Shown piece by piece: positions 1-64,000 of a stretch of 64,000 bases of DNA. Source of the DNA: an uncultured Alphaproteobacteria bacterium (GTDB lineage Bacteria > Pseudomonadota > Alphaproteobacteria > RF32 > CAG-239); the NCBI GenBank assembly GCA_944391685.1, contig CALXUM010000002.1, positions 90,645-154,644 of the forward strand. The letters are read 5' to 3'. A model generated the notes under the pieces. That model did not search any database. It was not told where the DNA came from and was given only the letters and a program-made list of their open reading frames with translations. The first letter of the stretch is position 1. Every line of letters begins with the position of its first letter. The position numbers were made by a program, and so were the translations under genes.

Positions 1-836
1 ATCGTTCTCTCAACATCTTGCTTGCTCATGGCAATTCCATCCACTGCCGAGCGATTATACCTGGGCAAATTCAAATGCACTGCTCCCAAAACCGTAACTG
101 TTCCAGAAGTCCCTATAATTTGGATTTCCTGATTGGAAATTGCCTCTTTTATATGATGTCTTTCTTCAAATTCACTCAAAATCTTATGTGTACGTTCAAT
201 AATCGTATCATAAGCCAATTTAGTCATGTCTTGTGAAGGAAATGCCTCAGAAATCGTAACCACCCCATATGGCAAAGAAATGTATCCTTCAATAAAAGTA
301 TTGCCGCTGTTGGTAGTCCTTGCCAAAGATATTTCGGTTGAACCCCCGCCAATATCAAAAACAAGAACACGCTTAATGTTGCGGCTTAAAAGGGGAATAC
401 ATCCTACCACAGCTAACCGCGATTCTTCCTTAGAAGAAATAATTTCAATATTAAGACCGGTTTCTCTTTTCACCAACTCAAGAAAAGGTTTGCAATTTAA
501 AGCCCGCCTGCAAGCTGCCGTTGCCACATATCGTGACTTGCAAATCGGAGCATATTCAGCCAACACTCCGGCACACACTTTCAAAGCAGCCACAGTTCTT
601 TTTATTGCCGCTTTAGAAAGCTCATTATTATTAATAATACCCTCGCCCAACCTGGTTATCTTGGAAAAGGTCTCCACGATTCTGAACGAACTCGGTGTTG
701 GTGTAGCAATCACCAACCTGCAAGAATTTGTTCCCAAGTCAATAGCTGCATAGTTAGGCTGCGTTACAGGTTCTGCATTTACTTTTCCACCAACCCGCGG
801 CGAAGGCGTCATCGTTTTCTTACGCCATTTATGCAT
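1..836 (-). CDS. Ppx/GppA exopolyphosphatase family protein (3' end cut by window)
   Basis: The reverse strand reads open from an ATG at 836 to the window edge, so 278 codons are visible and the C-terminus is missing. The ASKHA phosphatase signatures are present: AAIDLGTNSCRLVIATP near residue 30 (phosphate-1 loop), VFDIGGGSTEISLA in the middle (phosphate-2), and IGTSGTVTVLG further on. These are diagnostic of enzymes that degrade inorganic polyphosphate or convert pppGpp to ppGpp in the cytoplasm. The family does not separate Ppx from GppA on these motifs, so I give no symbol. A basic N-terminal extension of about 30 residues precedes the first beta strand. Forward-strand open frames here are antisense shadows. 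Confidence 0.9.
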   Translation of the reverse strand, partial: MHKWRKKTMTPSPRVGGKVNAEPVTQPNYAAIDLGTNSCRLVIATPTPSSFRIVETFSKITRLGEGIINNNELSKAAIKRTVAALKVCAGVLAEYAPICKSRYVATAACRRALNCKPFLELVKRETGLNIEIISSKEESRLAVVGCIPLLSRNIKRVLVFDIGGGSTEISLARTTNSGNTFIEGYISLPYGVVTISEAFPSQDMTKLAYDTIIERTHKILSEFEERHHIKEAISNQEIQIIGTSGTVTVLGAVHLNLPRYNRSAVDGIAMSKQDVERT

Positions 837-954
837 TTTATATATTCAATCTTTTCAAAATTATTCTAAATTATCTAATTTATAACGCATAAATAAACTC
901 AGCACAATAATTTTATTATTGTGTCATAAAAAAATATCAAAAATTTTAACTTAA

Positions 955-2076
<1,122 letters not shown>

Positions 2077-2141
2077 TCAATGTCATCAGTATGGGTGATA
2101 TTTGGTTATAAATTTATTAACAAGCATAAAATTTAAACCAA

Positions 2142-2173
2142 AAACACCGTAGTCATCTGAAACTACGGTGTTT
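2142..2173. terminator. Hairpin terminator between rnhB and ccrM
   Basis: A 12-bp perfect inverted repeat (AAACACCGTAGT, 8-nt loop, ACTACGGTGTTT) flanked by T runs on both strands. It lies just past the rnhB stop on the reverse strand, so it should end the ldcA-like/rnhB transcript before ccrM. Confidence 0.8.
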
Positions 2174-2192
2174 TTTTTCATATTCATTTAAA

Positions 2193-2825
2193 TCACGCAG
2201 CTTTAGACTTAATAAATACTTGTATTGGTTTATATGACTTGCGATGTTCGGGAGTTACACCATATTTTTGCAAACCTTCAATATGCAATTTGGTTCCGTA
2301 ACCGGCATTTTTCTCAAAACCATAAAACGGATATTTTTGTGCCAACTCACTCATCAAACGATCACGATAAACTTTAGCAATAATTGATGCCGCCGCTATT
2401 GAATAACAACGAGCATCCCCTTTTATCACCGTATAACTTTGGCACGGAAAAACCTTAGGATTCTGATTTCCGTCAATTAAAGCTGCTTTCGGCTCTAATT
2501 TAAGAGCCGTAACTGCTCGCCTCATAGCCATAAAAGTTGCCTGCAAAATATTGCTCTCATCTATTTCATGAGCCGAAGCTTCACCGATTCCGATAAGTAG
2601 TTTTCCCTGCTTTTCTTCTTCAAATAACTTATCATAAAGCTGTTCTCTTCTTTTTGCGGTCAACTTTTTGGAATCATTCAAACAATCCAACAAAAACTCA
2701 TCCAAATTCTTATCCAAAATCATCACCGCACCGGCCACTACCGGTCCGGCCCAAGGTCCTCTACCAGCCTCATCAACGCCGACAACCAATTCTCCCAGCT
2801 TGTTTTCAAATTCAAAATCAGGCAT
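2193..2825 (-). CDS. rnhB: Ribonuclease HII
   Basis: A 210-residue RNase HII. The family hallmark VGVDEAGRGPWAGPVVAGAV is at residues 16-35, supplying the first Asp and the Glu of the active site; LIDGNQNPKVF and the later DARCYSIAAASIIAKVYRD segment supply the remaining conserved core. The enzyme cuts RNA in RNA:DNA hybrids, including single ribonucleotides embedded in DNA, and takes part in ribonucleotide excision repair. It starts one base after the stop of the S66 peptidase gene upstream and is probably co-transcribed with it. A strong hairpin follows its stop. Confidence 0.96.
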   Translation of the reverse strand: MPDFEFENKLGELVVGVDEAGRGPWAGPVVAGAVMILDKNLDEFLLDCLNDSKKLTAKRREQLYDKLFEEEKQGKLLIGIGEASAHEIDESNILQATFMAMRRAVTALKLEPKAALIDGNQNPKVFPCQSYTVIKGDARCYSIAAASIIAKVYRDRLMSELAQKYPFYGFEKNAGYGTKLHIEGLQKYGVTPEHRKSYKPIQVFIKSKAA

Positions 2826-2826
2826 T

Positions 2827-3813
2827 TTAAATCTCTACCAAAATCTCTTTTGATGATACTCTGCATTTTCCGCCAATCGGCAAAGTCAGATTCGGTGTAG
2901 TGTGTCCCAAATCAAGATTCGCAATAACCGGTATTCCTTTCAGTTGCGGAATTGAGCTCACAATATACTGCAAAGCCTCGCGTGAAACTTCTGATGCTTT
3001 TTGAAAACGCCCGATTAAAACCGCCTTAACATTTTTAAAATCATCTTGATACGCCACCGCTTGCAGGTTACGCAAAAATGCCTTGGCATCTCCGCCTGAA
3101 GTATAACAATCTTCAGCCAGCAAAATTGTATCTTTTTCAAAAACAGGGCGATAACCGGTTCCGTTTAACAACACAAAAGTACCGACATTTCCGCCGATAA
3201 GCGTACCTTCGGCCTCGCCTTCTTGCAACACCCACCAACCTTCATTTTTAATAAAGTTGCGTTTTTGTTGGTCAATAAACCACAAATCATCACTCCATTC
3301 CGCAGATGGTTTTATAAAATTTCTTCCACCTTCTAACATCATCTTACGCATTGCCTGCCAAGAATAATCAAAACCTTGCATCATTCCGAAAGAACTGTAA
3401 TGCGGCCCCAAAAATGTAACCAATCCGGTTTTGGCATAAATCCCGTTAACCAAAGCCGTAATATCTGAAAATCCGCAAAAAATCTTAGGATTATTATGAA
3501 TGAGATCATAATCCAAAAATGGTAATAATTGGTTTGAATTAAAACCGCCGATAATTGTAAATATAGCCTTAACATTTTTATCGGCAAAAGCTTCTTCTAT
3601 ATCGGCACCTCTTTTTTCAATTGAAGATGTTCCCATCAAATCAAAGTTATCATCTATTGTATTTTTCCCGAAAGAAACTTTTAATCCCATTTCCTCAAAA
3701 CGTTTTTTAGCCGTATCACGACTGTCTGCCCCGATAATTTTTATACCAGTAGACGGAGCAACCACTCTTATTTCATCACCTTGCTCAAGTTGCATCGGAA
3801 TAATTTTTTGCAT
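2827..3813 (-). CDS. S66-family peptidase (LD-carboxypeptidase / MccF-like)
   Basis: 328 residues with the S66 layout. VVAPSTG lies near the N-terminus, the nucleophile elbow FCGFSDITAL in the N-terminal half carries the catalytic Ser, LIGGNVGTF and LLAEDCYTSG supply the region with the catalytic Glu, and LGHTTPNLTLPIG near the C-terminus holds the catalytic His. S66 enzymes are Ser-Glu-His peptidases that trim the terminal D-Ala of murein tetrapeptides (LdcA) or cleave microcin C (MccF). No signal peptide is visible, consistent with a cytoplasmic murein-recycling enzyme. LdcA and MccF cannot be told apart from sequence reading alone. First gene of a pair with rnhB. Confidence 0.85.
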   Translation of the reverse strand: MQKIIPMQLEQGDEIRVVAPSTGIKIIGADSRDTAKKRFEEMGLKVSFGKNTIDDNFDLMGTSSIEKRGADIEEAFADKNVKAIFTIIGGFNSNQLLPFLDYDLIHNNPKIFCGFSDITALVNGIYAKTGLVTFLGPHYSSFGMMQGFDYSWQAMRKMMLEGGRNFIKPSAEWSDDLWFIDQQKRNFIKNEGWWVLQEGEAEGTLIGGNVGTFVLLNGTGYRPVFEKDTILLAEDCYTSGGDAKAFLRNLQAVAYQDDFKNVKAVLIGRFQKASEVSREALQYIVSSIPQLKGIPVIANLDLGHTTPNLTLPIGGKCRVSSKEILVEI

Positions 3814-3979
3814 GACTCAATCCTCCAATAACATAATATTTCAGTTATTATAATTAAATTTTTGCCATTTGCCAGAACCATCTTGCTTTTTTGTGCAGAA
3901 TTTTAGCAATTATTTTTTAATTATTATCATTTAAAATTTTTCTCAAAATTATATATCAGTACCTATAAGGATTAATTTT

Positions 3980-5197
3980 ATGAATCTTGATATTTATATT
4001 GCCGTTGCCGGTTTCCTTTTACTGCTTTGCGTTTTTGCCAACAAACTATCAGACCGTTTTGGCATCCCGTCTTTATTGTTATTTCTTGCCCTTGGAATGC
4101 TTGCTGGTGTTGACGGTTTGGGACGCATCAGCTTTCAAGACAGCCGTTTAACCAACTATGTCGGCACCGTTGCCTTAATTTTCATATTATTTAACGGCGG
4201 ACTAATAACCAATTGGAACAATGTCAAAAATGAAATCATTCGTGGTTCAATATTATCAACTTTTGGTGTTTTTTTAACCGCAATGTTTTTATTTGTTGGA
4301 GCATATTTTATTATTGGTTTATCTTTTGAAGTATCTTTGCTCTTAAGTGCAATCGTATCTTCAACCGATGCTCCGGCCGTATTTTCCGCCATGCGTAGTG
4401 CAAATTTACAACTAAGTCCTAAATTAAAATCATTACTTGAATTTGAATCTGCAAGTAATGACCCTATGGCCGTATTTTTATCTGTAGCCGCAATATCTTA
4501 CATCAACAACCCTCAAATCGGCGTTACAAATCTGAGCCTAATTTTTGTTAACCAAATTTTATTGGGAACACTGCTTGGCTTCATTTTTGGACGTATCGCT
4601 ACCTATATACTGCAAAATGCTCGTTTACCATATCCCGGGCTATATCCGGTTTATGGCACCAGCATAGCTTTTCTTATTTACAGTTTAACCCAATTATTAG
4701 GCGGCAGCGGATTTTTAGCTGTTTACATTGCCGGAATTATAATCGGCAATAGCATTTTTCTTTATCGTCGACACTTAATTCGTTTTAACGATTCTCTTGC
4801 TTGGATAATGCAAATAAGCATGTTTTTAATTTTAGGACTTTTGGTTAATCCTCACGAGTTAATAGCCGTAATGCCGGTCGGCTTTGCCTGCACAATCTTT
4901 TTAATTTTTATTGCCAGACCTTTAGCCGTATTTATTTGTCTCCATCGCGGTAATTTTAACTATAAAGAACAACTCCTTATCAGTTGGGCCGGGCTTAAAG
5001 GGGCCGTACCTATTATTCTGGCAACCTATCCTCTGATTGAAAAGATACCGAATGCTCAATACCTGTTTAACCTTATTTTCTTTCTTGTAATAATTTCGGT
5101 TTTATTCCAAAGCAAAACTTTTCCCACCTTAATAGAAAAGCTTGGACTTTCCGAAAATAAACCATCAAAAGACAAGAAGTCCTGGTTTTCAAAATAA
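3980..5197 (+). CDS. CPA1-family cation/proton antiporter (NhaP/CvrA-like, short form)
   Basis: 405 residues almost wholly made of hydrophobic helices (about 11-12 membrane segments). The conserved CPA1 motifs are present: FNGGL in the fourth helix, SSTDAPAVFS with its Asp and ESASNDPMA with the Asn-Asp pair thought to bind the cation. The order matches NhaP2/CvrA K+/H+ antiporters, but the usual cytosolic TrkA-C/CorC-type C-terminal region is missing: the protein stops about 20 charged residues after the last helix. It probably exports K+ or Na+ in exchange for protons. It is a single-gene unit divergent from the S66 gene, with an AT-rich promoter region upstream and a hairpin after it. Confidence 0.85.
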   Translation: MNLDIYIAVAGFLLLLCVFANKLSDRFGIPSLLLFLALGMLAGVDGLGRISFQDSRLTNYVGTVALIFILFNGGLITNWNNVKNEIIRGSILSTFGVFLTAMFLFVGAYFIIGLSFEVSLLLSAIVSSTDAPAVFSAMRSANLQLSPKLKSLLEFESASNDPMAVFLSVAAISYINNPQIGVTNLSLIFVNQILLGTLLGFIFGRIATYILQNARLPYPGLYPVYGTSIAFLIYSLTQLLGGSGFLAVYIAGIIIGNSIFLYRRHLIRFNDSLAWIMQISMFLILGLLVNPHELIAVMPVGFACTIFLIFIARPLAVFICLHRGNFNYKEQLLISWAGLKGAVPIILATYPLIEKIPNAQYLFNLIFFLVIISVLFQSKTFPTLIEKLGLSENKPSKDKKSWFSK

Positions 5198-5201
5198 AAA
5201 C

Positions 5202-5234
5202 AATCCGGATTTCCAACCATAAGAAATCCGGATT
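5202..5234. terminator. Hairpin between convergent genes
   Basis: A perfect 12-bp inverted repeat (AATCCGGATTTC ... GAAATCCGGATT) directly after the antiporter stop and before the convergent rubredoxin-fusion stop. It lacks a long T run, so it may be a weak bidirectional terminator. Confidence 0.55.
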
Positions 5235-5246
5235 ATATAAAAAAGA

Positions 5247-5897
5247 TTATTGGAGTTCAAAAAGATCTTTTCCAACTCCGCACAACGGACAAACCCAATC
5301 ATCTGGCAAATCCTCAAACGGGACATCTCCATCATAAACATATCCGCACACCGTGCAAACCCATTTTTTACCTTCGTTACTCATTTCTTTTCCTTTCTTT
5401 GGTTGTATAAATTTTTGAAAACTTTCCATCACATCTTTTTTAAAATATGATCTATAATCTAAATAAGTCAAGGGATTGTCATTTTTTCCATTATCCGCTG
5501 AAATCACTTCTGCCACATATAAAGTATTGCTTTCTAATGGATATTTATATAAAACCTTACAAATAAAACTGGCCAAACTATCTTTAACAACTGGCAAATT
5601 ATCACACACCGAATATTCTACATTTTCCCATTTATTAACATTTTTGCTGCTCTGAAAACCAAAATTTGCCACCACAAAAGGATCAACTTTTTTACACAAT
5701 ACTGAAAGCGAAAATTCCTTTGTTTTATCAATACATGACTTGGTATAACTTGTATTTGAACATGAAAGAGCAATTGCTACCGGCTTATTGGCAACCTGCA
5801 TCACCGCATCAACAATACTTCCCACCAAACGCTCACCGTCTTTAGCCCCCAACACATACAAACCGTGTGTCAGTTTATACATTGCATCTAAATCCAT
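5247..5897 (-). CDS. Flavin reductase-rubredoxin fusion (high-molecular-weight rubredoxin)
   Basis: 216 residues in two domains. Residues 1-155 are a flavin-reductase-like FMN-binding barrel, seen as [16 protein letters not shown], then [17 protein letters not shown] and the [12 protein letters not shown] stretch. Residues 175-216 are a rubredoxin with two paired cysteine knuckles, CTVCGY and CPLCGVGK, which bind one Fe(Cys)4 centre. Such Hrb/NAD(P)H:rubredoxin reductases pass electrons from NAD(P)H through FMN to rubredoxin and then to partners such as flavodiiron NO/O2 reductases in anaerobes and microaerophiles. No flavodiiron gene is in this window, so the electron acceptor is unknown. 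Confidence 0.88.
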
Positions 5898-5961
5898 TTT
5901 AGCTCCTTTTGTAATTTCCCTTTAATATAATCAACATTATTATTTCTGCAATGGATAAAAT

Positions 5962-6165
5962 TTAATAATGCGGCGGTGGCGTTTCTTCACTCTGAGGTTT
6001 AACCGCTCCTTCATCAACTCTACTTAAAAGATATTGGTTTTGTTTCAACAATTTATCAATAACTTTTCCTTGTTCAATAATTACTTGATTCAGATCATCT
6101 AACATCTTTTCTTGTTCGGCTAAAGCTATTTCAATATTAATCAATCGTTCTTCATTTTGTTGCAT
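5962..6165 (-). CDS. slyX: SlyX family protein
   Basis: 67 residues: an almost continuous coiled coil (residues 5-50, with LINIEIALAEQEKMLDDLN) and a proline-rich tail ending in PPPHY. The coiled coil plus the terminal PPxY/H tail is the SlyX signature. The function of SlyX is not established. The gene is divergent from the helicase gene. Confidence 0.85.
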   Translation of the reverse strand: MQQNEERLINIEIALAEQEKMLDDLNQVIIEQGKVIDKLLKQNQYLLSRVDEGAVKPQSEETPPPHY

Positions 6166-6180
6166 ATTTGCAAATTCCTC

Positions 6181-6208
6181 TTGTTGAACTCTTAAAATAT
6201 GTTATCAT
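6181..6208 (+). promoter_or_regulatory. Sigma-70-like promoter of the helicase gene
   Basis: TTGTTG (6181-6186), a 16-nt spacer and TATCAT (6203-6208). Transcription would begin near 6215, which argues against an ATG at 6199 and for the ATG at 6238 as the helicase start. Confidence 0.5.
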
Positions 6209-6237
6209 TTATTTATGATTTTACAACAATAAAAACC

Positions 6238-7758
6238 ATGCCTCAACAATTAGACATAAACCCTGAATTTGCCCTAGCTTTTGATCTGCTGCAAAATAGC
6301 GATAAACATCTCTTTATTACCGGAAAAGCAGGTTCCGGCAAATCAACCTTACTCAAATATTGTGTTGATAACTGTAATAAAAACATTATTGTCTTGGCAC
6401 CCACCGGTATAGCTGCACTAAATGTCAAAGGACAAACCATCCACCGCTTTTTTAACTTTCCGATTAATGTTACTCCGGAACAAATCATTAATTATAAAAT
6501 CACTCCCAGAGTAAAACGCATATACAAACTGATTGATACTATTATTATTGATGAAGTATCCATGCTCCGTGCCGATATACTAGATTGTATTGATGTATTT
6601 TTACGCATTTACGGTCCTCAAAATGACCAACCGTTTGGCGGTATTCAAATGGTATTTATCGGTGATTTATACCAACTCCCTCCGGTCATTTCTTCCCAAG
6701 AACAATCCTCCTTTTACAATCGTTATCAAACCCCATATTTTTTTAGTGCCGAAGTTTTTCCCCAAATAAAACTAACCAACATTGAGCTGACTAAAATATA
6801 CCGCCAAAAAGACTCTCGGTTTATTGAATTATTAGGGCGGATTCGCAACAATACGGCAACTGATGAAGATATTTTAACCCTAAACACCAGACTAAATATT
6901 ACTCCACAGCAAGATGCTTTTGTAATTTCTTTAGCCACCACCAATAAACTTGCCGAACAAATAAATCAAAAAAAACTCCTTGAAATTAATGACCGTTCTT
7001 ATATTTCTCAAGCCGTTATAGATGGAGATTTTAATAAAGAATATTTTCCCACCACGGAAATACTGGAGCTAAAACCAGGAGCTCAAATCATGTTTTTAAA
7101 TAATGACAACAAAAAACGGTGGGTCAACGGATCATTAGGTAAAATTGAAGATATAAAAACTAATGATGAAAAGATAAGATATTTACGTATCAGACTTGCA
7201 GAAAACAAAAAAATTGTAGATGTTTTTCCCTATACCTGGGAAATTTATAAATACTCTATAATAGGTAAAGAAATCACCTCGGAAGTTATCGGTTCATTTA
7301 CTCAATATCCTTTACGTTTAGCATGGGCAGTTACTATTCACAAAAGTCAAGGACAAACTTTTGATAATATATATATTGATATCGGCAATGGCACTTTTGC
7401 CAACGGGCAGCTTTATGTAGCTTTAAGCCGTTGTACATCTTTGCAAGGAATACACTTAAAAAAAACACTGCTAAAAAAACATATCTTAACAGATCCTCGT
7501 ATTAATTATTTTATGGACTTACATCTTAAACAAAACATTTTACCGGAAGATAAAATATCTCTCCTTGAAAAAGCTGCCGCCAAACATCAAAAAATTGAAA
7601 TCAAATACCAAAAATCAAATAACGAAATTTCACAACGAATTATTATTCCCATCCGCATAAAAGAAGATATTCTTTTGGCTTTTTGCCTGCAAAGAGGAGA
7701 ACAACGCAGTTTTAAATTAAAAAATATATTACAAATTTCCCCTTTTTATGAATTGTAA
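6238..7758 (+). CDS. SF1B DNA helicase, Pif1/RecD-like
   Basis: Walker A is GKAGSGKSTLL near residue 28, followed by VLAPTGIAALNVKGQTIHRFF (motif Ia region), IIIDEVSMLRADILD (motif II, DEVS) and FIGDLYQLPPV (motif III). The C-terminal half has AVTIHKSQGQTFDNI and YVALSRCTSL, motifs V and VI of Pif1/RecD helicases. This family unwinds DNA 5' to 3' and helps replication through obstacles. About 100 residues after motif VI resemble a small accessory domain that I do not recognise. I start at 6238 (MPQQLDINPEF) rather than the in-frame ATG at 6199, which would lie upstream of the inferred transcription start. Confidence 0.87.
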   Translation: MPQQLDINPEFALAFDLLQNSDKHLFITGKAGSGKSTLLKYCVDNCNKNIIVLAPTGIAALNVKGQTIHRFFNFPINVTPEQIINYKITPRVKRIYKLIDTIIIDEVSMLRADILDCIDVFLRIYGPQNDQPFGGIQMVFIGDLYQLPPVISSQEQSSFYNRYQTPYFFSAEVFPQIKLTNIELTKIYRQKDSRFIELLGRIRNNTATDEDILTLNTRLNITPQQDAFVISLATTNKLAEQINQKKLLEINDRSYISQAVIDGDFNKEYFPTTEILELKPGAQIMFLNNDNKKRWVNGSLGKIEDIKTNDEKIRYLRIRLAENKKIVDVFPYTWEIYKYSIIGKEITSEVIGSFTQYPLRLAWAVTIHKSQGQTFDNIYIDIGNGTFANGQLYVALSRCTSLQGIHLKKTLLKKHILTDPRINYFMDLHLKQNILPEDKISLLEKAAAKHQKIEIKYQKSNNEISQRIIIPIRIKEDILLAFCLQRGEQRSFKLKNILQISPFYEL

Positions 7759-7819
7759 ATATTTTTTTACCTTTTAAAAGTATAATTAACACAATATCTT
7801 ACAGAATAAGGTTAAAAAC

Positions 7820-8671
7820 ATGACAGAACATTTTACTCCGATAGTAACTTTTTTTTCTAATATTGTTGAAATAATAGAGCTGATATTTTCTGATGAAACA
7901 ATATACCTCTATATTGGCTATGCTGCAGGAATTGCTACTATTGCAGCATTTGCAATTCAAGCAATTCGCATTTTAAAAACTAAAACCATAAGCGGTTTAT
8001 CAAGTTATATGTATATTTTATATAGCTTGAGTCTTATTTGTTGGTTCACTTATGGTGTATATATTGATTCTTGGATTCTAGCCATTGCAAACTTAATAAC
8101 ATTTTTATTCACCTTCACAATTTTGGCTCAAATTTTATATTATGATGAAGAAGATAAAATTGAACGTTATCGTCGCGATCCGCTAACCTATGTTTTCAAT
8201 AAAAACTATTATGAAGAATTTGTTCCTCAAAAAATTATTGAATCAACAATCAACAAACAACCATTTTCTATCATCTCCGGAAAAATATATAATCTGGAAA
8301 CCATCCGCGAAAAAATGGGAAATAAATATCGTAACAGAGCAGTCAAACACACTGCAAAAATTTTAGAAAAAGCCCTTAGAGACAGCGACTTTATCGCTCG
8401 TGTAGAAGATAATTTATTTATGATATATCTATCAAATACAGACGTTAGAACCGCAAAAAAAGTCTTAGAAAGAGTCTTAGACAGCACAAACAAAATTGAA
8501 ATCAAAAAAGGTTCTAAAGAAAAGATAAATATTCAAATGCTTTTTGGAATATGCTCATCAAATGAAGGAACCAATCTTAAAGAATTAAGCGAGAAAGCCT
8601 GTAAAGCTCTTTCAAATACCTCTCTTAAAAAGAATTATCAAATAAAGACGTATAAAGCAGAAAAATCCTAA
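7820..8671 (+). CDS. SemiSWEET (PQ-loop) domain fused to a degenerate GGDEF domain
   Basis: 283 residues. Residues 30-112 form three hydrophobic helices with the SemiSWEET pattern: GYAAGIATIAAFAIQAIRI, SGLSSYMYILYSLSLICWFTYG and a third helix IANLITFLFTFTILAQ. SemiSWEETs are three-helix sugar transporters that work as dimers. The remaining 160 residues look like a GGDEF (diguanylate cyclase) fold: DPLTYVFNKNYYEE at the start and ALRDSDFIARVEDNLFMIYL where R-x-GGDEF-F normally lies. The signature is replaced by VEDNL, so catalysis is not expected. Domain calls come from recognised pattern, not from a search. It could be a membrane sensor rather than a transporter. A terminator follows directly. 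Confidence 0.7.
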   Translation: MTEHFTPIVTFFSNIVEIIELIFSDETIYLYIGYAAGIATIAAFAIQAIRILKTKTISGLSSYMYILYSLSLICWFTYGVYIDSWILAIANLITFLFTFTILAQILYYDEEDKIERYRRDPLTYVFNKNYYEEFVPQKIIESTINKQPFSIISGKIYNLETIREKMGNKYRNRAVKHTAKILEKALRDSDFIARVEDNLFMIYLSNTDVRTAKKVLERVLDSTNKIEIKKGSKEKINIQMLFGICSSNEGTNLKELSEKACKALSNTSLKKNYQIKTYKAEKS

Positions 8672-8709
8672 AAAATAGAAAACCGCCTGAAAAGGCGGTT
8701 TTCTATTTT
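8672..8709 (+). terminator. Intrinsic terminator
   Basis: A 16-bp perfect stem (AAAATAGAAAACCGCC ... GGCGGTTTTCTATTTT) with a 6-nt loop directly after the SemiSWEET-GGDEF stop. It also lies just beyond the 3' end of the convergent tRNA-Pro. Confidence 0.85.
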
Positions 8710-8710
8710 A

Positions 8711-8787
8711 TGGTCGAAATGACTGGACTCGAACCAGCGACCTCTTCGTCCCGAACGAAGCGTTCTACCAGGCTGAACTACATTTCG
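8711..8787 (-). tRNA. tRNA-Pro (anticodon CGG)
   Basis: 77 nt on the reverse strand including encoded CCA. Acceptor arms CGAAATG/CATTTCG pair fully, the anticodon arm is CTTCG-TTCGGGA-CGAAG with CGG at 34-36, and the T arm is CTGG-TTCGAGT-CCAG. The body matches bacterial tRNA-Pro. Confidence 0.95.
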
Positions 8788-8887
8788 TTAAATTGCGAAT
8801 ACTCTTTTATCACAAAAAAATTTTTTCACAAGCTTTTTTTACTAAAAAATTATCTCAACATTTAAATCTAGACAAATAATTAAAATT

Positions 8888-9607
8888 ATGTTAACAATTT
8901 GTCAAATTAATAATCAACCAAAATGGAATACTACCATGGAATTACGAGATATCATTCCAGATATTAAACAAATGATACCTTACGAATATAATGTTATTGC
9001 CTTGGAAGAATACAACGCCATCATCAATAAATACCTAAATGTTGACGCCCGAGAAAATAACCCACGTCTTTTTCATCTATGTGGTATTCCAGGTGCTGGT
9101 AAAACAACATTTTATCATACACATAAATGGCCCAAACATGTTTTTATCGGTTTTGACGATATCATGGAAAGTATAAAACAATATCAAAAAGACACAGTTA
9201 ATCTTGGTCCTGTGATTGCTTTTAAAAAATGGGAAATTCCGGCTCGTATCATAGGTTATGAACTTTTCCGCCGTGCCATCTCTGAAAAAAAGACAATATT
9301 TTTTGATAATGGTGCCCTTTCCCAAACCCATCTTAATCTTTTAAAAAATATAAAAAGACTTGGCTATCAAACCACCATGTACTATATTCAATGTGATCTT
9401 TTAATAGCAATCAAGAGAGCTGAACAACGTCAAAAAGAAACCCTTCGCCACATTCCGGTTGAAGTCATAGAAAAAAGAGCTGTTATTGAACAGCAAATTG
9501 TTCCTCAATATAAAAAAATTGCCGATGAATTCTATGCATACAACAATAACAAAAAAAGCTTCCGATTAATCGAAAGCTTTTTAAGGACGAACTCAGAAGC
9601 CGTTTAG
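8888..9607 (+). CDS. P-loop kinase, zeta-toxin-like
   Basis: 239 residues. HLCGIPGAGKTTFYH is a Walker A in the zeta-toxin/AAA_33 style, followed by FIGFDDIMESIKQY, the region where zeta toxins carry a catalytic Asp, and by a helix with RRAISEKKTIFFDNGAL. Zeta-type kinases phosphorylate UDP-activated sugars or other small molecules; others in this clan are polynucleotide kinases. No epsilon-like antitoxin precedes it, so I do not call it a toxin. An alternative start is ATG 8936 (MELRDIIPD), which seems equally good because no clear ribosome site supports 8888. It converges with and overlaps the ugd stop by 4 nt. Confidence 0.6.
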   Translation: MLTICQINNQPKWNTTMELRDIIPDIKQMIPYEYNVIALEEYNAIINKYLNVDARENNPRLFHLCGIPGAGKTTFYHTHKWPKHVFIGFDDIMESIKQYQKDTVNLGPVIAFKKWEIPARIIGYELFRRAISEKKTIFFDNGALSQTHLNLLKNIKRLGYQTTMYYIQCDLLIAIKRAEQRQKETLRHIPVEVIEKRAVIEQQIVPQYKKIADEFYAYNNNKKSFRLIESFLRTNSEAV

Positions 9608-10905
9608 ATGCTACCGATGCATTGATAATTAAATCCTTTTTCTCTGGCTTCATCAGGATTTAACATATTTCGCAAATCAACAATATTTGGTGTATGCATA
9701 ACTTTTTTAACTTCATCTAAATCAACCTTGGCAAAATCATGCCATTCAGTCAAAATAGCCAATACATCAGCCCCTTTTGCAGCCTCTAAAGTATTACCTG
9801 CATAATAAATCTTATCACCAAAAATCTTACGGGCGTTTTCCATCGCTTTAGGATCAAAAGCCTTTATTTTAACATTATTTTTAATTAACTCTGCAACAAT
9901 CTGCACGGCCGGAGATTCTCTGCAGTCATCTGTTCCGTTTTTAAAAGCCAATCCCCAAACAGCAATTTTAGCATCAGGGATATTCTTCACTGTTTCCAAT
10001 ATTCTTCCCGCCATTTCGACCTTACGAGCATCATTACCTTTTATTGCCGCTTCAATTAAAGACAAATTAACCCCGTTGGTTCTTCCCATATAAGCCATTG
10101 CATTAGTATCTTTTGGGAAACAGGAGCCGCCATAACCAGGACCTGGATTCAAAAACTTATTTCCAATACGACTATCAAGCCCCATTCCCTGTGCAACTTC
10201 ATAAACATCAGCCCCTGCTTTTTCGCAAAAATTAGCCATTTCATTAATATAATGAATTTTAATCGCTAAGAAAGCATTTGAAGCATACTTAATCGTCTCC
10301 GAAGAACGTCTTTTAACAAACAACATTTTAGTCTTGCCTTCAAATGGTTTGTATAATTCTCTAATTAAATCGGCAGCTCTTTTAGTATTTGCTCCGACAA
10401 CAACTCTATCAGGACTAAAGAAATCATGCACGGCAAAACCTTCACGTAAAAATTCCGGCAACGATACGACATCAAAATCAGCCGTTGGATTTTTTTTACG
10501 AATTAGCCCTTCCACAACATCTCCTGTTCCAACCGGAACCGTAGACTTATTTGCTACTACCGTATAACCATGCAAATATTCAGCCAATTCCGTGGCCGCA
10601 GCGTGAATATATTTCATATCAGCTTCTTTTGTAACCGGATGAGGAGGCGTTCCCACTGCAATAATAACTAAATCAGCGGTTTCTACACCTTCTTTCATTG
10701 ATGTAGTAAATTTTAATTTTCCTGATGCAACATTTTTTTTAAATAAATCCTCAAGACCATCTTCAAAAATAGTAAGTCTTCCTGCTCTTAAAGCCTCTAT
10801 TTTAGAAACCTCACGATCAATACATGTAACATCATTTCCAAGTTCAGCTAAACCAACTCCTGTAGGTAATCCGACATACCCTGTTCCGATAATAGCAACC
10901 TTCAT
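9604..10905 (-). CDS. ugd: UDP-glucose 6-dehydrogenase
   Basis: 433 residues. The N-terminal Rossmann motif is VAIIGTGYVGLPTGVGLAE, the catalytic cysteine sits in GPGYGGSCFPKDTNAM, and WGLAFKNGTDDCRESPA marks the C-terminal UDP-binding domain. The enzyme oxidises UDP-glucose to UDP-glucuronate with two NAD+, feeding capsule, exopolysaccharide or LPS synthesis. The ATG at 10905 has AGAGGA four bases upstream; a TTG 15 bases earlier is less likely. The divergent polysaccharide cluster that begins at 11079 suggests the product is used for envelope glycans. Confidence 0.95.
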   Translation of the reverse strand: MKVAIIGTGYVGLPTGVGLAELGNDVTCIDREVSKIEALRAGRLTIFEDGLEDLFKKNVASGKLKFTTSMKEGVETADLVIIAVGTPPHPVTKEADMKYIHAAATELAEYLHGYTVVANKSTVPVGTGDVVEGLIRKKNPTADFDVVSLPEFLREGFAVHDFFSPDRVVVGANTKRAADLIRELYKPFEGKTKMLFVKRRSSETIKYASNAFLAIKIHYINEMANFCEKAGADVYEVAQGMGLDSRIGNKFLNPGPGYGGSCFPKDTNAMAYMGRTNGVNLSLIEAAIKGNDARKVEMAGRILETVKNIPDAKIAVWGLAFKNGTDDCRESPAVQIVAELIKNNVKIKAFDPKAMENARKIFGDKIYYAGNTLEAAKGADVLAILTEWHDFAKVDLDEVKKVMHTPNIVDLRNMLNPDEAREKGFNYQCIGSI

Positions 10906-11078
10906 GAAGTCCTCTAACAAAAATTATAACTGAAAAACTATTAACAAAATAAAGTTAACATTGCAAGCCATTAATATTTTGTACACCACTAAAAATTTCC
11001 CCAACATGTTTTTTTACTTGCAAATATAACATCTTTATAATAGCCTGCAACTCTAGTAAGATTCTATAAAGTGTAACA

Positions 11079-11930
11079 ATGTCAAAAGTAGCTGTACATA
11101 TACACATATTCTATCCCAATATGTGGCCCAAAATAAAAAAATACTTATCTAACCTTAATGGAATAGATAATGATATTTACATTACATTGACAGAGAAAAA
11201 TGATTATTTGGAAAATGAAATAAAAATTTCTTTTCCTAATGTAATAATCTGGATTGTTCCAAACAAAGGGTATGATATAGGCCCATTTTTCTATTTTTTA
11301 AAAAAAATAGATTTAAATAAATATGATTATATTCTCAAGCTTCACAGTAAAAATGAGAACCGCTACTGCATTACCAAAGTAAACGGTTTACACCTAACAC
11401 GAGAAATGTGGAATAACCTTTTATACAAATCTCTACTGGGATCATCAAAAATAATTAAACAAAATTTAAAAGCTATGGATACAGATCCTGGGATTGGAAT
11501 GATTGGTTCTCGTTACCTAATTACCAACTCACATCGTTATTACAAAGAGCACGAAAAGACAATAAAGCAAATATTATCAAAACTAAATCTACCCAACACA
11601 CCTATAAGTTTTGTCGCAGGTACAATGTTTTTAATACGTAGTAGAATACTAAAGCCGTTGCTTGATGCAGGATATGACATTAATAGCTTTTCAACATCTG
11701 ATTCATCAATACATGAAGGCACATTAGCCCATACCATGGAAAGAGTATTTGGTGTTTTAACTACTGCTCAAAAATATCGCATTTGTGGGTTTGATAACTA
11801 CAAATTTATAAAACTAAACTCAATATTTCATAAATTTTTACGCTTTATTTTCCAAAAAAAGATTTCCCAAAATAACTGTTTAACTATAAAAATTTTAAGA
11901 ATACCAATTTATCACAAGAAAATATCTTAA
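11079..11930 (+). CDS. Rhamnan synthesis protein F (RgpF)-like protein
   Basis: 283 residues. HIHIFYPNMWPKI at the N-terminus, then VPNKGYDIGPFFYFLKK and YILKLHSKNENR are the conserved blocks of the RgpF family, which is found in rhamnose-glucose polysaccharide and O-antigen clusters and is thought to be a glycosyltransferase or partner of one. A later SFVAGTMFLIRSRIL block is also family-like. First gene of a rightward envelope-polysaccharide group. Codon use is very AT-rich like its neighbours. The exact sugar added cannot be inferred. Confidence 0.75.
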   Translation: MSKVAVHIHIFYPNMWPKIKKYLSNLNGIDNDIYITLTEKNDYLENEIKISFPNVIIWIVPNKGYDIGPFFYFLKKIDLNKYDYILKLHSKNENRYCITKVNGLHLTREMWNNLLYKSLLGSSKIIKQNLKAMDTDPGIGMIGSRYLITNSHRYYKEHEKTIKQILSKLNLPNTPISFVAGTMFLIRSRILKPLLDAGYDINSFSTSDSSIHEGTLAHTMERVFGVLTTAQKYRICGFDNYKFIKLNSIFHKFLRFIFQKKISQNNCLTIKILRIPIYHKKIS

Positions 11931-11994
11931 TGCTTGCCAAATGAGCAAAAACAAATTAGCATATCCCTTTGATTACAATATTTTGGAATAAATA

Positions 11995-13758
11995 ATGTTT
12001 GGTAGTATAAAAAATAAAATAAAAAATTCATATATGATAAAAAATTATTCCAAGATTTACCCTTATGTAAAACCATACACATTCAGGGCTTTAGTCGCTG
12101 TACTTATAACGATTCCGATTGGAGCCATGGATGCCGTAATTGCTGCATCATTAAAACCATATATGGATGTAGTAATGGTTGAAAAGAGCACATCATCAAC
12201 AAGCTACATTCCTTTATTAATAATAATCTTTAGTATCCTACAAAGTTTGTTAAATTACACTGCCACCTACATGAATACTTGGGTTGGACGCAAGATTGCT
12301 AACGATGTAAAAATGGACTTATTTAAAAAACTTATGCACTATGATGCCAGTTTTTTTGATCGAAAAAATTCAGGTGACATCCAATTGCAATTCAACAATC
12401 AAGTCGACATGGCTTGTAATGGACTACTTTCAAATTTAAAACTATTTACCACTAGAGTCTTTTCTTCTCTTTCTTTAATTGCTGTTTTGTTTTATAACTC
12501 TTGGCAATTAGCTATTGTTGCGGTTATCATACTTTTAGGAGCCCTTTATCCTCTAACAACGATTCGCCGCAAAATAAAAGCATTGTTTGATAAAAATATT
12601 TTTTCAAGCTCGGTTGTAATGACCCATTATAACGAAACATTTAATGGTAATCGAATAATTGCGTCTTATAACCTCTATGATTACCAATTTGCACGCTTCA
12701 AAGAGACACTCCATTCTGTATTCAAAATCGGTATAAAAATGATTCAAAGAACAGGCATGATATCGCCATTCATGCATTTTGTTGTATCATTAGGAATAGC
12801 CTTAATTATTTGGCTTGGAAGTTATCTCATCGTAACTCACCAAATCACAGCCGGAAACTTTGTTTCTTTTATTGCTGCTCTAATTATGCTTTACAACCCT
12901 ATAAAAAGCATTGGCAATAACTTTAACTCTGTACAAATGTCTCTAATTGCTATGGAAGCTGTATTTAATACTCTTGAAGCTACTCCCAAAATTACTGATC
13001 GTCCTAATGCAAAACCACTAAAAGAGATAAAACATGAAATAGAATATAAAAACGTATGCTTTGAATATGTAAAAGGTAAACCGGTTCTAAAGAACATAAA
13101 CTTAAAAATAAAACCTGGTGAAACCATAGCTTTTGTAGGCAACTCCGGTGGCGGCAAAACAACCATGGTCAATCTTTTACCACGTTTTTATGATGTAAAA
13201 AGTGGTCAAATAACTATTGATGGAACGGATATAAGAGATTTTACCTTAGACTCTCTGCGAGATAAAATATCTGTCGTTTTTCAAGATAACTTTCTCTTTG
13301 CCGGCACCATCCGAGATAATATCCTTTTAGGCAAAGAAAACGCCACACAAAAAGAACTGGATAATGCTGTTAAAGCAGCCTGTTTGGAAGAATTTATATC
13401 CTCACTTGACAACGGACTTGATACTCAAATAGGTGAGCGAGGTGTTCTGCTCTCTGGCGGTCAAAAACAACGTATAGCTATTGCTCGTGCGTTTATCAAA
13501 AATGCCCCTATTGTCATTCTTGATGAAGCAACATCAGCTCTTGATAACAAATCAGAAGCAGTCGTTCAATCTGCCATAGACAACCTTATGAAAGACCGCA
13601 CTGTATTTATCATTGCCCACCGACTATCAACAGTACGCAATGCTGATAAAATCGTTGTAGTAAATTACGGAGAATTGGTTGAAAGCGGCACCCATGATGA
13701 GCTATTAGCCAAAGAAGGCAGTATTTATGCATCTTTATATAAGACGCAAATCAAATAA
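11995..13758 (+). CDS. ABC transporter, MsbA-like lipid/polysaccharide exporter (fused TMD-NBD)
   Basis: 587 residues, the usual length of an ABC exporter half-transporter. Residues 30-330 hold six membrane helices (ABC_membrane). The nucleotide-binding domain has Walker A VGNSGGGKTTMVNLL, Q-loop VVFQDNFLF, signature LLSGGQKQRIAIARAF, Walker B PIVILDEATSALD and H-loop IIAHRLST. MsbA-like proteins form homodimers that flip lipid A or lipid-linked glycans across the inner membrane. Its position inside a glycosyltransferase cluster suggests a lipid-linked polysaccharide cargo. Function as lipid A flippase itself is possible but not shown. Confidence 0.9.
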   Translation: MFGSIKNKIKNSYMIKNYSKIYPYVKPYTFRALVAVLITIPIGAMDAVIAASLKPYMDVVMVEKSTSSTSYIPLLIIIFSILQSLLNYTATYMNTWVGRKIANDVKMDLFKKLMHYDASFFDRKNSGDIQLQFNNQVDMACNGLLSNLKLFTTRVFSSLSLIAVLFYNSWQLAIVAVIILLGALYPLTTIRRKIKALFDKNIFSSSVVMTHYNETFNGNRIIASYNLYDYQFARFKETLHSVFKIGIKMIQRTGMISPFMHFVVSLGIALIIWLGSYLIVTHQITAGNFVSFIAALIMLYNPIKSIGNNFNSVQMSLIAMEAVFNTLEATPKITDRPNAKPLKEIKHEIEYKNVCFEYVKGKPVLKNINLKIKPGETIAFVGNSGGGKTTMVNLLPRFYDVKSGQITIDGTDIRDFTLDSLRDKISVVFQDNFLFAGTIRDNILLGKENATQKELDNAVKAACLEEFISSLDNGLDTQIGERGVLLSGGQKQRIAIARAFIKNAPIVILDEATSALDNKSEAVVQSAIDNLMKDRTVFIIAHRLSTVRNADKIVVVNYGELVESGTHDELLAKEGSIYASLYKTQIK

Positions 13759-13774
13759 AACTTGGAGCCCTTAA

Positions 13775-14731
13775 ATGAACTCTGACAACTTAAAAGAAAA
13801 AATAGTCTCATTTGTCATAAAAATTTCTTCATCATTAATACCTAATCGCAGAATTCGCCACAAACTACGTCAAAAATGGTGGTATAAATATATAATATTG
13901 CCACGCATTGCTTCCAACAAACTAAAAACTGGTATAAATACAAAGCCACGGGAAAAAGAATTAATTGTATCTCTAACATCTTATCCTGCCCGTATTAACG
14001 AATTACATGCTTGTATATTCTCCTTACTTGACCAAAGTTGCAAAGCCGACCGTGTGATTTTATACTTGGCAAAATCACAATTTCCAAACTTAGAACAAGA
14101 TTTACCGCAATCTCTTCTAAATTTACAGAAATTAGGGCTTACAATATCATGGTATGATGAAGACATTAGATCTTATAAAAAACTAATTCCAACTCTACAA
14201 CAATATCCTGAAGCAGTAATTATCACTGCCGATGATGATTTTTATTATCCTAAAGACTATATTAAAACTTTATACGAAGCCTACCGGCAAAACCCAAACT
14301 GCCTTCACTGCCATCGAGCCCATTACATAGAATTTAACTCCGATGGTAATATCGCTCCGTATTTATCTTGGAAAAAGAGAGTAAAAACTACCAAAGCAGA
14401 ATTTTCAAACTTTTGCACCACCGGTGCCGGTGTTATATTTCCTCCACATATTTTGCATAAAGATGTAACCAATAAACAACTATTTTTAAAATTAGCTCCT
14501 ACTGCAGATGATATCTGGTTTTGGGCTATGGCAGTCGCCAATAATGTAAAAATAAACAAACTTCCCTTTTTCCTTATGGAAAAACGTTGCACACTACCAT
14601 GTCAGTCAGATAACGAAAAACCTCTTAATGCCGTAAACTGTGCTCAGGGACAAAATGATGTTCAACTTGCTGCAGTATTAAAACAATATCCTCAAATTTT
14701 GCAAAGACTGCACACTGAAAGGAATTTATAA
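13775..14731 (+). CDS. Glycosyltransferase-like protein
   Basis: 318 residues. ELIVSLTSYPARINELHACI is followed by CKADRVILYLA and then VIITADDDFYYPKDYIKTLY, a DxD-type segment where a GT-A glycosyltransferase would bind the nucleotide-sugar metal. A later APTADDIWFWAMAV block with two acidic residues is typical of the same family. A predicted polybasic N-terminus (residues 20-45) may peripherally anchor it to the membrane. It lies 16 bp after the ABC exporter and abuts the PIG-L gene, so the three are probably one operon. The sugar and acceptor are unknown. Confidence 0.72.
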   Translation: MNSDNLKEKIVSFVIKISSSLIPNRRIRHKLRQKWWYKYIILPRIASNKLKTGINTKPREKELIVSLTSYPARINELHACIFSLLDQSCKADRVILYLAKSQFPNLEQDLPQSLLNLQKLGLTISWYDEDIRSYKKLIPTLQQYPEAVIITADDDFYYPKDYIKTLYEAYRQNPNCLHCHRAHYIEFNSDGNIAPYLSWKKRVKTTKAEFSNFCTTGAGVIFPPHILHKDVTNKQLFLKLAPTADDIWFWAMAVANNVKINKLPFFLMEKRCTLPCQSDNEKPLNAVNCAQGQNDVQLAAVLKQYPQILQRLHTERNL

Positions 14732-15568
14732 ATGAAAAATTTTTTAATCACTTTGATATCATTGTTTATTCCCTGCAAAAAAAAACGTCGCAATGTAAGA
14801 GATTATCTGCGAGCCCGTTTCAATGTCATCAGCAATCGTAACCCTATGATGATAAAAAAATACCCTTGTTTTCCTAACGCACTTATCAAAAAAAATCATC
14901 GTTGTTTAATTGTTGCCCCACACCCTGATGATGAATGCATAGGTTGCGGAGGAATTATCTCTAAATATGCCTCTAACATTGATGTCCTTATAATCAATAG
15001 TTCTGGCGTCGCCCGCAACAAAAAAGAATTAAATGCCGAACATATGGCTGATATTAGAATAAAAGAATTTAATCAGTGCATGAATAAAGCTAAAATAAAA
15101 AATCGTTGGATTTTCAGAATTTTCGGCACACCACCCATGTTTGAAGATATAGAAAAACATTTTGATGAATATCTTAAAACAGTTGATTTCAAATCATATG
15201 ACCGCATTTTTATGCCGCATATTTCTGACGGACATAAAGAACACCGTTACGTTAGTACTTGTTTACTGCCTCGTCTGCTTGAAAAGAGTGGTTTCAAAAA
15301 AGCATCTCTGGCCGTTTTTTATGAAGTATGGTCAACAATTGATGATCCCAACTATTTTGAAGACATTTCATCTGTTGTCAAAAACAAATCCAAACTTCTG
15401 TCAATATACAAAAGCCAAGGCGGAGATAACTATGCCAAACGCATTTTAGGCTTAAACCAATACCGCGGCCTGGTATCCAGATATGAATATGCCGAAGCTT
15501 TCAAAATAGTTCCTATGACAGATTTCTTAGAACTAGCAAAAAAAGAAAATTCAGACTTTCCCATCTAA
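14732..15568 (+). CDS. PIG-L family deacetylase
   Basis: 278 residues. CLIVAPHPDDECIGCGG near residue 55 is the PIG-L/LmbE metal site (HPDDE with the Asp and Glu next to His), and FMPHISDGHKEHRYVS supplies the second histidine block. These zinc enzymes remove acetyl groups from N-acetylglucosaminyl lipids or sugars. It starts at the base following the stop of the upstream glycosyltransferase gene, so translational coupling is likely. In this context it may N-deacetylate a sugar of the envelope glycan. Confidence 0.85.
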   Translation: MKNFLITLISLFIPCKKKRRNVRDYLRARFNVISNRNPMMIKKYPCFPNALIKKNHRCLIVAPHPDDECIGCGGIISKYASNIDVLIINSSGVARNKKELNAEHMADIRIKEFNQCMNKAKIKNRWIFRIFGTPPMFEDIEKHFDEYLKTVDFKSYDRIFMPHISDGHKEHRYVSTCLLPRLLEKSGFKKASLAVFYEVWSTIDDPNYFEDISSVVKNKSKLLSIYKSQGGDNYAKRILGLNQYRGLVSRYEYAEAFKIVPMTDFLELAKKENSDFPI

Positions 15569-15572
15569 AATA

Positions 15573-16097
15573 CTATTTCCTGTAAGGTGTCAGCCGTGGA
15601 ATAAAACGAGGAACATTGTTTTTATATTCCTCATATTCTTTGCCATAACGTTTAAGCAAGCCTTTTTCTTCTGAAAGAGGAAAGTAAATAGCATTAATTA
15701 CAACAAAAATCAGCCAATAAATCAATAATGCCTTGCTTTGAAACAATATAACTTCACCTAACAAAAACAAAAATACTCCCAATAACATCGGGTTACGCAC
15801 ATAAGCATAAGGCCCGCTTATAATAAGTTTGTTTATCGGGTTCCATGGAGCCAAAGATCCTTTGCCGACAGCTGCAAACATCCTCATTGTCCAAACCATC
15901 AAAAATAAACCTAAAGCAAAAGCCACAGTCATCAAAAATAACATTATTGATAATTTAAATGACACAAACTCAAACCCGCAAAAGAATAAAATAATTGCAG
16001 GGATTGTCAGCAAAACGTTCACAGGCAAGATCAAAATAGCTTTCAGCACTTCATTCTCCATAAATAATGATGACTTTAATAATAAATAATCCCTCAC
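15573..16097 (-). CDS. Isoprenylcysteine methyltransferase (ICMT)/PEMT-like membrane protein
   Basis: 174 residues with four or five membrane helices. The C-terminal block GPYAYVRNPMLLGVFLFLLG followed by EEKGLLKRYGKEYEEYKNNV is the conserved SAM-binding region of the ICMT/phospholipid-methyltransferase superfamily. The substrate in bacteria is usually unknown. The longest frame starts at a GTG (16097); an ATG at 16061 (MENEVLKAILIL) is equally plausible since neither has a clear ribosome site. It converges on the PIG-L gene with 4 bp between stops. Confidence 0.75.
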   Translation of the reverse strand: MRDYLLLKSSLFMENEVLKAILILPVNVLLTIPAIILFFCGFEFVSFKLSIMLFLMTVAFALGLFLMVWTMRMFAAVGKGSLAPWNPINKLIISGPYAYVRNPMLLGVFLFLLGEVILFQSKALLIYWLIFVVINAIYFPLSEEKGLLKRYGKEYEEYKNNVPRFIPRLTPYRK

Positions 16098-16223
16098 TTA
16101 AAACAAGCTAAAAAATTAGCCCGCCTGAGGTTGGTAGTGAACCTACTTATCTCGTAGGTTCAAATCTGGCCGCGCCATATAAAAATAAAAAAGGCCAACC
16201 TAGTGGTTAGCCTTTTTTCTTTT

Positions 16224-16298
16224 TGGTTGCGGGGGCAGGATTTACTAAAGTTGCCTCTACACCTCTGAGCCAAGGCTCACCGGCGTTCTCACGCCCGC
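16224..16298 (-). pseudogene. Decayed tRNA-fMet-like sequence, copy 1
   Basis: Reverse strand. The 3' end AAATCCTGCCCCCGCAACCA differs from the intact tRNA-fMet at 63897-63973 by one base, the 5' end GCGGG matches, and the D-arm region (GAGAACGCCGGTGAGC versus GAGCAGCCCGGTAGCTC) is still recognisable. The anticodon loop reads CTCAGAG instead of CTCATAA and the T arm has lost TTC, so it cannot be a working tRNA. Confidence 0.5.
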
Positions 16299-16397
16299 CT
16301 GAGGTTTGTAGTGAACCTACTTATCTCGTAGGTTCAAATCTGGCCGCGCCATATAAAAATAAAAAAGGCCAACCTAGTGGTTAGCCTTTTTTCTTTT

Positions 16398-16472
16398 TGG
16401 TTGCGGGGGCAGGATTTACTAAAGTTGCCTCTACACCTCTGAGCCAAGGCTCACCGGCGTTCTCACGCCCGC
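16398..16472 (-). pseudogene. Decayed tRNA-fMet-like sequence, copy 2
   Basis: The second copy of the same degenerate tRNA-like segment, 174 bp from the first. The two copies are identical over the parts I compared, so the array duplicated after the tRNA-like sequence had decayed. Confidence 0.5.
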
Positions 16473-16571
16473 CTGAGGTTTGTAGTGAACCTACTTATCT
16501 CGTAGGTTCAAATCTGGCCGCGCCATACAAAAATAAAAAAGGCCGTCATTAAAAGACGGCTTTTATATTTT

Positions 16572-16628
16572 TGGTTGCGGGGGGAGGATTTGAACCTCCG
16601 ACCTTCAGGTTATGAGCCTGACGAGCTA
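16572..16628 (-). other. attL: 57-bp 3' fragment of tRNA-fMet
   Basis: Identical to 63897-63953. It begins with the reverse complement of CCA and runs through the T arm and anticodon arm to the D arm, then diverges into phage sequence at 16629. This is the displaced host 3' end; the complete gene was rebuilt at the right end. Confidence 0.95.
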
Positions 16629-16680
16629 AAAACAAAACACTAAGAAAACAGCCGGTTTCCGGCAATGTTATAAAACCCGT

Positions 16681-16697
16681 CTAGCAAATGCCTAGCA
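16681..16697. other. Left copy of 17-bp repeat, probable integrase arm site
   Basis: CTAGCAAATGCCTAGCA, made of two CTAGCA half-sites four to five bases apart. The same 17 bp occur at 63762-63778. Both copies lie 53 to 119 bp inside an att core, where tyrosine integrases bind arm sites. Confidence 0.6.
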
Positions 16698-16720
16698 ACG
16701 CCCGATTTTTGACATAAAAA

Positions 16721-16754
16721 AACGACAGTCAAAACTGACGAAGTGACTGCCGTT
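16721..16754 (-). terminator. Terminator of the leftward early transcript
   Basis: An 11-bp stem AACGACAGTCA ... TGACTGCCGTT with one mismatch, followed on the reverse strand by a T-rich stretch. It lies just beyond the stop of the last leftward gene. Confidence 0.75.
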
Positions 16755-16770
16755 TTGCTACTTTCTTATT

Positions 16771-17385
16771 TTACCACCAGAAAAAGCCGTTTTGCAGCCA
16801 AAAACAGCCGCCAAATACCAGCCCGCCGACAAGTTTCTCGGCCAAATTGGTGGCGCTGCCGACAAACGGGATTCTGCCGTCGAATATCCACGGATCGCGT
16901 TCGGCCAAGGTATGGCACAGAGCGTAGATCGGGCTGACCGCCGCTCCGATCAGGATGTAGCGCCAGTCAAGCAACATCATCGGGATCATCGGACAGGTAT
17001 AGCGCAAGCCCATATAAACAAAGTCATACATAAAACCGTATTTACTGTCCGGAACTTTGAAGGCCTTGTCAAACAGCCAGTCAACCGGGTAATGATACCA
17101 GCGCTCATTGTAGCGTCGGATGGTTTCCTCGCTGGGTGTCCCCCGGCCGATATCAAAGCAGGCGCCATGTCCGCGGCTCCAGAACTGGAATTGCAGCCAG
17201 CAACTGACGATAGCGGCACCGAGCCAGTTTTGCCAGCTCGACCAGTCAAACAGATAAATACTCATAAAAACTGCCAGCATGCAAACCGTTTGCACACCGC
17301 GGTTGCGCAAAATTTTATATGCTTCCAGGCATCCGCCGTACCAGCGGCGCAGGAAAGCGCCAAGCAAAAAATAAAAAATTGTCAT
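16771..17385 (-). CDS. Phage membrane protein of unknown function
   Basis: 204 residues rich in Trp and Tyr with about four hydrophobic helices: the N-terminal MTIFYFLLGAFL, VCMLAVFMSIYLFDW, a segment around CPMIPMMLLDWRYILIGAAV and LVGGLVFGGCFWL. Charged loops between the second and third helices carry GRGTPSEETIRRYNERWY. I do not recognise the family. It is the last gene of the leftward early transcript and has its own terminator, a place where lysogeny-expressed superinfection-exclusion proteins often sit; that role is only a guess. Confidence 0.7.
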   Translation of the reverse strand: MTIFYFLLGAFLRRWYGGCLEAYKILRNRGVQTVCMLAVFMSIYLFDWSSWQNWLGAAIVSCWLQFQFWSRGHGACFDIGRGTPSEETIRRYNERWYHYPVDWLFDKAFKVPDSKYGFMYDFVYMGLRYTCPMIPMMLLDWRYILIGAAVSPIYALCHTLAERDPWIFDGRIPFVGSATNLAEKLVGGLVFGGCFWLQNGFFWW

Positions 17386-17403
17386 TGTTCTCTCCTTATT
17401 TAG

Positions 17404-17736
17404 TTAGTTAAGATATTCGCCGCGCGGGGATAACCGGCGGCCGAGTTTGATGGCATAGACAGGCTCGTCAATAGCCAAATCTGTGCCCTTGCCATTAACG
17501 ACGGAAATATCGTCAATGACAAAAGTCATCGTCCGGCCGCCATAGCCGAGCGAGAATTTGACTTCGTCGTATATTTCGCCAGGCGTTCCATACACATCAG
17601 CCCCGTGAAAATACTGCTCCGTCCGCTTAAGCCTGCGGATCCAGTAGCCCTTAAATTCTCGGTATTCGACGGTCTTCTCGCCGGATTCGATTTTTTCAAA
17701 CCATTCTTTTTTTAACGGCAGATAAAGCGTGTTCAT
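17404..17736 (-). CDS. ASCH-domain-like protein
   Basis: 110 residues. The start MNTLYLPLKKEWFEKIESG followed by EKTVEYREFKGYW matches the ASCH fold opening (L-x-hydrophobic-K-x-x-W-F-x-x-I-x-x-G-x-K-x-x-E-x-R), and VKFSLGYGGRTMTF supplies later strands. ASCH domains bind RNA or modified nucleosides and occur in phages and toxin-like settings. The ATG at 17736 has GAGG upstream; an in-frame TTG lies 12 bases earlier. The preceding gene's stop lies 8 bp before the start. Confidence 0.65.
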   Translation of the reverse strand: MNTLYLPLKKEWFEKIESGEKTVEYREFKGYWIRRLKRTEQYFHGADVYGTPGEIYDEVKFSLGYGGRTMTFVIDDISVVNGKGTDLAIDEPVYAIKLGRRLSPRGEYLN

Positions 17737-17744
17737 GGCAAGCC

Positions 17745-18017
17745 TCAAAACGGAATTTCATCGTCAACAGAGGCAGATGGCGCAGACGCTCCGGCCTCTG
17801 GTTGTGCCGCAGGTGTTCCGGCATTGTTTTGGCCTTGGGTATCCTTAAAAGCCAAACTCATATATTTTTGTCCGCTTTGCGACACAGTTATCCATGCAGA
17901 AACATAAAACTTTTTGCCAAAAATAGTCGCGCTTCCGGTATAATCCGGACGCTTTTCATTTCCTTGTTTATCATTTTTGAACAGGGCGCCTTGCCCGGCT
18001 CTTTGATTGTCTGACAT
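17745..18017 (-). CDS. Small protein with SSB-type C-terminal tip
   Basis: 90 residues. Residues 22-58 (PDYTGSATIFGKKFYVSAW, then QKYMSLAFK) look like an OB-fold-style beta hairpin region, followed by an Ala/Pro/Gln-rich linker and the terminal residues VDDEIPF. That tail closely resembles the DDDIPF tip of bacterial SSB, which recruits replication and repair proteins. I infer a single-strand DNA-associated role, supported by neighbours such as RecT and nucleases. The body is not an ordinary SSB and its family is not certain. Confidence 0.6.
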   Translation of the reverse strand: MSDNQRAGQGALFKNDKQGNEKRPDYTGSATIFGKKFYVSAWITVSQSGQKYMSLAFKDTQGQNNAGTPAAQPEAGASAPSASVDDEIPF

Positions 18018-18026
18018 TTTAACCTC

Positions 18027-18230
18027 CTATGCGATAATATCCGGAATGTCGTCCGGCTGTGGTTTTTCCAAGACCAGCGTCAGAACAGCCCGGCGCTCAT
18101 CCTCTTGTTTAAGCTCGGCTGAGACGTAGCGATAGCCGTCCTCGTCGTGCATTTTGCGGCAAACGCCCAAAAGCGTGATGACCGCGTTTAAGTTCTCTTT
18201 TTTATTCGGAAATTCGATGACATCAGCCAT
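18027..18230 (-). CDS. Small hypothetical phage protein
   Basis: 67 residues (MADVIEFPNKKENLNAVI ... PQPDDIPDIIA), preceded by AGGAGG with good spacing. Mixed alpha/beta character, acidic tail. No family recognised. It sits between the SSB-tail gene and the C5 methyltransferase in the leftward early operon. Confidence 0.6.
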   Translation of the reverse strand: MADVIEFPNKKENLNAVITLLGVCRKMHDEDGYRYVSAELKQEDERRAVLTLVLEKPQPDDIPDIIA

Positions 18231-18242
18231 ATTGTCCTCCTT

Positions 18243-19416
18243 TCAATTAAACAAAGCTCTGGCAATAGCCTCAGGGACCGGCACACTCACGGCATTGCCC
18301 AGCGCTTTATATCTGACGCTGTCCGACATCCTTTTGCCGTCGGCACCATATTCGGTCCAGCCGTCAGAGAAACCCTGTAAACGCTCGCACTCAAGCGGCG
18401 TCAGCTTTCTGACCAGGCGCCCGTCATATATGCCGGGGCTTTCCCGCGCCGTCAGAGTAAATGAAGGATCGCCGTCGTCTTTTATCAGGCGACCGTTTTG
18501 TTTTTTTCGGTGTCGGCCTGGCGTCACGACCGGACAAACCATAATATTTTGTTGAAATGAATTGGCGGTTATGGTCGGGCAGGATCCGTCGCGCAATCCT
18601 CCCGGGTTTTTGCCGCGCGGATAGACGAGAATTTTGGGCTCAAGGTTTCCTCCCGGCAACGAGTTTAGGCACGGAGCCGATCCGTCTGTCGAATAGACGC
18701 GATCCTGCTGGTGGTTTTTAGGCGTACGATTTATTTGTTTGACTTTTTGTAACCGTTTACTTTCAACAACATACGATCCGTTGCCGACGTTGTCGCCGTA
18801 GGTGGCTGTAATGCATAGAGCCTGCTCGTTTGATATGACAGCAGGCGACAGGTTGCGGCCTCCGAGAGGAAATATTTGGCGGCCGGCGAAGGCTCCAGAA
18901 CATCCGACAAAATATACCCGCTCGCGATTTTGGGGTAAAAACCAGTCAGTATCGACAAGTTGCCATTGGCAGTCATAATCCCCAAGGTCGGCAATCTCTT
19001 GCAAAAATCGGACAAAGTCGCGTCCTCCGTGACTTGTAAACAATCCTTTGACGTTTTCAAAGATAAAAACATCAGGTCGCAGCTCTCTAATGCACCGGAT
19101 TGCCTCAAAGAACAAGCCGCTGCGCTCGCCGTCAAGACCTCGCCTTTTGCCAGCAATGGACAAATCTTGGCAAGGAAATCCCGCAGTAATGACAAGCGGT
19201 ACCCCCCCCCTGTCGCTGTTTAATTCCGGAAAAATCTCTAATTGCTGTGACATCCCCCAACTCCTCCGCGTTTTGAAAATGTTTTTTATAAATCGAAATC
19301 GGACCAGGAGCGACCTCGGCAAAATAATGTGCCGCAAATTCAACCCCGGCACGCCGGAATCCTTCGGCAAAGCCGCCTATGCCCGAAAAAAGGTCAACCA
19401 GCACAATCTTTGTCAT
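18243..19416 (-). pseudogene. C5-cytosine DNA methyltransferase, split by a frameshift at a C9 run
   Basis: Two overlapping reverse frames together make one complete Dcm-type enzyme. The 5' part (from ATG 19416) has IVLVDLFSGIGGFAEGFRRAG, the SAM-binding motif I. After GDVTAIRDFSGIKQRQGG the frame must change to continue as VPLVITAGFPCQDLSIAGK, motif IV with the catalytic Cys, then FENVKG (VI), PQNRERVYFVG (VIII) and ALGNAVSVPV (X). The break coincides with nine consecutive C (19202-19210). Explanations are a sequencing error, phase variation by strand slippage, or a true mutation. A methyltransferase in the early region would protect phage DNA from host restriction. Confidence 0.85.
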
Positions 19417-20042
19417 AGCCTGTCCCTTCCGTTAAATATCCGGCTGACAATGGCCAGTGCTTTCATCATTGACGATGTGCCGGCCTCAAACAGGCGGTTG
19501 ACCCGCACCTGATGCGCAATCAGCGACGACAAGGCCATGAGCTGATCGTTTGAAACAAGGTGCATACCGCGCGCCTCAAACCGAAAAGCCGGATCCTGCA
19601 TCCGTTTGGCAATGCCGGCAATCAAACCCCAGTCCGGATCCTCGCGGTCGCGCAACGGCGCTTGTTTGACGACAGACATCCCCTGAGTGTATTCGTCGGC
19701 CAGAATGCCAAGGTCAAACTCCACCAAGCCTGCCCACTCGGGAATATCGGCCGGATCAATCAGACCTTTTGGGGTGGCGTAGTAAAAGAAGTTTGAAAAC
19801 TGCCGCGCCTTGCGATGTTTCCCAAACTCAGCCATATCCCGGCGAAAATCCCATCGGTCGACCTTGACCTCGTAGGTTATGGAAAAATAAGGCGGCCGCG
19901 GCTGGATAAAGAACGCATCCGCGCGTCTGGAGCCGGCCAGTCCGGCGCACCAGCGAAACTCGGGGAAATTGATGTCGTTTTTATGCTCCGGCACCAAACG
20001 CAGGCGGCGCAAAATCTCGGCGGTCGTCTCTTTATCGTTCAT
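19413..20042 (-). CDS. MmcB/VRR-type PD-(D/E)XK nuclease-like protein
   Basis: 209 residues from the ATG at 20042 (AGGGAG upstream); a longer in-frame start exists but lacks a ribosome site. RADAFFIQPRPPYFSITYEVKVDRWDFRRDM holds the D-x(n)-E-V-K core of a PD-(D/E)XK nuclease, followed by FSNFFYYATPKGLI, a block shared with alphaproteobacterial MmcB-like repair proteins. The C-terminal half is helical and ends at the start of the methyltransferase (4-nt overlap). A role in DNA processing is inferred from the fold and the neighbours. Confidence 0.65.
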   Translation of the reverse strand: MNDKETTAEILRRLRLVPEHKNDINFPEFRWCAGLAGSRRADAFFIQPRPPYFSITYEVKVDRWDFRRDMAEFGKHRKARQFSNFFYYATPKGLIDPADIPEWAGLVEFDLGILADEYTQGMSVVKQAPLRDREDPDWGLIAGIAKRMQDPAFRFEARGMHLVSNDQLMALSSLIAHQVRVNRLFEAGTSSMMKALAIVSRIFNGRDRL

Positions 20043-20199
20043 CGCGGCGCTCCCTGAAACTTTGACATTTCGGGCAATAATCAATAAAAACCGTGCCCTC
20101 AATCGGATAAACGCCCCGGCGGGTTGTGATCTCGCCGCCGATTTTTAAGATATTTATCCAAAAATGACGGCAAAAAAGCCTACGCAACAGTCTGAACAT
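20032..20199 (-). CDS. 55-residue basic protein with CPKC motif
   Basis: Reads MFRLLRRLFCRHFW, then a beta-rich middle and IDYCPKCQSFRERRDER. It has an excellent AGGAGG ten bases before the ATG and overlaps both neighbours (20 nt with the upstream gene, 11 nt with the nuclease), as expected for a compact phage operon. The CPKC pair could be half of a zinc knuckle. Function unknown. Confidence 0.6.
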   Translation of the reverse strand: MFRLLRRLFCRHFWINILKIGGEITTRRGVYPIEGTVFIDYCPKCQSFRERRDER

Positions 20200-20581
20200 G
20201 GGAAAAGGCCTCCTTTTTTAATTCTTTAGCCAGGCGATACGCTCGGCAAGCCTCGTCATAGCTTTCGATATCACGCGTCCGGTATGCCCGCTCATGGCCG
20301 TACATCAAACCGGCCATGCGGTACAAAACCTCGGCCTTTGTCATTTTTTTCTGGCGCCACAGCAGATCCAGAACGCCGTCAATATAATTGTAGCCGCGGC
20401 GGAGCCGGAAATCAGGGATAACCTTATACGGCGGCTCATCTTTTGCGGCGAATTCGCCATAATTGCCGCAACGCGGACAGCGCGCGTACAAAGCGTCTTT
20501 GAAGGCAAAGCGCGGCCCGTAGATATCCGCTCCCGTGACCGTTTCCGGCTCGACATCTGTCTGGCAGTTAACGCAGAACAT
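20180..20581 (-). CDS. Zinc-finger phage protein (DUF3268-like)
   Basis: 133 residues from ATG 20581 (MFCVNCQTDVEP), with AGAGG upstream. Two Cys pairs, CVNC at residues 3-6 and CPRCGNYG near residue 38, would bind one zinc; the C-terminal half (QKKMTKAEVLYRMAGLMYG) is helical. This organisation resembles phage zinc-finger proteins of the DUF3268 type, whose role is unknown. Confidence 0.6.
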   Translation of the reverse strand: MFCVNCQTDVEPETVTGADIYGPRFAFKDALYARCPRCGNYGEFAAKDEPPYKVIPDFRLRRGYNYIDGVLDLLWRQKKMTKAEVLYRMAGLMYGHERAYRTRDIESYDEACRAYRLAKELKKEAFSHVQTVA

Positions 20582-20726
20582 CGGCAGCCTCTTGTTTGAG
20601 TTTCTCGCCCTCCGCCTTAAGCTCGGCAATCATCGCCTCAAGCGTATCCGGATTGTGGTTCGCCAAGGCCGCGTATTTCGCAACCTGGACCGATTTGTCA
20701 ACAAAAGCCTCGATTTTTTCCAGCAT
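20568..20726 (-). CDS. 52-residue helical protein
   Basis: MLEKIEAFVDKSVQVAKYAA followed by a charged helix ending in EAADVLR. AGGAGG lies five bases before the ATG, and the 3' end overlaps the zinc-finger gene by 14 nt. Probably a small alpha-helical phage protein; no family recognised. Confidence 0.6.
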   Translation of the reverse strand: MLEKIEAFVDKSVQVAKYAALANHNPDTLEAMIAELKAEGEKLKQEAADVLR

Positions 20727-20735
20727 GGCAGCCTC

Positions 20736-20942
20736 CTATTCGTTGTGTGATTTCAAATCCTTTTCAAGGGCGACAATTTCGCTCAAAGGATAGCGCGGTG
20801 ATTTTTTCTTGACCGGGTCGGCAAAGAAAAACCGCGGACCACGGCCGACCTGCCGCCAGTAGGAAAGCGTTTTGACGCTGACCTTCAGCCTTTCGGCCGC
20901 CTCAGTCGGCGTCAAATTAACCTCGTTTGTCAAATCATCCAT
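20736..20942 (-). CDS. Helix-turn-helix DNA-binding protein (AlpA/excisionase-like)
   Basis: 68 residues from ATG 20942, preceded by AGGAGGTTTACA. VNLTPTEAAERLKVSVKTLSYWRQVGRGP is a MerR/excisionase-type winged HTH reading head, and RYPLSEIVALEKDL is the C-terminal helix normally seen in AlpA/HTH_17 proteins. Overlaps the end of the Rad50-like gene by 8 nt. It could be an excisionase or an early regulator; its distance from attL (about 4 kb) does not decide this. Confidence 0.7.
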   Translation of the reverse strand: MDDLTNEVNLTPTEAAERLKVSVKTLSYWRQVGRGPRFFFADPVKKKSPRYPLSEIVALEKDLKSHNE

Positions 20943-22584
20943 TGTAAACCTCCTCGCAATTTCCGGCCTCAACCCAGTATTTGCGGCCGATGCCGAGTTT
21001 TTTGAGATCCGGCGCCGCCGACGGTTTGGCCGCCATCATGCCGACAAAAGAGCAATAGCTTTGCCCGGCCAGCAATTTAAGCAATCCGGCGCGGCCTTTG
21101 TTGTCCAGAATATCCGCGGCGTCAACGACCAGCGCATGCGAGCCGTCATATTCGGCAATGGCCGCCTGCAGCGTAACCTTGGCGCGAAACTTCTCGCTTT
21201 CTGAGCAAAGGACAAACGGCCGGTCGTTGTAACTGACCGACATGTCGCCGTCAACCTTGACGCAAGCCCACCCGGCAACATAGCAGAGATATTCCAGGCG
21301 ACCGTTGAAATCGGAAAGCCCTTTTTCAAGGGACCGGCGGCGGATACCCTCAGGCTCAAGAACATTGATGATTGCCTGATTTTCCAAAATATTGCGATGC
21401 ACGCGCAAAGCCTCATTGTAGCGATTGAACGACTGCAGGCGCGTCTCGGCTTTGCGGACGGCGTTGCGCGCCTCGTCAACCTCGGCCGGTTGAATGGTTT
21501 TGCCCTGTTTGGCCTCAAGCTCTTCTTTGGCCTTTTTAATTGCCTGCAGGGCACTGTCGGCCAAAATGAAATTATGCTTTGCAGCGTTCAGCTCACGCTC
21601 GGCCTTGCTGACGGCGTTGTCGGCGTCGAGGATCTGCTGTTCGAGTTTTTCGCGCTCCTCGGCAGATAGCGACTGTTTGACCGCCTCAAGTTTGCCGAAT
21701 TGGTAAACGACCGGCTTGCCACAATGCGGGCAGACAAGATCGTAGTTCGGCAGTTTGGGCAGTTTTTCACGCGCCGCGCGCGCCTCTTTCAAGGCCTTTT
21801 GCGCCTCGGTGACTTTTCCGGCCGCATCGTCGCATTTTTTTTCCGTCTCGGCCAGCCCGTCGGCTTTTTCCTGCAGCCGCGCAAGTTCATCGGCACTGAT
21901 GGCCTGGTTGGCGATTTTGTCCTCCAGGTCAGCCCGCGCCAAAGACACGTCAGCTTCAAGAGCCTCGGTCGAGGTTGTCTCAAGGTCGTTTTCCCAGCCT
22001 TGCGGAAACCATGACGCGGCTTTTTTCTCGCCGTAGGTCTCGCCGGCGATAAGCGCCCATTGCGATTTAAGACTGCGGCCTTTTTCTTTGGCACGGTCAA
22101 GAGAGGCGTCCCATCCTTCGGCCTCGATATTATGCCAGACGGCCTCCTGCACTTTTTCCGAAAGACCGGCGTCAGCCAAGGCCTCGCAAAGCTCCTGTTT
22201 GACCGGATCAGCCTTGAGAATATCACGCAACAGTTCGACTTTGTCTTTGTCTGCCATGGCCGGGAAAGCCACCGCACCCACTGCAATGTCGGATGCTTCA
22301 GGGGCGGAAACCCCCTCGGAGCGGCGCTCGCACTTTGGCCAAAATACCTCTACCTTTGCGCCGTCTTCCTCCAACACGACGGAGGCCGCGCCGGCGCCGG
22401 TCTTGACCAGCATGCCGGCTTTGGTCTTTTGCAAGCCGAGCGGAACGCCGCCGCGCAAAGCCGCGGCAATCGGCAACAAAGTGCTCGTCTTTCCCTGGCC
22501 GTTAAGCCCCAAAATCAAAGCAATCTTTGAGGCTTCAACCTCGGCCGCCGCGCAACCCATAAAGTTTTTAATTGTGGCTTTCAT
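20935..22584 (-). CDS. Rad50/SbcC-like ATPase with zinc hook
   Basis: 549 residues. Walker A is LGLNGQGKTSTLL at residues 25-37. A long coiled coil spans about 190-400 and is broken by CPHCGKP near residue 300, the CxxC zinc hook that joins two SMC-type arms. HALVVDAADIL near residue 490 is the Walker B region, with Ala-Asp in place of the usual Asp-Glu. SMC-type ATPases of this size in phages work with nucleases and annealing proteins on DNA ends. It lies 3 bp from recT, and a PD-(D/E)XK exonuclease follows upstream, suggesting one recombination unit. Confidence 0.8.
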   Translation of the reverse strand: MKATIKNFMGCAAAEVEASKIALILGLNGQGKTSTLLPIAAALRGGVPLGLQKTKAGMLVKTGAGAASVVLEEDGAKVEVFWPKCERRSEGVSAPEASDIAVGAVAFPAMADKDKVELLRDILKADPVKQELCEALADAGLSEKVQEAVWHNIEAEGWDASLDRAKEKGRSLKSQWALIAGETYGEKKAASWFPQGWENDLETTSTEALEADVSLARADLEDKIANQAISADELARLQEKADGLAETEKKCDDAAGKVTEAQKALKEARAAREKLPKLPNYDLVCPHCGKPVVYQFGKLEAVKQSLSAEEREKLEQQILDADNAVSKAERELNAAKHNFILADSALQAIKKAKEELEAKQGKTIQPAEVDEARNAVRKAETRLQSFNRYNEALRVHRNILENQAIINVLEPEGIRRRSLEKGLSDFNGRLEYLCYVAGWACVKVDGDMSVSYNDRPFVLCSESEKFRAKVTLQAAIAEYDGSHALVVDAADILDNKGRAGLLKLLAGQSYCSFVGMMAAKPSAAPDLKKLGIGRKYWVEAGNCEEVYNG

Positions 22585-22587
22585 GGA

Positions 22588-23439
22588 TTATTCTCCCCAG
22601 TTGTCCCATTCCTCGCTGTCATCAGCCTGCGGCATGGCAACCGGCGCCGGTTTTTCTTCGGCAACGTCTTCGAAGTCGGCGTCAATAACCGGAGCTTCTT
22701 CCGCCGGGGATTCTTCCGCGGCGGGTTCAGCCGGCTTTTTGGCCTCGGCTTTTTTGGCGCGTTTGGGCTTTGCCGGTGCTTCTTCTGCCGGTTTGACCAT
22801 CTCGCCGGACTGGACAACCTCGGCCGGACGTGTCACCGGCTCAGCCGACACGGACGAATTGTCATCCAGATCGCCGCCGATGGACAGCTCGGGATAAAAC
22901 ACGCTGGCAAAAAAGGTGGCGGCGCGGTAGCGGATCATCATCTCCGGCATGGTCTTCCATTTGCTGCCGTCTTTGCTGTACCAGCCCTCGGCAACTGCCA
23001 TTTTCATATCAACCCACGGCCCGATGCGCTCCTCGCCGTTTTTTTTGTCGGTGGCAATGGCGCGGCAGGCAAGGTTTTCAATGCTTGTTTTGCCGCCAAA
23101 ACCCTGAACCTGCACCGTTCCGTTTGACGCCATTTCATAATGCAGATTATCAACGCGGCTGGTGGTCAGCGCGGCGATGATGTATTTTGACGACCAGGTC
23201 GGGCGGCCTTTAATCACATTCAGGTTTTGCATCACCACAATCGGCGACAACCGGTTGCGCGCGGCGATTTCCATCGCCACAATCACGTTCGGCAGGTTAT
23301 TATAATAAGCCTGCGGCACGATCTGCGACTGCGTCAACAGCTTGCCGATCCGCTGGGCGTTTTCAAAAGCGGCGGCGTCGGACAGAATATCGGTTGAAAC
23401 GGCGCTCGTCTCATTTTTAACAACGACGTCATTCACCAT
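22588..23439 (-). CDS. recT: RecT-family single-strand annealing protein
   Basis: 283 residues. Residues 20-190 carry the RecT pattern: AQRIGKLLTQSQIVPQAY, NVIVAMEIAARNRLSPIVV, MQNLNVIKGRPTWSSKYI and MPEMMIRYRAATFFASVFYP. The last 90 residues are low-complexity Ala/Pro/Glu/Lys ending in an acidic DSEEWDNWGE tail. RecT anneals complementary single strands during phage recombination and replication, usually with a partner exonuclease, here probably the PD-(D/E)XK gene at 23899. Part of the leftward early operon. Confidence 0.88.
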   Translation of the reverse strand: MVNDVVVKNETSAVSTDILSDAAAFENAQRIGKLLTQSQIVPQAYYNNLPNVIVAMEIAARNRLSPIVVMQNLNVIKGRPTWSSKYIIAALTTSRVDNLHYEMASNGTVQVQGFGGKTSIENLACRAIATDKKNGEERIGPWVDMKMAVAEGWYSKDGSKWKTMPEMMIRYRAATFFASVFYPELSIGGDLDDNSSVSAEPVTRPAEVVQSGEMVKPAEEAPAKPKRAKKAEAKKPAEPAAEESPAEEAPVIDADFEDVAEEKPAPVAMPQADDSEEWDNWGE

Positions 23440-23443
23440 GGCT

Positions 23444-23674
23444 TTAATCCTCCTTAAAAGATTTGGTCAAAGTTTCTTCCAGCTCGTCGACCGAAATGTA
23501 GGGCACGCCCTCGTTTTTCAGGTCGTCAATCAGTTTGACAATGGCGCGCATGGCTTTGGGCATGGCATCGTGATAGCAGCCGGCGTTTTTGATTGCCTCA
23601 AAATCAAGGCACGGATTAACCGGCTCGGTTTCCTGTTCTTCCAGTTTCTCAGTTTCAATTTGTTTATTTGACAT
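23444..23674 (-). CDS. Small hypothetical protein, paralogue of the next gene
   Basis: 76 residues from ATG 23674 (AGGAG upstream). Its C-terminal half (AMRAIVKLIDDLKNEGVPYI, then LEETLTKSF) aligns with the C-terminal half of the adjacent 23685-23906 product (ECEIIKLIENEERRGGVAVP, then LRKAIAESF), so the two are tandem paralogues. No known function. Confidence 0.55.
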   Translation of the reverse strand: MSNKQIETEKLEEQETEPVNPCLDFEAIKNAGCYHDAMPKAMRAIVKLIDDLKNEGVPYISVDELEETLTKSFKED

Positions 23675-23684
23675 TTTGTTTCTC

Positions 23685-23906
23685 CTAAAAAGTATCGTTA
23701 AGCTCATTCATGAAAGATTCAGCTATTGCCTTACGCAATGCCTCGATTGGCACAGCTACCCCCCCCCGGCGCTCTTCATTTTCAATAAGTTTTATAATCT
23801 CACACTCAGCATTCATGGCGCTGAACATCATGGCTTTATGAATTCCAAGCAATGGATTGCGTTTTATTTCTGCGCTTAATTTTTCTTCGATTCTGTTTTC
23901 AGACAT
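23685..23906 (-). CDS. Small hypothetical protein containing a C9 run
   Basis: 73 residues (MSENRIEEKLSAEIKRN ...). The codons for RRGGV contain a run of nine C on the forward strand (23759-23767), the same length as the run that breaks the C5 methyltransferase gene. In the present length the frame is open. Paralogue of the downstream 76-residue gene. Confidence 0.55.
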   Translation of the reverse strand: MSENRIEEKLSAEIKRNPLLGIHKAMMFSAMNAECEIIKLIENEERRGGVAVPIEALRKAIAESFMNELNDTF

Positions 23907-24720
23907 TTTTGGTCTCCTTTGTTTTACATTTACAAAATTTTGTGCCGTATGCCGGGCAATAATGCGGCGAGCACATCATTGAATTCGGGTTCGGCAGCCA
24001 AACCCACGGGCTCCCGGATTTACGGAAAGCCTGCAGATCTGATTTGATTTTTTTAATAATGGCATAGGCGAAGTTTTCGGCCATCGCCGGATCATAATCC
24101 TGGACAATGGGCGCCGGCTGGGCTTTGGTCTTGCCGACACGCTTGACGTATATCTCGCGCAGCAGGTCAACCTTTTGCCCGGCGGTGCGGACCAGGAGCG
24201 AATATCCGCCGTATTGCGGAATGTTCACCCGTTTGACCGTCCCGGACTTAAAGTCCTGGATGGTGTGTTTTTGTCCCTCGCGGCCGCGGATGTCGATATG
24301 TCCGGAAAGGACAAAGTCATCGCCGAGATCGGCGGTGAACTCGCCCTCAATGGCAATCTCGTCCAGCTCGGGGAAAACGTCCAGAATGGCATGCGCCTGA
24401 CGGACGGCCTGCAGAACGCCGGCCGATTTGTCAAAAGTCGTGTCATCCCAGATGATTCCCTCGCGGGCGCTTTCGATAATCGAGGCCTCGGCAACCTTTT
24501 TGATTTCCTCGGCATACGGCTGACCTTTTGAACGCAAAACGATCGCCGCCTCAAGCGATTTGTGCATGGCGGTGCCGACGGCGGCGCCGGCCGATGTTTT
24601 GGTTGGCGTCAGGTCAAAACCGTATTCTTCGGAAAGTTCGTTAAAAAACATTTTTGCCGCCGAGCGGCGCGGGCAATCCGTATAATGTGAAAGCGATGAA
24701 CATCTTATAATTGTTGCCAT
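23899..24720 (-). CDS. PD-(D/E)XK exonuclease (RecB/Cas4-like)
   Basis: 273 residues from ATG 24720. SLSHYTDCPRRSAAKMFF is a RecB/Cas4-style opening with a Cys; SGHIDIRG and TIQDFKSG are the catalytic G-x-I-D and D-F-K motifs. The end carries CSPHYCPAYGTKFC, cysteines that could hold an iron-sulfur cluster as in AddB/Cas4 nucleases. It is the natural exonuclease partner of the RecT protein encoded downstream, giving ends for single-strand annealing. First gene of the leftward early operon. Confidence 0.8.
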   Translation of the reverse strand: MATIIRCSSLSHYTDCPRRSAAKMFFNELSEEYGFDLTPTKTSAGAAVGTAMHKSLEAAIVLRSKGQPYAEEIKKVAEASIIESAREGIIWDDTTFDKSAGVLQAVRQAHAILDVFPELDEIAIEGEFTADLGDDFVLSGHIDIRGREGQKHTIQDFKSGTVKRVNIPQYGGYSLLVRTAGQKVDLLREIYVKRVGKTKAQPAPIVQDYDPAMAENFAYAIIKKIKSDLQAFRKSGSPWVWLPNPNSMMCSPHYCPAYGTKFCKCKTKETKNV

Positions 24721-24739
24721 TTCCAATAACCCTGCGTTA

Positions 24740-24788
24740 AAAAAAAAGTATAAAAATGACTTTTATAGTCAAAAATGACTTTATAGGA
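24740..24788. promoter_or_regulatory. Early-leftward control region with repeated phage motifs
   Basis: Contains AAAAGTATAAAAATGAC, then TATAGTCAAAAATGACTTTATA. The AAAGTATAAAA and AGTCAAAAA words recur in front of other phage transcription units. A leftward promoter for the exonuclease-recT operon is expected here, but -10/-35 spacing is poor. Confidence 0.4.
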
Positions 24789-24815
24789 AGAAAAAAAGAA
24801 AAGCAAGAAAAAAAT

Positions 24816-24846
24816 GCCGTTTTTAGAAAAAAAGTCTAAAAACGGC
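24816..24846 (-). terminator. Terminator of the repressor gene
   Basis: A 10-bp perfect stem GCCGTTTTTA ... TAAAAACGGC with an 11-nt loop, followed on the reverse strand by seven T. It ends the leftward transcript of the repressor. Confidence 0.8.
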
Positions 24847-24882
24847 GAAATTGCTTGCTTTTAAGCTGTTTGAAACAAAATA

Positions 24883-25434
24883 TCAGATGCGCTGGAAAAT
24901 GCCGATAACCCGGCCGATGATTTTTAAGTTATCCACCGGGACTTCCTCCGCATAAGCATACGACCGGTTATCCACATAAACCTTGGCCAAACCGGTCAGA
25001 ATATCCGGCGCCATACGGCGAAAAGCATAGGAATCGGTTGTGCCGATAAGATAGACGCCGGCTTCTTTAACCTGTTTTACGCCGGCATCAACCAAAACCT
25101 TGTCACCCGATTTGAAGGTCGGCGCCATTTCATCCGAGCGCACCTCGTACCAGCAAGGCTCGGCCGCGCCGGGAACCAGATTGCCGGTGTAGATGGATTC
25201 GCCGTCGCCCGCAGCATAGAGTTCCTGAACCGTTGTATGCAAACACTTGGCAACCTTTTCCAGATCGGCATACGGCAGGCTTTGCGTATAACCGCCGCAC
25301 AACCGGCGGACGGAATCCGGCCTGACACCGGACGCCTTTTCAAAATCTTTGATATAATTAAAGTTGGCCGCGCGGATCATGGCATAGATTTTTTTGCCGA
25401 GCGCGCTGACCGGCTTTTTGACGGATTTTCCCAT
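24883..25434 (-). CDS. CI-like phage repressor (HTH + degenerate S24 domain)
   Basis: 183 residues. The N-terminus (FEKASGVRPDSVRRLCGG ... PYADLEKVAKCLHTTVQELY) is a helix-turn-helix; residues 95-183 have the LexA/CI C-terminal fold. In cleavable repressors the nucleophile lies in G-D-S-M; here the sequence is SDEMAPTFKSGDKVLV, with Glu in place of Ser, and the Lys position reads YAFRRM, with Arg. Self-cleavage is therefore not expected. ATG 25434 has GGAG seven bases upstream; an ATG two codons earlier is too close. Divergent from the rightward helicase gene across a lambda-like control region. Confidence 0.85.
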   Translation of the reverse strand: MGKSVKKPVSALGKKIYAMIRAANFNYIKDFEKASGVRPDSVRRLCGGYTQSLPYADLEKVAKCLHTTVQELYAAGDGESIYTGNLVPGAAEPCWYEVRSDEMAPTFKSGDKVLVDAGVKQVKEAGVYLIGTTDSYAFRRMAPDILTGLAKVYVDNRSYAYAEEVPVDNLKIIGRVIGIFQRI

Positions 25435-25460
25435 TTTCATACTCCTTTAACGCTAACAAC

Positions 25461-25489
25461 ATCATATATTAAAAAAGTCAATTTTGCAA
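25461..25489 (-). promoter_or_regulatory. Leftward promoter for the repressor
   Basis: On the reverse strand TTGCAA, a 17-nt spacer and TATGAT, close to sigma-70 consensus, ending 26 bp before the repressor start. Confidence 0.65.
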
Positions 25490-25565
25490 TAAAAAACGGC
25501 AAAAACGTCAATAAAAATGATTTTTTTTGACTTTTTAACACCCCTGTAATACGCAGAAAGTCAAC

Positions 25566-25600
25566 AAAAGTATAAAAAAGTATAATAAAGTATAAAAAAG
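25566..25600. promoter_or_regulatory. Three direct AAAGTATAA repeats, candidate operators
   Basis: AAAGTATAAAA, AAAGTATAATA and AAAGTATAAAA follow one another at 11-12 bp spacing immediately upstream of the rightward -35 box. Helical phasing is consistent with a row of repressor sites or an UP-type element. The 302-bp interval 25441-25742 holds no gene. Confidence 0.5.
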
Positions 25601-25629
25601 TTGTTGCAAAAGTCAAAAAATACTATTAT
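25601..25629 (+). promoter_or_regulatory. Rightward early promoter
   Basis: TTGTTG, a 17-nt spacer containing AGTCAAAAAATAC, and TATTAT. This is a near-consensus sigma-70 promoter for the replication operon beginning at 25743. Confidence 0.7.
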
Positions 25630-25742
25630 GGTTAAAAACACGAGGGCGGAATGCGTCAGATCAACGCAGCTAAAACACAATAACCCTGTGCCGCCCTCCC
25701 GCATAACATAAAAGACAGGGTTAAAAAAAGACAGGGGTTATT

Positions 25743-27191
25743 ATGATTGAGTTACGCGACTATCAGCAAAAAGCAGTAAATGACCTGCGCGAGGCATACC
25801 GACAAGGTTTCAAGGCGCCATTTTTGACAGCGCCGACCGGAGCCGGAAAAACCGTCATCCTTTCCGAAATATGTTCAAACGCCAACGCCAGAGGCACCAA
25901 CACCGTCCTTCTGGTTCACCGCCAGGAGCTGGTTGTCCAGACCGCCAAGACCTTTGCCCGATTTGGCATTCCCCATTCCATCGTTGCGCCGGCAAAAGTT
26001 GTGCAAAATGCCATCAAGATACAGCTTGAGGAATTCAACAAGAGCTGGTTTCGCGACGAAAGCCGTATTTACATTGCCACCATTCAAACCCTTATCCGCC
26101 GCATGGCCGATTTGCCGAAATTCGAACTGATTTTGATTGACGAGGCGCATCACGGCGTCGCCGGTACCTATCTTAAAATTGTTAAAAGCTATCCCGGCGC
26201 GCTCATCCTGGGCGTTTCCGCCACACCGGAGCGTTTGGACGGGCAAGGCCTCGGCGTCCATTGCGGCGGCATTTTTGACAAGCTGGTTTTGGGCCCGTCG
26301 GTCAAAAGTCTGATCGAGCGCGGATTTTTAACCAGACCGCGCGTATATTGCCCGCCGATTGAGGTCGACTTCAGCGACTTAAAAACCATTGCCGGCGATT
26401 TTGACCGCAAACAGCAGCAGGAAAAACTGCACAAGCCGCGCATTATCGGCAACGTCATCGCCCACTATCGTAAATACTGCGACGGCGTCCCGGCGATAGC
26501 CTTCTGCCCGACGGTTGAATATGCCCAGTATGTGGCCGACAACTTCAACGCTGCCGGATATCGCGCCGCCAGTATTGACGGCAAAATGAACGACTACCAG
26601 CGCAACAAGACCATTAATGACCTAGGCGCCGGTCGGCTGGACGTTCTGACCAGCTGTGAAATCGTGTCCGAAGGGACAGACATTCCTGTCGTCGGTGCGG
26701 CCATCCTTTTACGCAAGACCAAATCGCTCGGACTTTATCTGCAACAGGTCGGCCGCGCGTTGCGCCCTTATCCGGGAAAATCCGAAACCATCATCCTTGA
26801 TCATGTCGGCAACTGCAACACCCACGGCCTGCCAGACGATGACCACGAATGGACGCTTGACGGTCGTATCCGCCGCAACCGTTCCGGATCATCGGGAAGT
26901 CTGGCCTGCCGCCAATGCCTGAACTGCTACGCGGTATATCCCAGCACGGTGAATGTTTGCCCGATTTGCGGCACGCCTGCCAGCAAGACCAAAACCGAGA
27001 TTGAGGAGGTCGAGGGCGAACTGGTCGAATTTACCCGCCGTGCCGAGAGGGCAGAACAAGGACGCGCCTCAACACTTGAGGATCTTGTCGAGCTCGGACG
27101 CAAACGAGGCTACGGACCGCGAGCCGAGGCCTGGGCGCGATATGTTTACAACGGCCGGAAAGCAAAGGAGGCAAAGAGGAATATCGCATGA
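25743..27191 (+). CDS. Superfamily 2 DEAD/DEAH-type DNA helicase
   Basis: 482 residues. Motif Q/I: LRDYQQKAVNDL and TAPTGAGKTVIL; motif II LILIDEAHH; motif III GVSATPERLDG; motif VI QQVGRALRPYPGK. After the second RecA fold come CRQCLNCYAVYPSTVNVC and CPICG, a four-cysteine zinc element, then a charged tail. Such phage helicases resemble type III restriction/RecG-like SF2 enzymes and usually open DNA for replication or recombination. First gene of the rightward early operon; the next gene overlaps by 4 nt (ATGA). Confidence 0.88.
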   Translation: MIELRDYQQKAVNDLREAYRQGFKAPFLTAPTGAGKTVILSEICSNANARGTNTVLLVHRQELVVQTAKTFARFGIPHSIVAPAKVVQNAIKIQLEEFNKSWFRDESRIYIATIQTLIRRMADLPKFELILIDEAHHGVAGTYLKIVKSYPGALILGVSATPERLDGQGLGVHCGGIFDKLVLGPSVKSLIERGFLTRPRVYCPPIEVDFSDLKTIAGDFDRKQQQEKLHKPRIIGNVIAHYRKYCDGVPAIAFCPTVEYAQYVADNFNAAGYRAASIDGKMNDYQRNKTINDLGAGRLDVLTSCEIVSEGTDIPVVGAAILLRKTKSLGLYLQQVGRALRPYPGKSETIILDHVGNCNTHGLPDDDHEWTLDGRIRRNRSGSSGSLACRQCLNCYAVYPSTVNVCPICGTPASKTKTEIEEVEGELVEFTRRAERAEQGRASTLEDLVELGRKRGYGPRAEAWARYVYNGRKAKEAKRNIA

Positions 27192-27565
27192 CCAAGCATC
27201 GCCGACATCGGACACATCTTCCTGAGCGCTTCCTGCTCGCGGAGCCGGAGGACAATCTGATAGCGGCGGTCATCAGGCAGGCATGGTGCGACGCTTTTGC
27301 CGGCCGCGTAAAAGATTTTTATGCCGAAAAACATCGGGACGACGACAAGCGCAACGCCCGCCGGATGTTCGAGGCAGACGAAACGGATGAATGGCGCCTG
27401 TCGTTGCGCGACCTGGCGCAGGCCATCCAGATAGACGACAAAAGCCTCGTGATCGGCTACTCGAGGTATAAAGCCCGGGTTTTATCGGGCAAAAAAAAAG
27501 TAAGAGCCGGGGTCGCTTTCGACCTGTTATTAAAAACACTCGCAAACGGAGGTAGACTGAAATGA
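27188..27565 (+). CDS. Hypothetical phage protein
   Basis: 125 residues, basic N-terminus (MTKHRRHRTHLPERFLL) and mostly helical body. ATGA overlap with the helicase upstream and a 4-nt overlap with the GapR-like gene downstream show translational coupling. No family recognised. Confidence 0.6.
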   Translation: MTKHRRHRTHLPERFLLAEPEDNLIAAVIRQAWCDAFAGRVKDFYAEKHRDDDKRNARRMFEADETDEWRLSLRDLAQAIQIDDKSLVIGYSRYKARVLSGKKKVRAGVAFDLLLKTLANGGRLK

Positions 27566-27810
27566 GTGACACGGAAGTTGGCGGAATTGCCACAGACAGG
27601 CTGCGGAGCCTTATTGAGCGCATCGAGCGGCTCGAAGAAGAAAAAAAAGGAATTCAATCTGATATTCGCGATATTTTTGCCGAGGCCAAATCCGCCGGAT
27701 TTGACGTAAAAATAATGCGTATCGTCTTGAAGTTGCGCAAAATGAACGCTGCGGACAGGGATGAGCAGGAATTCCTGACCGAAACCTACCGCAAAGCGTT
27801 AGATATTTGA
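27562..27810 (+). CDS. GapR-family DNA-binding protein (DUF2312)
   Basis: 82 residues. RLRSLIERIERLEEEKKGIQ, DIFAEAKSAGFDVKIMR and VLKLRKMNAADRDEQEFL match the GapR/DUF2312 pattern (the IERLExEK, AEAKxxGFDVK and RKxD/N blocks). In Caulobacter GapR is an essential nucleoid protein that clamps overtwisted DNA ahead of forks and stimulates topoisomerases. A phage copy in the replication operon may relieve supercoiling during phage replication or replace the host protein; that is inference. The family is largely alphaproteobacterial, which supports the host assignment. Confidence 0.85.
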   Translation: MSDTEVGGIATDRLRSLIERIERLEEEKKGIQSDIRDIFAEAKSAGFDVKIMRIVLKLRKMNAADRDEQEFLTETYRKALDI

Positions 27811-27823
27811 AAGGAAAATAAAA

Positions 27824-28165
27824 ATGGAAAAAATAAAACCTGAAATTTTAGTTGAAAAACTCCCCGGCGACATTGCCTCGGAAGGCCTGAAAAAAGACGA
27901 TTACGTTATAACCCGCCCGGCTGACTTCTACAGCGGCGCCGGCATCTATGTGCTGAAAACAGGAGGCAGCTCCATGGTGGCCAGATGTATTGAAAAAACC
28001 GACGGCAGTATCCACGTTGCCGACGTCTCAAGCGCCAGCTGCACCGACATGAAGGTCAAATCATTTTGCGCGGCGGTCGACCGCAAAGTGCTTGCCCGCG
28101 TGATTGTCGATGACAATCTGCCGGCCGGAGCCCTCGAACTCCTGGATCAGTTGTTAAGGGGGTAA
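27824..28165 (+). CDS. Hypothetical phage protein
   Basis: 113 residues (MEKIKPEILVEKLPGDIA ...). The stretch YVITRPADFYSGAGIYVLKT followed by MVARCIEK has the rhythm of an S24-type beta domain, but no HTH and no nucleophile motif are present, so I do not assign it. Ribosome site AAGGAAA upstream. Sits between GapR-like and VRR-NUC genes. Confidence 0.5.
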   Translation: MEKIKPEILVEKLPGDIASEGLKKDDYVITRPADFYSGAGIYVLKTGGSSMVARCIEKTDGSIHVADVSSASCTDMKVKSFCAAVDRKVLARVIVDDNLPAGALELLDQLLRG

Positions 28166-28168
28166 GCC

Positions 28169-28597
28169 ATGTCAGAAACCGAAACCCTCAAAAAAGTCAT
28201 GATTAAGCTCGGCGCCAAAGACTGGATTAAAATCTGGCGCAACAATACCGGCCAGGCCTGGCAGGGAAAACGTTTCGGCTTAAAGCGCGGCACGAGGGTT
28301 GTTGACGAGATGGGCAGACACATCACGATTGAGCCTGGCGATATTCTGCTCCGCGGTGCTCATCCCGTCAACTTCGGTTTAATCGGCTCCGGCGATATTG
28401 CCGGCATAATCGCGCCCAAAGGCACGGTTATCTACATAGAAACAAAATTCGGACGCTACAAGCAAACCGAGCAACAGAAACGCTTTGCCAAGATGATCCA
28501 GGACATGGGCGGAATTTATATTGTCGCCCGCGATCCGGAGTTGGTTGAAAGCCAGATTATTGACGAAATGAGGTTGCGCTATGGCTGGAATGGTTAA
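28169..28597 (+). CDS. VRR-NUC domain nuclease
   Basis: 142 residues. GSGDIAGIIAPKGTVIYIETK carries the G-x-x-D and E-x-K catalytic residues, and QQKRFAKMIQDMGGIYIVARD is the conserved helix and strand after them. VRR-NUC is a PD-(D/E)XK branch that resolves or nicks branched DNA (as in FAN1) and is common in phage replication blocks next to SF2 helicases and primases, as here. It overlaps the primase start by 17 nt. Confidence 0.8.
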   Translation: MSETETLKKVMIKLGAKDWIKIWRNNTGQAWQGKRFGLKRGTRVVDEMGRHITIEPGDILLRGAHPVNFGLIGSGDIAGIIAPKGTVIYIETKFGRYKQTEQQKRFAKMIQDMGGIYIVARDPELVESQIIDEMRLRYGWNG

Positions 28598-31076
28598 TTT
28601 TGACGAAGTAAACGCGGTAGCTCTCGCCAACCTTGAAGGTCTTGTCCGCGACTGGTTGCCAAACGGCCGCCGCAACGGCAATGAATGGCAGTGCGGCGAT
28701 TGGAACGGCAATCCCGGGAAAAGCCTGCTCATCAACCTAAAAACCGGTAAAGGCTCGGATTTTTCGGCAGACGAAGCCGTCGGCGACCCAATCGGCATCT
28801 GCGCTAAAGTTTTCCGCCTCGACCGGGTTGAGGCCGCACGCAAGCTGGCCGGAATATTCGGGCTTGAGGGTGGTGAGGCAAACGAGCGTACCGAAAAGTA
28901 CAACCGGCCGCCGGTAAGCACAGAAACACAACAAAAAGAACAAGACGACTATGACCAGGAAAAACAGGCTAAACTCGACCAGATATTGGCAGAACTTGTC
29001 GATTTGCGAGGTACCCCGGCGCAGGCATATCTCAAAAGCCGCGGCATTACCGGTGCTCCTGCTTCACAATTCAAATGGCGGCCGAATAAAAGTAACAGCG
29101 GCGGCAGCCTGGTTTGCATCGCCAGAGATAGTGCCGGTGTCGTCAAGGCCGTTCAAAGTGTCTATCTTGATGCCAACGGCAAAAAAGCTAACTTTGCAGT
29201 CAAAAAAAGAACCAACGGCTTCCCGTCGGGCAACCCGTTAAAAATTAAAGGCGATCCGAACGGTCCCGTTTTGCTGACTGAGGGACCGGAAGACGCGCTG
29301 ACGCTTGCCCAGACAACGCATTTTGAAGTCTGGTGCGCCATGGGGCTGAATTTTATCGGCAAAATCGAAGAACCGCAAGGCCGGACGCTGATTGTTGTCC
29401 GCGACAACGACGAGGAAGGCTCCAAGCCTGACGAAACCATGAACAAAATACTGGCATCGTTTCTTGACCGCGGTTTTAAAAATTTAATGTGTGCCAGACC
29501 TCCGCGCTCGATAAAAGATAGTAACCAGCTTTTGCAGGAACTTGGCGCCGACGAGGTTGTCAAAATGATAAATGACGCCCAACCCGTCAAAGATGGACGT
29601 TTTGATGAAATTGAGCCTCCGGCTGAATATTACCAAAGCACTCCGCCTGATTATCCGGAGCCTGAAGATTCTATATTTGCACAGCTTGCTTACCGGCCAC
29701 GCACCGATGTTGGAAATTCCCAGCGCATAGTGGCTCGTTGGGGAAAGATCGTCAAATATGCTCCCGGCATGGGCTGGATCATCTATTCTCACGGATTGTG
29801 GGATAATAAACATGCAGACCTACGCGTCATCAACATGGCCAAACGCACAGCTCTTGATATTGCCAAAGAAGCCGACTACGTAGAAGAACACCAAAAATCA
29901 GGAATTAAAAATTGGTGCAAAAAAAGCCAGGAAGGCGGGCGTATCAATTATGCGCTGAAACTTGCCCAGCCTGACCTCTACATCGATATTGAACGTCTTG
30001 ATGCCGACCGCCTATATTTTAACGCTGCCAACGGCATGATTGACTTGACTACCGGAAAATTGATGAAACACAGTCCGGATTTTCACTCCACAAAGCAATC
30101 AACCGTGGAATTTAACCCAAGAGCCAAATGCCCAGCATGGAACAAATTCCTTCGCGAGATTTTGTGTGAAGACGACGAAATGATCAGCTTCGTCCAACGC
30201 GCCATCGGCTACAGTCTGACCGGTGACACCCGTGAGCAATGTATGTTTGTGTTGCACGGCAAAGGCTCAAACGGCAAATCAACCTTTCTTGACACAATCC
30301 AGGCGCTGATGTGCGGCTACCATGTCAAAACCAAGGCCGACGCCTTCATGGAAACCGGCAAGGTAACCGACGCCAACCCGTTTTTGGCCATGCTGCGCTC
30401 GGCGCGATTTGTGACCGCGTCCGAAACCAAGGCCGACCGGGCGTTGGACGAAAGCCTGATCAAAGAGGCCACCGGCGACAGCACCATCACAGCCCGCAAC
30501 CTGCACCAGAACCCGTTCCAGTTCAGCCCGCAGTTTAAACTGTGGCTGGCAACTAACCACAAGCCGGAAATCCGCGGCACCGACGACGGCATCTGGCGTC
30601 GTCTGCTCCTGATACCGTTTGCCGCCCAGTTTTATGACAAATCAGATCCGGATGCGCCGGTCAACGGGCCGTTCAAAGACAAATTGCTGATTACCCGCTT
30701 AAAAAGCGAGCTGCCCGGCATTTTGGCCTGGGCGGTGCGCGGCTGCCTCGACTGGCAGAAACAGGGGCTGAACCCGCCGGATGCCGTCCGCGAGGCAACC
30801 CAGGAATATCGTTCCGAAATGGACGTGCTTGGCAGTTATCTGGAGGAAAACACCATAAAATCGGCCGGAAACACAATATCTTGTGCCAGCCTTTATGAAA
30901 ACTACAAGAAGTGGTGCCAGGACAACGGACACAGCCCCTACAGCAAAAACAAATTCGGCCGCCGACTTTACGAGCGCCACATAACCAAAGGCACCACGCC
31001 GCGCGGCGAAAAAGCCTATGTCGGCGTCAAACTGCGCCAAGAAGAAACCTGGGCGGAATTCAACAGGGGGTGGTGA
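28581..31076 (+). CDS. Primase-helicase (TOPRIM + D5/P4-type SF3 helicase)
   Basis: 831 residues. Residues 1-100 have a WQCGDWNGNPGKSL block of primase-polymerase type. A TOPRIM-like segment follows (PVLLTEGPEDALTLAQ and LIVVRDNDEEGSK). The D5_N region leads to the SF3 helicase with VLHGKGSNGKSTFLDTI (Walker A), VTASETKADRALDES (Walker B area) and LWLATNHKPEIRGTDDGIWR (motif C and arginine finger). The extreme C-terminus is a winged-helix-like Pox_D5 region. Such proteins prime and unwind at phage origins. Overlaps VRR-NUC upstream and the small gene downstream. Confidence 0.9.
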   Translation: MAGMVNFDEVNAVALANLEGLVRDWLPNGRRNGNEWQCGDWNGNPGKSLLINLKTGKGSDFSADEAVGDPIGICAKVFRLDRVEAARKLAGIFGLEGGEANERTEKYNRPPVSTETQQKEQDDYDQEKQAKLDQILAELVDLRGTPAQAYLKSRGITGAPASQFKWRPNKSNSGGSLVCIARDSAGVVKAVQSVYLDANGKKANFAVKKRTNGFPSGNPLKIKGDPNGPVLLTEGPEDALTLAQTTHFEVWCAMGLNFIGKIEEPQGRTLIVVRDNDEEGSKPDETMNKILASFLDRGFKNLMCARPPRSIKDSNQLLQELGADEVVKMINDAQPVKDGRFDEIEPPAEYYQSTPPDYPEPEDSIFAQLAYRPRTDVGNSQRIVARWGKIVKYAPGMGWIIYSHGLWDNKHADLRVINMAKRTALDIAKEADYVEEHQKSGIKNWCKKSQEGGRINYALKLAQPDLYIDIERLDADRLYFNAANGMIDLTTGKLMKHSPDFHSTKQSTVEFNPRAKCPAWNKFLREILCEDDEMISFVQRAIGYSLTGDTREQCMFVLHGKGSNGKSTFLDTIQALMCGYHVKTKADAFMETGKVTDANPFLAMLRSARFVTASETKADRALDESLIKEATGDSTITARNLHQNPFQFSPQFKLWLATNHKPEIRGTDDGIWRRLLLIPFAAQFYDKSDPDAPVNGPFKDKLLITRLKSELPGILAWAVRGCLDWQKQGLNPPDAVREATQEYRSEMDVLGSYLEENTIKSAGNTISCASLYENYKKWCQDNGHSPYSKNKFGRRLYERHITKGTTPRGEKAYVGVKLRQEETWAEFNRGW

Positions 31077-31291
31077 TGATGATGCGCATATATGTTTCCG
31101 GTTCGCAGTATCTGGCGACAGAGGTAGACGAGAAAGAGGCGCAGCGAATTATGTCGGCTTTTGACAACCGCGAAACCGACCGCATCACCGTCAAGCAGGA
31201 CGGTGAAATCTGGAACCTGGCCAAAGCGCATATTGTAGCCATCGCTTTTGAACAAAAACCGGTCATGCCGGCAAAGGTAACATTAAACTAA
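31076..31291 (+). CDS. Small hypothetical phage protein
   Basis: 71 residues beginning at three consecutive ATG codons (31076, 31079, 31082); the primase TGA shares a base with the first. MRIYVSGSQYLATEVDEKEA and WNLAKAHIVAIAFEQKP suggest a small beta protein. The exact Met used is uncertain. No family recognised. Confidence 0.55.
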   Translation: MMMRIYVSGSQYLATEVDEKEAQRIMSAFDNRETDRITVKQDGEIWNLAKAHIVAIAFEQKPVMPAKVTLN

Positions 31292-31301
31292 GGAGGGATA
31301 T

Positions 31302-32042
31302 ATGGCTCAGACGATTAAACAAAAATGCGACGCCATCGGCATATCTTTGCCGACTTATTATTTAAGGCTCAAAAACGGCATGACGCCTGAAGAAGCTCTG
31401 TCTACGCCAAACAAGCGCCGCACCTCAAAATTGAAACCGACGCCGAAACCGGTGCCTGCGCCGATGCCTGAACCTGAGGACCAGGAGCCGCGCGCGCCGC
31501 TGATGGTCGGTGCCTCCTGCGTTTTTGAAAGCGACCACCAAAACCGCCGGCGCAAATTCAACCAAAACCGCACCAAACAATCTGCCAAAGCCGCCGGCGC
31601 TACACCTCTTGAGTGTCAGGAAAAACTGCAGCACCGTAATTATGTCGAAGAATTAGGCAGCCGTTACCGTATAACTCCAAATAAGACCCCTCTGCCGGCG
31701 CTGGCTGCCTCGCCGGTTGAGGATAAAGAAACTGAAGAAGTCGACAACTTCGGACATGTTAACCTCAAACCACTGCGCTATGGGCCGAAACGTTATGGCG
31801 TGGCGAAAGAGCCGCGGCCGGATCCGTGGAATGCGGCAGATGAAACCAAGTTTAACAATGCCTGCGGTGGTTATACGGCCGTTATTTTGAACCACGCCAA
31901 AGACGGCGAGTTCAAATATCAGATCTATTCGACCAAGAGCAGAAACAAACTCTACACCGACGATGTCGTCAGGTTTATCAACGCCATCATTAAAATTTGC
32001 GATCCGGAGGGAAAGACCCCGTTTCGCGTGATTGCGAGGTAG
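31302..32042 (+). CDS. Hypothetical phage protein with HTH-like N-terminus
   Basis: 246 residues. The start KQKCDAIGISLPTYYLRLKN followed by GMTPEEALSTP reads like the small HTH that phages use to bind DNA (G-I-S-x-x-x-Y-x-R-L-x-x-G-x-x-x-E-E-A). A proline-rich linker follows (residues 45-65) and then an unrecognised domain with NACGGYTAVILNHAK near the C-terminus. GGAGGG precedes the ATG. A regulatory role is possible. Confidence 0.55.
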   Translation: MAQTIKQKCDAIGISLPTYYLRLKNGMTPEEALSTPNKRRTSKLKPTPKPVPAPMPEPEDQEPRAPLMVGASCVFESDHQNRRRKFNQNRTKQSAKAAGATPLECQEKLQHRNYVEELGSRYRITPNKTPLPALAASPVEDKETEEVDNFGHVNLKPLRYGPKRYGVAKEPRPDPWNAADETKFNNACGGYTAVILNHAKDGEFKYQIYSTKSRNKLYTDDVVRFINAIIKICDPEGKTPFRVIAR

Positions 32043-32045
32043 GAC

Positions 32046-32714
32046 GTGGAATTAAACAAAATCATTAACGCCGACTGTCTTGATGTCATGCGCCAGATGC
32101 CGGACAAAAGTGTTGACCTGGTCCTGACTGACCCACCGTATGGCATAGGTTCAAGGTTTAAGTCAAAATTCGGAATGCAGATTGAAAAGAAAAAATGGGA
32201 AGATTTCAGTTGGAATGACAAAATCCCATCCAAAGAAGTTTTTGACGAAATTATGCGGGTTTCTAAAAACCAAATCATATTCGGCGGCAATTATTTCACG
32301 CAATATTTGAGGCCGACAAATGCCTGGCTGGTTTGGGACAAAATCGGTCAATACGACCTTAAAAACCCGTTTTCGGACTGCGAGCTGGCTTGGACAAGTT
32401 TTTCCTGCACCGTCAAAAAATACACTTTTGTCAATATGGGTTTTATTGCCGGCAAAGATGAAAAGGGCAAAAGAATTCATCCGACGCAAAAACCGCTTCA
32501 GTTGTTTCAAGCCATTTTGCAGGATTTTTCAAAACCCGGTGACATCGTGTTTGACCCGTTTTCCGGCTCCGGAACCACCGCCGTCGCAGCCTACAAACTC
32601 GGCCGACAATTTATCTGCACCGAAAAAGATCCGGTGTACTGGCAAAAATCCTGCGCCAGACTGGCCGAGGAAACCAAACAATTACTTTTATTCGGGGGGG
32701 GTAAATGCAAATAG
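32046..32714 (+). CDS. N6-adenine/N4-cytosine DNA methyltransferase
   Basis: 222 residues, starting at GTG (AGGA upstream). Motif IV is VLTDPPYGIGS near residue 30, then HPTQKPLQLFQ and motif I FDPFSGSGTTAVAAYKLG. The order IV before I marks the beta class, the same as host CcrM, but without CcrM's C-terminal domain. It probably modifies phage DNA to escape restriction or alters gene expression. A G8 run (32694-32701) lies in the last codons and also forms the region upstream of the next ATG. Confidence 0.88.
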   Translation: MELNKIINADCLDVMRQMPDKSVDLVLTDPPYGIGSRFKSKFGMQIEKKKWEDFSWNDKIPSKEVFDEIMRVSKNQIIFGGNYFTQYLRPTNAWLVWDKIGQYDLKNPFSDCELAWTSFSCTVKKYTFVNMGFIAGKDEKGKRIHPTQKPLQLFQAILQDFSKPGDIVFDPFSGSGTTAVAAYKLGRQFICTEKDPVYWQKSCARLAEETKQLLLFGGGKCK

Positions 32715-32884
32715 ATTACGGAAAATCATACTTTGATGCCTTAAAGCGCTATGTGCGCCTGCAAAAGGAATTTGACGAATACCAGCGACGCAGCCGGATG
32801 CGCTTCGTCGCCATGATCGCCATCTGCTGGGGAACCTGCGTGGCGCATCTTATTATTTTTATTTTGAATTTAATTTTTAACTGA
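32705..32884 (+). CDS. 59-residue membrane protein
   Basis: Starts inside the end of the methyltransferase gene (10-nt overlap). MQIDYGKSYFDALKRYVRLQ is an amphipathic helix; residues 34-58 (FVAMIAICWGTCVAHLIIF ...) form one membrane helix. The upstream G8 run could serve as its ribosome site. Function unknown. Confidence 0.55.
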   Translation: MQIDYGKSYFDALKRYVRLQKEFDEYQRRSRMRFVAMIAICWGTCVAHLIIFILNLIFN

Positions 32885-32895
32885 CGGAGGAAAGC

Positions 32896-33135
32896 ATGGA
32901 TGATTTTGCAATAATTCGCGCCAAAATCGCTGAAAAAGCCAAAGAAAACAATCTGGAACTAACCGACAAGGCTGACGCCGTGGCCAGAGCCAAAAGCCGG
33001 TTTTTCGGCGCCAAATACTGGATGAGGTGCCCCTGTGACCCTGGAAGTGACCGCGCTTGCATTTCCGGTCATTGCTGGGCAGATATCGCCAAAAACGGCG
33101 TTTGTCACTGCAACCTTTATCGGAGGGCAGCCTGA
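32896..33135 (+). CDS. Cys-rich protein resembling ferredoxin:thioredoxin reductase catalytic chain
   Basis: 79 residues. After a helical N-terminus comes RFFGAKYWMRCPCDPGSDRAC, then SGHC and NGVCHCNLYRR. The order CPC ... C ... C ... CHC followed by a Leu-Tyr strongly resembles the catalytic subunit of ferredoxin:thioredoxin reductase (CPC-x16-CPC-x8-CHC), whose cysteines hold a 4Fe-4S cluster and a redox disulfide. One of the canonical CPC pairs is altered to CISGHC. I infer an Fe-S or redox protein; function in a phage is unclear. GGAGG precedes the ATG, and the stop overlaps the next start. Confidence 0.55.
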   Translation: MDDFAIIRAKIAEKAKENNLELTDKADAVARAKSRFFGAKYWMRCPCDPGSDRACISGHCWADIAKNGVCHCNLYRRAA

Positions 33136-33332
33136 TGGAAAAAAATCTTGTTTTGGGATATAGGGCTCTTTTTCTGGCGCTGTGGGTGCTGTTATGTCTC
33201 GGCTTTTGGGTCGCGGCGGGCATTACCGTTGTTTTGCTGGCTTTCCCTGTGGCGTGGTTTAGGCCTGTCAGCTATCCGCTCGGCAAAGCCCTGGAATACA
33301 TCGGTGATAAAATTGAAGAATTCTTTTGGTAA
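33135..33332 (+). CDS. 65-residue membrane protein
   Basis: ATG at 33135 shares a base with the upstream TGA. Two hydrophobic segments, LFLALWVLLCLGFWVAA and ITVVLLAFPVAWF, then a short amphipathic end GKALEYIGDKIEEFFW. Function unknown. Confidence 0.6.
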   Translation: MEKNLVLGYRALFLALWVLLCLGFWVAAGITVVLLAFPVAWFRPVSYPLGKALEYIGDKIEEFFW

Positions 33333-33343
33333 GGAGTTTTTTT

Positions 33344-33691
33344 ATGAGCAACCAATACGAAATTGAACTTATCCACGCCGCCAATAAGGAATGTGACCGC
33401 CTGCAAGCCAAAATTGACGAGCTGGATAAAAAGAACAAAGCTCAAGCCTACCAACTTGGCAATCAGAGATACCGCATCCATAACCAGCGCCACGAAATAA
33501 GCAACCGGCTGAAGGAAAACAAAAGGCTCCGGGCATTATTGGAAGAGTGCTGGTATAGGATTCCGCAAATTCCGATAAACCTCAAACTTTTGGAAAAAAT
33601 CCAGGAAACGCTTGCCGTTGCTAAAATACAAGCTACCCCGGCAGCTGATATTAAGATACAAGAAAGCGAGGCTCGGAATGAAACTTGTTGA
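33344..33691 (+). CDS. Coiled-coil phage protein
   Basis: 115 residues from ATG 33344 with AAGGAG upstream. Residues 5-72 (IELIHAANKECDRLQAKIDE and the following charged heptads) form a coiled coil. No family recognised. Overlaps the next gene by 14 nt. Confidence 0.6.
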   Translation: MSNQYEIELIHAANKECDRLQAKIDELDKKNKAQAYQLGNQRYRIHNQRHEISNRLKENKRLRALLEECWYRIPQIPINLKLLEKIQETLAVAKIQATPAADIKIQESEARNETC

Positions 33692-34166
33692 AATTAACGA
33701 TGTCCGTGCTGGGCAGGTGTTAGAGCGCAACTGCTGCATTTTCGTAATTGAAGAAAGAACCGGTGCGCACAACTTTGCCGTCACTCTCTATTGCCACAAT
33801 CACAAACCCGTGCCAAACGATGCTTATGAGGCATCGGCGACGCGCGAAAGAAATATTGCGGCATTTGATGATTGCAAAATTATCGGTAAAATCGGCATTA
33901 CCCACCGCATTGAGGGCAATAGGCTCGTCGAGATTCCCCGTTTTGTCGGATTTCAAACCGATGATGTCGTCAAATTCAAATGGGATCCGCGGCTGTATGT
34001 GATTAACCGTGAAATCGACTTCGGCATCAAAGAAACCCACCCGAACAACTCATGTTTTGAAGCCACCAACGACCTGTATGGCAGCCGCCAATTGGTGGAT
34101 TTTGAACTTAAACGCGTCGGCATCCTGGGCGTAACCCACGAATTTGTAAACGATAAAGAGGCCTGA
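33678..34166 (+). CDS. Hypothetical phage protein
   Basis: 162 residues from ATG 33678 (MKLVEINDVRAGQVLERN), predicted mostly beta. Many Asn and charged residues, no signal peptide. No family recognised. Ends 1 bp before the next gene. Confidence 0.55.
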   Translation: MKLVEINDVRAGQVLERNCCIFVIEERTGAHNFAVTLYCHNHKPVPNDAYEASATRERNIAAFDDCKIIGKIGITHRIEGNRLVEIPRFVGFQTDDVVKFKWDPRLYVINREIDFGIKETHPNNSCFEATNDLYGSRQLVDFELKRVGILGVTHEFVNDKEA

Positions 34167-34167
34167 A

Positions 34168-34383
34168 ATGAAATTTGAGGAAGCAATGCAAGAGATGCGG
34201 GAAGGCAAAATAGCCTATGTCAAACCTTTCCCGGATAAAGATTTCGAGGTTGACTATTGGATAAGCAACGGCGGCAGGGGCGATAAAATACTGAGTTCAG
34301 TATTTATGGGGCAAGTTCCAGCAATCCAAACCTACGCAATTATGTCGAACTCTTGGCGCATCGAAAGCAAAACCCCGGAATAA
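34168..34383 (+). CDS. Small protein, faintly DUF2829/Tad2-like
   Basis: 71 residues. The start MKFEEAMQEMREGKIAYVKP and the end AIMSNSWRIESK follow the pattern of DUF2829 proteins (short helix with E-A-x-x-x-x-x-x-G-K, and a terminal D/S-x-W-x-x), a group that includes the Thoeris inhibitor Tad2. The central aromatic segment differs, so this is a weak resemblance. It is the last gene of the rightward early operon. Confidence 0.4.
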   Translation: MKFEEAMQEMREGKIAYVKPFPDKDFEVDYWISNGGRGDKILSSVFMGQVPAIQTYAIMSNSWRIESKTPE

Positions 34384-34390
34384 TCCGGGG
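34373..34390. terminator. Terminator of the rightward early operon
   Basis: CCCCGGA ... TCCGGGG hairpin overlapping the last stop codon, followed by CTTTCTTTT. It lies between convergent genes and may act both ways. Confidence 0.75.
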
Positions 34391-34397
34391 CTTTCTT

Positions 34398-34634
34398 TTA
34401 ATCAGCACGCCCGATGCAGAAAGAAGCATCCGCCAGAGATTTAAGCGCATCAATATGCACCTGAACCCCTGACAAGCCGCCCAGCGCAGAATTGACACGC
34501 CGTTCGTCATTGTCGGCGTCTTGCCATTCAAGGCCTTCCTTGGCGGCCTTGATACGTTCGTGTATATCTTTGAGAATAGCCTCCATTGCAGCAACATTCC
34601 CGGAAACAATCGTTAATTTAGTTTTGTTATCCAT
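34398..34634 (-). CDS. Small hypothetical phage protein
   Basis: 78 residues (MDNKTKLTIVSGNVAAMEAI ... ASFCIGRAD), helical. It points against the flanking rightward genes and has its own upstream AT-rich region. Possibly a lysogeny-expressed gene; no function recognised. Confidence 0.5.
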   Translation of the reverse strand: MDNKTKLTIVSGNVAAMEAILKDIHERIKAAKEGLEWQDADNDERRVNSALGGLSGVQVHIDALKSLADASFCIGRAD

Positions 34635-35106
34635 AACAGCATCCTTAAAATATGTCCATACAGTGGATTGATAATATTTAACCTTGTTTAATATCGGTTT
34701 TACCTGAGATAAACCTGATTTTTAAGAAGATAACCTCCTATTTATATGTTCATTGACGCTCTTGTCGGGCGTAAAGTCAAGTCATTTTTGCGTCATTTTT
34801 GACTTTTTATGAATTTTCATTTTACCGATTTGACCGATTTGACCGATTTTTTAACTTTATTTTTCAAAATCGCACTATGGCAAAAGTATAAAAATACTGT
34901 AAGCTTTTGAATTTGCGAAATTTTACCATTTTAACCAATTTAACCCATTTTTTCGGTTTTTTCAGTATTATTTTTTTGAAATTATAGAAGAAAACCCAAA
35001 AAATGAGAAAAACGGTAAAATCGGTAAAATAGGGCAAAGTCAAGAAAAATAAAATTTATTGACTTTTTAAGTCAAAAAATACTATCATTTGAAAAAAGGA
35101 GGTCGG
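34635..35106. promoter_or_regulatory. Repeat-rich control region before the packaging genes
   Basis: 472 bp without a gene. It contains three 10-bp direct repeats TTACCGATT, TTGACCGATT and TTGACCGATTT (34821-34850), the related TTACCATTTTAACCAATTTAA (34923 on) and an inverted set ACGGTAAAATCGGTAAAA (35011-35030). It also has AGTCATTTTTGCGTCATTTTT near 34780 and the phage-wide AAAAGTATAAAAATAC at 34883. The repeats look like iterons or operator arrays; an origin or late-gene control are both possible. Confidence 0.6.
35059..35088 (+). promoter_or_regulatory. Promoter for the packaging/head region
   Basis: TTGACT, an 18-nt spacer including AGTCAAAAAATAC, and TATCAT. The AGTCAAAAAATACTAT stretch is the same as in the rightward early promoter at 25601-25629, suggesting shared control. 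Confidence 0.6.
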
Positions 35107-35727
35107 ATGACTGACGTCAAATTAAAAGATTTGGAATACTATCTCGACGACATCGCCGAGAAACAACTGCCTTTTGCCTGCGCCATGGCTTTAACCCGTA
35201 CATCCGCCAAAATCGGCGATGATTTGGCCAAGAAAGCAGCTCACCAATTCCACACCTTAACGCCATTCTCACGCACCCACCGCACAGCACGCATCGGCGC
35301 GGCTCCGTCTCCTGGAAGTTCGTTCGCCACGCTGCCGGCAGATAAAAGTCACGGAATTAACCGCATGCAAGCCGTTCTCGGCAACCAGCACTGGGGTATC
35401 GCAGAGCAAATCGCAGACGGGCAAACAGTCAGGCGTCCGCTAACAAGCAAATATCTGTGGGTGCCGTTGCAGGGGCGTAAGCGCAATTTTGGCCCGCAAA
35501 AAGCGCTCAAACAACGCGGCGTGTTTGTCGTTAACACAAAAAAGGGCACCTATATCATGCAGCGCAAGGGCAAGAGCAAGACGCTCAAGCCTTTATTTTT
35601 GAGGCGTAAACAGCAAATGATCACACCGAGGTTCAATATGCACAAGATTGTCGAGAAAAGGGCTCAGCGCTACATGGATGTGTTCTTCATCAGGGCAATG
35701 GACCAGGCTTTAAGGACGGCGAGATGA
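35107..35727 (+). CDS. Hypothetical phage protein near packaging genes
   Basis: 206 residues from ATG 35107 with AAGGAGG upstream. LEYYLDDIAEKQLPFACAMA is a helical opening; the middle and end are very basic (KKGTYIMQRKGKSKTLKPLF). The helical opening and late-region position recall minor virion proteins found near packaging genes, but I have no specific family. Confidence 0.5.
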   Translation: MTDVKLKDLEYYLDDIAEKQLPFACAMALTRTSAKIGDDLAKKAAHQFHTLTPFSRTHRTARIGAAPSPGSSFATLPADKSHGINRMQAVLGNQHWGIAEQIADGQTVRRPLTSKYLWVPLQGRKRNFGPQKALKQRGVFVVNTKKGTYIMQRKGKSKTLKPLFLRRKQQMITPRFNMHKIVEKRAQRYMDVFFIRAMDQALRTAR

Positions 35728-35842
35728 TGTCTGGAAAGCCAACGCCCGCCTTCAATAGGTTCTTCCTAACCCCCGCAAGCCGCGGGTCAGCGCGCGGCGC
35801 GGCTTATAGCTAAGTTTGAAAAATAAAAAACGAGTTGCGAAA

Positions 35843-37231
35843 ATGACAGAGATTGACCAAAGCGAAATTGTTGAAAAATTAAAGACCATGAAGCTTGAAC
35901 TCGTGGAGCTCAGCCGTTTGGTGCCGGATCCGCTCAATACCAAAAACCACCCGGATGAGCAAATCGAGAAAATTGCGCAATCCATGAAAAAGCGGTGGAC
36001 AAACCCGATCTTAGTTGACGACGACATGACGATTGTCGCCGGCCACGGACGACGGCTCGCGGCGCTCAAACTGGGAATTGAAAAAGTCCCGGTCATCGTT
36101 TTGCATAATTTAACCGAGGCCGAGCGCATCCAGTATCAGATTTTTGACAACAAATCGGCCGAAATGGCGGAATGGAACTGGGAAAACCTGCAGGCGCAAA
36201 TGGATCGGCTCTTGGAGCTCGGCGCCGACATTGAAGAAACCGGCTGGTCGCTTGACGAACTCAACGAAACCCTTGACGACCTTGAGGAAACCCCGAAAAC
36301 CGTCGACATTGAAAAGCTCGACAACGCCCCGCCTTTGTCCGAAACCGTTAAAAGCCGCCGCGGCGATATATGGATTTGCGGGCAACACCGCGTTATGTGC
36401 GGCGACAGCACCAGCGAGGCGGACGTCGACAGCCTGATGGAAGGAACGCTGGCTGACCTTGTGTTCACGGATCCGCCGTACGGTGTCAGCTACAAGGGCA
36501 CCAACAATCCGAACGGCCGCGAATGGCAAATCATTAAAAACGACCAGTTGCGGGGCGATCAGCTTTTTCTGTTCCTGCTTGAGGCTTTCAAAAACATCAA
36601 GCGCTATTTGCGGAAAAGCCGTGCGTTTTACATCTGGTACGCCAACACCAACCACGTTCATTTTGAAACCGCTATCCGCGGCGTCGAACTCAAACCCAAA
36701 CAGGTCATCATCTGGGATAAAGGCATGGTGCTCGGACATTCAGACTATCACTGGGCATACGAGCCTTGTTTTTACGGATGCCACGAGGGAGAGAATTGCC
36801 GCTGGTTCGGCGACCGTACGCAAAAAACGCTGTGGAGTTCTGCGGACCAGGGCTTTGATAACTGGCCGCGCGAGCGCTTGGTCGAGCTTGTCCAAAAGCT
36901 AAAATCCGGCTCCGAGATCTGGACAATCAAGCGTGACGCCGCTTCAAGCTATGTCCACCCGACCCAAAAGCCGGTTGAGCTTGCCCAGCGCGCAATGGTT
37001 AACAGCTCAAACCGCGGCGAAATCGTGCTCGACCTCTTTGGCGGTTCCGGCTCAACCATGATCGCGGCCGAAAACGTGGGGCGCAAATCCCGACTGATGG
37101 AAATTGATCCACGCTATTGCGACGTAATCATCCGGCGCTGGCAGGAACTTTTCGGCGGAACGGCCAAGCGCGAGAAAGACGGCGTGGCGTTTGACGATGC
37201 CGAGGAGTACCCATATGTCGGTATTGAGTAA
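35843..37231 (+). CDS. ParB-like nuclease / DNA methyltransferase fusion
   Basis: 462 residues. Residues 10-110 are a ParB/Srx N-terminal domain (VELSRLVPDPLNTKNHPDEQ and VAGHGRRLAALKLG). After a linker, residues 165-450 are a beta-class N6/N4 methyltransferase with LVFTDPPYGVSYKG (motif IV), HPTQKPVELAQRAM and LDLFGGSGSTMIAAEN (motif I). This fusion is widespread in phages immediately before terminase, where it probably modifies DNA to be packaged. ATG 35843 is preferred to a TTG 27 bases upstream. The terS gene overlaps its end by 17 nt. Confidence 0.9.
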   Translation: MTEIDQSEIVEKLKTMKLELVELSRLVPDPLNTKNHPDEQIEKIAQSMKKRWTNPILVDDDMTIVAGHGRRLAALKLGIEKVPVIVLHNLTEAERIQYQIFDNKSAEMAEWNWENLQAQMDRLLELGADIEETGWSLDELNETLDDLEETPKTVDIEKLDNAPPLSETVKSRRGDIWICGQHRVMCGDSTSEADVDSLMEGTLADLVFTDPPYGVSYKGTNNPNGREWQIIKNDQLRGDQLFLFLLEAFKNIKRYLRKSRAFYIWYANTNHVHFETAIRGVELKPKQVIIWDKGMVLGHSDYHWAYEPCFYGCHEGENCRWFGDRTQKTLWSSADQGFDNWPRERLVELVQKLKSGSEIWTIKRDAASSYVHPTQKPVELAQRAMVNSSNRGEIVLDLFGGSGSTMIAAENVGRKSRLMEIDPRYCDVIIRRWQELFGGTAKREKDGVAFDDAEEYPYVGIE

Positions 37232-37799
37232 AAGCGACTTCGCCCGCAAGATTGACCGATCGCATCAGTATGTCTCAAGCCTGATTAAAAAAGGCCTGAT
37301 TGTCCTGACCAGACAAGACGGTCGCGAAATGGTTGAGGTCGAGGCATCGCTGGCCAAAATTGCCGCCCATGCGGATCCGGCCAATAATCCGGCAACGACA
37401 ATGCCAAGGGCGGACGGACGCCGCAAGACATCCGTCGGCATGGCGCTCCGCCAGTCCGGGACGACGCAGAGCGCAGATGTCGAAGGCATATCGGCGCAAT
37501 CCAGCAGCACGACGCAATACCAGAAAAGCCGCGCCGTCAAGGAAAGCTACACCGCCCGCCTGCGCAAAATTGAGTTTGAGAAAGAGATGGGCGCGATTGT
37601 CAACAAAGAGGGCGTGGAAAAAGCGGCCTTCGGCGTATCAAGGATCCTGCGCGAAAAGCTCAAAGCGGTGCCGAACCGGCTGGCGCCAAAAGTTACGGTT
37701 GTAACGGACCAGAAAGAAAATTTTATTATTTTAACGGAGGAAATGGAAGGTGTCATCAGGGAAATCCAGGCGGCCATTGCCGAAATCATCAATACCTGA
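37215..37799 (+). CDS. Terminase small subunit (Nu1-like), copy 1
   Basis: 194 residues from ATG 37215 (GAGGAG upstream). The N-terminal LSKSDFARKIDRSHQYVSSL is a DNA-binding HTH, a low-complexity linker follows, and residues 115-190 (YTARLRKIEFEKEMGAIV and FGVSRILREKLKAVPNRLAP) are the helical TerS/Nu1 oligomerisation region. TerS recognises the packaging site and recruits TerL, encoded next. The following overlapping gene repeats this C-terminal region. Confidence 0.75.
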   Translation: MSVLSKSDFARKIDRSHQYVSSLIKKGLIVLTRQDGREMVEVEASLAKIAAHADPANNPATTMPRADGRRKTSVGMALRQSGTTQSADVEGISAQSSSTTQYQKSRAVKESYTARLRKIEFEKEMGAIVNKEGVEKAAFGVSRILREKLKAVPNRLAPKVTVVTDQKENFIILTEEMEGVIREIQAAIAEIINT

Positions 37800-38118
37800 T
37801 TTCGCGCCGGAGGACTTTGTCATTCCGGATTTGCCGGAAAGCGACGAAGAACCGGACCGGACAGATTATGAGGGCAGGCTGAAAAAGATTGAGCTGGACA
37901 GAGTTGAAGGTCGCCTGCTGGATAAAAACGCGCAAAAAAAAAACAGTTTTGACCTTGGTCGTCTGCTCCGCGACAAACTGGCGGGGTTGCCGTCAAAACT
38001 CGCCGCGCGGGTGTCGGCCGAAACGGATGTCAAGAAAAACGAGAGGTTAATACGGAATGAATGCAACAGATGCGGTCGAGAGATACTCAGACGAATGGCT
38101 GATTTTGGAAGGCGTTAG
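37750..38118 (+). CDS. TerS-like C-terminal-region protein, copy 2
   Basis: 122 residues from GTG 37750, overlapping copy 1 by 50 nt and TerL by 62 nt. YEGRLKKIELDRVEGRLLD and LGRLLRDKLAGLPSKLAARV align well with the C-terminal region of copy 1 (YTARLRKIEFEKEMGAIV, ILREKLKAVPNRLAPK), but there is no HTH. It looks like a tandem partial duplication: a TerS accessory subunit without DNA reading head. Good GGAGG upstream supports expression. Confidence 0.65.
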   Translation: MSSGKSRRPLPKSSIPDFAPEDFVIPDLPESDEEPDRTDYEGRLKKIELDRVEGRLLDKNAQKKNSFDLGRLLRDKLAGLPSKLAARVSAETDVKKNERLIRNECNRCGREILRRMADFGRR

Positions 38119-39985
38119 ATGCTTTTGCGAAGGCTTTCTCAAAGGTTTGGAGCTGCCGCCGCGCCAGACGATTTCCGAGTGGGCGGACGCCAATCGCAAG
38201 CTGAGTTCCGAGAGTTCCGCTGAGCCCGGGGACTGGAATACCAGCCGCGCCGAATATCAGCGCGGTATTATGGACGCCATATCAGACATCAATGTGTCTG
38301 AGGTGACGATTGTCGCCTCGTCTCAGGTCGGCAAAACCGAAATCATCAACAACGCCATAGGCTACTACATCGACAAAGACCCTTGCCCGATCCTCCTGAT
38401 GCAGCCAACCGAGAACGTCGCCAAGAGCTGGTCAACCGACCGTCTGATGCCGATGCTCCGCGACACGCCGTGTCTGCAGGGCAAGGTCTCGGACAGCAAA
38501 GACAGCGGCAACACCGTCTTGCACAAATCGTTCCCCGGCGGGCACATCACCATGGTCGGCGCCAATTCGGCCGCCGAGCTGGCAAGCCGCCCGATCCGCG
38601 TCGTCATGATGGACGAAGTCGACCGTTACCCGTTGTCGGCCGGCAAAGAGGGTGACCCGGTCAAGCTGGCCATAAAAAGAACAACCACGTTTTGGAACCG
38701 GAAAATCGTCAAATGTTCCACACCGACCATTGCCGGCATGAGCAAAATAGACGCATCATTCCAGCAATCGGACATGCGCTTTTTTTTGGTGCCGTGCCCG
38801 CATTGCGGCAAATATCAACGAATTGAGTGGGCAAATGTTAAGTGGGAAAAAAGAGAAACGGCCGAGGAAAGCGCCAAAACGGCTGTATATGCCTGCCCGC
38901 ATTGCGGCGCCTGCTGGAATGATGTCGAGCGCTGGCACGCCGTCGGCCTCGGCCGATGGGAGGCAACCAGGCCGTTTAACGGACACGCGGGATTTTCGCT
39001 CTGGGAGGGATATTCGCCATGGGTGCCGCTCAAGGAAATAGTCAAATCTTTTCTTGATGCTAAAGACGATCCGGAGGCATTAAAAACATTCATCAACACC
39101 TCGCTCGGTCAGGTGTGGGAAGACAAAGGCGAGCGCGTCGACGAAACCAGACTGATCAACCGGCGCGAGGATTACACGACAGCGCCGCCGGAGGTTGTTG
39201 TCATCACGGCCGGCGTTGACGTCCAGGATGACCGTCTGGAGGTTGAGCGCCTCGGCTGGACGGTCAACAACCAGAGCTACGGCCTCGGCAAGGTTGTGTT
39301 GCTCGGCGATCCTGCGGCTGCACGCATCTGGGAAGAACTCGACGACCTTTTGCAAACGCCGGTCCCTCACGCCCTGACCGGCGAAATGGAAATCTCGGCC
39401 TGCTGCATCGACAGCGGCTATTTAACCCAGCAGGTCGGCAAGTTTTGTCAGGAACGCTGGAACCGGCGCATCTGGGCGATTAAAGGCATGCCAGGCGAAG
39501 GCCGCCCGATTCTCAAACGCGCTCCGGGAAAGATTAAAAAGCTCAATCTGGAGTTTTTTCTGGTCGGCACCGATACGGTCAAAGACGTGGTTTATTCGCG
39601 GCTTAAGATTGACGATCCGGCAGCCCCCGGATATTGCCATTTTAACATGAGTTACGACGAAAACCACTTTATTCAGCTGACAGCCGAGGAAGCAAAAACC
39701 TCTTATGTCAAAGGACGCAAGCTCCGTTATTACGCCCTGCGTCCGGGACGCAAACGCAACGAGGCGCTGGACATATTCGGCTATGCCCTGGCAGCGCTGG
39801 AAGGGCTCAAACTTTCAGGGCTGAACATGCGGCGGCGCTGGGAAAAGATGCTCGCGCGGCAGGAATACGCCGAAAAAGTCCGCGAAATGGTAGAACACAA
39901 TCCCGAAGTGGTTGTTGAAAATATCCCTAAGCCGGATATTTTAAGGCCGCGCCGCCGTAGGCGCCTGGTCGGCAGATTTGCCTGA
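38057..39985 (+). CDS. Terminase large subunit (lambda gpA-like)
   Basis: 642 residues, the usual gpA size. EVTIVASSQVGKTEIINNAI is the Walker A-like motif, VVMMDEVDRYP the Walker B, and VITAGVDVQDDRLEVE the start of the RNase H-like nuclease domain with its metal Asp. FLVPCPHCGKYQRIEW and CPHCGACWND are the two zinc knuckles typical of gpA. TerL powers DNA translocation into the prohead and cuts the concatemer. A hairpin follows directly after the stop. Confidence 0.95.
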   Translation: MNATDAVERYSDEWLILEGVRCFCEGFLKGLELPPRQTISEWADANRKLSSESSAEPGDWNTSRAEYQRGIMDAISDINVSEVTIVASSQVGKTEIINNAIGYYIDKDPCPILLMQPTENVAKSWSTDRLMPMLRDTPCLQGKVSDSKDSGNTVLHKSFPGGHITMVGANSAAELASRPIRVVMMDEVDRYPLSAGKEGDPVKLAIKRTTTFWNRKIVKCSTPTIAGMSKIDASFQQSDMRFFLVPCPHCGKYQRIEWANVKWEKRETAEESAKTAVYACPHCGACWNDVERWHAVGLGRWEATRPFNGHAGFSLWEGYSPWVPLKEIVKSFLDAKDDPEALKTFINTSLGQVWEDKGERVDETRLINRREDYTTAPPEVVVITAGVDVQDDRLEVERLGWTVNNQSYGLGKVVLLGDPAAARIWEELDDLLQTPVPHALTGEMEISACCIDSGYLTQQVGKFCQERWNRRIWAIKGMPGEGRPILKRAPGKIKKLNLEFFLVGTDTVKDVVYSRLKIDDPAAPGYCHFNMSYDENHFIQLTAEEAKTSYVKGRKLRYYALRPGRKRNEALDIFGYALAALEGLKLSGLNMRRRWEKMLARQEYAEKVREMVEHNPEVVVENIPKPDILRPRRRRRLVGRFA

Positions 39986-39988
39986 TGC

Positions 39989-40014
39989 CTTTTTACTTCC
40001 AAGGGAAGAAAAAG
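39989..40014. other. Hairpin 3' of orphan variable repeat B
   Basis: CTTTTTACTTCC ... GGAAGAAAAAG, 11-12 bp with one bulge, starting 4 bp after the TerL stop. It lies 17 bp beyond the end of the orphan VR on the reverse strand. An equivalent hairpin follows the other orphan VR at exactly the same spacing. DGRs are known to use a hairpin/cruciform just 3' of VR as part of target recognition. Confidence 0.55.
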
Positions 40015-40030
40015 TTATTTTGGCGGATAT

Positions 40031-40137
40031 GCCCGCGCGCGCCATAATTGCCATACGCAACCGAAAGCGAATTGTCCGCAGTACGACAGCGGGAACCGCA
40101 ATCCGAGGAATAGCTCCAAGCCGCCCCCGCCAGAAGC
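40031..40137 (-). repeat. Orphan DGR variable repeat B (drifted)
   Basis: 107 bp that align without gaps to the TR core (58208-58314) with 24 differences; 15 of these are at TR adenines. The constant segments GCTTCTGGC, GGTTCCCG, AATTCGCTTTCG and TGGCGCGCGCGGGC are retained. Translated on the reverse strand it gives LLAGAAWSYSSDCGSRCR and GARGHIRQ. No lectin-type body is encoded upstream of it on that strand; the open frame that covers it runs through the promoter of 40246-40779, so I do not call a gene. The 9 non-adenine changes suggest an old, decaying copy. Confidence 0.8.
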
Positions 40138-40185
40138 CTGCACAATTTGAAAAAGTCAAAAACAATGACTTTTTTATACTTTTTG

Positions 40186-40214
40186 TTGACTATTTTATAC
40201 TTTAATGCTACGAT
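40186..40214 (+). promoter_or_regulatory. Promoter for the 40246 gene
   Basis: TTGACT, a 17-nt spacer, TACGAT, followed by AAAGTATAATTTTGAC. The same AAAGTATAA word occurs before other phage units. An independent promoter here fits a moron gene. Confidence 0.5.
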
Positions 40215-40245
40215 AAAGTATAATTTTGACGGAAAGGATAGGGTT

Positions 40246-40779
40246 ATGACTGAAAAAGAATTTGAAGAAACCAAAAAACAGGTATTGTCGGCGGCGGCAT
40301 TTCTTGCCATCATCGGCGGGGCGGTTTTATACGGGTATGACATCATCAGCGCCGGCTGGACAATCCCGGTTATTTTGTTGCTCTACGCCATCCTTGGCGG
40401 TGGTTTTTACCATGTCATTGAACAAAAACGCGACACGGACGATGATTTCGACCTTCCGGGCTTTGGCGAACCGGTGTGGCAATCCGACAAAGGTATCCCG
40501 GTAAACTTTTCCTACACCGACGCCTCCGGAAAGAAGACCAAACGCCGCATCGTTTTGCACAAGATATTTAAAGACGGCAAAACCCGCTTTTATTTTCAAG
40601 GCTATTGCCAGCTGCGCAAAGCTGAGCGCACGTTCGTCAGCGACAAAATAAAAGATCTGCACGACGACAACGGCGAAATCATTGACCTGCCGCAATTTAT
40701 CAACGACCTAACCGGCTACGATGCCTTTGGAAGTGCCGAAGTCCGCACCGTTAAAGAAAATAGCAAGAAAGAAAAATAA
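40246..40779 (+). CDS. Membrane-anchored WYL-like domain protein (moron)
   Basis: 177 residues from ATG 40246. Two hydrophobic helices at residues 15-55 (AAAFLAIIGGAVLYGY and IPVILLLYAILGGGFYHVI) are followed by a cytosolic beta domain: VNFSYTDASGKKTKRRIVL, then FYFQGYCQLRKAERTFVSDK. That segment has the rhythm of WYL domains (F-x-Y-x-x-x-x-G, then G-x-C-x-x-R-x-x-R-x-F), which sense ligands in regulators and defence-linked proteins. It interrupts terL and the head genes, has its own promoter, and is bracketed by orphan VRs. Function is inferred only loosely. Confidence 0.5.
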   Translation: MTEKEFEETKKQVLSAAAFLAIIGGAVLYGYDIISAGWTIPVILLLYAILGGGFYHVIEQKRDTDDDFDLPGFGEPVWQSDKGIPVNFSYTDASGKKTKRRIVLHKIFKDGKTRFYFQGYCQLRKAERTFVSDKIKDLHDDNGEIIDLPQFINDLTGYDAFGSAEVRTVKENSKKEK

Positions 40780-40834
40780 AATTCCGCCGTTTTGTTTAAT
40801 TATTTTTTAACGATTATGTGCTTTACTGCTTCAT

Positions 40835-40969
40835 GAGCTCAAAACTCAGTATATAGCGGAAAGACCGCCCCGTAAGATTAGCGGATTTTTTTGTGCCGAT
40901 TTGTCAAAAGTCGGGAGTGCGAGGAAATATCAGAATAACTCCGCGCGACTATATACGCGTTTTGAGCTC
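40835..40969. repeat. 21/22-bp inverted repeat
   Basis: GAGCTCAAAACTCAGTATATAG at 40835-40856 and CTATATACGCGTTTTGAGCTC at 40949-40969 are imperfect reverse complements. The interval 40780-41019 otherwise holds no gene. It may be a structured transcript or the edge of an inserted cassette. Confidence 0.6.
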
Positions 40970-41019
40970 CCGACACCTCCACGGTTTGGAGGCAACCTCT
41001 CAAAAAAGGTATATAGACA

Positions 41020-41211
41020 ATGAAATCGCTTTTTTATTCTTTCGCCGCGGCGTTTCTCATGACGACCGCCGCTATTTTTACAATCCACAACTACAATCAG
41101 TATGCCGCGTCTTTTGACCGCGTTAAACAGGGGCTTGAGTTAAACCGCGCCTATGCCGAATATTTGCCGGTTCTGCAGGCGCAAATTAACGCCTCAACCG
41201 GATCTTATTAA
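41020..41211 (+). CDS. 63-residue membrane or secreted protein
   Basis: MKSLFYSFAAAFLMTTAAIF is a signal-anchor-like N-terminus, followed by a helical tail (FDRVKQGLELNRAYAEYLP). No lipobox. Ribosome site weak. Function unknown; lies within the terL-gpW insertion region. Confidence 0.45.
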   Translation: MKSLFYSFAAAFLMTTAAIFTIHNYNQYAASFDRVKQGLELNRAYAEYLPVLQAQINASTGSY

Positions 41212-41228
41212 AGGTGTCGAAATCGACA

Positions 41229-41253
41229 CCTTTTCACCTCCAAGGTGGAAAGG
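41229..41253. other. Hairpin 3' of orphan variable repeat C
   Basis: CCTTTTCACCT ... AGGTGGAAAGG around a short loop, located 17 bp beyond the 3' end of orphan VR C and 18 bp after the 41020-41211 stop. Sequence and spacing correspond to the hairpin after orphan VR B. Confidence 0.55.
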
Positions 41254-41269
41254 TCCCTTTGGCGGATAT

Positions 41270-41376
41270 GCCCGCGCGCGCCAACAAAGACATACGCCGC
41301 CGAAAGCGGATCAGACGCAGCGCGATAACGGGAACCGCAGTGCGAGGAATCGTCCCAGTCGCCCCCTGCCAGAAGC
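41270..41376 (-). repeat. Orphan DGR variable repeat C
   Basis: 107 bp aligning without gaps to the TR core with 21 differences, 18 of them at TR adenines, the mark of mutagenic retrohoming. Translated it reads VLLAGGDWDDSSHCGSRYR and GARGHIRQ. On its 5' side TCCTGCATG is shared with the fibre gene VR but not with the TR, so this copy derives from a VR, not from the TR. Upstream on the same strand there is only a short unrelated frame (start near 41486), so the lectin-like body is missing. I regard it as an orphan VR. Confidence 0.88.
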
Positions 41377-41405
41377 ACCATGCAGGAAAGCGCTTCTAAA
41401 ACAGA

Positions 41406-41436
41406 AAGCCCCGGATATTTGCAACTATCCGAGGCT
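41406..41436. other. Hairpin between orphan VR C and the tRNA cluster
   Basis: AAGCCCCGGATA ... TATCCGAGGCTT, about 11 bp of pairing. No strong T run; it may be a processing or weak termination site. Confidence 0.4.
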
Positions 41437-41500
41437 TCCCTGCTTTCCTGGCCGTTGTACACCGGTTCGGTCGGCGCTTGCTTCATGTTTGGTTATAGAC

Positions 41501-41581
41501 CGGACCGGTGGGGCTCGAACCCACATTCTGAATTTCTTCATTGCTTGCAAGCTACGCTCTGACCAATTAAGCTACAGTCCG
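41501..41581 (-). tRNA. tRNA-like element with abnormal anticodon arm
   Basis: 81 nt on the reverse strand. Acceptor CGGACTG/CGGTCCG, D arm GCTT-AATTGGTCA-GAGC and T arm GTGGG-TTCGAGC-CCCAC all fit a tRNA. The part between (GTAGCTTGCAAGCAATG, then TGAA-GAAA-TTCA) does not form a normal five-pair anticodon stem, and CCA is not encoded. It may be a degenerate phage tRNA with a long variable arm. The interval 41582-41680 shows nothing else. Confidence 0.5.
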
Positions 41582-41680
41582 ATAATTGGAGTTTGATATC
41601 GCACAAACTCTGTGTAAAAGCGGAAAGTTTAACCTGCAAAGCATTTTACTTTCAATTTTATCGACGTCTTGCGCCGGGTT

Positions 41681-41757
41681 TGGTCGGATCGGCTGGATTT
41701 GAACCAACGGCATCTTGCTCCCAAAGCAAGCGTTCTGCCAGACTGGACTACAATCCG
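41681..41757 (-). tRNA. Phage tRNA-Pro (anticodon TGG)
   Basis: 77 nt including encoded CCA. Acceptor CGGATTG/CGATCCG, D arm GTCC ... GAAC, anticodon arm CTTGC-TTTGGGA-GCAAG with TGG at 34-36, T arm GTTGG-TTCAAAT-CCAGC. All arms pair. It complements the host tRNA-Pro(CGG) at 8711-8787 by reading other proline codons. Confidence 0.9.
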
Positions 41758-41906
41758 ATGGAAAGCAAGAGCCTCGCGACCCTTGCTCGTTTCACTGACG
41801 CGGAAAATTCAAAAAAAGCACGGAAGGTTTCGGTCACAATGAACCATGATTTTTACACCTACAACGCCACTCCTTTCGGAGTCCCATTCCGGCAGATCCG
41901 GAAGGC

Positions 41907-41981
41907 TGGTTGCGCGGGATGGACTTGCACCACCGTCCTCTTGGGTATGAGCCAAGCGAGCTACTCCTGCTCCACCGCGCT
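41907..41981 (-). tRNA. Phage tRNA with CAT anticodon, initiator-like
   Basis: 75 nt including CCA. Pairs 2-7 (GCGCGG/CCGCGC) are perfect while position 1 (A) opposes A72, the unpaired end that marks initiator tRNA. The anticodon arm is CTTGG-CTCATAC-CCAAG, and the T arm GGTGG-TGCAAGT-CCATC lacks the usual TTC. D arm GAGC-AGGAGTA-GCTC has a short loop. Overall it resembles the host tRNA-fMet at 63897-63973. It could be an initiator-like or elongator tRNA-Met. The interval 41758-41906 shows nothing recognisable. Confidence 0.75.
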
Positions 41982-42045
41982 ATAGTATAATTTGACGTCA
42001 TTTTAACAGCCGACGGGGTTAAAAGTCAAGCATTTAAAATTTTTT

Positions 42046-42075
42046 TTGAACATTTAAGTATGAAATGACTAAAAT
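42046..42075 (+). promoter_or_regulatory. Promoter of the head operon
   Basis: TTGAAC, an 18-nt spacer, TAAAAT, 30 bp before the gpW gene. The upstream TTGAACATTTA word is repeated before the next promoter at 43795. Confidence 0.6.
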
Positions 42076-42104
42076 AGTTTAAGAAAGTTAAACGCGAGGC
42101 AAAT

Positions 42105-42335
42105 ATGACAAATAACACCCTGACCGAAGAAGAAAAGGCCGAGCTTCAGGCGCGGCGCAAAAAGCTCATCAACGCCTATACCAGCGGCACGGCGTCCATC
42201 AGCCACAACGGTAAAACCGTCACTTTTCGCAGCATGACCGACATCAAAGCCGCCATTGATGCCATTGACGCCGAGCTCGGCACCAAACGCAAAACCCGCG
42301 TCATCAAAACCTACTCAAACCGGGGGCTTGCATGA
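42105..42335 (+). CDS. gpW-like head-tail joining protein
   Basis: 76 residues, as usual for lambda gpW. LTEEEKAELQARRKKLINAYTSG and VTFRSMTDIKAAIDAIDAEL fit the two-helix plus beta-hairpin gpW fold. gpW closes the portal after DNA packaging and lets the tail join. ATG is preceded by GAGG; the end overlaps the portal start by 4 nt (ATGA). Confidence 0.85.
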   Translation: MTNNTLTEEEKAELQARRKKLINAYTSGTASISHNGKTVTFRSMTDIKAAIDAIDAELGTKRKTRVIKTYSNRGLA

Positions 42336-43786
42336 AACTAATCAGAAAAATCAAACGTTATTTTAACGATCCAACCTTTTCCGCCAACGGTCGCGGCCGG
42401 ATGCGCCGCTGGGTGACCTCATCCAACGGGCCGAATACCACAATCGTCTATTCTTTATCGGAGCTTCGCAGCAAGAGCCGCGATTTGACCCGCAATTTTG
42501 CCTATATGAACGGCGCCTACGAAACCGTATCCAGCAATATCGTCGGCCCGGGCATCAATGTCTTGCCCCGGCATGATGATTGCGCTTTTTGCGACCGCAT
42601 TATTCAGCTTTGGGATGAATGGCAAAACGATTGCGACATATCCGGCACCAACAACCTGCAGAGCCTGCTTGCCCTGGCCGTCCGCGAAAGATTTGAGGCC
42701 GGCGAGGTCTTTTTGCGCTTTATTCCCGTTGACGATGGCGTCGTTCCGCTCAAGCTCCAGCTTATCGAGGCAGAGCAGTGCAAGCTTGACGAATGCCACG
42801 CCAACGCCGACGGCTCACAGACCATCGGCGGGGTTACCATAGACGCCAAAGGCCGCGTGACCAAATATATATTTTACAAACAGCATCCGGGCGAAAGCGT
42901 CGTTGCCGGGAACTACCTCGAAACAGTTGAAGTCCCCGCCTCGGAAGTCTGCCATTATTTCAAACAGCTTTGGGTCGGGCAGGTCCATGGCGTGCCGGAG
43001 GCCTTTGCCGCCCTTTTGAAAGCGCGTGAAATGCTCGAATATGACGAGGCCGAACTTAATAAAAAGAAAATTGCCGCCATGATGATGGCTTTTGTCACCA
43101 CGCCGTCGCCCGATGGCGCGCTAAACTCCGATCAGGACGATATGGACGCCGATCCCGGCGAGGCCGTTGCCCAAATCACTACCGGCACCATCACCACGCT
43201 TGCACCGGGTGAGGATATCAAATTCAATCCGCCGGCCGAAAGCGGCAGCTCCTATGAGCCGTTTATGCAACAAAACCTGCGCGCCATTGCCAACGCCGTC
43301 CAGTTGACTTATGAAGAATTTTCAAACGATATGTCAAAAGCCAACTTCTCAAGCATCCGCGCCGGCCTGAACATCACCCAGCGCAAGCACCGGCAAGAGC
43401 AAAACCGCCTCATCCACCAAATGTTGCGCCGCATCTGGCAGGAATTTGTCAAATGCGCCATCATTTCCGGCGCCATTGAAGCCGATTTGCGGCTCTACAA
43501 CGAAGATCCGGCCTATTATCACCGCGCCAGGTTCCAACCGGCGGGCTGGCCTTATGTCAACCCGCAGCAGGAAGTCGCGGCGCAAAAAGAAAAAGTGCTG
43601 TGCGGCTTTGCCTCGCGGTCGCAAATCGTTGCCGAAAACGGCTTTGACGCCGGTGAAATAGACGCCCAGATAGCGCTGGACAACGCCCGCGCCGCCAAAC
43701 TTGGCCTCAAGTTCACTACAGACACCCAGGCCGCGCCGGCAAACTCCAATCCAAACCCGGCAATGACCGAAAATCAAGAAAATTAA
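42332..43786 (+). CDS. Portal protein (lambda family)
   Basis: 484 residues. RSKSRDLTRNFAYMNGAYET, NIVGPGINVLPR and LRFIPVDDGVVPLKLQLIEA are conserved lambda-portal blocks; GVPEAFAALLKAREMLEYDE and SSIRAGLNITQRKHR occur later. The portal dodecamer sits at one capsid vertex and is the channel for DNA entry and exit. Standard order gpW-portal-protease is kept. Confidence 0.93.
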   Translation: MKLIRKIKRYFNDPTFSANGRGRMRRWVTSSNGPNTTIVYSLSELRSKSRDLTRNFAYMNGAYETVSSNIVGPGINVLPRHDDCAFCDRIIQLWDEWQNDCDISGTNNLQSLLALAVRERFEAGEVFLRFIPVDDGVVPLKLQLIEAEQCKLDECHANADGSQTIGGVTIDAKGRVTKYIFYKQHPGESVVAGNYLETVEVPASEVCHYFKQLWVGQVHGVPEAFAALLKAREMLEYDEAELNKKKIAAMMMAFVTTPSPDGALNSDQDDMDADPGEAVAQITTGTITTLAPGEDIKFNPPAESGSSYEPFMQQNLRAIANAVQLTYEEFSNDMSKANFSSIRAGLNITQRKHRQEQNRLIHQMLRRIWQEFVKCAIISGAIEADLRLYNEDPAYYHRARFQPAGWPYVNPQQEVAAQKEKVLCGFASRSQIVAENGFDAGEIDAQIALDNARAAKLGLKFTTDTQAAPANSNPNPAMTENQEN

Positions 43787-43794
43787 AAAATTTT

Positions 43795-43824
43795 TTGAAC
43801 ATTTATATTGCCAGAGCTTATATT
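43795..43824 (+). promoter_or_regulatory. Promoter of the protease-capsid genes
   Basis: TTGAAC, an 18-nt spacer, TATATT, followed by TTGAAATTAGAAAGTCAAAAATGACT, the recurring phage motif. It begins right after the portal stop. Confidence 0.6.
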
Positions 43825-43871
43825 GAAATTAGAAAGTCAAAAATGACTAAAAAAGTTAAAAGGATACGTTT

Positions 43872-44876
43872 ATGAGCCAAAAAACCGTAAAAATTCCAAG
43901 CATGACCCGCGTTCTGGACATTGCCCCGGAAAGCATTGACGAGGAAAAACGCACGGTTGAAGTCATCTGGACAACCGGCGCCCGCGCCAAACAGTGGAGC
44001 TGGGAGCTCGGCGGATTTACCGAGGAATTGGAAATCAGCGAAAAGGCTGTCAATATGGAGCGTCTGGCCTCGGGCAACGCACCGTTTTTGAACATGCACG
44101 ACGGCTGGAACCTATCCGCCATCCTGGGTGTTGTTGAAAGCGCCTGGATTGTCGAGGGCAAGGAAGGCCGCGCCATTATCCGCTTTGCCAAAGACGACGA
44201 AAACGTCGACAAGGTCTGGAATTTAATCAAACAACGCATTATTCGCAACATCTCGGTCGGCTACACGGTCGAGGAATACGAAAAATATGAAGAAAACGGC
44301 GAAATCATCTATCGCGCCGTCAAATGGACACCCCTGGAGCTGAGTGCTGTGACAGTTCCGGCGGACGCAAACGCCACCATCCGCGCCAAAGAGCCGCGTT
44401 TGGGCGATTGCCTTATCACAACTCGCAGCTTAACCAAGGAGAAAATCATGAAAAAAAGATCCGCCCGCGAAAACGAAGAAGACATCGACATCACCGCCGA
44501 TGACGAAGAAAACGCTCGCCTTGACGAAGAAGGTCAGGATCCTGAAAAAGATGATGTTCCCGCCGAGAGAGAAGGAAACGAAGAAACCCCCAAAAAAGAT
44601 GAGGAGGAAGAAGACGCCGCCCCGGCAGCTCGTTCCGCAAAAGCCAGCGTTTCCCGCCGTGATTTCATCTACGGACTTTGCGAGGCGGCCGGATTATCCA
44701 TCACTCAGGCTCGTCGTTTTGACGAATCAAAAAAGACCACGTCTGAGGTCAGATCCGAAATTTTGAAAATGAAAAGCTCCGAGTTTGAGAATATCAGCAA
44801 CGCTCGGAACGTTTCCGCGAAGTCAACCAAAACCCTGTCGCAGCGCGCGGCCGAGGTTTATTGCAAAAAGGAATAA
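43872..44876 (+). CDS. Prohead protease (S78-like) with scaffold C-terminus
   Basis: 334 residues. Residues 10-165 form the protease: PFLNMHDGWNLSAILG carries the catalytic His and IIRNISVGYTVEEYE the Ser. The rest, from about residue 190, is a highly acidic and charged segment (DIDITADDEENARLDEEGQD) ending in a helical region, as expected of a scaffold. The enzyme clears scaffold from the prohead during maturation. An internal ATG with a good ribosome site would make the scaffold alone. Confidence 0.85.
   Translation: MSQKTVKIPSMTRVLDIAPESIDEEKRTVEVIWTTGARAKQWSWELGGFTEELEISEKAVNMERLASGNAPFLNMHDGWNLSAILGVVESAWIVEGKEGRAIIRFAKDDENVDKVWNLIKQRIIRNISVGYTVEEYEKYEENGEIIYRAVKWTPLELSAVTVPADANATIRAKEPRLGDCLITTRSLTKEKIMKKRSARENEEDIDITADDEENARLDEEGQDPEKDDVPAEREGNEETPKKDEEEEDAAPAARSAKASVSRRDFIYGLCEAAGLSITQARRFDESKKTTSEVRSEILKMKSSEFENISNARNVSAKSTKTLSQRAAEVYCKKE
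44448..44876 (+). CDS. Nested scaffold protein (in-frame internal start)
   Basis: ATG 44448 (MKKRSARENEEDIDITAD) is Met193 of the protease frame, with AAGGAG at 44436-44441, seven bases upstream. This is the same logic as lambda C/Nu3, where the scaffold is translated separately from an internal start. The product would be 142 residues, acidic, then helical. Confidence 0.6.
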   Translation: MKKRSARENEEDIDITADDEENARLDEEGQDPEKDDVPAEREGNEETPKKDEEEEDAAPAARSAKASVSRRDFIYGLCEAAGLSITQARRFDESKKTTSEVRSEILKMKSSEFENISNARNVSAKSTKTLSQRAAEVYCKKE

Positions 44877-44879
44877 GCC

Positions 44880-45275
44880 ATGAGCGAAATTTTGAAAGAA
44901 GGCAAATACATCCACGACATCGTCAAGTGGGAAGCCAATGACGAATACTCCCGCGAGGTGGTAACCATCGCCTCCGGCAACGGCAAACTCGAAGCCGGTA
45001 CCGTTCTGGAGGTCAGCGCCTCCACCGGTAAATACAGCAAATTGTCCTACACCGCCGCCGATGATCCGACCCCGGCGTCTGTCGGCACTCCGGCCGCCGT
45101 TTTGCTTCAGAACATAGACGCAACCTCCGCCGATCAGACGGCTGTTGTGGTTGTGCGCTCTGCCATTGTCGTCGACACTCAGCTGGTCTGGCCGACGGAC
45201 ATTGACGAAGACAGCAAGGCCGATGCCGCTGCTGATCTGACCAGCTTGGGAATTGTTATCAGAAAAGGAGTTTAA
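44880..45275 (+). CDS. Head decoration protein (lambda gpD-like)
   Basis: 131 residues. VVTIASGNGKLEAGTVLEVS, GTPAAVLLQNIDATSADQTA and VVRSAIVVDTQLVWP follow the HDPD/gpD pattern. Such proteins bind as trimers on the expanded capsid and stabilise it. Lies 3 bp after the protease and 3 bp before the major capsid gene. Confidence 0.88.
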   Translation: MSEILKEGKYIHDIVKWEANDEYSREVVTIASGNGKLEAGTVLEVSASTGKYSKLSYTAADDPTPASVGTPAAVLLQNIDATSADQTAVVVVRSAIVVDTQLVWPTDIDEDSKADAAADLTSLGIVIRKGV

Positions 45276-45278
45276 CCC

Positions 45279-46289
45279 ATGCCCGCATTAGATGTGTTCA
45301 AAGGCTCGGCTTTTTCCGTTCAGGAAATGACCAAAGCCATCAATATCATCCCTACGCAGTACGGACTGATCAATCAGCTCGGACTGTTTAAGGAAAGAGG
45401 CGTGTCAACAACCTCCGTCGCGGTTGAAAGAAAGAACGGCACTCTGAACATCTTGAGCGCCACCGAACGCGGCGGTCCGGGCACGCAAAACGTATCCGGC
45501 AAGCGTGAAATGATCCAGCTTGCCATTCCGAACTTTACGCACAACGACCAGATTTTGGCTGATTCCGTGCAGAATGTGCGCAAGTTCGACACCGAAAGCG
45601 ATCTTGAAAGCGTTCAGGATGTTGTTAACGACAAACTGGCCGAAATGAAAGCCAAACACGAAATCACCCTGGAATATATGCGCTGCGGCGCCCTTCAGGG
45701 CTTGGTAAAAGACGGCGACGGCACCGTTTTGTGCGATTTGTTCGCAAGCTTCGGCGTCACTCAGAAGTCCTTTGACTTCAAAACTTCCGCCGCAACGACC
45801 GCAATCCCGACCGTTTTGCGCAACGTTAAACGCTATCTTGAGCAAAACCTCAAGGGCGAGGTCATGTCCAACGTCTTGTGCTTGTGCTCCGGCAACTTCT
45901 TTGAGGCCTTGGTCAACCACGACAGCCTGAAAGACGCCTACAATGCCTACCAGGGCAGAACGCCGTATCGTGACGATATGCGTCAGGATTTCGTATTCAA
46001 CGGCATCCGCTTTGTCGAATACGAGGCTTTTGCCAGCAACAGCAAAGGACAGAGCCTGCGCTTTATCCCGGATAATCAGGCAATCTTCATCCCTCAGGGC
46101 ACTATTAACACGTTCGAAACCGTATTCGCTCCGGCGGACTACATCGAAACGGTTAACACCAAGGGCGTTGCCTATTATGCCAAACAGCAGATTCTTGACT
46201 TTGAAAGAGGCATCGCGGTTCAGACCCAGTCTAACCCGCTGACCATCTGCAAACGTCCGGATTTGCTGGTTAAAGCAACCCTGTCTTAA
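45279..46289 (+). CDS. Major capsid protein (lambda gpE-like)
   Basis: 336 residues, typical for gpE. AINIIPTQYGLINQLGLFKE and AVERKNGTLNILSATERGGP open the conserved N-terminal arm; ALQGLVKDGDGTVLCDLFA, YQGRTPYRDDMRQDFVFNG and FAPADYIETVNTKG are other gpE blocks. HK97-fold shell protein. A terminator follows, so capsid can be made at higher level than the genes after it. Confidence 0.93.
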   Translation: MPALDVFKGSAFSVQEMTKAINIIPTQYGLINQLGLFKERGVSTTSVAVERKNGTLNILSATERGGPGTQNVSGKREMIQLAIPNFTHNDQILADSVQNVRKFDTESDLESVQDVVNDKLAEMKAKHEITLEYMRCGALQGLVKDGDGTVLCDLFASFGVTQKSFDFKTSAATTAIPTVLRNVKRYLEQNLKGEVMSNVLCLCSGNFFEALVNHDSLKDAYNAYQGRTPYRDDMRQDFVFNGIRFVEYEAFASNSKGQSLRFIPDNQAIFIPQGTINTFETVFAPADYIETVNTKGVAYYAKQQILDFERGIAVQTQSNPLTICKRPDLLVKATLS

Positions 46290-46304
46290 AAACAACCTGC
46301 GAGA

Positions 46305-46333
46305 GGCGGGAGCCTGAAACTTCCGCCTTTTTG
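46305..46333 (+). terminator. Terminator after the capsid gene
   Basis: AGGCGGGAG ... CTTCCGCCT hairpin with one wobble, followed by TTTTT. It could attenuate transcription into the tail genes. Confidence 0.65.
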
Positions 46334-46344
46334 GAAAAAACACA

Positions 46345-46689
46345 ATGGCTGAATTCAACGACGACATCGACCTCTGCATGGATCACTGCCTGGATTATTT
46401 CGGGGATCCGGTTGTGTTTATGCCGCAAACCGGCGGCAAATACAATATGACCGGTATTCTGGACGAAAACGTGTCAACCATTGATACATCAGGCGAAATT
46501 CCGATTGAAACGCCGATGCCTGTCTTGAGCGTCAAGCTCTCTGACTTTGACCGTCTGGGCGTTCCCCGCCCGGTTCAGGGCGACAATTTTGTCGTCAAAG
46601 GCAGGATTTATGAAGTCACCCGCGATCCTGAAGACGGCTGGAGCGAAAGCCGCATCACCCTGTTTTGCGGAGGCGATTATGCTGGCTAG
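46345..46689 (+). CDS. Head-tail joining protein (putative)
   Basis: 114 residues, beta-rich: FGDPVVFMPQTGGKYNMTG and VQGDNFVVKGRIYEVTRDPE resemble gpFII-like connectors. Position between capsid and tail terminator genes agrees. Overlaps the next gene by 11 nt. Confidence 0.65.
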   Translation: MAEFNDDIDLCMDHCLDYFGDPVVFMPQTGGKYNMTGILDENVSTIDTSGEIPIETPMPVLSVKLSDFDRLGVPRPVQGDNFVVKGRIYEVTRDPEDGWSESRITLFCGGDYAG

Positions 46690-47263
46690 ACAAGAGATAA
46701 GGGAATATGTCGTCCAGAGATTGCGGCAGGATGCCTCGATCAAAGGTCTGGTCGGCGCCAAAATCTATGACAGCAAGGTCACGCCTTTTGTCGGCAAGGA
46801 ACTGCCCGGCATCAATGTCGTAACCAGAACGCAGAACTCCACCTCGCGCAGTATTAACATCGTGTCGTTTCAGGCAACGCTTGACTTAAGGGTCGAGATC
46901 TACGTGACGGAAATGACCGGATGGGCGGCCAAAGCCGATGCTATCGCCGAGGCTGTCGAAGAATGTCTGCTGTCTGATCCGGAGTTCACAAAAAGAATAT
47001 CCGAGCTTGAAACCTATGATGTCGAATATTCTTTGTCCGACCAGGGTGCCAGACCGGCAGTCGTTGAAATTCTGTCATTTAAGCTCAGCTACTTCCAAAC
47101 ATACCAACCGACAATCACGGATGGCCTCAATTCGGTTGATATCGACGTCGATGTCATCGACCCGATTGCCGACCCGCATCCGGGACCGGACGGCAGGATA
47201 GAATTCAAGGTAAAAGCCAATTTACAGGAGGATCAAAATGTTCGTCAAACCAAATCCGAATAA
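46679..47263 (+). CDS. Tail terminator-like protein (putative)
   Basis: 194 residues from ATG 46679. LARQEIREYVVQRLRQDASI, GKELPGINVVTRTQ and LRVEIYVTEMTGW have the mixed alpha/beta layout of lambda gpU or Mu gp37 tail-completion proteins. The order connector, terminator, DUF2635, sheath supports this. The specific family is inferred from context. Confidence 0.6.
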   Translation: MLARQEIREYVVQRLRQDASIKGLVGAKIYDSKVTPFVGKELPGINVVTRTQNSTSRSINIVSFQATLDLRVEIYVTEMTGWAAKADAIAEAVEECLLSDPEFTKRISELETYDVEYSLSDQGARPAVVEILSFKLSYFQTYQPTITDGLNSVDIDVDVIDPIADPHPGPDGRIEFKVKANLQEDQNVRQTKSE

Positions 47264-47567
47264 AAAAGTCGGCGGCCAAAAACTCAAAGTTTTTGACCCG
47301 GCGCGTCGCGAGTTCCTGCCAGATGCCGGCCGCGATGTACCCAAAACGCCATACTGGCAGCGTCGTCTGAATGTCGGCGATGTCGTTCCCGCGGAGCCCG
47401 CCAAAGCTCCGGCCAAAACGGCAAAACCGGAAAAACCGGCCAACTCACCGGCTCCGGCCAAGAAAGCCGCGGCAAAAAAACAATCCGGCGCCAAAAAGAA
47501 TAGCAAAGCCAAGTCTGAAGCCGCCAAAGCTCCGGAAAATTCCGCAACCGAAGAAAAAAAGGAGTAA
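47238..47567 (+). CDS. DUF2635 (Mu gp38-like) protein with Lys/Ala/Pro-rich tail
   Basis: 109 residues. The first 50 (FVKPNPNKKVGGQKLKVFDP, then LPDAGRDVPKTPYWQRRL) match DUF2635, the small protein always found just before the contractile sheath in Mu-like phages. Residues 52-109 are a low-complexity Ala-Pro-Lys tail not typical of the family, which may bind nucleic acid. Function of DUF2635 is unknown. Confidence 0.8.
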   Translation: MFVKPNPNKKVGGQKLKVFDPARREFLPDAGRDVPKTPYWQRRLNVGDVVPAEPAKAPAKTAKPEKPANSPAPAKKAAAKKQSGAKKNSKAKSEAAKAPENSATEEKKE

Positions 47568-47570
47568 AAA

Positions 47571-49046
47571 ATGCCTATTTCATTCAACACCATTCCCAGC
47601 ACGCTGCGCGTACCGCTCTTTTATGCGGAAATGGACAACAGCAAGGCCGGAACCTTCAGCGCCACCTATCGCGCTTTGTTGTGCGGACAGATTTCTAACA
47701 CTCTCTACGCCGATGTCGACAAACCGGTGCTGATTTCAAGCGCGGACCAGGCAAAAAGCAAATTCGGGCCCGGCTCCCAGCTGGCGCAGATGGTCGATGG
47801 ATATTTTAGCAACAACACCTCAGTCGAGCTGTGGTGCCTGCCGGTTTCCGATCCGACTTCCGGCGTTGCCGCCACCGGCTCAATCAGCGTCACCGGAACC
47901 GCCACCGCCGCCGGCACAATCTCACTTTATATCTATGACGAGCTTGTCCAGATCGGCGTTGACGAAAACGATGCCGCCGCTGATGTCGCCACTAACATTG
48001 CCGCCGCCATCAACGCCGACAAAGATCTGCCGGTAACAGCCGAGGCCAGCGAAAGCACGGTGTCGGTAACCGCCAAACACAAAGGTGTCATCGGCAACGA
48101 TATCAAAGTCGCGCTCAACCTGGGCGGCGACGCCAACGGCGAGGCCACGCCGGCAGGCTTGACAATCAGTGTCAATGACTTGTCATCCGGCTCCGGCAAT
48201 GTCGAGCTTGACGACGCCATTGCCAACCTCGGCGATGAGCAATATGACTTTGTTGTCTCGGGCTGGACCGTCAAATCGGTTCTGGATGCCTTCTCGGCGT
48301 ATATGAACGACAAAACCGGCAACTGGTCATATTTAAAACAGCTCTACGGCCATGTCTGGGCGGCCTATCGCGGCACGTTGTCCGAATGTCAGACTTTCGG
48401 CTCCGACTACAATGATCAGCACCTGTCGGTTCTCGGCATTGACAACACGCATTCGCCAATCTGGAAAGTTGCCGCTGCCTGGGCCGGCGCTTCCGCAACG
48501 TCCATTGCCGCCGATCCGGCGCGTCCGTTGCAGACCTTGACGCTTGAAGGCATTTCTGCGCCGGACATCACCAGCCGCTTCACGGTAACCGAGCGCGAAA
48601 CTTTGCTCAAAAACGGCATCTCGACCTATAACGTCAACGCCGGCAAAGTTCAAATCGACCGCGTCATCACCACCTATCAGACCAACGCCTACGGCCAGGC
48701 TGACAACTCTTATTTGAGTGTCGAAACAATGTACACCTCGGCCTACATTCTGCGTTATCTGCGCAGCATCATCACCTCAAAGTACGGCCGTCACAAGCTT
48801 GCCAACGACGGAACCCGCTTCTCCGACGGGCAGGCCATCGTCACGCCGAACGTTATCCGCGCCGAGCTCATCACCGCCTACGAGGCTCTTGAGTTTCAGG
48901 GTCTGGTCGAGGACGTTGAGGCGTTCAAGGCAAATCTGATTGTTGAGCGCAACGCCAACGACCGCAACCGCATAGATGTTCTGTTCACGCCTGACTATGT
49001 CAACCAGCTGAACATCTTTGCCCTGATCAACCAATTCCGTTTGTAA
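47571..49046 (+). CDS. Contractile tail sheath protein (Mu gpL-like)
   Basis: 491 residues. ISFNTIPSTLRVPLFYAEMD is the usual sheath opening; SAYMNDKTGNWSYLKQLYGH, YGHVWAAYRG and the C-terminal NVIRAELITAYEALEFQGLV and NRIDVLFTPDYVNQLNIFA are conserved gpL blocks. It makes the virion a myovirus. The tube gene follows. Confidence 0.93.
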   Translation: MPISFNTIPSTLRVPLFYAEMDNSKAGTFSATYRALLCGQISNTLYADVDKPVLISSADQAKSKFGPGSQLAQMVDGYFSNNTSVELWCLPVSDPTSGVAATGSISVTGTATAAGTISLYIYDELVQIGVDENDAAADVATNIAAAINADKDLPVTAEASESTVSVTAKHKGVIGNDIKVALNLGGDANGEATPAGLTISVNDLSSGSGNVELDDAIANLGDEQYDFVVSGWTVKSVLDAFSAYMNDKTGNWSYLKQLYGHVWAAYRGTLSECQTFGSDYNDQHLSVLGIDNTHSPIWKVAAAWAGASATSIAADPARPLQTLTLEGISAPDITSRFTVTERETLLKNGISTYNVNAGKVQIDRVITTYQTNAYGQADNSYLSVETMYTSAYILRYLRSIITSKYGRHKLANDGTRFSDGQAIVTPNVIRAELITAYEALEFQGLVEDVEAFKANLIVERNANDRNRIDVLFTPDYVNQLNIFALINQFRL

Positions 49047-49059
49047 AGGAGGCCACAAA

Positions 49060-49419
49060 ATGAAAGCAGTAGGCGGAACAGCTTATATTAAAATTGACGG
49101 CGAAAGCCTGACGCTGGCAGGATCCTGGAGCGTCTCGCCGACCAAAAACGTCAAAACCGGCGTTGCCGGCCTGAGCGGTCCGGCAGGATATACCAAAGCG
49201 CCGCGCATTCCGTTCATGGAAGGCAGCATCATCGACGACGGTTCCAAGGAGCTGATCAAAAAGCTTGAGGACAAAGACAACGCGACCGTAACGCTGGAGC
49301 TGGTTAACGGCAAAAGCTATTACGGCTCCGAGATGTATTTGGCCGGCGAGCCATCGCACGATTTGGCCACGGGCGAGATTTCAATCCGCCTTGAGGGCAA
49401 AGTCATCAACGAAATGTAA
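49060..49419 (+). CDS. Tail tube protein (Mu gpM-like)
   Basis: 119 residues. GGTAYIKIDGESLTLAGSWS, GLSGPAGYTKAPRIPFMEGS and VTLELVNGKSYYGSEMYLAG match the Mu-type tube family. It polymerises inside the sheath under tape-measure control. AGGAGG before the ATG. Confidence 0.92.
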   Translation: MKAVGGTAYIKIDGESLTLAGSWSVSPTKNVKTGVAGLSGPAGYTKAPRIPFMEGSIIDDGSKELIKKLEDKDNATVTLELVNGKSYYGSEMYLAGEPSHDLATGEISIRLEGKVINEM

Positions 49420-49431
49420 CCGGAGGATGCG

Positions 49432-49749
49432 ATGTCTGTAAAAATCGAATTGTCAACGCCGGTTATGTCCGAGGGCGCCGAAATCAAATCTCTTGAGTTT
49501 CGCGAACCTATCGGCGAAGACATTGTTGCCTGCGGTTATCCGGTGCGGATTATCATGGGCAGCGCAACCGATCCCGACGTTGCCGTAGGCGAACAAAAAT
49601 ACGACGTTAACGTAACGGTTGCCACAAAACTCGCCGCCCGGCTGGCTAATGTGCCGCCGTCAACAATCAAGCGCCTGTCGCTTGCCGATTACCAGGCCGC
49701 AATCGGAGTTATTATCGGTTTTTTCGGCCAATCAGAGCCGGGGAAATAA
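49432..49749 (+). CDS. Tail assembly chaperone (Mu gp41-like)
   Basis: 105 residues. IELSTPVMSEGAEIKSLEFR, then EPIGEDIVACGYPVRI and LSLADYQAAIGVIIGFFGQ match the Phage_TAC_7 family. It ends at GGG AAA TAA. A second product is expected by frameshifting into the -1 frame at this end. Confidence 0.85.
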   Translation: MSVKIELSTPVMSEGAEIKSLEFREPIGEDIVACGYPVRIIMGSATDPDVAVGEQKYDVNVTVATKLAARLANVPPSTIKRLSLADYQAAIGVIIGFFGQSEPGK

Positions 49750-49910
49750 GCTATAGCGAGATGATAGGCGATTTGATCTACGCCTATCACATCTCGCCGA
49801 CCGAGCTCTTCGGCATGCGCATTGACAGGATAGAGTGGCTGTATGGCTTAATGTGCGAAACAAACAAGAGGTTCAATCCCAAAGGACAACAAAATGGCGA
49901 AGAATTTTAA
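49743..49910 (+). CDS. Frameshift extension of the tail chaperone
   Basis: In the -1 frame after GGGGAAATAA (49740-49749) the reading continues as EISYSEMIGDLIYAYHISPT, then ELFGMRIDRIEWLYGLMCET and stops at 49910, overlapping the tape-measure start by 17 nt. No ATG begins this frame, so it should be made as a fusion with the 49432 product, as in the G/GT proteins of lambda and gp41/gp42 of Mu. Confidence 0.7.
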   Translation, partial: EISYSEMIGDLIYAYHISPTELFGMRIDRIEWLYGLMCETNKRFNPKGQQNGEEF

Positions 49911-51486
49911 CATCTGGGCGAATTTCAAAATCAACGACCAAGCCACCAAAGCCCTCAAAAACATCGGGAAAGCCGGCGCGTCTTTGTCGCGTCAGCTTTC
50001 TTTTATCGGCAAAAACGCGGGAACGGTCATCGGAAATCTTGGCCGTCTGACCTCGCCGTTTATCGCTCTTGGCGGCGCCGCAACCGTTGCCGGCATGACG
50101 GCAATGGTCAAAAACACCGCCAACTACGGCGACCAGATAGCCAACATGGTCGAGCGCGTCGGCTGGGGGACGAAAGCCTTCCAGGAATATGCGCACGCCG
50201 CCCGCTTTTCCGACATGACCACCGAAGAATTTGCGTCAAACCTCGAAAAAATGACGCGAAATATGGGCATGCTCCGCGCCGGGACCGGCTCGCTCCTTTC
50301 GGGGCTGCAAAAGGTCTCCCCGGTTCTGGCCGAGCAGCTCAAAGCCACCAAAACCAACGAAGAAGCCTTCGAGCTCATCATCAAGGCCATTCAAAAGGTG
50401 GATGACCAGACCAAAAAAGCCTATCTGGCCAATCTGGCGTTCGGCAAATCCGGTCTCAAAATGGTGCAACTGGCCAACCACGGCGCCGACGGTCTGGCGG
50501 AGCTGCGCAAACAAGCGCAGGAAATGGGCGTTGTGCTTGGCGAGGATGCTGTCAATAACTCAGCCAAGTTTATGGACGCCTTGGAGGAAAACAGCGAGGT
50601 CATCCGCGGGCTTTCCGGCGCTATCAGCTCCAAACTCCTGCCGGTTATCATCCCCATAATCCAGAGCTTCAACCGCTGGATTATGGCCAACCGCGATTTG
50701 ATTGCCACCAAGGTCGACGCCTTTGTTAAAAATTTTGCCAACTGGCTGAAACAGGTAGATTTTAAGGCTGTCGGCAATGCCATATCAAACATAATCAGCG
50801 TTTTTGGCGGGTTTATCGACGTCATCACCTCCAGCAAATGGGCTTTAATCGGCTTCATCGCGCTTTTAAACGTCCAGACGATTGCCGCGCTCGCCAATGT
50901 GGCACTCGGAATCGGCAAGCTTGCCATGATGATCCCGGGACTTGGCTCTCTTTTGAAAGTTTTAACCGCCGGGTTCTTAAAACTCGGTCTTGCCATTTTG
51001 ACCACGCCGGTCGGCTGGATTGCCTTGGGTATAGCCGCCGTTGTTGCCGCCTTTACGTTGCTGTGGAAAAAATGCGAAGGCTTCCGCAATTTCTGGATCG
51101 GCCTCTGGGATATCATCAAATCATCGTTCCAGGCGGTGGCCGATTTCATTGCCGGCGGCATTAAAGCAATTATGAACCCGATTGACACCCTCATGAAGGG
51201 GATTGACGCCATAAAAAGCGCCGGCGGCTGGATTGCCGACAAACTGGGCTTTGGCGGCGACGAGCCCAAAAGCGAACCAGCGCCGCAGAGCGTGCCGCAA
51301 TCCTCGCCCATTCCGCAAACCCTGCCGCAGACTTATACACCGTACCCTGCGCCGCAGTCGCGCTCAAAGTCGGAGGTTGTCGTCAAATTTGACAATATGC
51401 CGCGCGAGGCCTCGGTTGAGAAAATAAGCCAGGAAGGTCAGGCCGACCTCGGCGTCGAATACGGCTACGCATACGGAGGCGCCTGA
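49894..51486 (+). CDS. Tape measure protein
   Basis: 530 residues. Coiled N-terminus, then GASLSRQLSFIGKNAGTVIG and a central hydrophobic stretch (IGFIALLNVQTIAALANVAL; IAALGIAAVVAAF-type helices near residues 360-395) typical of tape measures. The Pro/Gln-rich region near 455-490 is a linker. It sets tail length and may cross the membrane at injection. Short for the family, predicting a short contractile tail. Confidence 0.85.
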   Translation: MAKNFNIWANFKINDQATKALKNIGKAGASLSRQLSFIGKNAGTVIGNLGRLTSPFIALGGAATVAGMTAMVKNTANYGDQIANMVERVGWGTKAFQEYAHAARFSDMTTEEFASNLEKMTRNMGMLRAGTGSLLSGLQKVSPVLAEQLKATKTNEEAFELIIKAIQKVDDQTKKAYLANLAFGKSGLKMVQLANHGADGLAELRKQAQEMGVVLGEDAVNNSAKFMDALEENSEVIRGLSGAISSKLLPVIIPIIQSFNRWIMANRDLIATKVDAFVKNFANWLKQVDFKAVGNAISNIISVFGGFIDVITSSKWALIGFIALLNVQTIAALANVALGIGKLAMMIPGLGSLLKVLTAGFLKLGLAILTTPVGWIALGIAAVVAAFTLLWKKCEGFRNFWIGLWDIIKSSFQAVADFIAGGIKAIMNPIDTLMKGIDAIKSAGGWIADKLGFGGDEPKSEPAPQSVPQSSPIPQTLPQTYTPYPAPQSRSKSEVVVKFDNMPREASVEKISQEGQADLGVEYGYAYGGA

Positions 51487-52706
51487 TGGAGTACAGAAAA
51501 GCATCATTTCGCGGCGTGGAGTTTGAGGTTACGGGGCGCAGCTGGTCATCCGGCCGCCGCCATCAGCTTCACGAATACCCGGACAAAGACACGCCATACG
51601 CCGAGGATTTGGGTAAAAAAGCCGAAAACTACCCGGTAACCGCCTTTGTTATCGGCGATGACTATGCCGCAAAGCGCGACGCTTTGCGCAAAGCCTGCCT
51701 GCAAAAAGGACCGGGGACGCTGGTCCACCCCGACTACGGCTCGGTCAGCGTGCTCTGCGATGCCATATCCGTCCGCGAAGAAGTGGACAAACAGGGCATG
51801 GCCGTTTTTGAACTGACGTTTGTCGAGGCTGGCGCCCAGGCCATACCGGAAACATCGATTGACATGTCGGATTCCGTTTTGTCGTCGGCCTCGGCGCTGA
51901 CGGACGCCGCCCGCAACGGTTTTGTCTCCGGTTTCAGCCTGTCGCAGGGCGTTGCCGGCCTGACCTCACTTGTCGGCAACATTGCGGATGTCTGCACGTC
52001 GTCGCTCAACGCCATCGGCTCAGGGCTGGAATATGCCGAAGGACTGCGCAGCGATTTAACCGGCGCCATGAACCAGGTTGTTGACGCCGTCGCCATGGCA
52101 AACGATCTCAAAAGCTCGGCCGAGAGCCTGTTAAACACGCCGGACGCTCTGGCCGCTCAGCTTGACACCGTTTTCTCGGTGGTTGCGTCCATGGCCGGAA
52201 CCTCGCCAGATTCCTTTAACACCGTGCGCAATCTGACATCCCAGAGCAACGCCTCGGCAACGGCCAGCGTTTCCAACGAAGACGCCAAGGCCGAAAAGCT
52301 CTGCATGCAAAAGATTGAGCAACTCACCAAGCAGGTCATCGTTGCCAAAGAGGCCGAGATCATCACTCAAATTGAGTTTGACAACGCCGATGACGCCTCG
52401 TCGGTGCTGGAAAATTTTGTTGCCGACACCGAGGAAGTCGAGCTTTTTGAGGATATCGAGCCGTCCGACGAAATTATGCAGGCTTTGCGCACCACGCGCG
52501 AAAATGTCGTCGAATATGTGCGCGAGATTATTCTCGAACTCCCCAGAATGCGCACCATCCGCGTCCCCGAGCACATGCCGTCCCGCGTTTTGGCCTATGA
52601 TTTATATGAGGATCTCGACCGCGCCGACGAAATCGTCAAAAAGAACAAAATACCCTATCCGGCTTTTGTCCCCGCGGGCAAAGACCTGAAAGTGCTGAGC
52701 GAATGA
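51486..52706 (+). CDS. Mu gpN-like DNA circularisation / tail protein
   Basis: 406 residues. YRKASFRGVEFEVTGRSWSS, then HQLHEYPDKDTPYAEDLGKK and NYPVTAFVIGDDYAAKRDAL are the DNA_circ_N family opening. In Mu gpN is a baseplate-proximal tail protein, and the annotation of circularisation is historical. Overlaps the tape-measure stop by a base and the next gene by 4 nt. Confidence 0.88.
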   Translation: MEYRKASFRGVEFEVTGRSWSSGRRHQLHEYPDKDTPYAEDLGKKAENYPVTAFVIGDDYAAKRDALRKACLQKGPGTLVHPDYGSVSVLCDAISVREEVDKQGMAVFELTFVEAGAQAIPETSIDMSDSVLSSASALTDAARNGFVSGFSLSQGVAGLTSLVGNIADVCTSSLNAIGSGLEYAEGLRSDLTGAMNQVVDAVAMANDLKSSAESLLNTPDALAAQLDTVFSVVASMAGTSPDSFNTVRNLTSQSNASATASVSNEDAKAEKLCMQKIEQLTKQVIVAKEAEIITQIEFDNADDASSVLENFVADTEEVELFEDIEPSDEIMQALRTTRENVVEYVREIILELPRMRTIRVPEHMPSRVLAYDLYEDLDRADEIVKKNKIPYPAFVPAGKDLKVLSE

Positions 52707-53776
52707 GCATTGAATTGAAAATCGACGGGCAGATCTACAACGGCTGGAAGTCGGCCAATGTGTCCCGTGCGCTCAACTGCATGGCCTCGTCCTTTGATTT
52801 GGTCGTCTCGGACCGCTTCATCGGCAGCAAGCAAAATATTCCGCTGGATGCCGAATGCCAGATTTTGATTGACGGCGTTCCGGCGGTTACCGGATGGCTT
52901 GACGAGATAACGCCGTCTTACTCGGCCACGTCTCACGAAGTGACCTTTGCCGGCCGCTCCAAAACCTGTGACCTGGTCGACTGCTCGGCCATTATTGACA
53001 CCGGGCAGATTATCGGCGGCACCCCGAAAGAGATCATCGAGAAAGTCATTGCCCCGTTCGGCATCAAACTGGTGTTCAGCGCCGACCAGAGCTTGCCGCT
53101 TATCTCGGACTTCCAGGTTGAGCCTGGCGAAACCGCCCAGTCGATCATCGAGAAAGTCTGCAAACAAACCGGCCTTGTTTATACCGACGATGCCAACGGC
53201 AATCTGGTGGTGCAGTCTATCGGTTCCGGCTTTTCCAGCGGCAGGCTGATCCACCGTGTCGGCGACGGCGCCGGCAATAATATCTTGAGCGGCCGCGGAA
53301 AATACAGCAGCCGCAACATTTTCCGCGATTATTACGTCAAATCGCAAATGGCCGGTTCTGACGATTCCGGCGGTGAAGACATCACCGGCATTGAAGGCCA
53401 CGCGGTCGACAGTGATGTCACCCGCTACCGCCCGCTGGTTTTAACCGGCGAAAACGCCATGGATGCCGCCACCGCGCAGACCCGCGCCGAGTGGGAGCGC
53501 TCCAACCGCCGCGCCAAAGGGCAGCCTTTTGAGTTCACCGTGCAGGGTTGGCGCAACGCCAACGGTCAGCTTTGGGCGCCGAACTCTTATGTCTCGGTCG
53601 AGGATGACTTCATCCGCGTTGTCGGCAAGCTCATCATCTCGGCCGTCAAATTATCAACCGGATCCGGCACGACGACCAGCCTTCAGCTGTCGCCGCCGGA
53701 CGCTTTTATTCTATCATCCGCCGACCAGCCGATTAAAACATATCAGGGCTGGAAGGAACTGCGCGAGGGGGTATAA
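52703..53776 (+). CDS. Baseplate hub protein (Mu gpP-like)
   Basis: 357 residues. LKIDGQIYNGWKSANVSRAL, EVTFAGRSKTCDLVDCSA and IIEKVCKQTGLVYTDDANGN fit the gp27/gpP hub fold; RAEWERSNRRAKGQPFEFTV is a conserved later block. Forms the central hub at the tip of the tube that carries the spike. Confidence 0.88.
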   Translation: MSIELKIDGQIYNGWKSANVSRALNCMASSFDLVVSDRFIGSKQNIPLDAECQILIDGVPAVTGWLDEITPSYSATSHEVTFAGRSKTCDLVDCSAIIDTGQIIGGTPKEIIEKVIAPFGIKLVFSADQSLPLISDFQVEPGETAQSIIEKVCKQTGLVYTDDANGNLVVQSIGSGFSSGRLIHRVGDGAGNNILSGRGKYSSRNIFRDYYVKSQMAGSDDSGGEDITGIEGHAVDSDVTRYRPLVLTGENAMDAATAQTRAEWERSNRRAKGQPFEFTVQGWRNANGQLWAPNSYVSVEDDFIRVVGKLIISAVKLSTGSGTTTSLQLSPPDAFILSSADQPIKTYQGWKELREGV

Positions 53777-54388
53777 ATGGACATTGCCGACCAGCTCAAA
53801 CGTTTCATGAAACCGCTGACAACCCGCGTCCAGACAATGATTGTCCGCGGCGTCATCAAGCTTGTTAACGACAAAACCAAAATCCAGCAGATCCAGGCCT
53901 CACTTTTGGCCGGAGAGCTCAAAGACGGCATTGAACATTATCAGGAATACGGCTTGAGTACCAACCCACCGGCCGGAACCGAGGCGCTGGTGGTGTTCTG
54001 CGGCGGCTCTCGCAACAACGGCGTCATCGTTGCCACCGGTGACCGCAAATTCCGCCTCAAAGAGCTACAACCCGGCGAAGTGGCGCTATATACCGACGAG
54101 GGCGACGTCATCAAGTTCGCCCGCAACCGCAAAATCCAGGTTTCCACACTGCATTTGGAGGTCAACGCGGCCGAAAGCATCAGTTACAACACCAAAACAT
54201 TTAATGTTAACGCTACGCAAAGCGCGACATTTACAACGCCGGTGCTTAATGCCTCCGCTAATATCTCGGCCGGCGGCGAGGTTAATGACAAAACCAGCAC
54301 GATGCAGTCCATGCGCGATATTTACAATAGCCATACACACCCAGGCGACAGCGGCGGCACAACCGGCACACCGTCAGCGTCAATGTAA
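53777..54388 (+). CDS. Baseplate spike protein (Mu gp45-like)
   Basis: 203 residues. QEYGLSTNPPAGTEALVVFC and KELQPGEVALYTDEGDVIKF are the OB-fold and start of the beta-helix; the C-terminus is repetitive beta (FNVNATQSATFTTPVLNASA) ending in SHTHPGDSGGTTG, whose His residues may hold the apex iron. It pierces the outer membrane at infection. Confidence 0.9.
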   Translation: MDIADQLKRFMKPLTTRVQTMIVRGVIKLVNDKTKIQQIQASLLAGELKDGIEHYQEYGLSTNPPAGTEALVVFCGGSRNNGVIVATGDRKFRLKELQPGEVALYTDEGDVIKFARNRKIQVSTLHLEVNAAESISYNTKTFNVNATQSATFTTPVLNASANISAGGEVNDKTSTMQSMRDIYNSHTHPGDSGGTTGTPSASM

Positions 54389-54397
54389 TTTTATTTT

Positions 54398-54427
54398 TTG
54401 ACTTTTTGAGTTTCAAAACGGTAAATT
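54398..54427 (+). promoter_or_regulatory. Promoter within the tail operon
   Basis: TTGACT, an 18-nt spacer, TAAATT, followed by AAAAGTATAAAAAAAC and AAAAAGTATGAAAGC, again the phage-wide AAAGTATAAAA word. Drives gp46 onward. Confidence 0.5.
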
Positions 54428-54478
54428 AAAAGTATAAAAAAACTTTAATAGTATTAAAAAGTATGAAAGCGGATAAAA

Positions 54479-54928
54479 ATGTCAGACATTGCCATTGAGT
54501 ACAAAAGCCAGATTAAAGAATATGACATCAGCATCTTAAACGGCGATCTCAAAGAATGCGACGACCTGGATTCCGCCGTCATCATCAGCCTGTTCACCTG
54601 GGCCAGAGCCGCGGCCGGCGAGGTCGACGAAAACGCCCCGCGTTTCGGCTGGTTTGGCGACAAAATAGACGCCGACAGCACCGACAGCACCGGCTCCAAA
54701 CTTTACCTTTTGAAACGCAAGAAAATAACCAACCAGACCATTATGGACGCCCGCGAATACATTGAGCAGGCACTTCGATGGATGATTGAAGACGGCGTCG
54801 CGACGGAAATCAAAGCCGAGGTTGAGCGCAACGCGTCTGATGTCAACCGTGTCGACGCCCTTGTCCAGATTGTTCGCGGCGACCGCAGCCGCACCATGAA
54901 GTTTAACGACTTATGGTCTTTTTTATAA
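54479..54928 (+). CDS. Baseplate protein, Mu gp46-like
   Basis: 149 residues. CDDLDSAVIISLFTWARAAA, RFGWFGDKIDADSTDSTGSK and QALRWMIEDGVATEI are diagnostic for the gp46 family (DxxxAVxxSLxTWxRA and GWWGD/FGDK blocks). Part of the Mu-type baseplate wedge. Confidence 0.9.
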   Translation: MSDIAIEYKSQIKEYDISILNGDLKECDDLDSAVIISLFTWARAAAGEVDENAPRFGWFGDKIDADSTDSTGSKLYLLKRKKITNQTIMDAREYIEQALRWMIEDGVATEIKAEVERNASDVNRVDALVQIVRGDRSRTMKFNDLWSFL

Positions 54929-54937
54929 GGAGCCGAA

Positions 54938-56020
54938 ATGTCAAATTTTGCCAAACCAAGCCTAAAAGAACTGCGCAACCGGGCAATCTCAAACATCAAC
55001 ACCTATCTGCAGGGGGCTGATGCCAACCTGCGGCGCCGTATTTTGAATGTTTTTGCTACCATCTTTGCCGCCATGGGCGACGAAGTCCTGCGCCGGGTTG
55101 ATTACCTGTTAAAGCAACTGTTTATCCAGACCGCCGATGAAGAATACCTCATTAAACACGGACAAACCAAGCGCTTCCCGCGCAAGATGCCGTCCAAAGC
55201 CGAAGGACCGGCGTCTTTTCCGGCAACGGCCGGATCCGTTATCCCCGCCGGAACCAAAATCAAGCGTGCCGACAACGTTACCTATTCAACCAAAGCCGAG
55301 CGCACTGCCGGCGCTGACGGCACCGTAACGCTGGAACTCATTGCCGACAATGCCGGCAAAGACGGCAATGCCACCGCCGGAACGATTTTGTCGCTTGTCT
55401 CGCCCGTTGCCGGCGTCACCACGCAGGGCAGCGTTGGCAATCTGGGCATAACCGGCGGCGCCGATATCGAAGACATTGAGGATTACCGCGAACGCCTGCT
55501 TTTTTATGTGCAGAACCCGCCGACCGGCGGTTCAAAAACCGATTATGAAATCTGGGCGCGCGAAGTTTCCGGCGTTACGCGCGCCTGGTGCTATCCGATA
55601 GAATCCGGTCCCGGCACCGTCACCGTCCGCTTTATGATGGATGACAACTATGACGACGGCATTCCTCTTGCCGGCGACGTCCAGCGCGTCAAAAACCACA
55701 TCGCCGCCCTGCAGCCGGCCACCGCAACCGTCTATATCGAGGCGCCGATTGCCGATCCGCTCAACATCGTCTTTGAAAGTCTCGACCCGATGACCACCGA
55801 GGCCAAAGCCGCCGTTGAAAGCAATTTAAAGAGCCTGGTGCAGTCAAGCTCGGTCATTCCGGGCGGCGAAATCAAGCTGTCAAAAATCCGCGCCGCCATC
55901 AGCAACGCCACCGGCAACGAGGATTTTGTCCTATCCTCACCGACGGCGGATATTGTCATGCCCAAAGGCCACATCACGGTGCTTGGCACCATAACCTACC
56001 CGGAAGTTGAGGATTTGTGA
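54938..56020 (+). CDS. Baseplate J-like protein (Mu gp47)
   Basis: 360 residues. KHGQTKRFPRKMPSKAEGPA, SVIPAGTKIKRADNVTY, NPPTGGSKTDYEIWAREVSG and VTRAWCYPIESGPGTVTVRF are the conserved J blocks. Wedge component that links hub to fibres and triggers sheath contraction. Overlaps the next gene by 4 nt. Confidence 0.92.
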   Translation: MSNFAKPSLKELRNRAISNINTYLQGADANLRRRILNVFATIFAAMGDEVLRRVDYLLKQLFIQTADEEYLIKHGQTKRFPRKMPSKAEGPASFPATAGSVIPAGTKIKRADNVTYSTKAERTAGADGTVTLELIADNAGKDGNATAGTILSLVSPVAGVTTQGSVGNLGITGGADIEDIEDYRERLLFYVQNPPTGGSKTDYEIWAREVSGVTRAWCYPIESGPGTVTVRFMMDDNYDDGIPLAGDVQRVKNHIAALQPATATVYIEAPIADPLNIVFESLDPMTTEAKAAVESNLKSLVQSSSVIPGGEIKLSKIRAAISNATGNEDFVLSSPTADIVMPKGHITVLGTITYPEVEDL

Positions 56021-56631
56021 TGGATCAGTCAGACTACAAAAAGCTTTTTCAAAATCTGATACCGAGCGGTCCGGCATGGAGCCGCAGCCCGAAGTCGGAT
56101 ATGTCCAAACTCGGCGACGCCGCCGCGGCATTTTTCTTCTATATCCACCAAAGAGTTGAGAAGGCCGCCCGCGAGATGTTCCCCGACACCTGCGAGGAAA
56201 CGCTTGTCGACTGGGAGGCAATGCTGGAGCTCCCGGAGCCCTGCGAACATGGAAACCACGCCGAAGGTCAGACATTTTACGAGCGTGTCAACGCGGTGAT
56301 TGCCAAAATCAACCGCAATATTTCGCCGACCAAGGAAAACTTTGCCAAACTGGCCAATTTCTTAGGCTACAACGTCAGCATTGTCACCACCCCGCCGTCT
56401 GTCTGCGGCATTGCCCGCTGCGGCGAAAACCTCGGCGGCGCAACCGAGGCCAATTATTACTGGATCACGATTGTGGACGGCGCGCGCCTGAGCTATGCGC
56501 GCTGCGGCACGGCTGTTTGCGGCGAAGTCCTTTGCCGCATTACCTGGGCGGAAGATCTGGAGTGCCTGCTTAACCGCATCAAGCCCGCCCACACCATCAT
56601 CAAACTAAGTTACGCAACACCAAAGGAGTAA
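56017..56631 (+). CDS. Baseplate/tail protein, Mu gp48-like (DUF2313)
   Basis: 204 residues. LFQNLIPSGPAWSRSPKSDM, FPDTCEETLVDWEAMLELPE and ECLLNRIKPAHTIIKLSY follow the YmfQ/DUF2313 pattern (PxGxAW; P-x-T-x-x-x-L-x-x-W-E; KPAHT). Adapts the fibre to the baseplate; the fibre gene follows by 3 bp. Confidence 0.9.
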   Translation: MMDQSDYKKLFQNLIPSGPAWSRSPKSDMSKLGDAAAAFFFYIHQRVEKAAREMFPDTCEETLVDWEAMLELPEPCEHGNHAEGQTFYERVNAVIAKINRNISPTKENFAKLANFLGYNVSIVTTPPSVCGIARCGENLGGATEANYYWITIVDGARLSYARCGTAVCGEVLCRITWAEDLECLLNRIKPAHTIIKLSYATPKE

Positions 56632-56634
56632 AAA

Positions 56635-58122
56635 ATGAAATACACACCGCCTTTAAATTCCGAAGATCCGGACGCTGGATTTATCAATGCGGACCCTGCC
56701 AACGGTCAGGAAGGATCTATCATCCCGGCCGGAGCTCTTGAAAATCCGCAACGTGAAATCGTCGCGGCCATCACCAAACTGGGCATGACGCCGGCAGAGG
56801 CCAACAATCAGCTCGGCACCGCTTTGTTTGAGGCCGCCACCATTTCCGACTTTTGCGCAGAGGCCTCGTCATCCGCGGCCAACGTTTATGTGCTGTCGTC
56901 AACCGGACAGGTGCAATACAGCGCCCTGAGCGACGGACAGCGCATCCGCTTTAAGGTTGTTCATCCAAACAGCGGCTCGGCGACCATCAACGCCTACGGC
57001 ACCGGTGCCAAACCGGCAAAAAAATACGCCGGCACCGCAGATTTAAGCTCCGGCGACCTTTTGACCGGCGCCATAGTGGAATTTTCCTGGAACGCCGCCG
57101 GGAATTACTGGGAGTTCATCTCAACCTCCTACGAAACCTCGGGCGTGGCCAATTATGACACCTTCTTCCAGGTCAACCCGTTTTTGGTCGTCAACGGCAA
57201 GCGCAACATCACCATCAAGGCGGGGAGTATCATCCGCCTGGAAGTCGACGGCGTGTCACGCTGGCGCCAGCAAACCTCGGATGAAGTTATCAACTGCCAG
57301 TCGCTGATGGATTCCGGCACGTCATTCTCGGCCGGCAAGGACTATCACATCTTTTTGGTCCCGGAAGGCGACAATGGCACAAAATTTGTTGTTTCGCTCA
57401 ACTCCACCTATCCGGGCGGATATTCGGCAGATAACTCGCGCAAAATCGGCGGATTTCACACCGAATGCAGCAATGTCGGCACAATTTCAGGTCATCCGCT
57501 GTCCGGCTATGCCGCTGGCGATATCTTGCCCGCCTCGGTGTGGTGCTTAAACCACCGGCCGATATCCGAACCGGAGGGCATGGTCTATGACGACGTCAAT
57601 GATGTCTGGGTTGACATTTACAACCAGTCCGGTACCGGCGCCAACACAAAATCAGTTTACGGCGGCACCCGAGCCAACACCAGAATGCACTTTGATTTCG
57701 TAGATGACCAGCGCTCGGTCAAAAAAACGTTGCTGCATGACGAAGAATTTTATTCGGCGTCCAAAGGCAGCAATCAAAAAACCGTTGTCAGCGGATCCAA
57801 TCAGCCAAGCCCAGACACAACCGGAGGCCACAGCGACACAGCCGGCCGCAGAATGGTATCAAACATAGGTTGTGAGGAAATGTGCGGCCTGCAATGGCAA
57901 CATTTGGCCGAAACTCACGCCGCCGGCGGTGCGAACTGGAACAGCCAAAACGGCGACGAAGGTTCGTTCTACGGCTCCTGCATGGTGCTTCTGGCAGGGG
58001 GCACCTGGGACGATTCCTCGAGCTGCGGTTCCCGTTGTCGCAATGCGAGTAATTCGCTTTCGAATACGTATGTCGTTAATGGCGCGCGCGGGCGGAGCCT
58101 GCCAAAGAGGATGCCAAACTAG
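56635..58122 (+). CDS. Tail fibre / DGR target protein with C-type-lectin-like end
   Basis: 495 residues. The N-terminal 70 residues attach to the baseplate, the middle is beta-rich with many Gly, Ser and Thr, and from about residue 405 RRMVSNIGCEEMCGLQWQHL begins the lectin/FGE-like fold used by DGR targets. Residues 450-488 are encoded by the VR: VLLAGGTWDDSSSCGSRCR ... NGARGR. In the TR the variable codons are AAC/AAT, so Asn positions are diversified. It is expected to bind the bacterial receptor, with variants changing host range. Confidence 0.92.
   Translation: MKYTPPLNSEDPDAGFINADPANGQEGSIIPAGALENPQREIVAAITKLGMTPAEANNQLGTALFEAATISDFCAEASSSAANVYVLSSTGQVQYSALSDGQRIRFKVVHPNSGSATINAYGTGAKPAKKYAGTADLSSGDLLTGAIVEFSWNAAGNYWEFISTSYETSGVANYDTFFQVNPFLVVNGKRNITIKAGSIIRLEVDGVSRWRQQTSDEVINCQSLMDSGTSFSAGKDYHIFLVPEGDNGTKFVVSLNSTYPGGYSADNSRKIGGFHTECSNVGTISGHPLSGYAAGDILPASVWCLNHRPISEPEGMVYDDVNDVWVDIYNQSGTGANTKSVYGGTRANTRMHFDFVDDQRSVKKTLLHDEEFYSASKGSNQKTVVSGSNQPSPDTTGGHSDTAGRRMVSNIGCEEMCGLQWQHLAETHAAGGANWNSQNGDEGSFYGSCMVLLAGGTWDDSSSCGSRCRNASNSLSNTYVVNGARGRSLPKRMPN
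57984..58096 (+). repeat. DGR variable repeat A (in the fibre gene)
   Basis: 113 bp aligned without gaps to the TR at 58205-58317. There are nine substitutions and all fall where the TR has A (A to G six times, to C once, to T twice). The last 20 or so bases, GGCGCGCGCGGGCGGA, are identical and GC-rich, as expected of the initiation-of-homing part. Confidence 0.97.
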
Positions 58123-58128
58123 GGCAAA

Positions 58129-58148
58129 TTCTTTTTAATTAAAAAGAA
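58129..58148. other. Hairpin 3' of variable repeat A
   Basis: TTCTTTTT-AATT-AAAAAGAA, a perfect 8-bp stem, 32 bp after the VR and just after the fibre stop. It may be a target-site hairpin or a weak terminator separating the fibre gene from the TR. Confidence 0.5.
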
Positions 58149-58204
58149 AAGGCAAAAAATATGAAGGTTTTGGGTAAATATTTATCACGAGCAGTACATT
58201 ACCG

Positions 58205-58317
58205 GGTGCTTCTGGCAGGAGGCAACTGGGACAATTCCTCGAACTGCAGTTCCCGTTGTCGCAATGCGAATAATTCGCTTTCGAATACGAATGTCAATAA
58301 TGGCGCGCGCGGGCGGA
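58205..58317 (+). repeat. DGR template repeat
   Basis: 113 bp. It lies between target gene and reverse transcriptase in the same direction. Adenines are grouped in AAC/AAT codons when read in the VR frame (NWDNSSNCSSRCRNANNSLS), the usual TR pattern. An open frame runs through it from ATG 58161 to TAA 58340 (59 codons), possibly by chance because the VR frame is coding. The region 58123-58480 has no other gene. Confidence 0.96.
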
Positions 58318-58369
58318 TACGGTTTGATCCTCTTGGATAACTCCGGCTGAGATATTTATCCATGTCGCA

Positions 58370-58399
58370 CCGCGCGCCCCAAACAACGGGAACCGCAGT
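58370..58399 (-). repeat. Inverted VR/TR-like fragment after the TR
   Basis: CCGCGCGCC (58370-58378) and ACAACGGGAACCGCAGT (58383-58399) are reverse complements of two constant parts of the TR/VR, in the right order but with about 40 bp missing between. It could be an internally deleted VR, or a stretch that base-pairs with TR RNA in the spacer needed for cDNA priming. Confidence 0.6.
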
Positions 58400-58480
58400 C
58401 GGCAAAACACAAAAACGGAGGCAACGCCGGGCTAGTAGCCCAAAAAACGAAAACCCGGCATTTGCAAAATAAGGATTGAA

Positions 58481-59524
58481 ATGGTTAAAAGATACGGAAA
58501 TTTATGGACGAAGGTCATCACCAAAGAAAACATCCGCTTGTCCTACGAGCAGGCAAAGCTCGGCAAGGGCAAAAAGCGCAATGTGCGCCTTTTTAACCGC
58601 GATTTGGAAAACAATCTTGAAAAAGTGCGCCAAAGCCTGGTCAACAAGACCTTCACAACGGCGCATTACAGCACCAAAACCGTTTTTGAACCCAAACGCC
58701 GGACCATTTATATTTTGCCGTTTAACCCCGACCGTATTGTCCAGCACGCGGTAATGAACGTTTTAATCCCGATTTGGGATAACCTGTTTATTGCGGAATC
58801 CTACGCCTGCCGCGATAACAAAGGCATGCACAAGGGCAGCCTAAAAACGATGGAATACATCCGCGGCAACAGATATTGCCTGAAATGCGATATTTCAAAA
58901 TTTTATCCGTCCATCAACCATGATATTTTAAAAAGCATCGTCCGCCGCAAAATCAAAGACAAAGACGTCCTGTGGCTGATTGACGACATTATCGATAGCT
59001 ACCCCGGCGAAACCAACGCGCCGATCGGCAACTTCACCAGCCAATGGTTTGGCAATCTGTATTTGAATGAGCTTGACCAGTTTGTCCGGCACCAGCTCAA
59101 AATCAAATGCTACCTGCGCTATTGCGACGATTTTTGCCTTTTTCACAACGACAAAAAAGTTTTGAACGATGCCGCCGTCAAAATCAGGCAGTTTTTAACC
59201 GACAGGCTCCGGCTCCGCATGAGCAAATGCGACCTTTTTCCCGTCAGCCGCGGTGTCGATTTTCTGGGATACCGCCACTTTCCCGAATACATACTGTTGC
59301 GCAAATCAACAGCCAAAAGGGCGCGCAAGCGCATCAAAAAAGCCGTCTACAATCTGCACCGGCACAAAATAACTGCTGAGCAGTTTCGTTCGGTCATTGC
59401 CAGTTATGACGGCTGGATGAAATGGGCAAAAACATACAATCTGCGAATAAAACTTGATCTTGACCGATTAAGAGAGGCCTCAAAAAATGCAAGAACAGCA
59501 AATGACATCCTCGCCAGATTATGA
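58481..59524 (+). CDS. DGR reverse transcriptase
   Basis: 347 residues. Motif 3 CDISKFYPSI at 136-145, motif 4 IGNFTSQWFGNLYLNELD at 182-199, and the catalytic YCDD at 214-217. The S-Q in motif 4 (G-N-x-T-S-Q) separates DGR enzymes from retron and group II intron RTs, which have S-P. Motif 6/7 SKCDLFPVSRGVDFLGYRHF follows. No maturase or endonuclease domain. It would copy TR RNA with adenine-specific errors and write the cDNA into VR. No avd-type four-helix accessory gene lies beside it. AAGG precedes the ATG region. Confidence 0.96.
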   Translation: MVKRYGNLWTKVITKENIRLSYEQAKLGKGKKRNVRLFNRDLENNLEKVRQSLVNKTFTTAHYSTKTVFEPKRRTIYILPFNPDRIVQHAVMNVLIPIWDNLFIAESYACRDNKGMHKGSLKTMEYIRGNRYCLKCDISKFYPSINHDILKSIVRRKIKDKDVLWLIDDIIDSYPGETNAPIGNFTSQWFGNLYLNELDQFVRHQLKIKCYLRYCDDFCLFHNDKKVLNDAAVKIRQFLTDRLRLRMSKCDLFPVSRGVDFLGYRHFPEYILLRKSTAKRARKRIKKAVYNLHRHKITAEQFRSVIASYDGWMKWAKTYNLRIKLDLDRLREASKNARTANDILARL

Positions 59525-59837
59525 CAATTATCCGGCTTTTGCCGATGATCCGGAAATGCTCAGAAAATCAAATGAGCAAAGCGGCTTTGTCGGCTCGAAA
59601 ATCCCCGTTGACAAGCTCTTAAACAAAAAAATAGTCTTCGTGGATTTTAGCGTTGCACCAAGTCAATACAAGCGTTTCGGCGAATCCGTGACCAAGGTGC
59701 AAATCATTGTGGACGGCGAAAAGCATATATTTTTCACGCAGTCTAAAAACATAACCAAAACGCTCGAAGTCTTCAAAGACAAACTGCCGCGTGTCGGCAC
59801 GATTGTCAAAGATGACCGCGCGCTCAAAATTATCTGA
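59487..59837 (+). CDS. Small protein overlapping the RT
   Basis: 116 residues from ATG 59487, overlapping the RT end by 38 nt; a second ATG four codons later. KKIVFVDFSVAPSQYKRFGE, VQIIVDGEKHIFFTQSKN and LPRVGTIVKDDRALKI suggest a small beta-rich fold (possibly OB-like). It is not Avd-like: Avd is a basic helical bundle. Could be an RT partner by position, or simply a phage structural-region gene. Confidence 0.55.
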   Translation: MQEQQMTSSPDYDNYPAFADDPEMLRKSNEQSGFVGSKIPVDKLLNKKIVFVDFSVAPSQYKRFGESVTKVQIIVDGEKHIFFTQSKNITKTLEVFKDKLPRVGTIVKDDRALKII

Positions 59838-59851
59838 AAGGACACACAAAA

Positions 59852-60226
59852 ATGAGAGGATTTCCGAAAATTTTCTGCACAAAACAAGATTACTTGAACC
59901 TTTTGGCCGACCCCGAATACACGGACCAGGCAAAAGAACGCCTGCGGTCTCTGGCCGCCGATCGCTTTATCTGGAAAGACAGCGGCGAAGTTTTTGAGCC
60001 GGTTCCCGTACCGGCCGGCGCCACCGAGGCCGAGGAAAACGAAACCATTGCCGCCAATGCCGCCGCCAGAGCCGAGCTCGACAACGGCGAAAACTCAAGA
60101 CTGATCAACACGGCCAAAGAGGGCGAGCCGGAAAAATGGTCAATTTTTAACCTCGTCGAAGATCCGAACGCCGAAATCTTTCGCCTCGGCTTCACGATTG
60201 AAGAAGTAGAAGAATTGACGGAGTAG
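59852..60226 (+). CDS. Hypothetical phage protein
   Basis: 124 residues. GFPKIFCTKQDYLNLLADPE and NTAKEGEPEKWSIFNLVEDP then FRLGFTIEEVEELTE; acidic. Proteins of this look accompany tail-fibre genes in phages, but I do not recognise a family. AAGGA upstream. Confidence 0.5.
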   Translation: MRGFPKIFCTKQDYLNLLADPEYTDQAKERLRSLAADRFIWKDSGEVFEPVPVPAGATEAEENETIAANAAARAELDNGENSRLINTAKEGEPEKWSIFNLVEDPNAEIFRLGFTIEEVEELTE

Positions 60227-60232
60227 CGGGAA

Positions 60233-60979
60233 ATGTCAGACATCAGGCTAAACTGGGATAACATCGTCATGCTTTTGGCAGAGGGCAACCCGTTCATTTG
60301 GCTTTTGCTGGCGATAACCCTGTTTTGCCTGGGTGTGCTGGCCTGGATAAAATATGAACAGCCCCTGCGCCGTCTTGGTTCAGTCATCCTCCGGCATTGC
60401 TCCGGCAGATATCGCGCCAAAGCCGAGCGCCAGCTCGAAGTTATTGAACTGTGCGATTTGCGCTACGAGAAATTTGCCGAAAAAATCTACGGTCTCATCT
60501 GCCGCATCTCGGATCTGCAAATTGACCGCGATCCCGGCCGCAACCGCTTCTATCAATACCTTGTCAAAACCATGTTTGAGGCCTTTTTTAAGGGTTTCAC
60601 CACCATGTACAACGATTATCGGCAAGGCAAAATCAAAAACGAAGACTTCACCAGCTACCGCAAAACCCACCATCATATTGCCTGCGGCGCTATCGACGCC
60701 GTTCAAAAAGTCGTCCGCCAAAAGTTAAGCGGTGAAAACTGGAGCGAGGACAAAATCGCCTACATCAACGAGATGTTCAAGGTCTGGATGTCGTCGCACG
60801 TCGGGCTATTGCGTGAGCTGCTATCATCTGACGAAATGTCGATCGAGGTAGTCAAAACCTGGTGGGTATTTTTTTACGAAATGTTTATGGACGTCGAAAA
60901 ATTCGGCCTGATGATCAACGGACGCATCACCGGCCTAGCTTTTGACGGACAGCAAATCAAGGAGAACCGCTATGAATAA
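60233..60979 (+). CDS. Membrane protein before endolysin
   Basis: 248 residues. One strong membrane helix at residues 22-40 (IWLLLAITLFCLGVLAWI), then a long helical cytoplasmic or periplasmic body (QLEVIELCDLRYEKFAEKIY, MFEAFFKGFTTMYNDYRQG). It precedes the endolysin with an 8-nt overlap, the place of a holin, but is larger than usual holins. Function uncertain. Confidence 0.5.
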   Translation: MSDIRLNWDNIVMLLAEGNPFIWLLLAITLFCLGVLAWIKYEQPLRRLGSVILRHCSGRYRAKAERQLEVIELCDLRYEKFAEKIYGLICRISDLQIDRDPGRNRFYQYLVKTMFEAFFKGFTTMYNDYRQGKIKNEDFTSYRKTHHHIACGAIDAVQKVVRQKLSGENWSEDKIAYINEMFKVWMSSHVGLLRELLSSDEMSIEVVKTWWVFFYEMFMDVEKFGLMINGRITGLAFDGQQIKENRYE

Positions 60980-61445
60980 TTTTGAAACCGCTGTTAATTT
61001 GACGCTTGAAAAAGAAGGCATTTTGTCTGATCACAAAGACGATGCCGGAGGTTTGACCAAATACGGCATCAGCCAGGCCGCCTATCCCGGTCTTGACATC
61101 GCCAGCCTGACCAAAGCCGACGCCATTGCCATATACAAGCGCGATTATTGGGATAAAGCCCAGTGCGAGGAAATCCCGTACCCGCTCGATATCATGCTGT
61201 TTGACACCGCCGTCAATCACGGCGTTACAAAGGCGGTTAAAATCCTGCAGGAAAGCCTCGGCATTACGGCCGACGGTGTCATCGGGCAGGAAACCAGAGC
61301 CGCTGCCCGTCAAGCAAAAAACAGCATTTACACGGTTTTTATGATTAACCGGCTTTATGCCTACACCGAGGCCAAAAGCTGGCCGACATTCCGCGAGGGC
61401 TGGAAAAACCGGCTTGTCCAACTGGCTCAAGAGGTGGATGCATGA
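60972..61445 (+). CDS. Endolysin, glycoside hydrolase 108 family
   Basis: 157 residues from ATG 60972. VNLTLEKEGILSDHKDDAGG followed by LTKYGIS is the GH108 opening; the catalytic Glu lies in EKEG (usual form EGG). FDTAVNHGVTKAVKILQESL and TADGVIGQETRAAA form the PG_binding_3 half. No signal peptide, so it needs a holin. ATGA overlap with the spanin gene. Confidence 0.92.
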   Translation: MNNFETAVNLTLEKEGILSDHKDDAGGLTKYGISQAAYPGLDIASLTKADAIAIYKRDYWDKAQCEEIPYPLDIMLFDTAVNHGVTKAVKILQESLGITADGVIGQETRAAARQAKNSIYTVFMINRLYAYTEAKSWPTFREGWKNRLVQLAQEVDA

Positions 61446-61717
61446 GAATACGAGCCGTTATTGCCGTCGTCATTATCGTAGCTGTCGTGCTTTTCTGGGG
61501 TGCAATGTCCATCTACGACAAAGGCTATGCCGCGGCCGAAGCTATCTATCAAAAGAAAGCCGTCCGGGCGGCCATGTGCAAAATTGAAAACACCGAAACG
61601 CTCGAAAACCAAAAGCAAAAACTCAAACAAAGGGAGGCAAACCTCAATGCGGATTGTAAAGCTCTGTATTCTGTTGACCTCAGTGCTTGCCGTCGCCAGC
61701 TGCGCGGCCAACATTAA
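61442..61717 (+). CDS. i-spanin (Rz-like)
   Basis: 91 residues. A single N-terminal membrane helix (RAVIAVVIIVAVVLFWGAM) then a coiled coil (TETLENQKQKLKQREANL) that ends in two cysteines. That is the Rz plan, an inner-membrane protein with periplasmic coiled coil. The o-spanin gene is nested in the +1 frame of its 3' end. Confidence 0.8.
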   Translation: MRIRAVIAVVIIVAVVLFWGAMSIYDKGYAAAEAIYQKKAVRAAMCKIENTETLENQKQKLKQREANLNADCKALYSVDLSACRRQLRGQH

Positions 61718-61838
61718 ATATGTGCCTGTCAACTGCTGTCCGGTCAACACCTGTGAGCGCGGACAAACCGTTCTTGACCTTGAAAACGGATTTGACTGTC
61801 AGGAACTCGTCATCAAAGCCTGCAGGTGCGAAAAATGA
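61647..61838 (+). CDS. o-spanin lipoprotein (Rz1-like), nested
   Basis: 63 residues from ATG 61647 with AGGGAGG upstream, overlapping the Rz-like gene by 71 nt in another frame. MRIVKLCILLTSVLAVASCA is a lipoprotein signal with Cys at the lipobox (VASC); the mature part is Cys-rich. Rz and Rz1 fuse inner and outer membranes at lysis. Confidence 0.78.
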   Translation: MRIVKLCILLTSVLAVASCAANIKYVPVNCCPVNTCERGQTVLDLENGFDCQELVIKACRCEK

Positions 61839-62311
61839 TAATATACACCGATTCCAGCTTCAACGAAAAACACGGGGTTGCCGGAATCGGTTGTGTCATC
61901 ATCTGCGGACAGCAGCGCCGCATCTTTTCAAAATGGATTAAGGCCGAAAACAACAACATCGGCGAGCTCTACGCCATATATTATGCTCTTGAACTCATCA
62001 AGCAATATCCCGGGCCGCATACAGTTTATACCGACAGCCAAAACGCCATTGCCTACATTTCCGACAATGTCAAAGACCGCCCCCTCACGCCAAAACAGCA
62101 GAAAAACCGGCTCGAATGCCGCAAATGGGCATACCGTATCAACCAAATCGCCCCGCAGGGCTTAAAAATCGAAAAAGTCAAGGCTCACACCGGTCACTAT
62201 CAATTCAAAGCCATCAATAACGCCTTAGCCGACCTTATGGCCAAAGAGGGAGTTGTCAAGTTTCTGAACAGCCTCACGCAGTCTGTTCGGACACCTGACC
62301 GCGGTCGTTAG
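61835..62311 (+). CDS. Ribonuclease HI (phage)
   Basis: 158 residues from ATG 61835 (ATGA overlap with Rz1). IIYTDSSF provides the first Asp, IGELYAIYYALELIK the Glu, TVYTDSQNAIAYI the second Asp, and KVKAHTGH with NALADLMAKE the final His/Asp block, so all four metal ligands are present. It degrades RNA in RNA:DNA hybrids. In a DGR phage it could remove TR RNA from cDNA, but it may serve replication instead. Converges with the integrase with a 38-nt overlap. Confidence 0.93.
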   Translation: MIIYTDSSFNEKHGVAGIGCVIICGQQRRIFSKWIKAENNNIGELYAIYYALELIKQYPGPHTVYTDSQNAIAYISDNVKDRPLTPKQQKNRLECRKWAYRINQIAPQGLKIEKVKAHTGHYQFKAINNALADLMAKEGVVKFLNSLTQSVRTPDRGR

Positions 62312-63584
62312 CCTTGCGGCGCGCTTGTTTGGCCGTTTCAAAATCAACGATTTTATCGCCGCGCATGGCCTCGATAATCTTTCCGGCCGTCTGATTGACA
62401 GCCGAACGCAAAGGCTCATTAAACATATGAGTGTAGCGTTTCGACGTTTTGGCATCAGCGTGCCGCAGGCTTTGCTGGATCATCAGCTCGGATCCTGTCG
62501 CCATAGCCATATACGAGGCAAAGCTGTGGCGCAGATCGTGCATACGAAAATCTTTCAAACCAGCCTCGGCGCGGATGTTGTCCCAATGCTTGCCCTCGTC
62601 TTTAAGCGGCTGGCCGCGAACGTGCCCGTCAAAAATATAGTCGCTTTCCCGATTATTCCGCCGCTGATCTTCGCGAATATCCGCCAAAATATCCAAAACT
62701 TTGTCGGGCAGCTGGATATCCTGCGGCTCGTTTGACTTGCTGTCCGGCAGAGATAAAACGCCGCGCTCAAGGTTGACCCATTCCCAGCGGGCATTCCTTA
62801 TCTCTTGCTTGCGACCGCCGACCAAAAGCAAAATCAGAACCAGCCGCGCGACCTGCCGCTCGCGATATCCGGCATCGAGATATTTCACCAGAACTTTGTC
62901 AAGAGCCGCCGCTTCCTGAAGTGTCAGATATCGGTTGCGGGCCTGTTCCTTGAACTTTTTAATCCGCGCCCCGGGATTGGAGCCCTCCGGCCGCCATTCC
63001 CATTCCTCGGCCAGGGAAAAAGCCTTTTTCAAAACCTCAAGCACGCGGTTGGCTGTCGTCTTCATCAGTTCGCCCTTGCGGTTCAGCTCGGCGCCGATTC
63101 CCTTATGGATGGCCGAAATGTCACCGCGGGTGACCTCGCGCACGCGTTTGTCGCCAATTCTCGGTAAAATATGCCTTTCCCAGTAAATAACGTCGTTCTT
63201 GCGGCTCGCCGGTTTCTTAAAAATCGCATGCTCGGCCATATATTTGGCATACAGGTCGCGCATCGTGCCGTTTTTGGCCGGATCCGGCTCCTCTAGCCTT
63301 GCGCGTTCGCGAATAACGGCCAAAGGATCCACGCCGTCAAAGGCTTGATTCATCAGCGCCTTGCATTTTTCGCGCGCCTCCTCAACCGTCATGGCCGGAA
63401 AATCGCCGAGTTTAACCGTTTGCTGTTTGTGGTTGCGTAAACGATAAAAGGCGTAGAAACTCTTGCGCCCGCTCGGGCGTATAACGACATGGAAACCGGA
63501 AACTGTCTCATCCCAGATTAAAAGTTTTGAATTTTGCGGAGCCGATTCGCTCTCGATCAATGTTTTTGTGATTTTTTTCTTCAT
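62274..63584 (-). CDS. Tyrosine-type integrase (P4-like)
   Basis: 436 residues. N-terminal DUF4102-like arm-binding domain (LIWDETVSGFHVVIRPSGRK, FYAFYRLRNHKQQTVKLGDF). Catalytic residues: Arg in LLLVGGRKQEIRNARW, HDLRHSFASYMA with His-x-x-Arg, and Tyr in LRHADAKTSKRYTHM. P4-type integrases favour tRNA genes, agreeing with attB in tRNA-fMet. It ends near the RNase H stop and starts 313 bp from attR. Confidence 0.95.
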   Translation of the reverse strand: MKKKITKTLIESESAPQNSKLLIWDETVSGFHVVIRPSGRKSFYAFYRLRNHKQQTVKLGDFPAMTVEEAREKCKALMNQAFDGVDPLAVIRERARLEEPDPAKNGTMRDLYAKYMAEHAIFKKPASRKNDVIYWERHILPRIGDKRVREVTRGDISAIHKGIGAELNRKGELMKTTANRVLEVLKKAFSLAEEWEWRPEGSNPGARIKKFKEQARNRYLTLQEAAALDKVLVKYLDAGYRERQVARLVLILLLVGGRKQEIRNARWEWVNLERGVLSLPDSKSNEPQDIQLPDKVLDILADIREDQRRNNRESDYIFDGHVRGQPLKDEGKHWDNIRAEAGLKDFRMHDLRHSFASYMAMATGSELMIQQSLRHADAKTSKRYTHMFNEPLRSAVNQTAGKIIEAMRGDKIVDFETAKQARRKANDRGQVSEQTA

Positions 63585-63761
63585 TTTAATAACCCTGCAC
63601 CTATTAAAATAGCCAGGATAAGAAAAATGTCAATAGACGATTATACTTCTACCGTCAACGGACGGCAGAAAGCGTAAAATTTTAATACTAAAAAAGTCAA
63701 AACATAACGCTGAAAATACGCTGATAAAACTTTCAAAGTTTAGACTGACTTTTTGCTCCGA

Positions 63762-63778
63762 CTAGCAAATGCCTAGCA
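63762..63778. other. Right copy of 17-bp repeat, probable integrase arm site
   Basis: CTAGCAAATGCCTAGCA, identical and in the same orientation as 16681-16697. In the circular phage the two copies would flank attP. Confidence 0.6.
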
Positions 63779-63850
63779 GAACAAATAGCATTCCTTGGAA
63801 AAAAGGGCAAAAATTAGACGTTTTGGCGGCGACAAAAAAGCCAAGAAAAA

Positions 63851-63889
63851 AGGCTTGGAAAATTGCTAAACTCAAGCATTTCCAAGCCT
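63851..63889. terminator. Hairpin beside attR
   Basis: AGGCTTGGAAAATTGC ... GCATTTCCAAGCCT, about 14 bp of pairing with a bulge. It is 8 bp downstream of the 3' end of the rebuilt tRNA-fMet and may end its transcript in the lysogen, replacing the host terminator left at attL. Confidence 0.55.
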
Positions 63890-63896
63890 TTCCAAC

Positions 63897-63973
<77 letters not shown>

Positions 63974-64000
63974 ATGGATAAGGCATTTATAAGCTCAAAG

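Follow-up and report, generated by a model that had tools for sequence, protein, structure and literature searches.

A variable repeat (VR) of a DGR is expected at the coding end of a target gene. Why, then, does a repeat that bears the adenine-directed changes of such a VR lie on the reverse strand between two late genes of a prophage, with no target gene around it? This question is raised by a stretch of 64,000 nucleotides (hereafter "the window") from the genome of an uncultured alphaproteobacterium (G000). We refer to the repeat as VR-C. A reading made from the sequence alone had offered two explanations: a relic of a second target gene, or a noncoding cassette able to recombine with the VR of the fibre gene.

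The prophage and its DGR

The window contains a prophage, whose late genes include terL, a gpW-like adaptor, a portal, an Mtd-like fibre and a DGR reverse transcriptase. A 57-nucleotide tRNA-Met sequence is exactly repeated at 16572-16628 and 63897-63953, with one copy lying within a whole tRNA gene, and these repeats are likely the attachment sites of the prophage. The left prophage border (16119-16640) also carries three 174-nucleotide direct repeats, two of which are 99% alike and one 68%.

The target of the DGR is the fibre gene (56635..58122, + strand; PF21916 4e-25, phrog_11262 3e-54). Its VR (VR-A; 57984..58092, +) differs from the template repeat (TR) at nine positions, all nine of them adenines, and is followed by a predicted hairpin of eight pairs (58129..58148, +; fold z -2.3). 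The 109-nucleotide TR core is at 58205..58313 (+), and the reverse transcriptase gene is at 58481..59524 (+; RVT_1 1.5e-17, phrog_1423 9e-117). This organization resembles that of the BPP-1 DGR, which, according to its description (PMC3240598), likewise has an Mtd-like fibre with a C-terminal VR, a TR just downstream, a reverse transcriptase, adenine-specific VR changes, a GC-rich 3' end and an inverted repeat after the VR. It differs from BPP-1 in three ways: the 112 nucleotides from VR to TR (58093-58204) are too few for an Avd gene, the stems are less GC-rich with loops that depart from the GRNA consensus (same source), and there are extra, gene-less VRs. The ORF after the reverse transcriptase gene (59487-59837) has no Pfam match and matches only phrog_19665, a family of unknown function.

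As a side observation, the TR lies in frame inside a small ORF of 59 amino acids that starts with MKVLGKYLS (58161-58340, by eye), and a similar ORF start is found by eye upstream of the TR in the related loci L005, L006 and L276. Moreover, the TR-reverse transcriptase spacer (58205-58480) contains an 11-nucleotide complement to TR positions 45-55, a length reached by none of 100 shuffles, and the L005 spacer contains a 9-nucleotide TR complement in the corresponding position, a length matched by 8 of 100 shuffles. Pairing between TR and spacer was considered and set aside, because complementarity exceeded that of shuffles in only two of 34 loci (the window and L006), with that of L006 at a different place.

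When the window's own genome was searched with the TR, four places only were found: the fibre VR, the TR, VR-C and a second orphan, VR-B. Both orphans are on the reverse strand, 17-18 kb from the fibre VR and TR. The same search of 152 genomes of the family matched two, G000 and G018; the latter is MAG RGIG4730, from roe deer rectum, and its prophage carries VR-C, VR-B and another unit, which we call D. A search with VR-C among 94 related genomes gave matches in four (G000, G018, G026 and G032), those in G026 and G032 being 24-27 nucleotides long and restricted to the inverted repeat neighbouring VR-C. Finally, a sequence-pattern search retrieved three viral records, with a fibre VR or TR in each, and among genome contigs only the G018 prophage. 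The orphan units are thus carried by two prophages only. We designate their fibre VRs A0 (G000) and A18 (G018).

VR-C carries the marks of a VR without its gene

The VR-C core occupies 41271..41379 (- strand), and its neighbours are terL (38057-39985, +) and the gpW-like head-tail adaptor gene (42105-42335, +; phrog_2545). In a gap-free alignment with the 109-nucleotide TR core, VR-C shows 21 differences, 18 of which fall at the 25 TR adenines (hypergeometric P = 3.0e-12). The sequence-only reading was therefore correct in placing an adenine-mutated repeat between these two genes. The three other differences, at TR positions 54 (G to A), 71 (T to C) and 82 (T to G), are private to VR-C among the sequences compared.

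What surrounds the core also points to a VR. On the 5' side is an 8-nucleotide flank, TCCTGCAT (41380..41387, -), that is common to the fibre gene and fibre VR and absent from the TR, which upholds the earlier claim that VR-C derives from a VR, not directly from the TR. The GC-rich 3' end, GGCGCGCGCGGG (41271..41282, -), is intact and is the same in the TR, the fibre VR and units B, C and D. It is followed by a 3' tail, CATATCCGCCAAA (41258..41270, -), shared with VR-B, where the sister prophage has the fibre-like CGGAGCCTGCCAAA, and then by a predicted hairpin of 11 pairs with one mismatch (41228..41254, -; fold z -1.9).

No target gene is attached to VR-C, as had been remarked. A single reverse-strand ORF of at least 60 amino acids covers it; this ORF has 92 amino acids and no lectin body, and only its residues 37-72 match phrog_11262, the tail family of the fibre. 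VR-C therefore lies outside the coding end of any target gene, although its differences are mainly at TR adenines. We also considered whether the orphans encode a functional lectin end, which is unlikely given that a cysteine is lost in C and D and that there is no body. The codon changes outside adenines are Cys to Tyr and Ser to Pro in C, and Cys to Ser in D, and the letters so altered do not vary among the sequences compared (three TRs and four fibre VRs). The lectin end that the orphans encode is, for this reason, probably not under selection.

VR-B, unit D and apparent exchange among units

The core of VR-B (40032..40140, -) adjoins terL, directly behind the gene. It differs from the TR at 27 positions, including 15 adenines (P = 1.5e-5), and the predicted hairpin on its 3' side, of 11 pairs with one bulge (39989..40014, -; fold z -2.4), is next to the terL stop. 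In G018, unit D is in tandem directly upstream of B. D and B of G018 are joined in a single open frame of 171 amino acids (L200 5577-6092), which counts against the units being inert copies.

VR-B of G000 appears to be composite. It combines the 5' junction of D with the 3' part of B; its 5' third is unlike both B and D of the sister, and the remainder is identical to B of G018. A comparison of B between the two prophages shows changes at 5 of 25 adenine sites and at 7 of the 84 remaining positions. One unit may therefore have been altered after the two prophages separated, which is evidence against a general freeze. The junction mosaic in B, together with the 3' tail of VR-C, which is B-like in one prophage and fibre-like in the other, suggests that the units recombine with each other. 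The exchange with the fibre VR that the cassette proposal envisaged, on the other hand, was not seen. The orphans have non-adenine marks at TR positions 54 (A), 71 (C) and 82 (G), and at 40 (T) and 90 (G), and these private marks occur in none of the four fibre VRs compared (A0, A18, L005 and L006). In A0 and A18, every difference from the TR is at an adenine (9/9 and 17/17, respectively).

Some letters of B hint at its age. At TR positions 58 and 67 it agrees with the TR of L006, and at position 52 with that of L005, while positions 7, 31 and 34 are of the window's own type. Judged by these letters, B probably records an older TR of this lineage.

A predicted landing module

GGCGCGCGCGGG is identical across the fibre VRs and orphans of both prophages, so that the orphans have the GC-rich 3' end that a VR shares with its TR. 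By analogy with BPP-1, this element may be IMH-like. Inverted repeats of 9-11 pairs follow it in B, C and D, with the stem starting about 17-19 nucleotides beyond the GC-rich end, and their loops do not fit GRNA. The outer CTTT/AAAG pairs of the three stems are alike, and the inner part is different. Among 3000 random 60-nucleotide windows of the prophage, 43, 27 and 13 reach 9, 10 and 11 pairs, respectively; the TR flank, counted in the same way, has 6.

Fold z-scores are -2.4 for B, -1.9 and -2.2 for C, -3.4 for D and -2.3 for the fibre. Taken alone, however, these scores are not decisive as proof of hairpins, because the TR 3' flank, used as a control, reaches similar values (-2.2 and -1.5), and those of the fibre hairpins in L005, L006 and L276 are poor (-0.2, -0.7 and +1.4). 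Since the z-scores are modest and the TR flank scores alike, the pair counts at constant spacing are better evidence. In BPP-1, whose target site makes use of both a GC-rich end and a hairpin, the hairpin after the VR is required for efficient retrohoming (PMC3240598). All landing parts look intact in the orphans, which counts against an inert copy, as they would be superfluous there.

The insertion site

Two terminator-like repeats border the site of VR-C. The left one is an inverted repeat behind a 63-amino-acid ORF (41210..41233, no strand assigned; identified by eye), which is also found in G104, G175, L085 and G224, and the right one is a hairpin behind a tRNA cluster (41402..41432, -; fold z -3.1), also found in G104. 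A simple terminator scan of 39800-42150 reported 7 sites versus 4.1 expected; the two bordering repeats are not among these sites and are terminator-like by eye. In G104, whose terL is 86% identical, the two repeats are about 16 nucleotides apart with nothing between them, whereas the same repeats enclose, in the window, the VR-C unit with its roughly 160 nucleotides. According to the empty-site alignment, the unit missing from G104 extends approximately over 41234..41394 (-). The VR-C unit therefore likely arrived as a module of roughly 160 nucleotides. The G104 contig ends before its fibre.

No VR is present in the terL-gpW interval of the five relatives read there (G104, G175, L085, L087 and G224). 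These include G224, which bears a DGR and yet has no orphan VR in this interval. Nor was a match to the fibre gene found here in the three relatives searched (G104, G175 and L085), so the full target gene for which related prophages were to be checked did not turn up. With the G104 site empty and no VR in the other relatives, the unit was most simply gained, without need of a decayed gene, and the earlier suggestion that VR-C is what remains of a second target gene is not supported.

The adenines of VR-C are unchanged between two prophages

The prophages of G000 and G018 are collinear and have diverged by 3.6-6.0% in the four blocks compared. In the fibre VR, 16 of 25 adenine sites have changed between them, compared with none of the 84 others. 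Their VR-C cores, by contrast, are identical letter for letter (0/25 adenine sites, 0/84 others), and the adenine-site contrast is significant (Fisher P = 8e-7). Between these two prophages, then, the diversification seen in the fibre VR is absent from VR-C, and the question posed earlier, whether the locus still gains adenine-site variants, drew a negative answer. It is this contrast, and not conservation as such, that matters, because 4992 of 34814 118-nucleotide windows (14%) are also without any difference between the prophages. For the same reason, we dropped the idea of purifying selection on VR-C, to which an intact core beside diverged flanks might have pointed.

All orphans are reversed relative to the fibre, and orientation can affect editing. 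With a reconstituted BPP-1 DGR, targets co-directional with replication were edited better, and editing of reversed targets was several-fold lower, as stated in PMC12875486. However, the GC3 skew of the host contig is -0.384 for + strand genes and +0.402 for - strand genes, by which the reverse strand looks like the leading strand. Write protection by orientation was therefore rejected for the prophage state, as a leading reverse strand would favour the orphans in host replication.

Survey of related DGR loci

Among the best 80 related DGR loci, which we examined, 68 yielded an adenine-biased repeat pair. The longer related DGR contigs, 29 in number and 1.13 Mb in total, were scanned with their own TRs. 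The fibre VR only was found in 28, and one (L083) has a second VR within a target ORF of 235 amino acids. No orphan VR was detected in the scanned stretches of these 29 contigs.

Proposed explanation and alternatives

On balance, we favour the view that VR-C is one of a few backward-lying copies of the fibre's predicted DGR landing module, and that it is likely inert, frozen and no longer rewritten. By landing module we mean the VR, its GC-rich 3' end and the predicted downstream hairpin; the copies lie beside terminator-like repeats. Each unit would have been copied as DNA from the 3' end of the fibre gene into a gene junction, where it would do no harm. Copying as DNA is preferred, and a direct insertion of TR cDNA was rejected, on two grounds: 5' flank of the fibre gene is present in VR-C and in the sister's B, and the units have a downstream hairpin, which is missing from the TR. 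B and D may be older than C, as they agree with TRs of related phages in part of their non-adenine letters. Once deposited, the units would have been subject to ordinary mutation and to recombination among themselves. The DGR may rarely hit an orphan copy, where no variant would be selected. Such a freeze needs no special protection, because selection keeps new fibre VRs and favours nothing in a gene-less copy. We regard an inert copy as the simplest account, the last step of which we infer.

The orphans could instead be silent donors that restore the fibre VR by homologous recombination, in the manner of antigenic-variation cassettes. We consider this unlikely, even though VR-C retains fibre-gene flank and has a frozen core, and the units are tandem in the sister and mosaic with one another. 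A synonymous TGC just upstream of the VR, common to the G000 fibre and VR-C where the fibres of G018, L005, L006 and L276 have TGT, is a one-letter hint of exchange. On the other hand, the adenine-only differences of A0 and A18 leave no sign that orphan marks entered a VR, and donor marks are absent from A0, A18, L005 and L006, these being four fibres only. Donors C and D would also import the lost cysteine, and, as the units are inverted with respect to the fibre, a simple crossover with VR-C would leave about 16.6 kb in the opposite orientation. A related and rather unlikely idea is a DGR with memory, in which past fibre-tip variants would be stored as inverted, partly tandem VR-hairpin modules at gene junctions behind terL. 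If it were true, the modules would stay unchanged and recombine, and the phage could regain an old receptor specificity after DGR overwriting.

It seems quite improbable that the reverse strand once held a second fibre gene at this place, of which decay has left the VR end alone. The little fibre-gene flank on VR-C and on the sister's VR-B, and hairpins after the units as at a gene end, would agree with such a relic, but the same interval lacks a VR in all five relatives read, with the G104 site empty. G018 likewise has no attached body, and the body would need to have been lost in every unit at almost the same position, immediately upstream of the VR. We also doubt strongly that the orphans are live secondary targets, which the DGR would still rewrite at a low rate and which would act as landing pads or decoys competing with the fibre VR. 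Their intact GC-rich end and hairpin, the five adenine sites at which the 5' third of B differs between prophages, and the apparent leading-strand position, which, going by PMC12875486, would favour them in host replication, speak for this view. Against it are the absence of change at the 25 adenine sites of VR-C, compared with 16 changed in the fibre, and the three changes of C away from TR adenines, which would not have survived a complete rewrite from the TR. Least credible to us, and highly improbable, is an antisense element. Both orphans sit in antisense orientation between + strand genes and share 81% identity with the TR, so late + strand terL-gpW transcripts would carry a TR/VR complement that could, in principle, pair with DGR RNA or fibre mRNA; terminator-like repeats flank VR-C on both sides, however, and such a unit occurs in 0 of the 29 related DGR contigs scanned.

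Relation to known systems

Silent gene-conversion cassettes such as pilS and vls serve antigenic variation. The orphans resemble them as partial copies of a variable gene end that are tandem in the sister and mutually mosaic, and differ from them in that transfer into the expressed gene is not seen. DGRs with one TR and more than one VR are also known, and, according to PMC3521204 and PMC6642488, most of the extra VRs are in paralogous target genes and are still diversifying. The extra VRs of the present prophage are, unlike those, in gene junctions and on the opposite strand; VR-C is unchanged between two prophages, and a relative has an empty site. The nearest precedent is a VR in Pelodictyon phaeoclathratiforme that has no coding region (PMC3521204). 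We found no account of frozen VR copies outside genes in the open-access literature searched, including passages of PMC8144416, PMC4372165 and PMC10743442.

A DGR writes over its target, and earlier variants would be expected to disappear. In this case, frozen variants that likely differ in age persist beside an apparently live DGR. The orphans thus provide a natural record of earlier states of the TR and VR and a built-in unselected control for DGR mutation, and with them it can be tested directly if a phage with a DGR is able to return to old receptor loops. Such units would escape any survey that demands a VR inside a gene.

Two other loci showed features of their own. In L083 (19293-20000), the second VR differs from its TR exclusively at adenines (18/18), and its 235-amino-acid ORF is about 10 kb from the DGR. 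The G175 prophage (reverse complement of L273+L274, about 20341-23331) has a fibre with a similar N-terminus, followed by a distant reverse transcriptase that is 32% identical over 194 residues and that perhaps belongs to another DGR.
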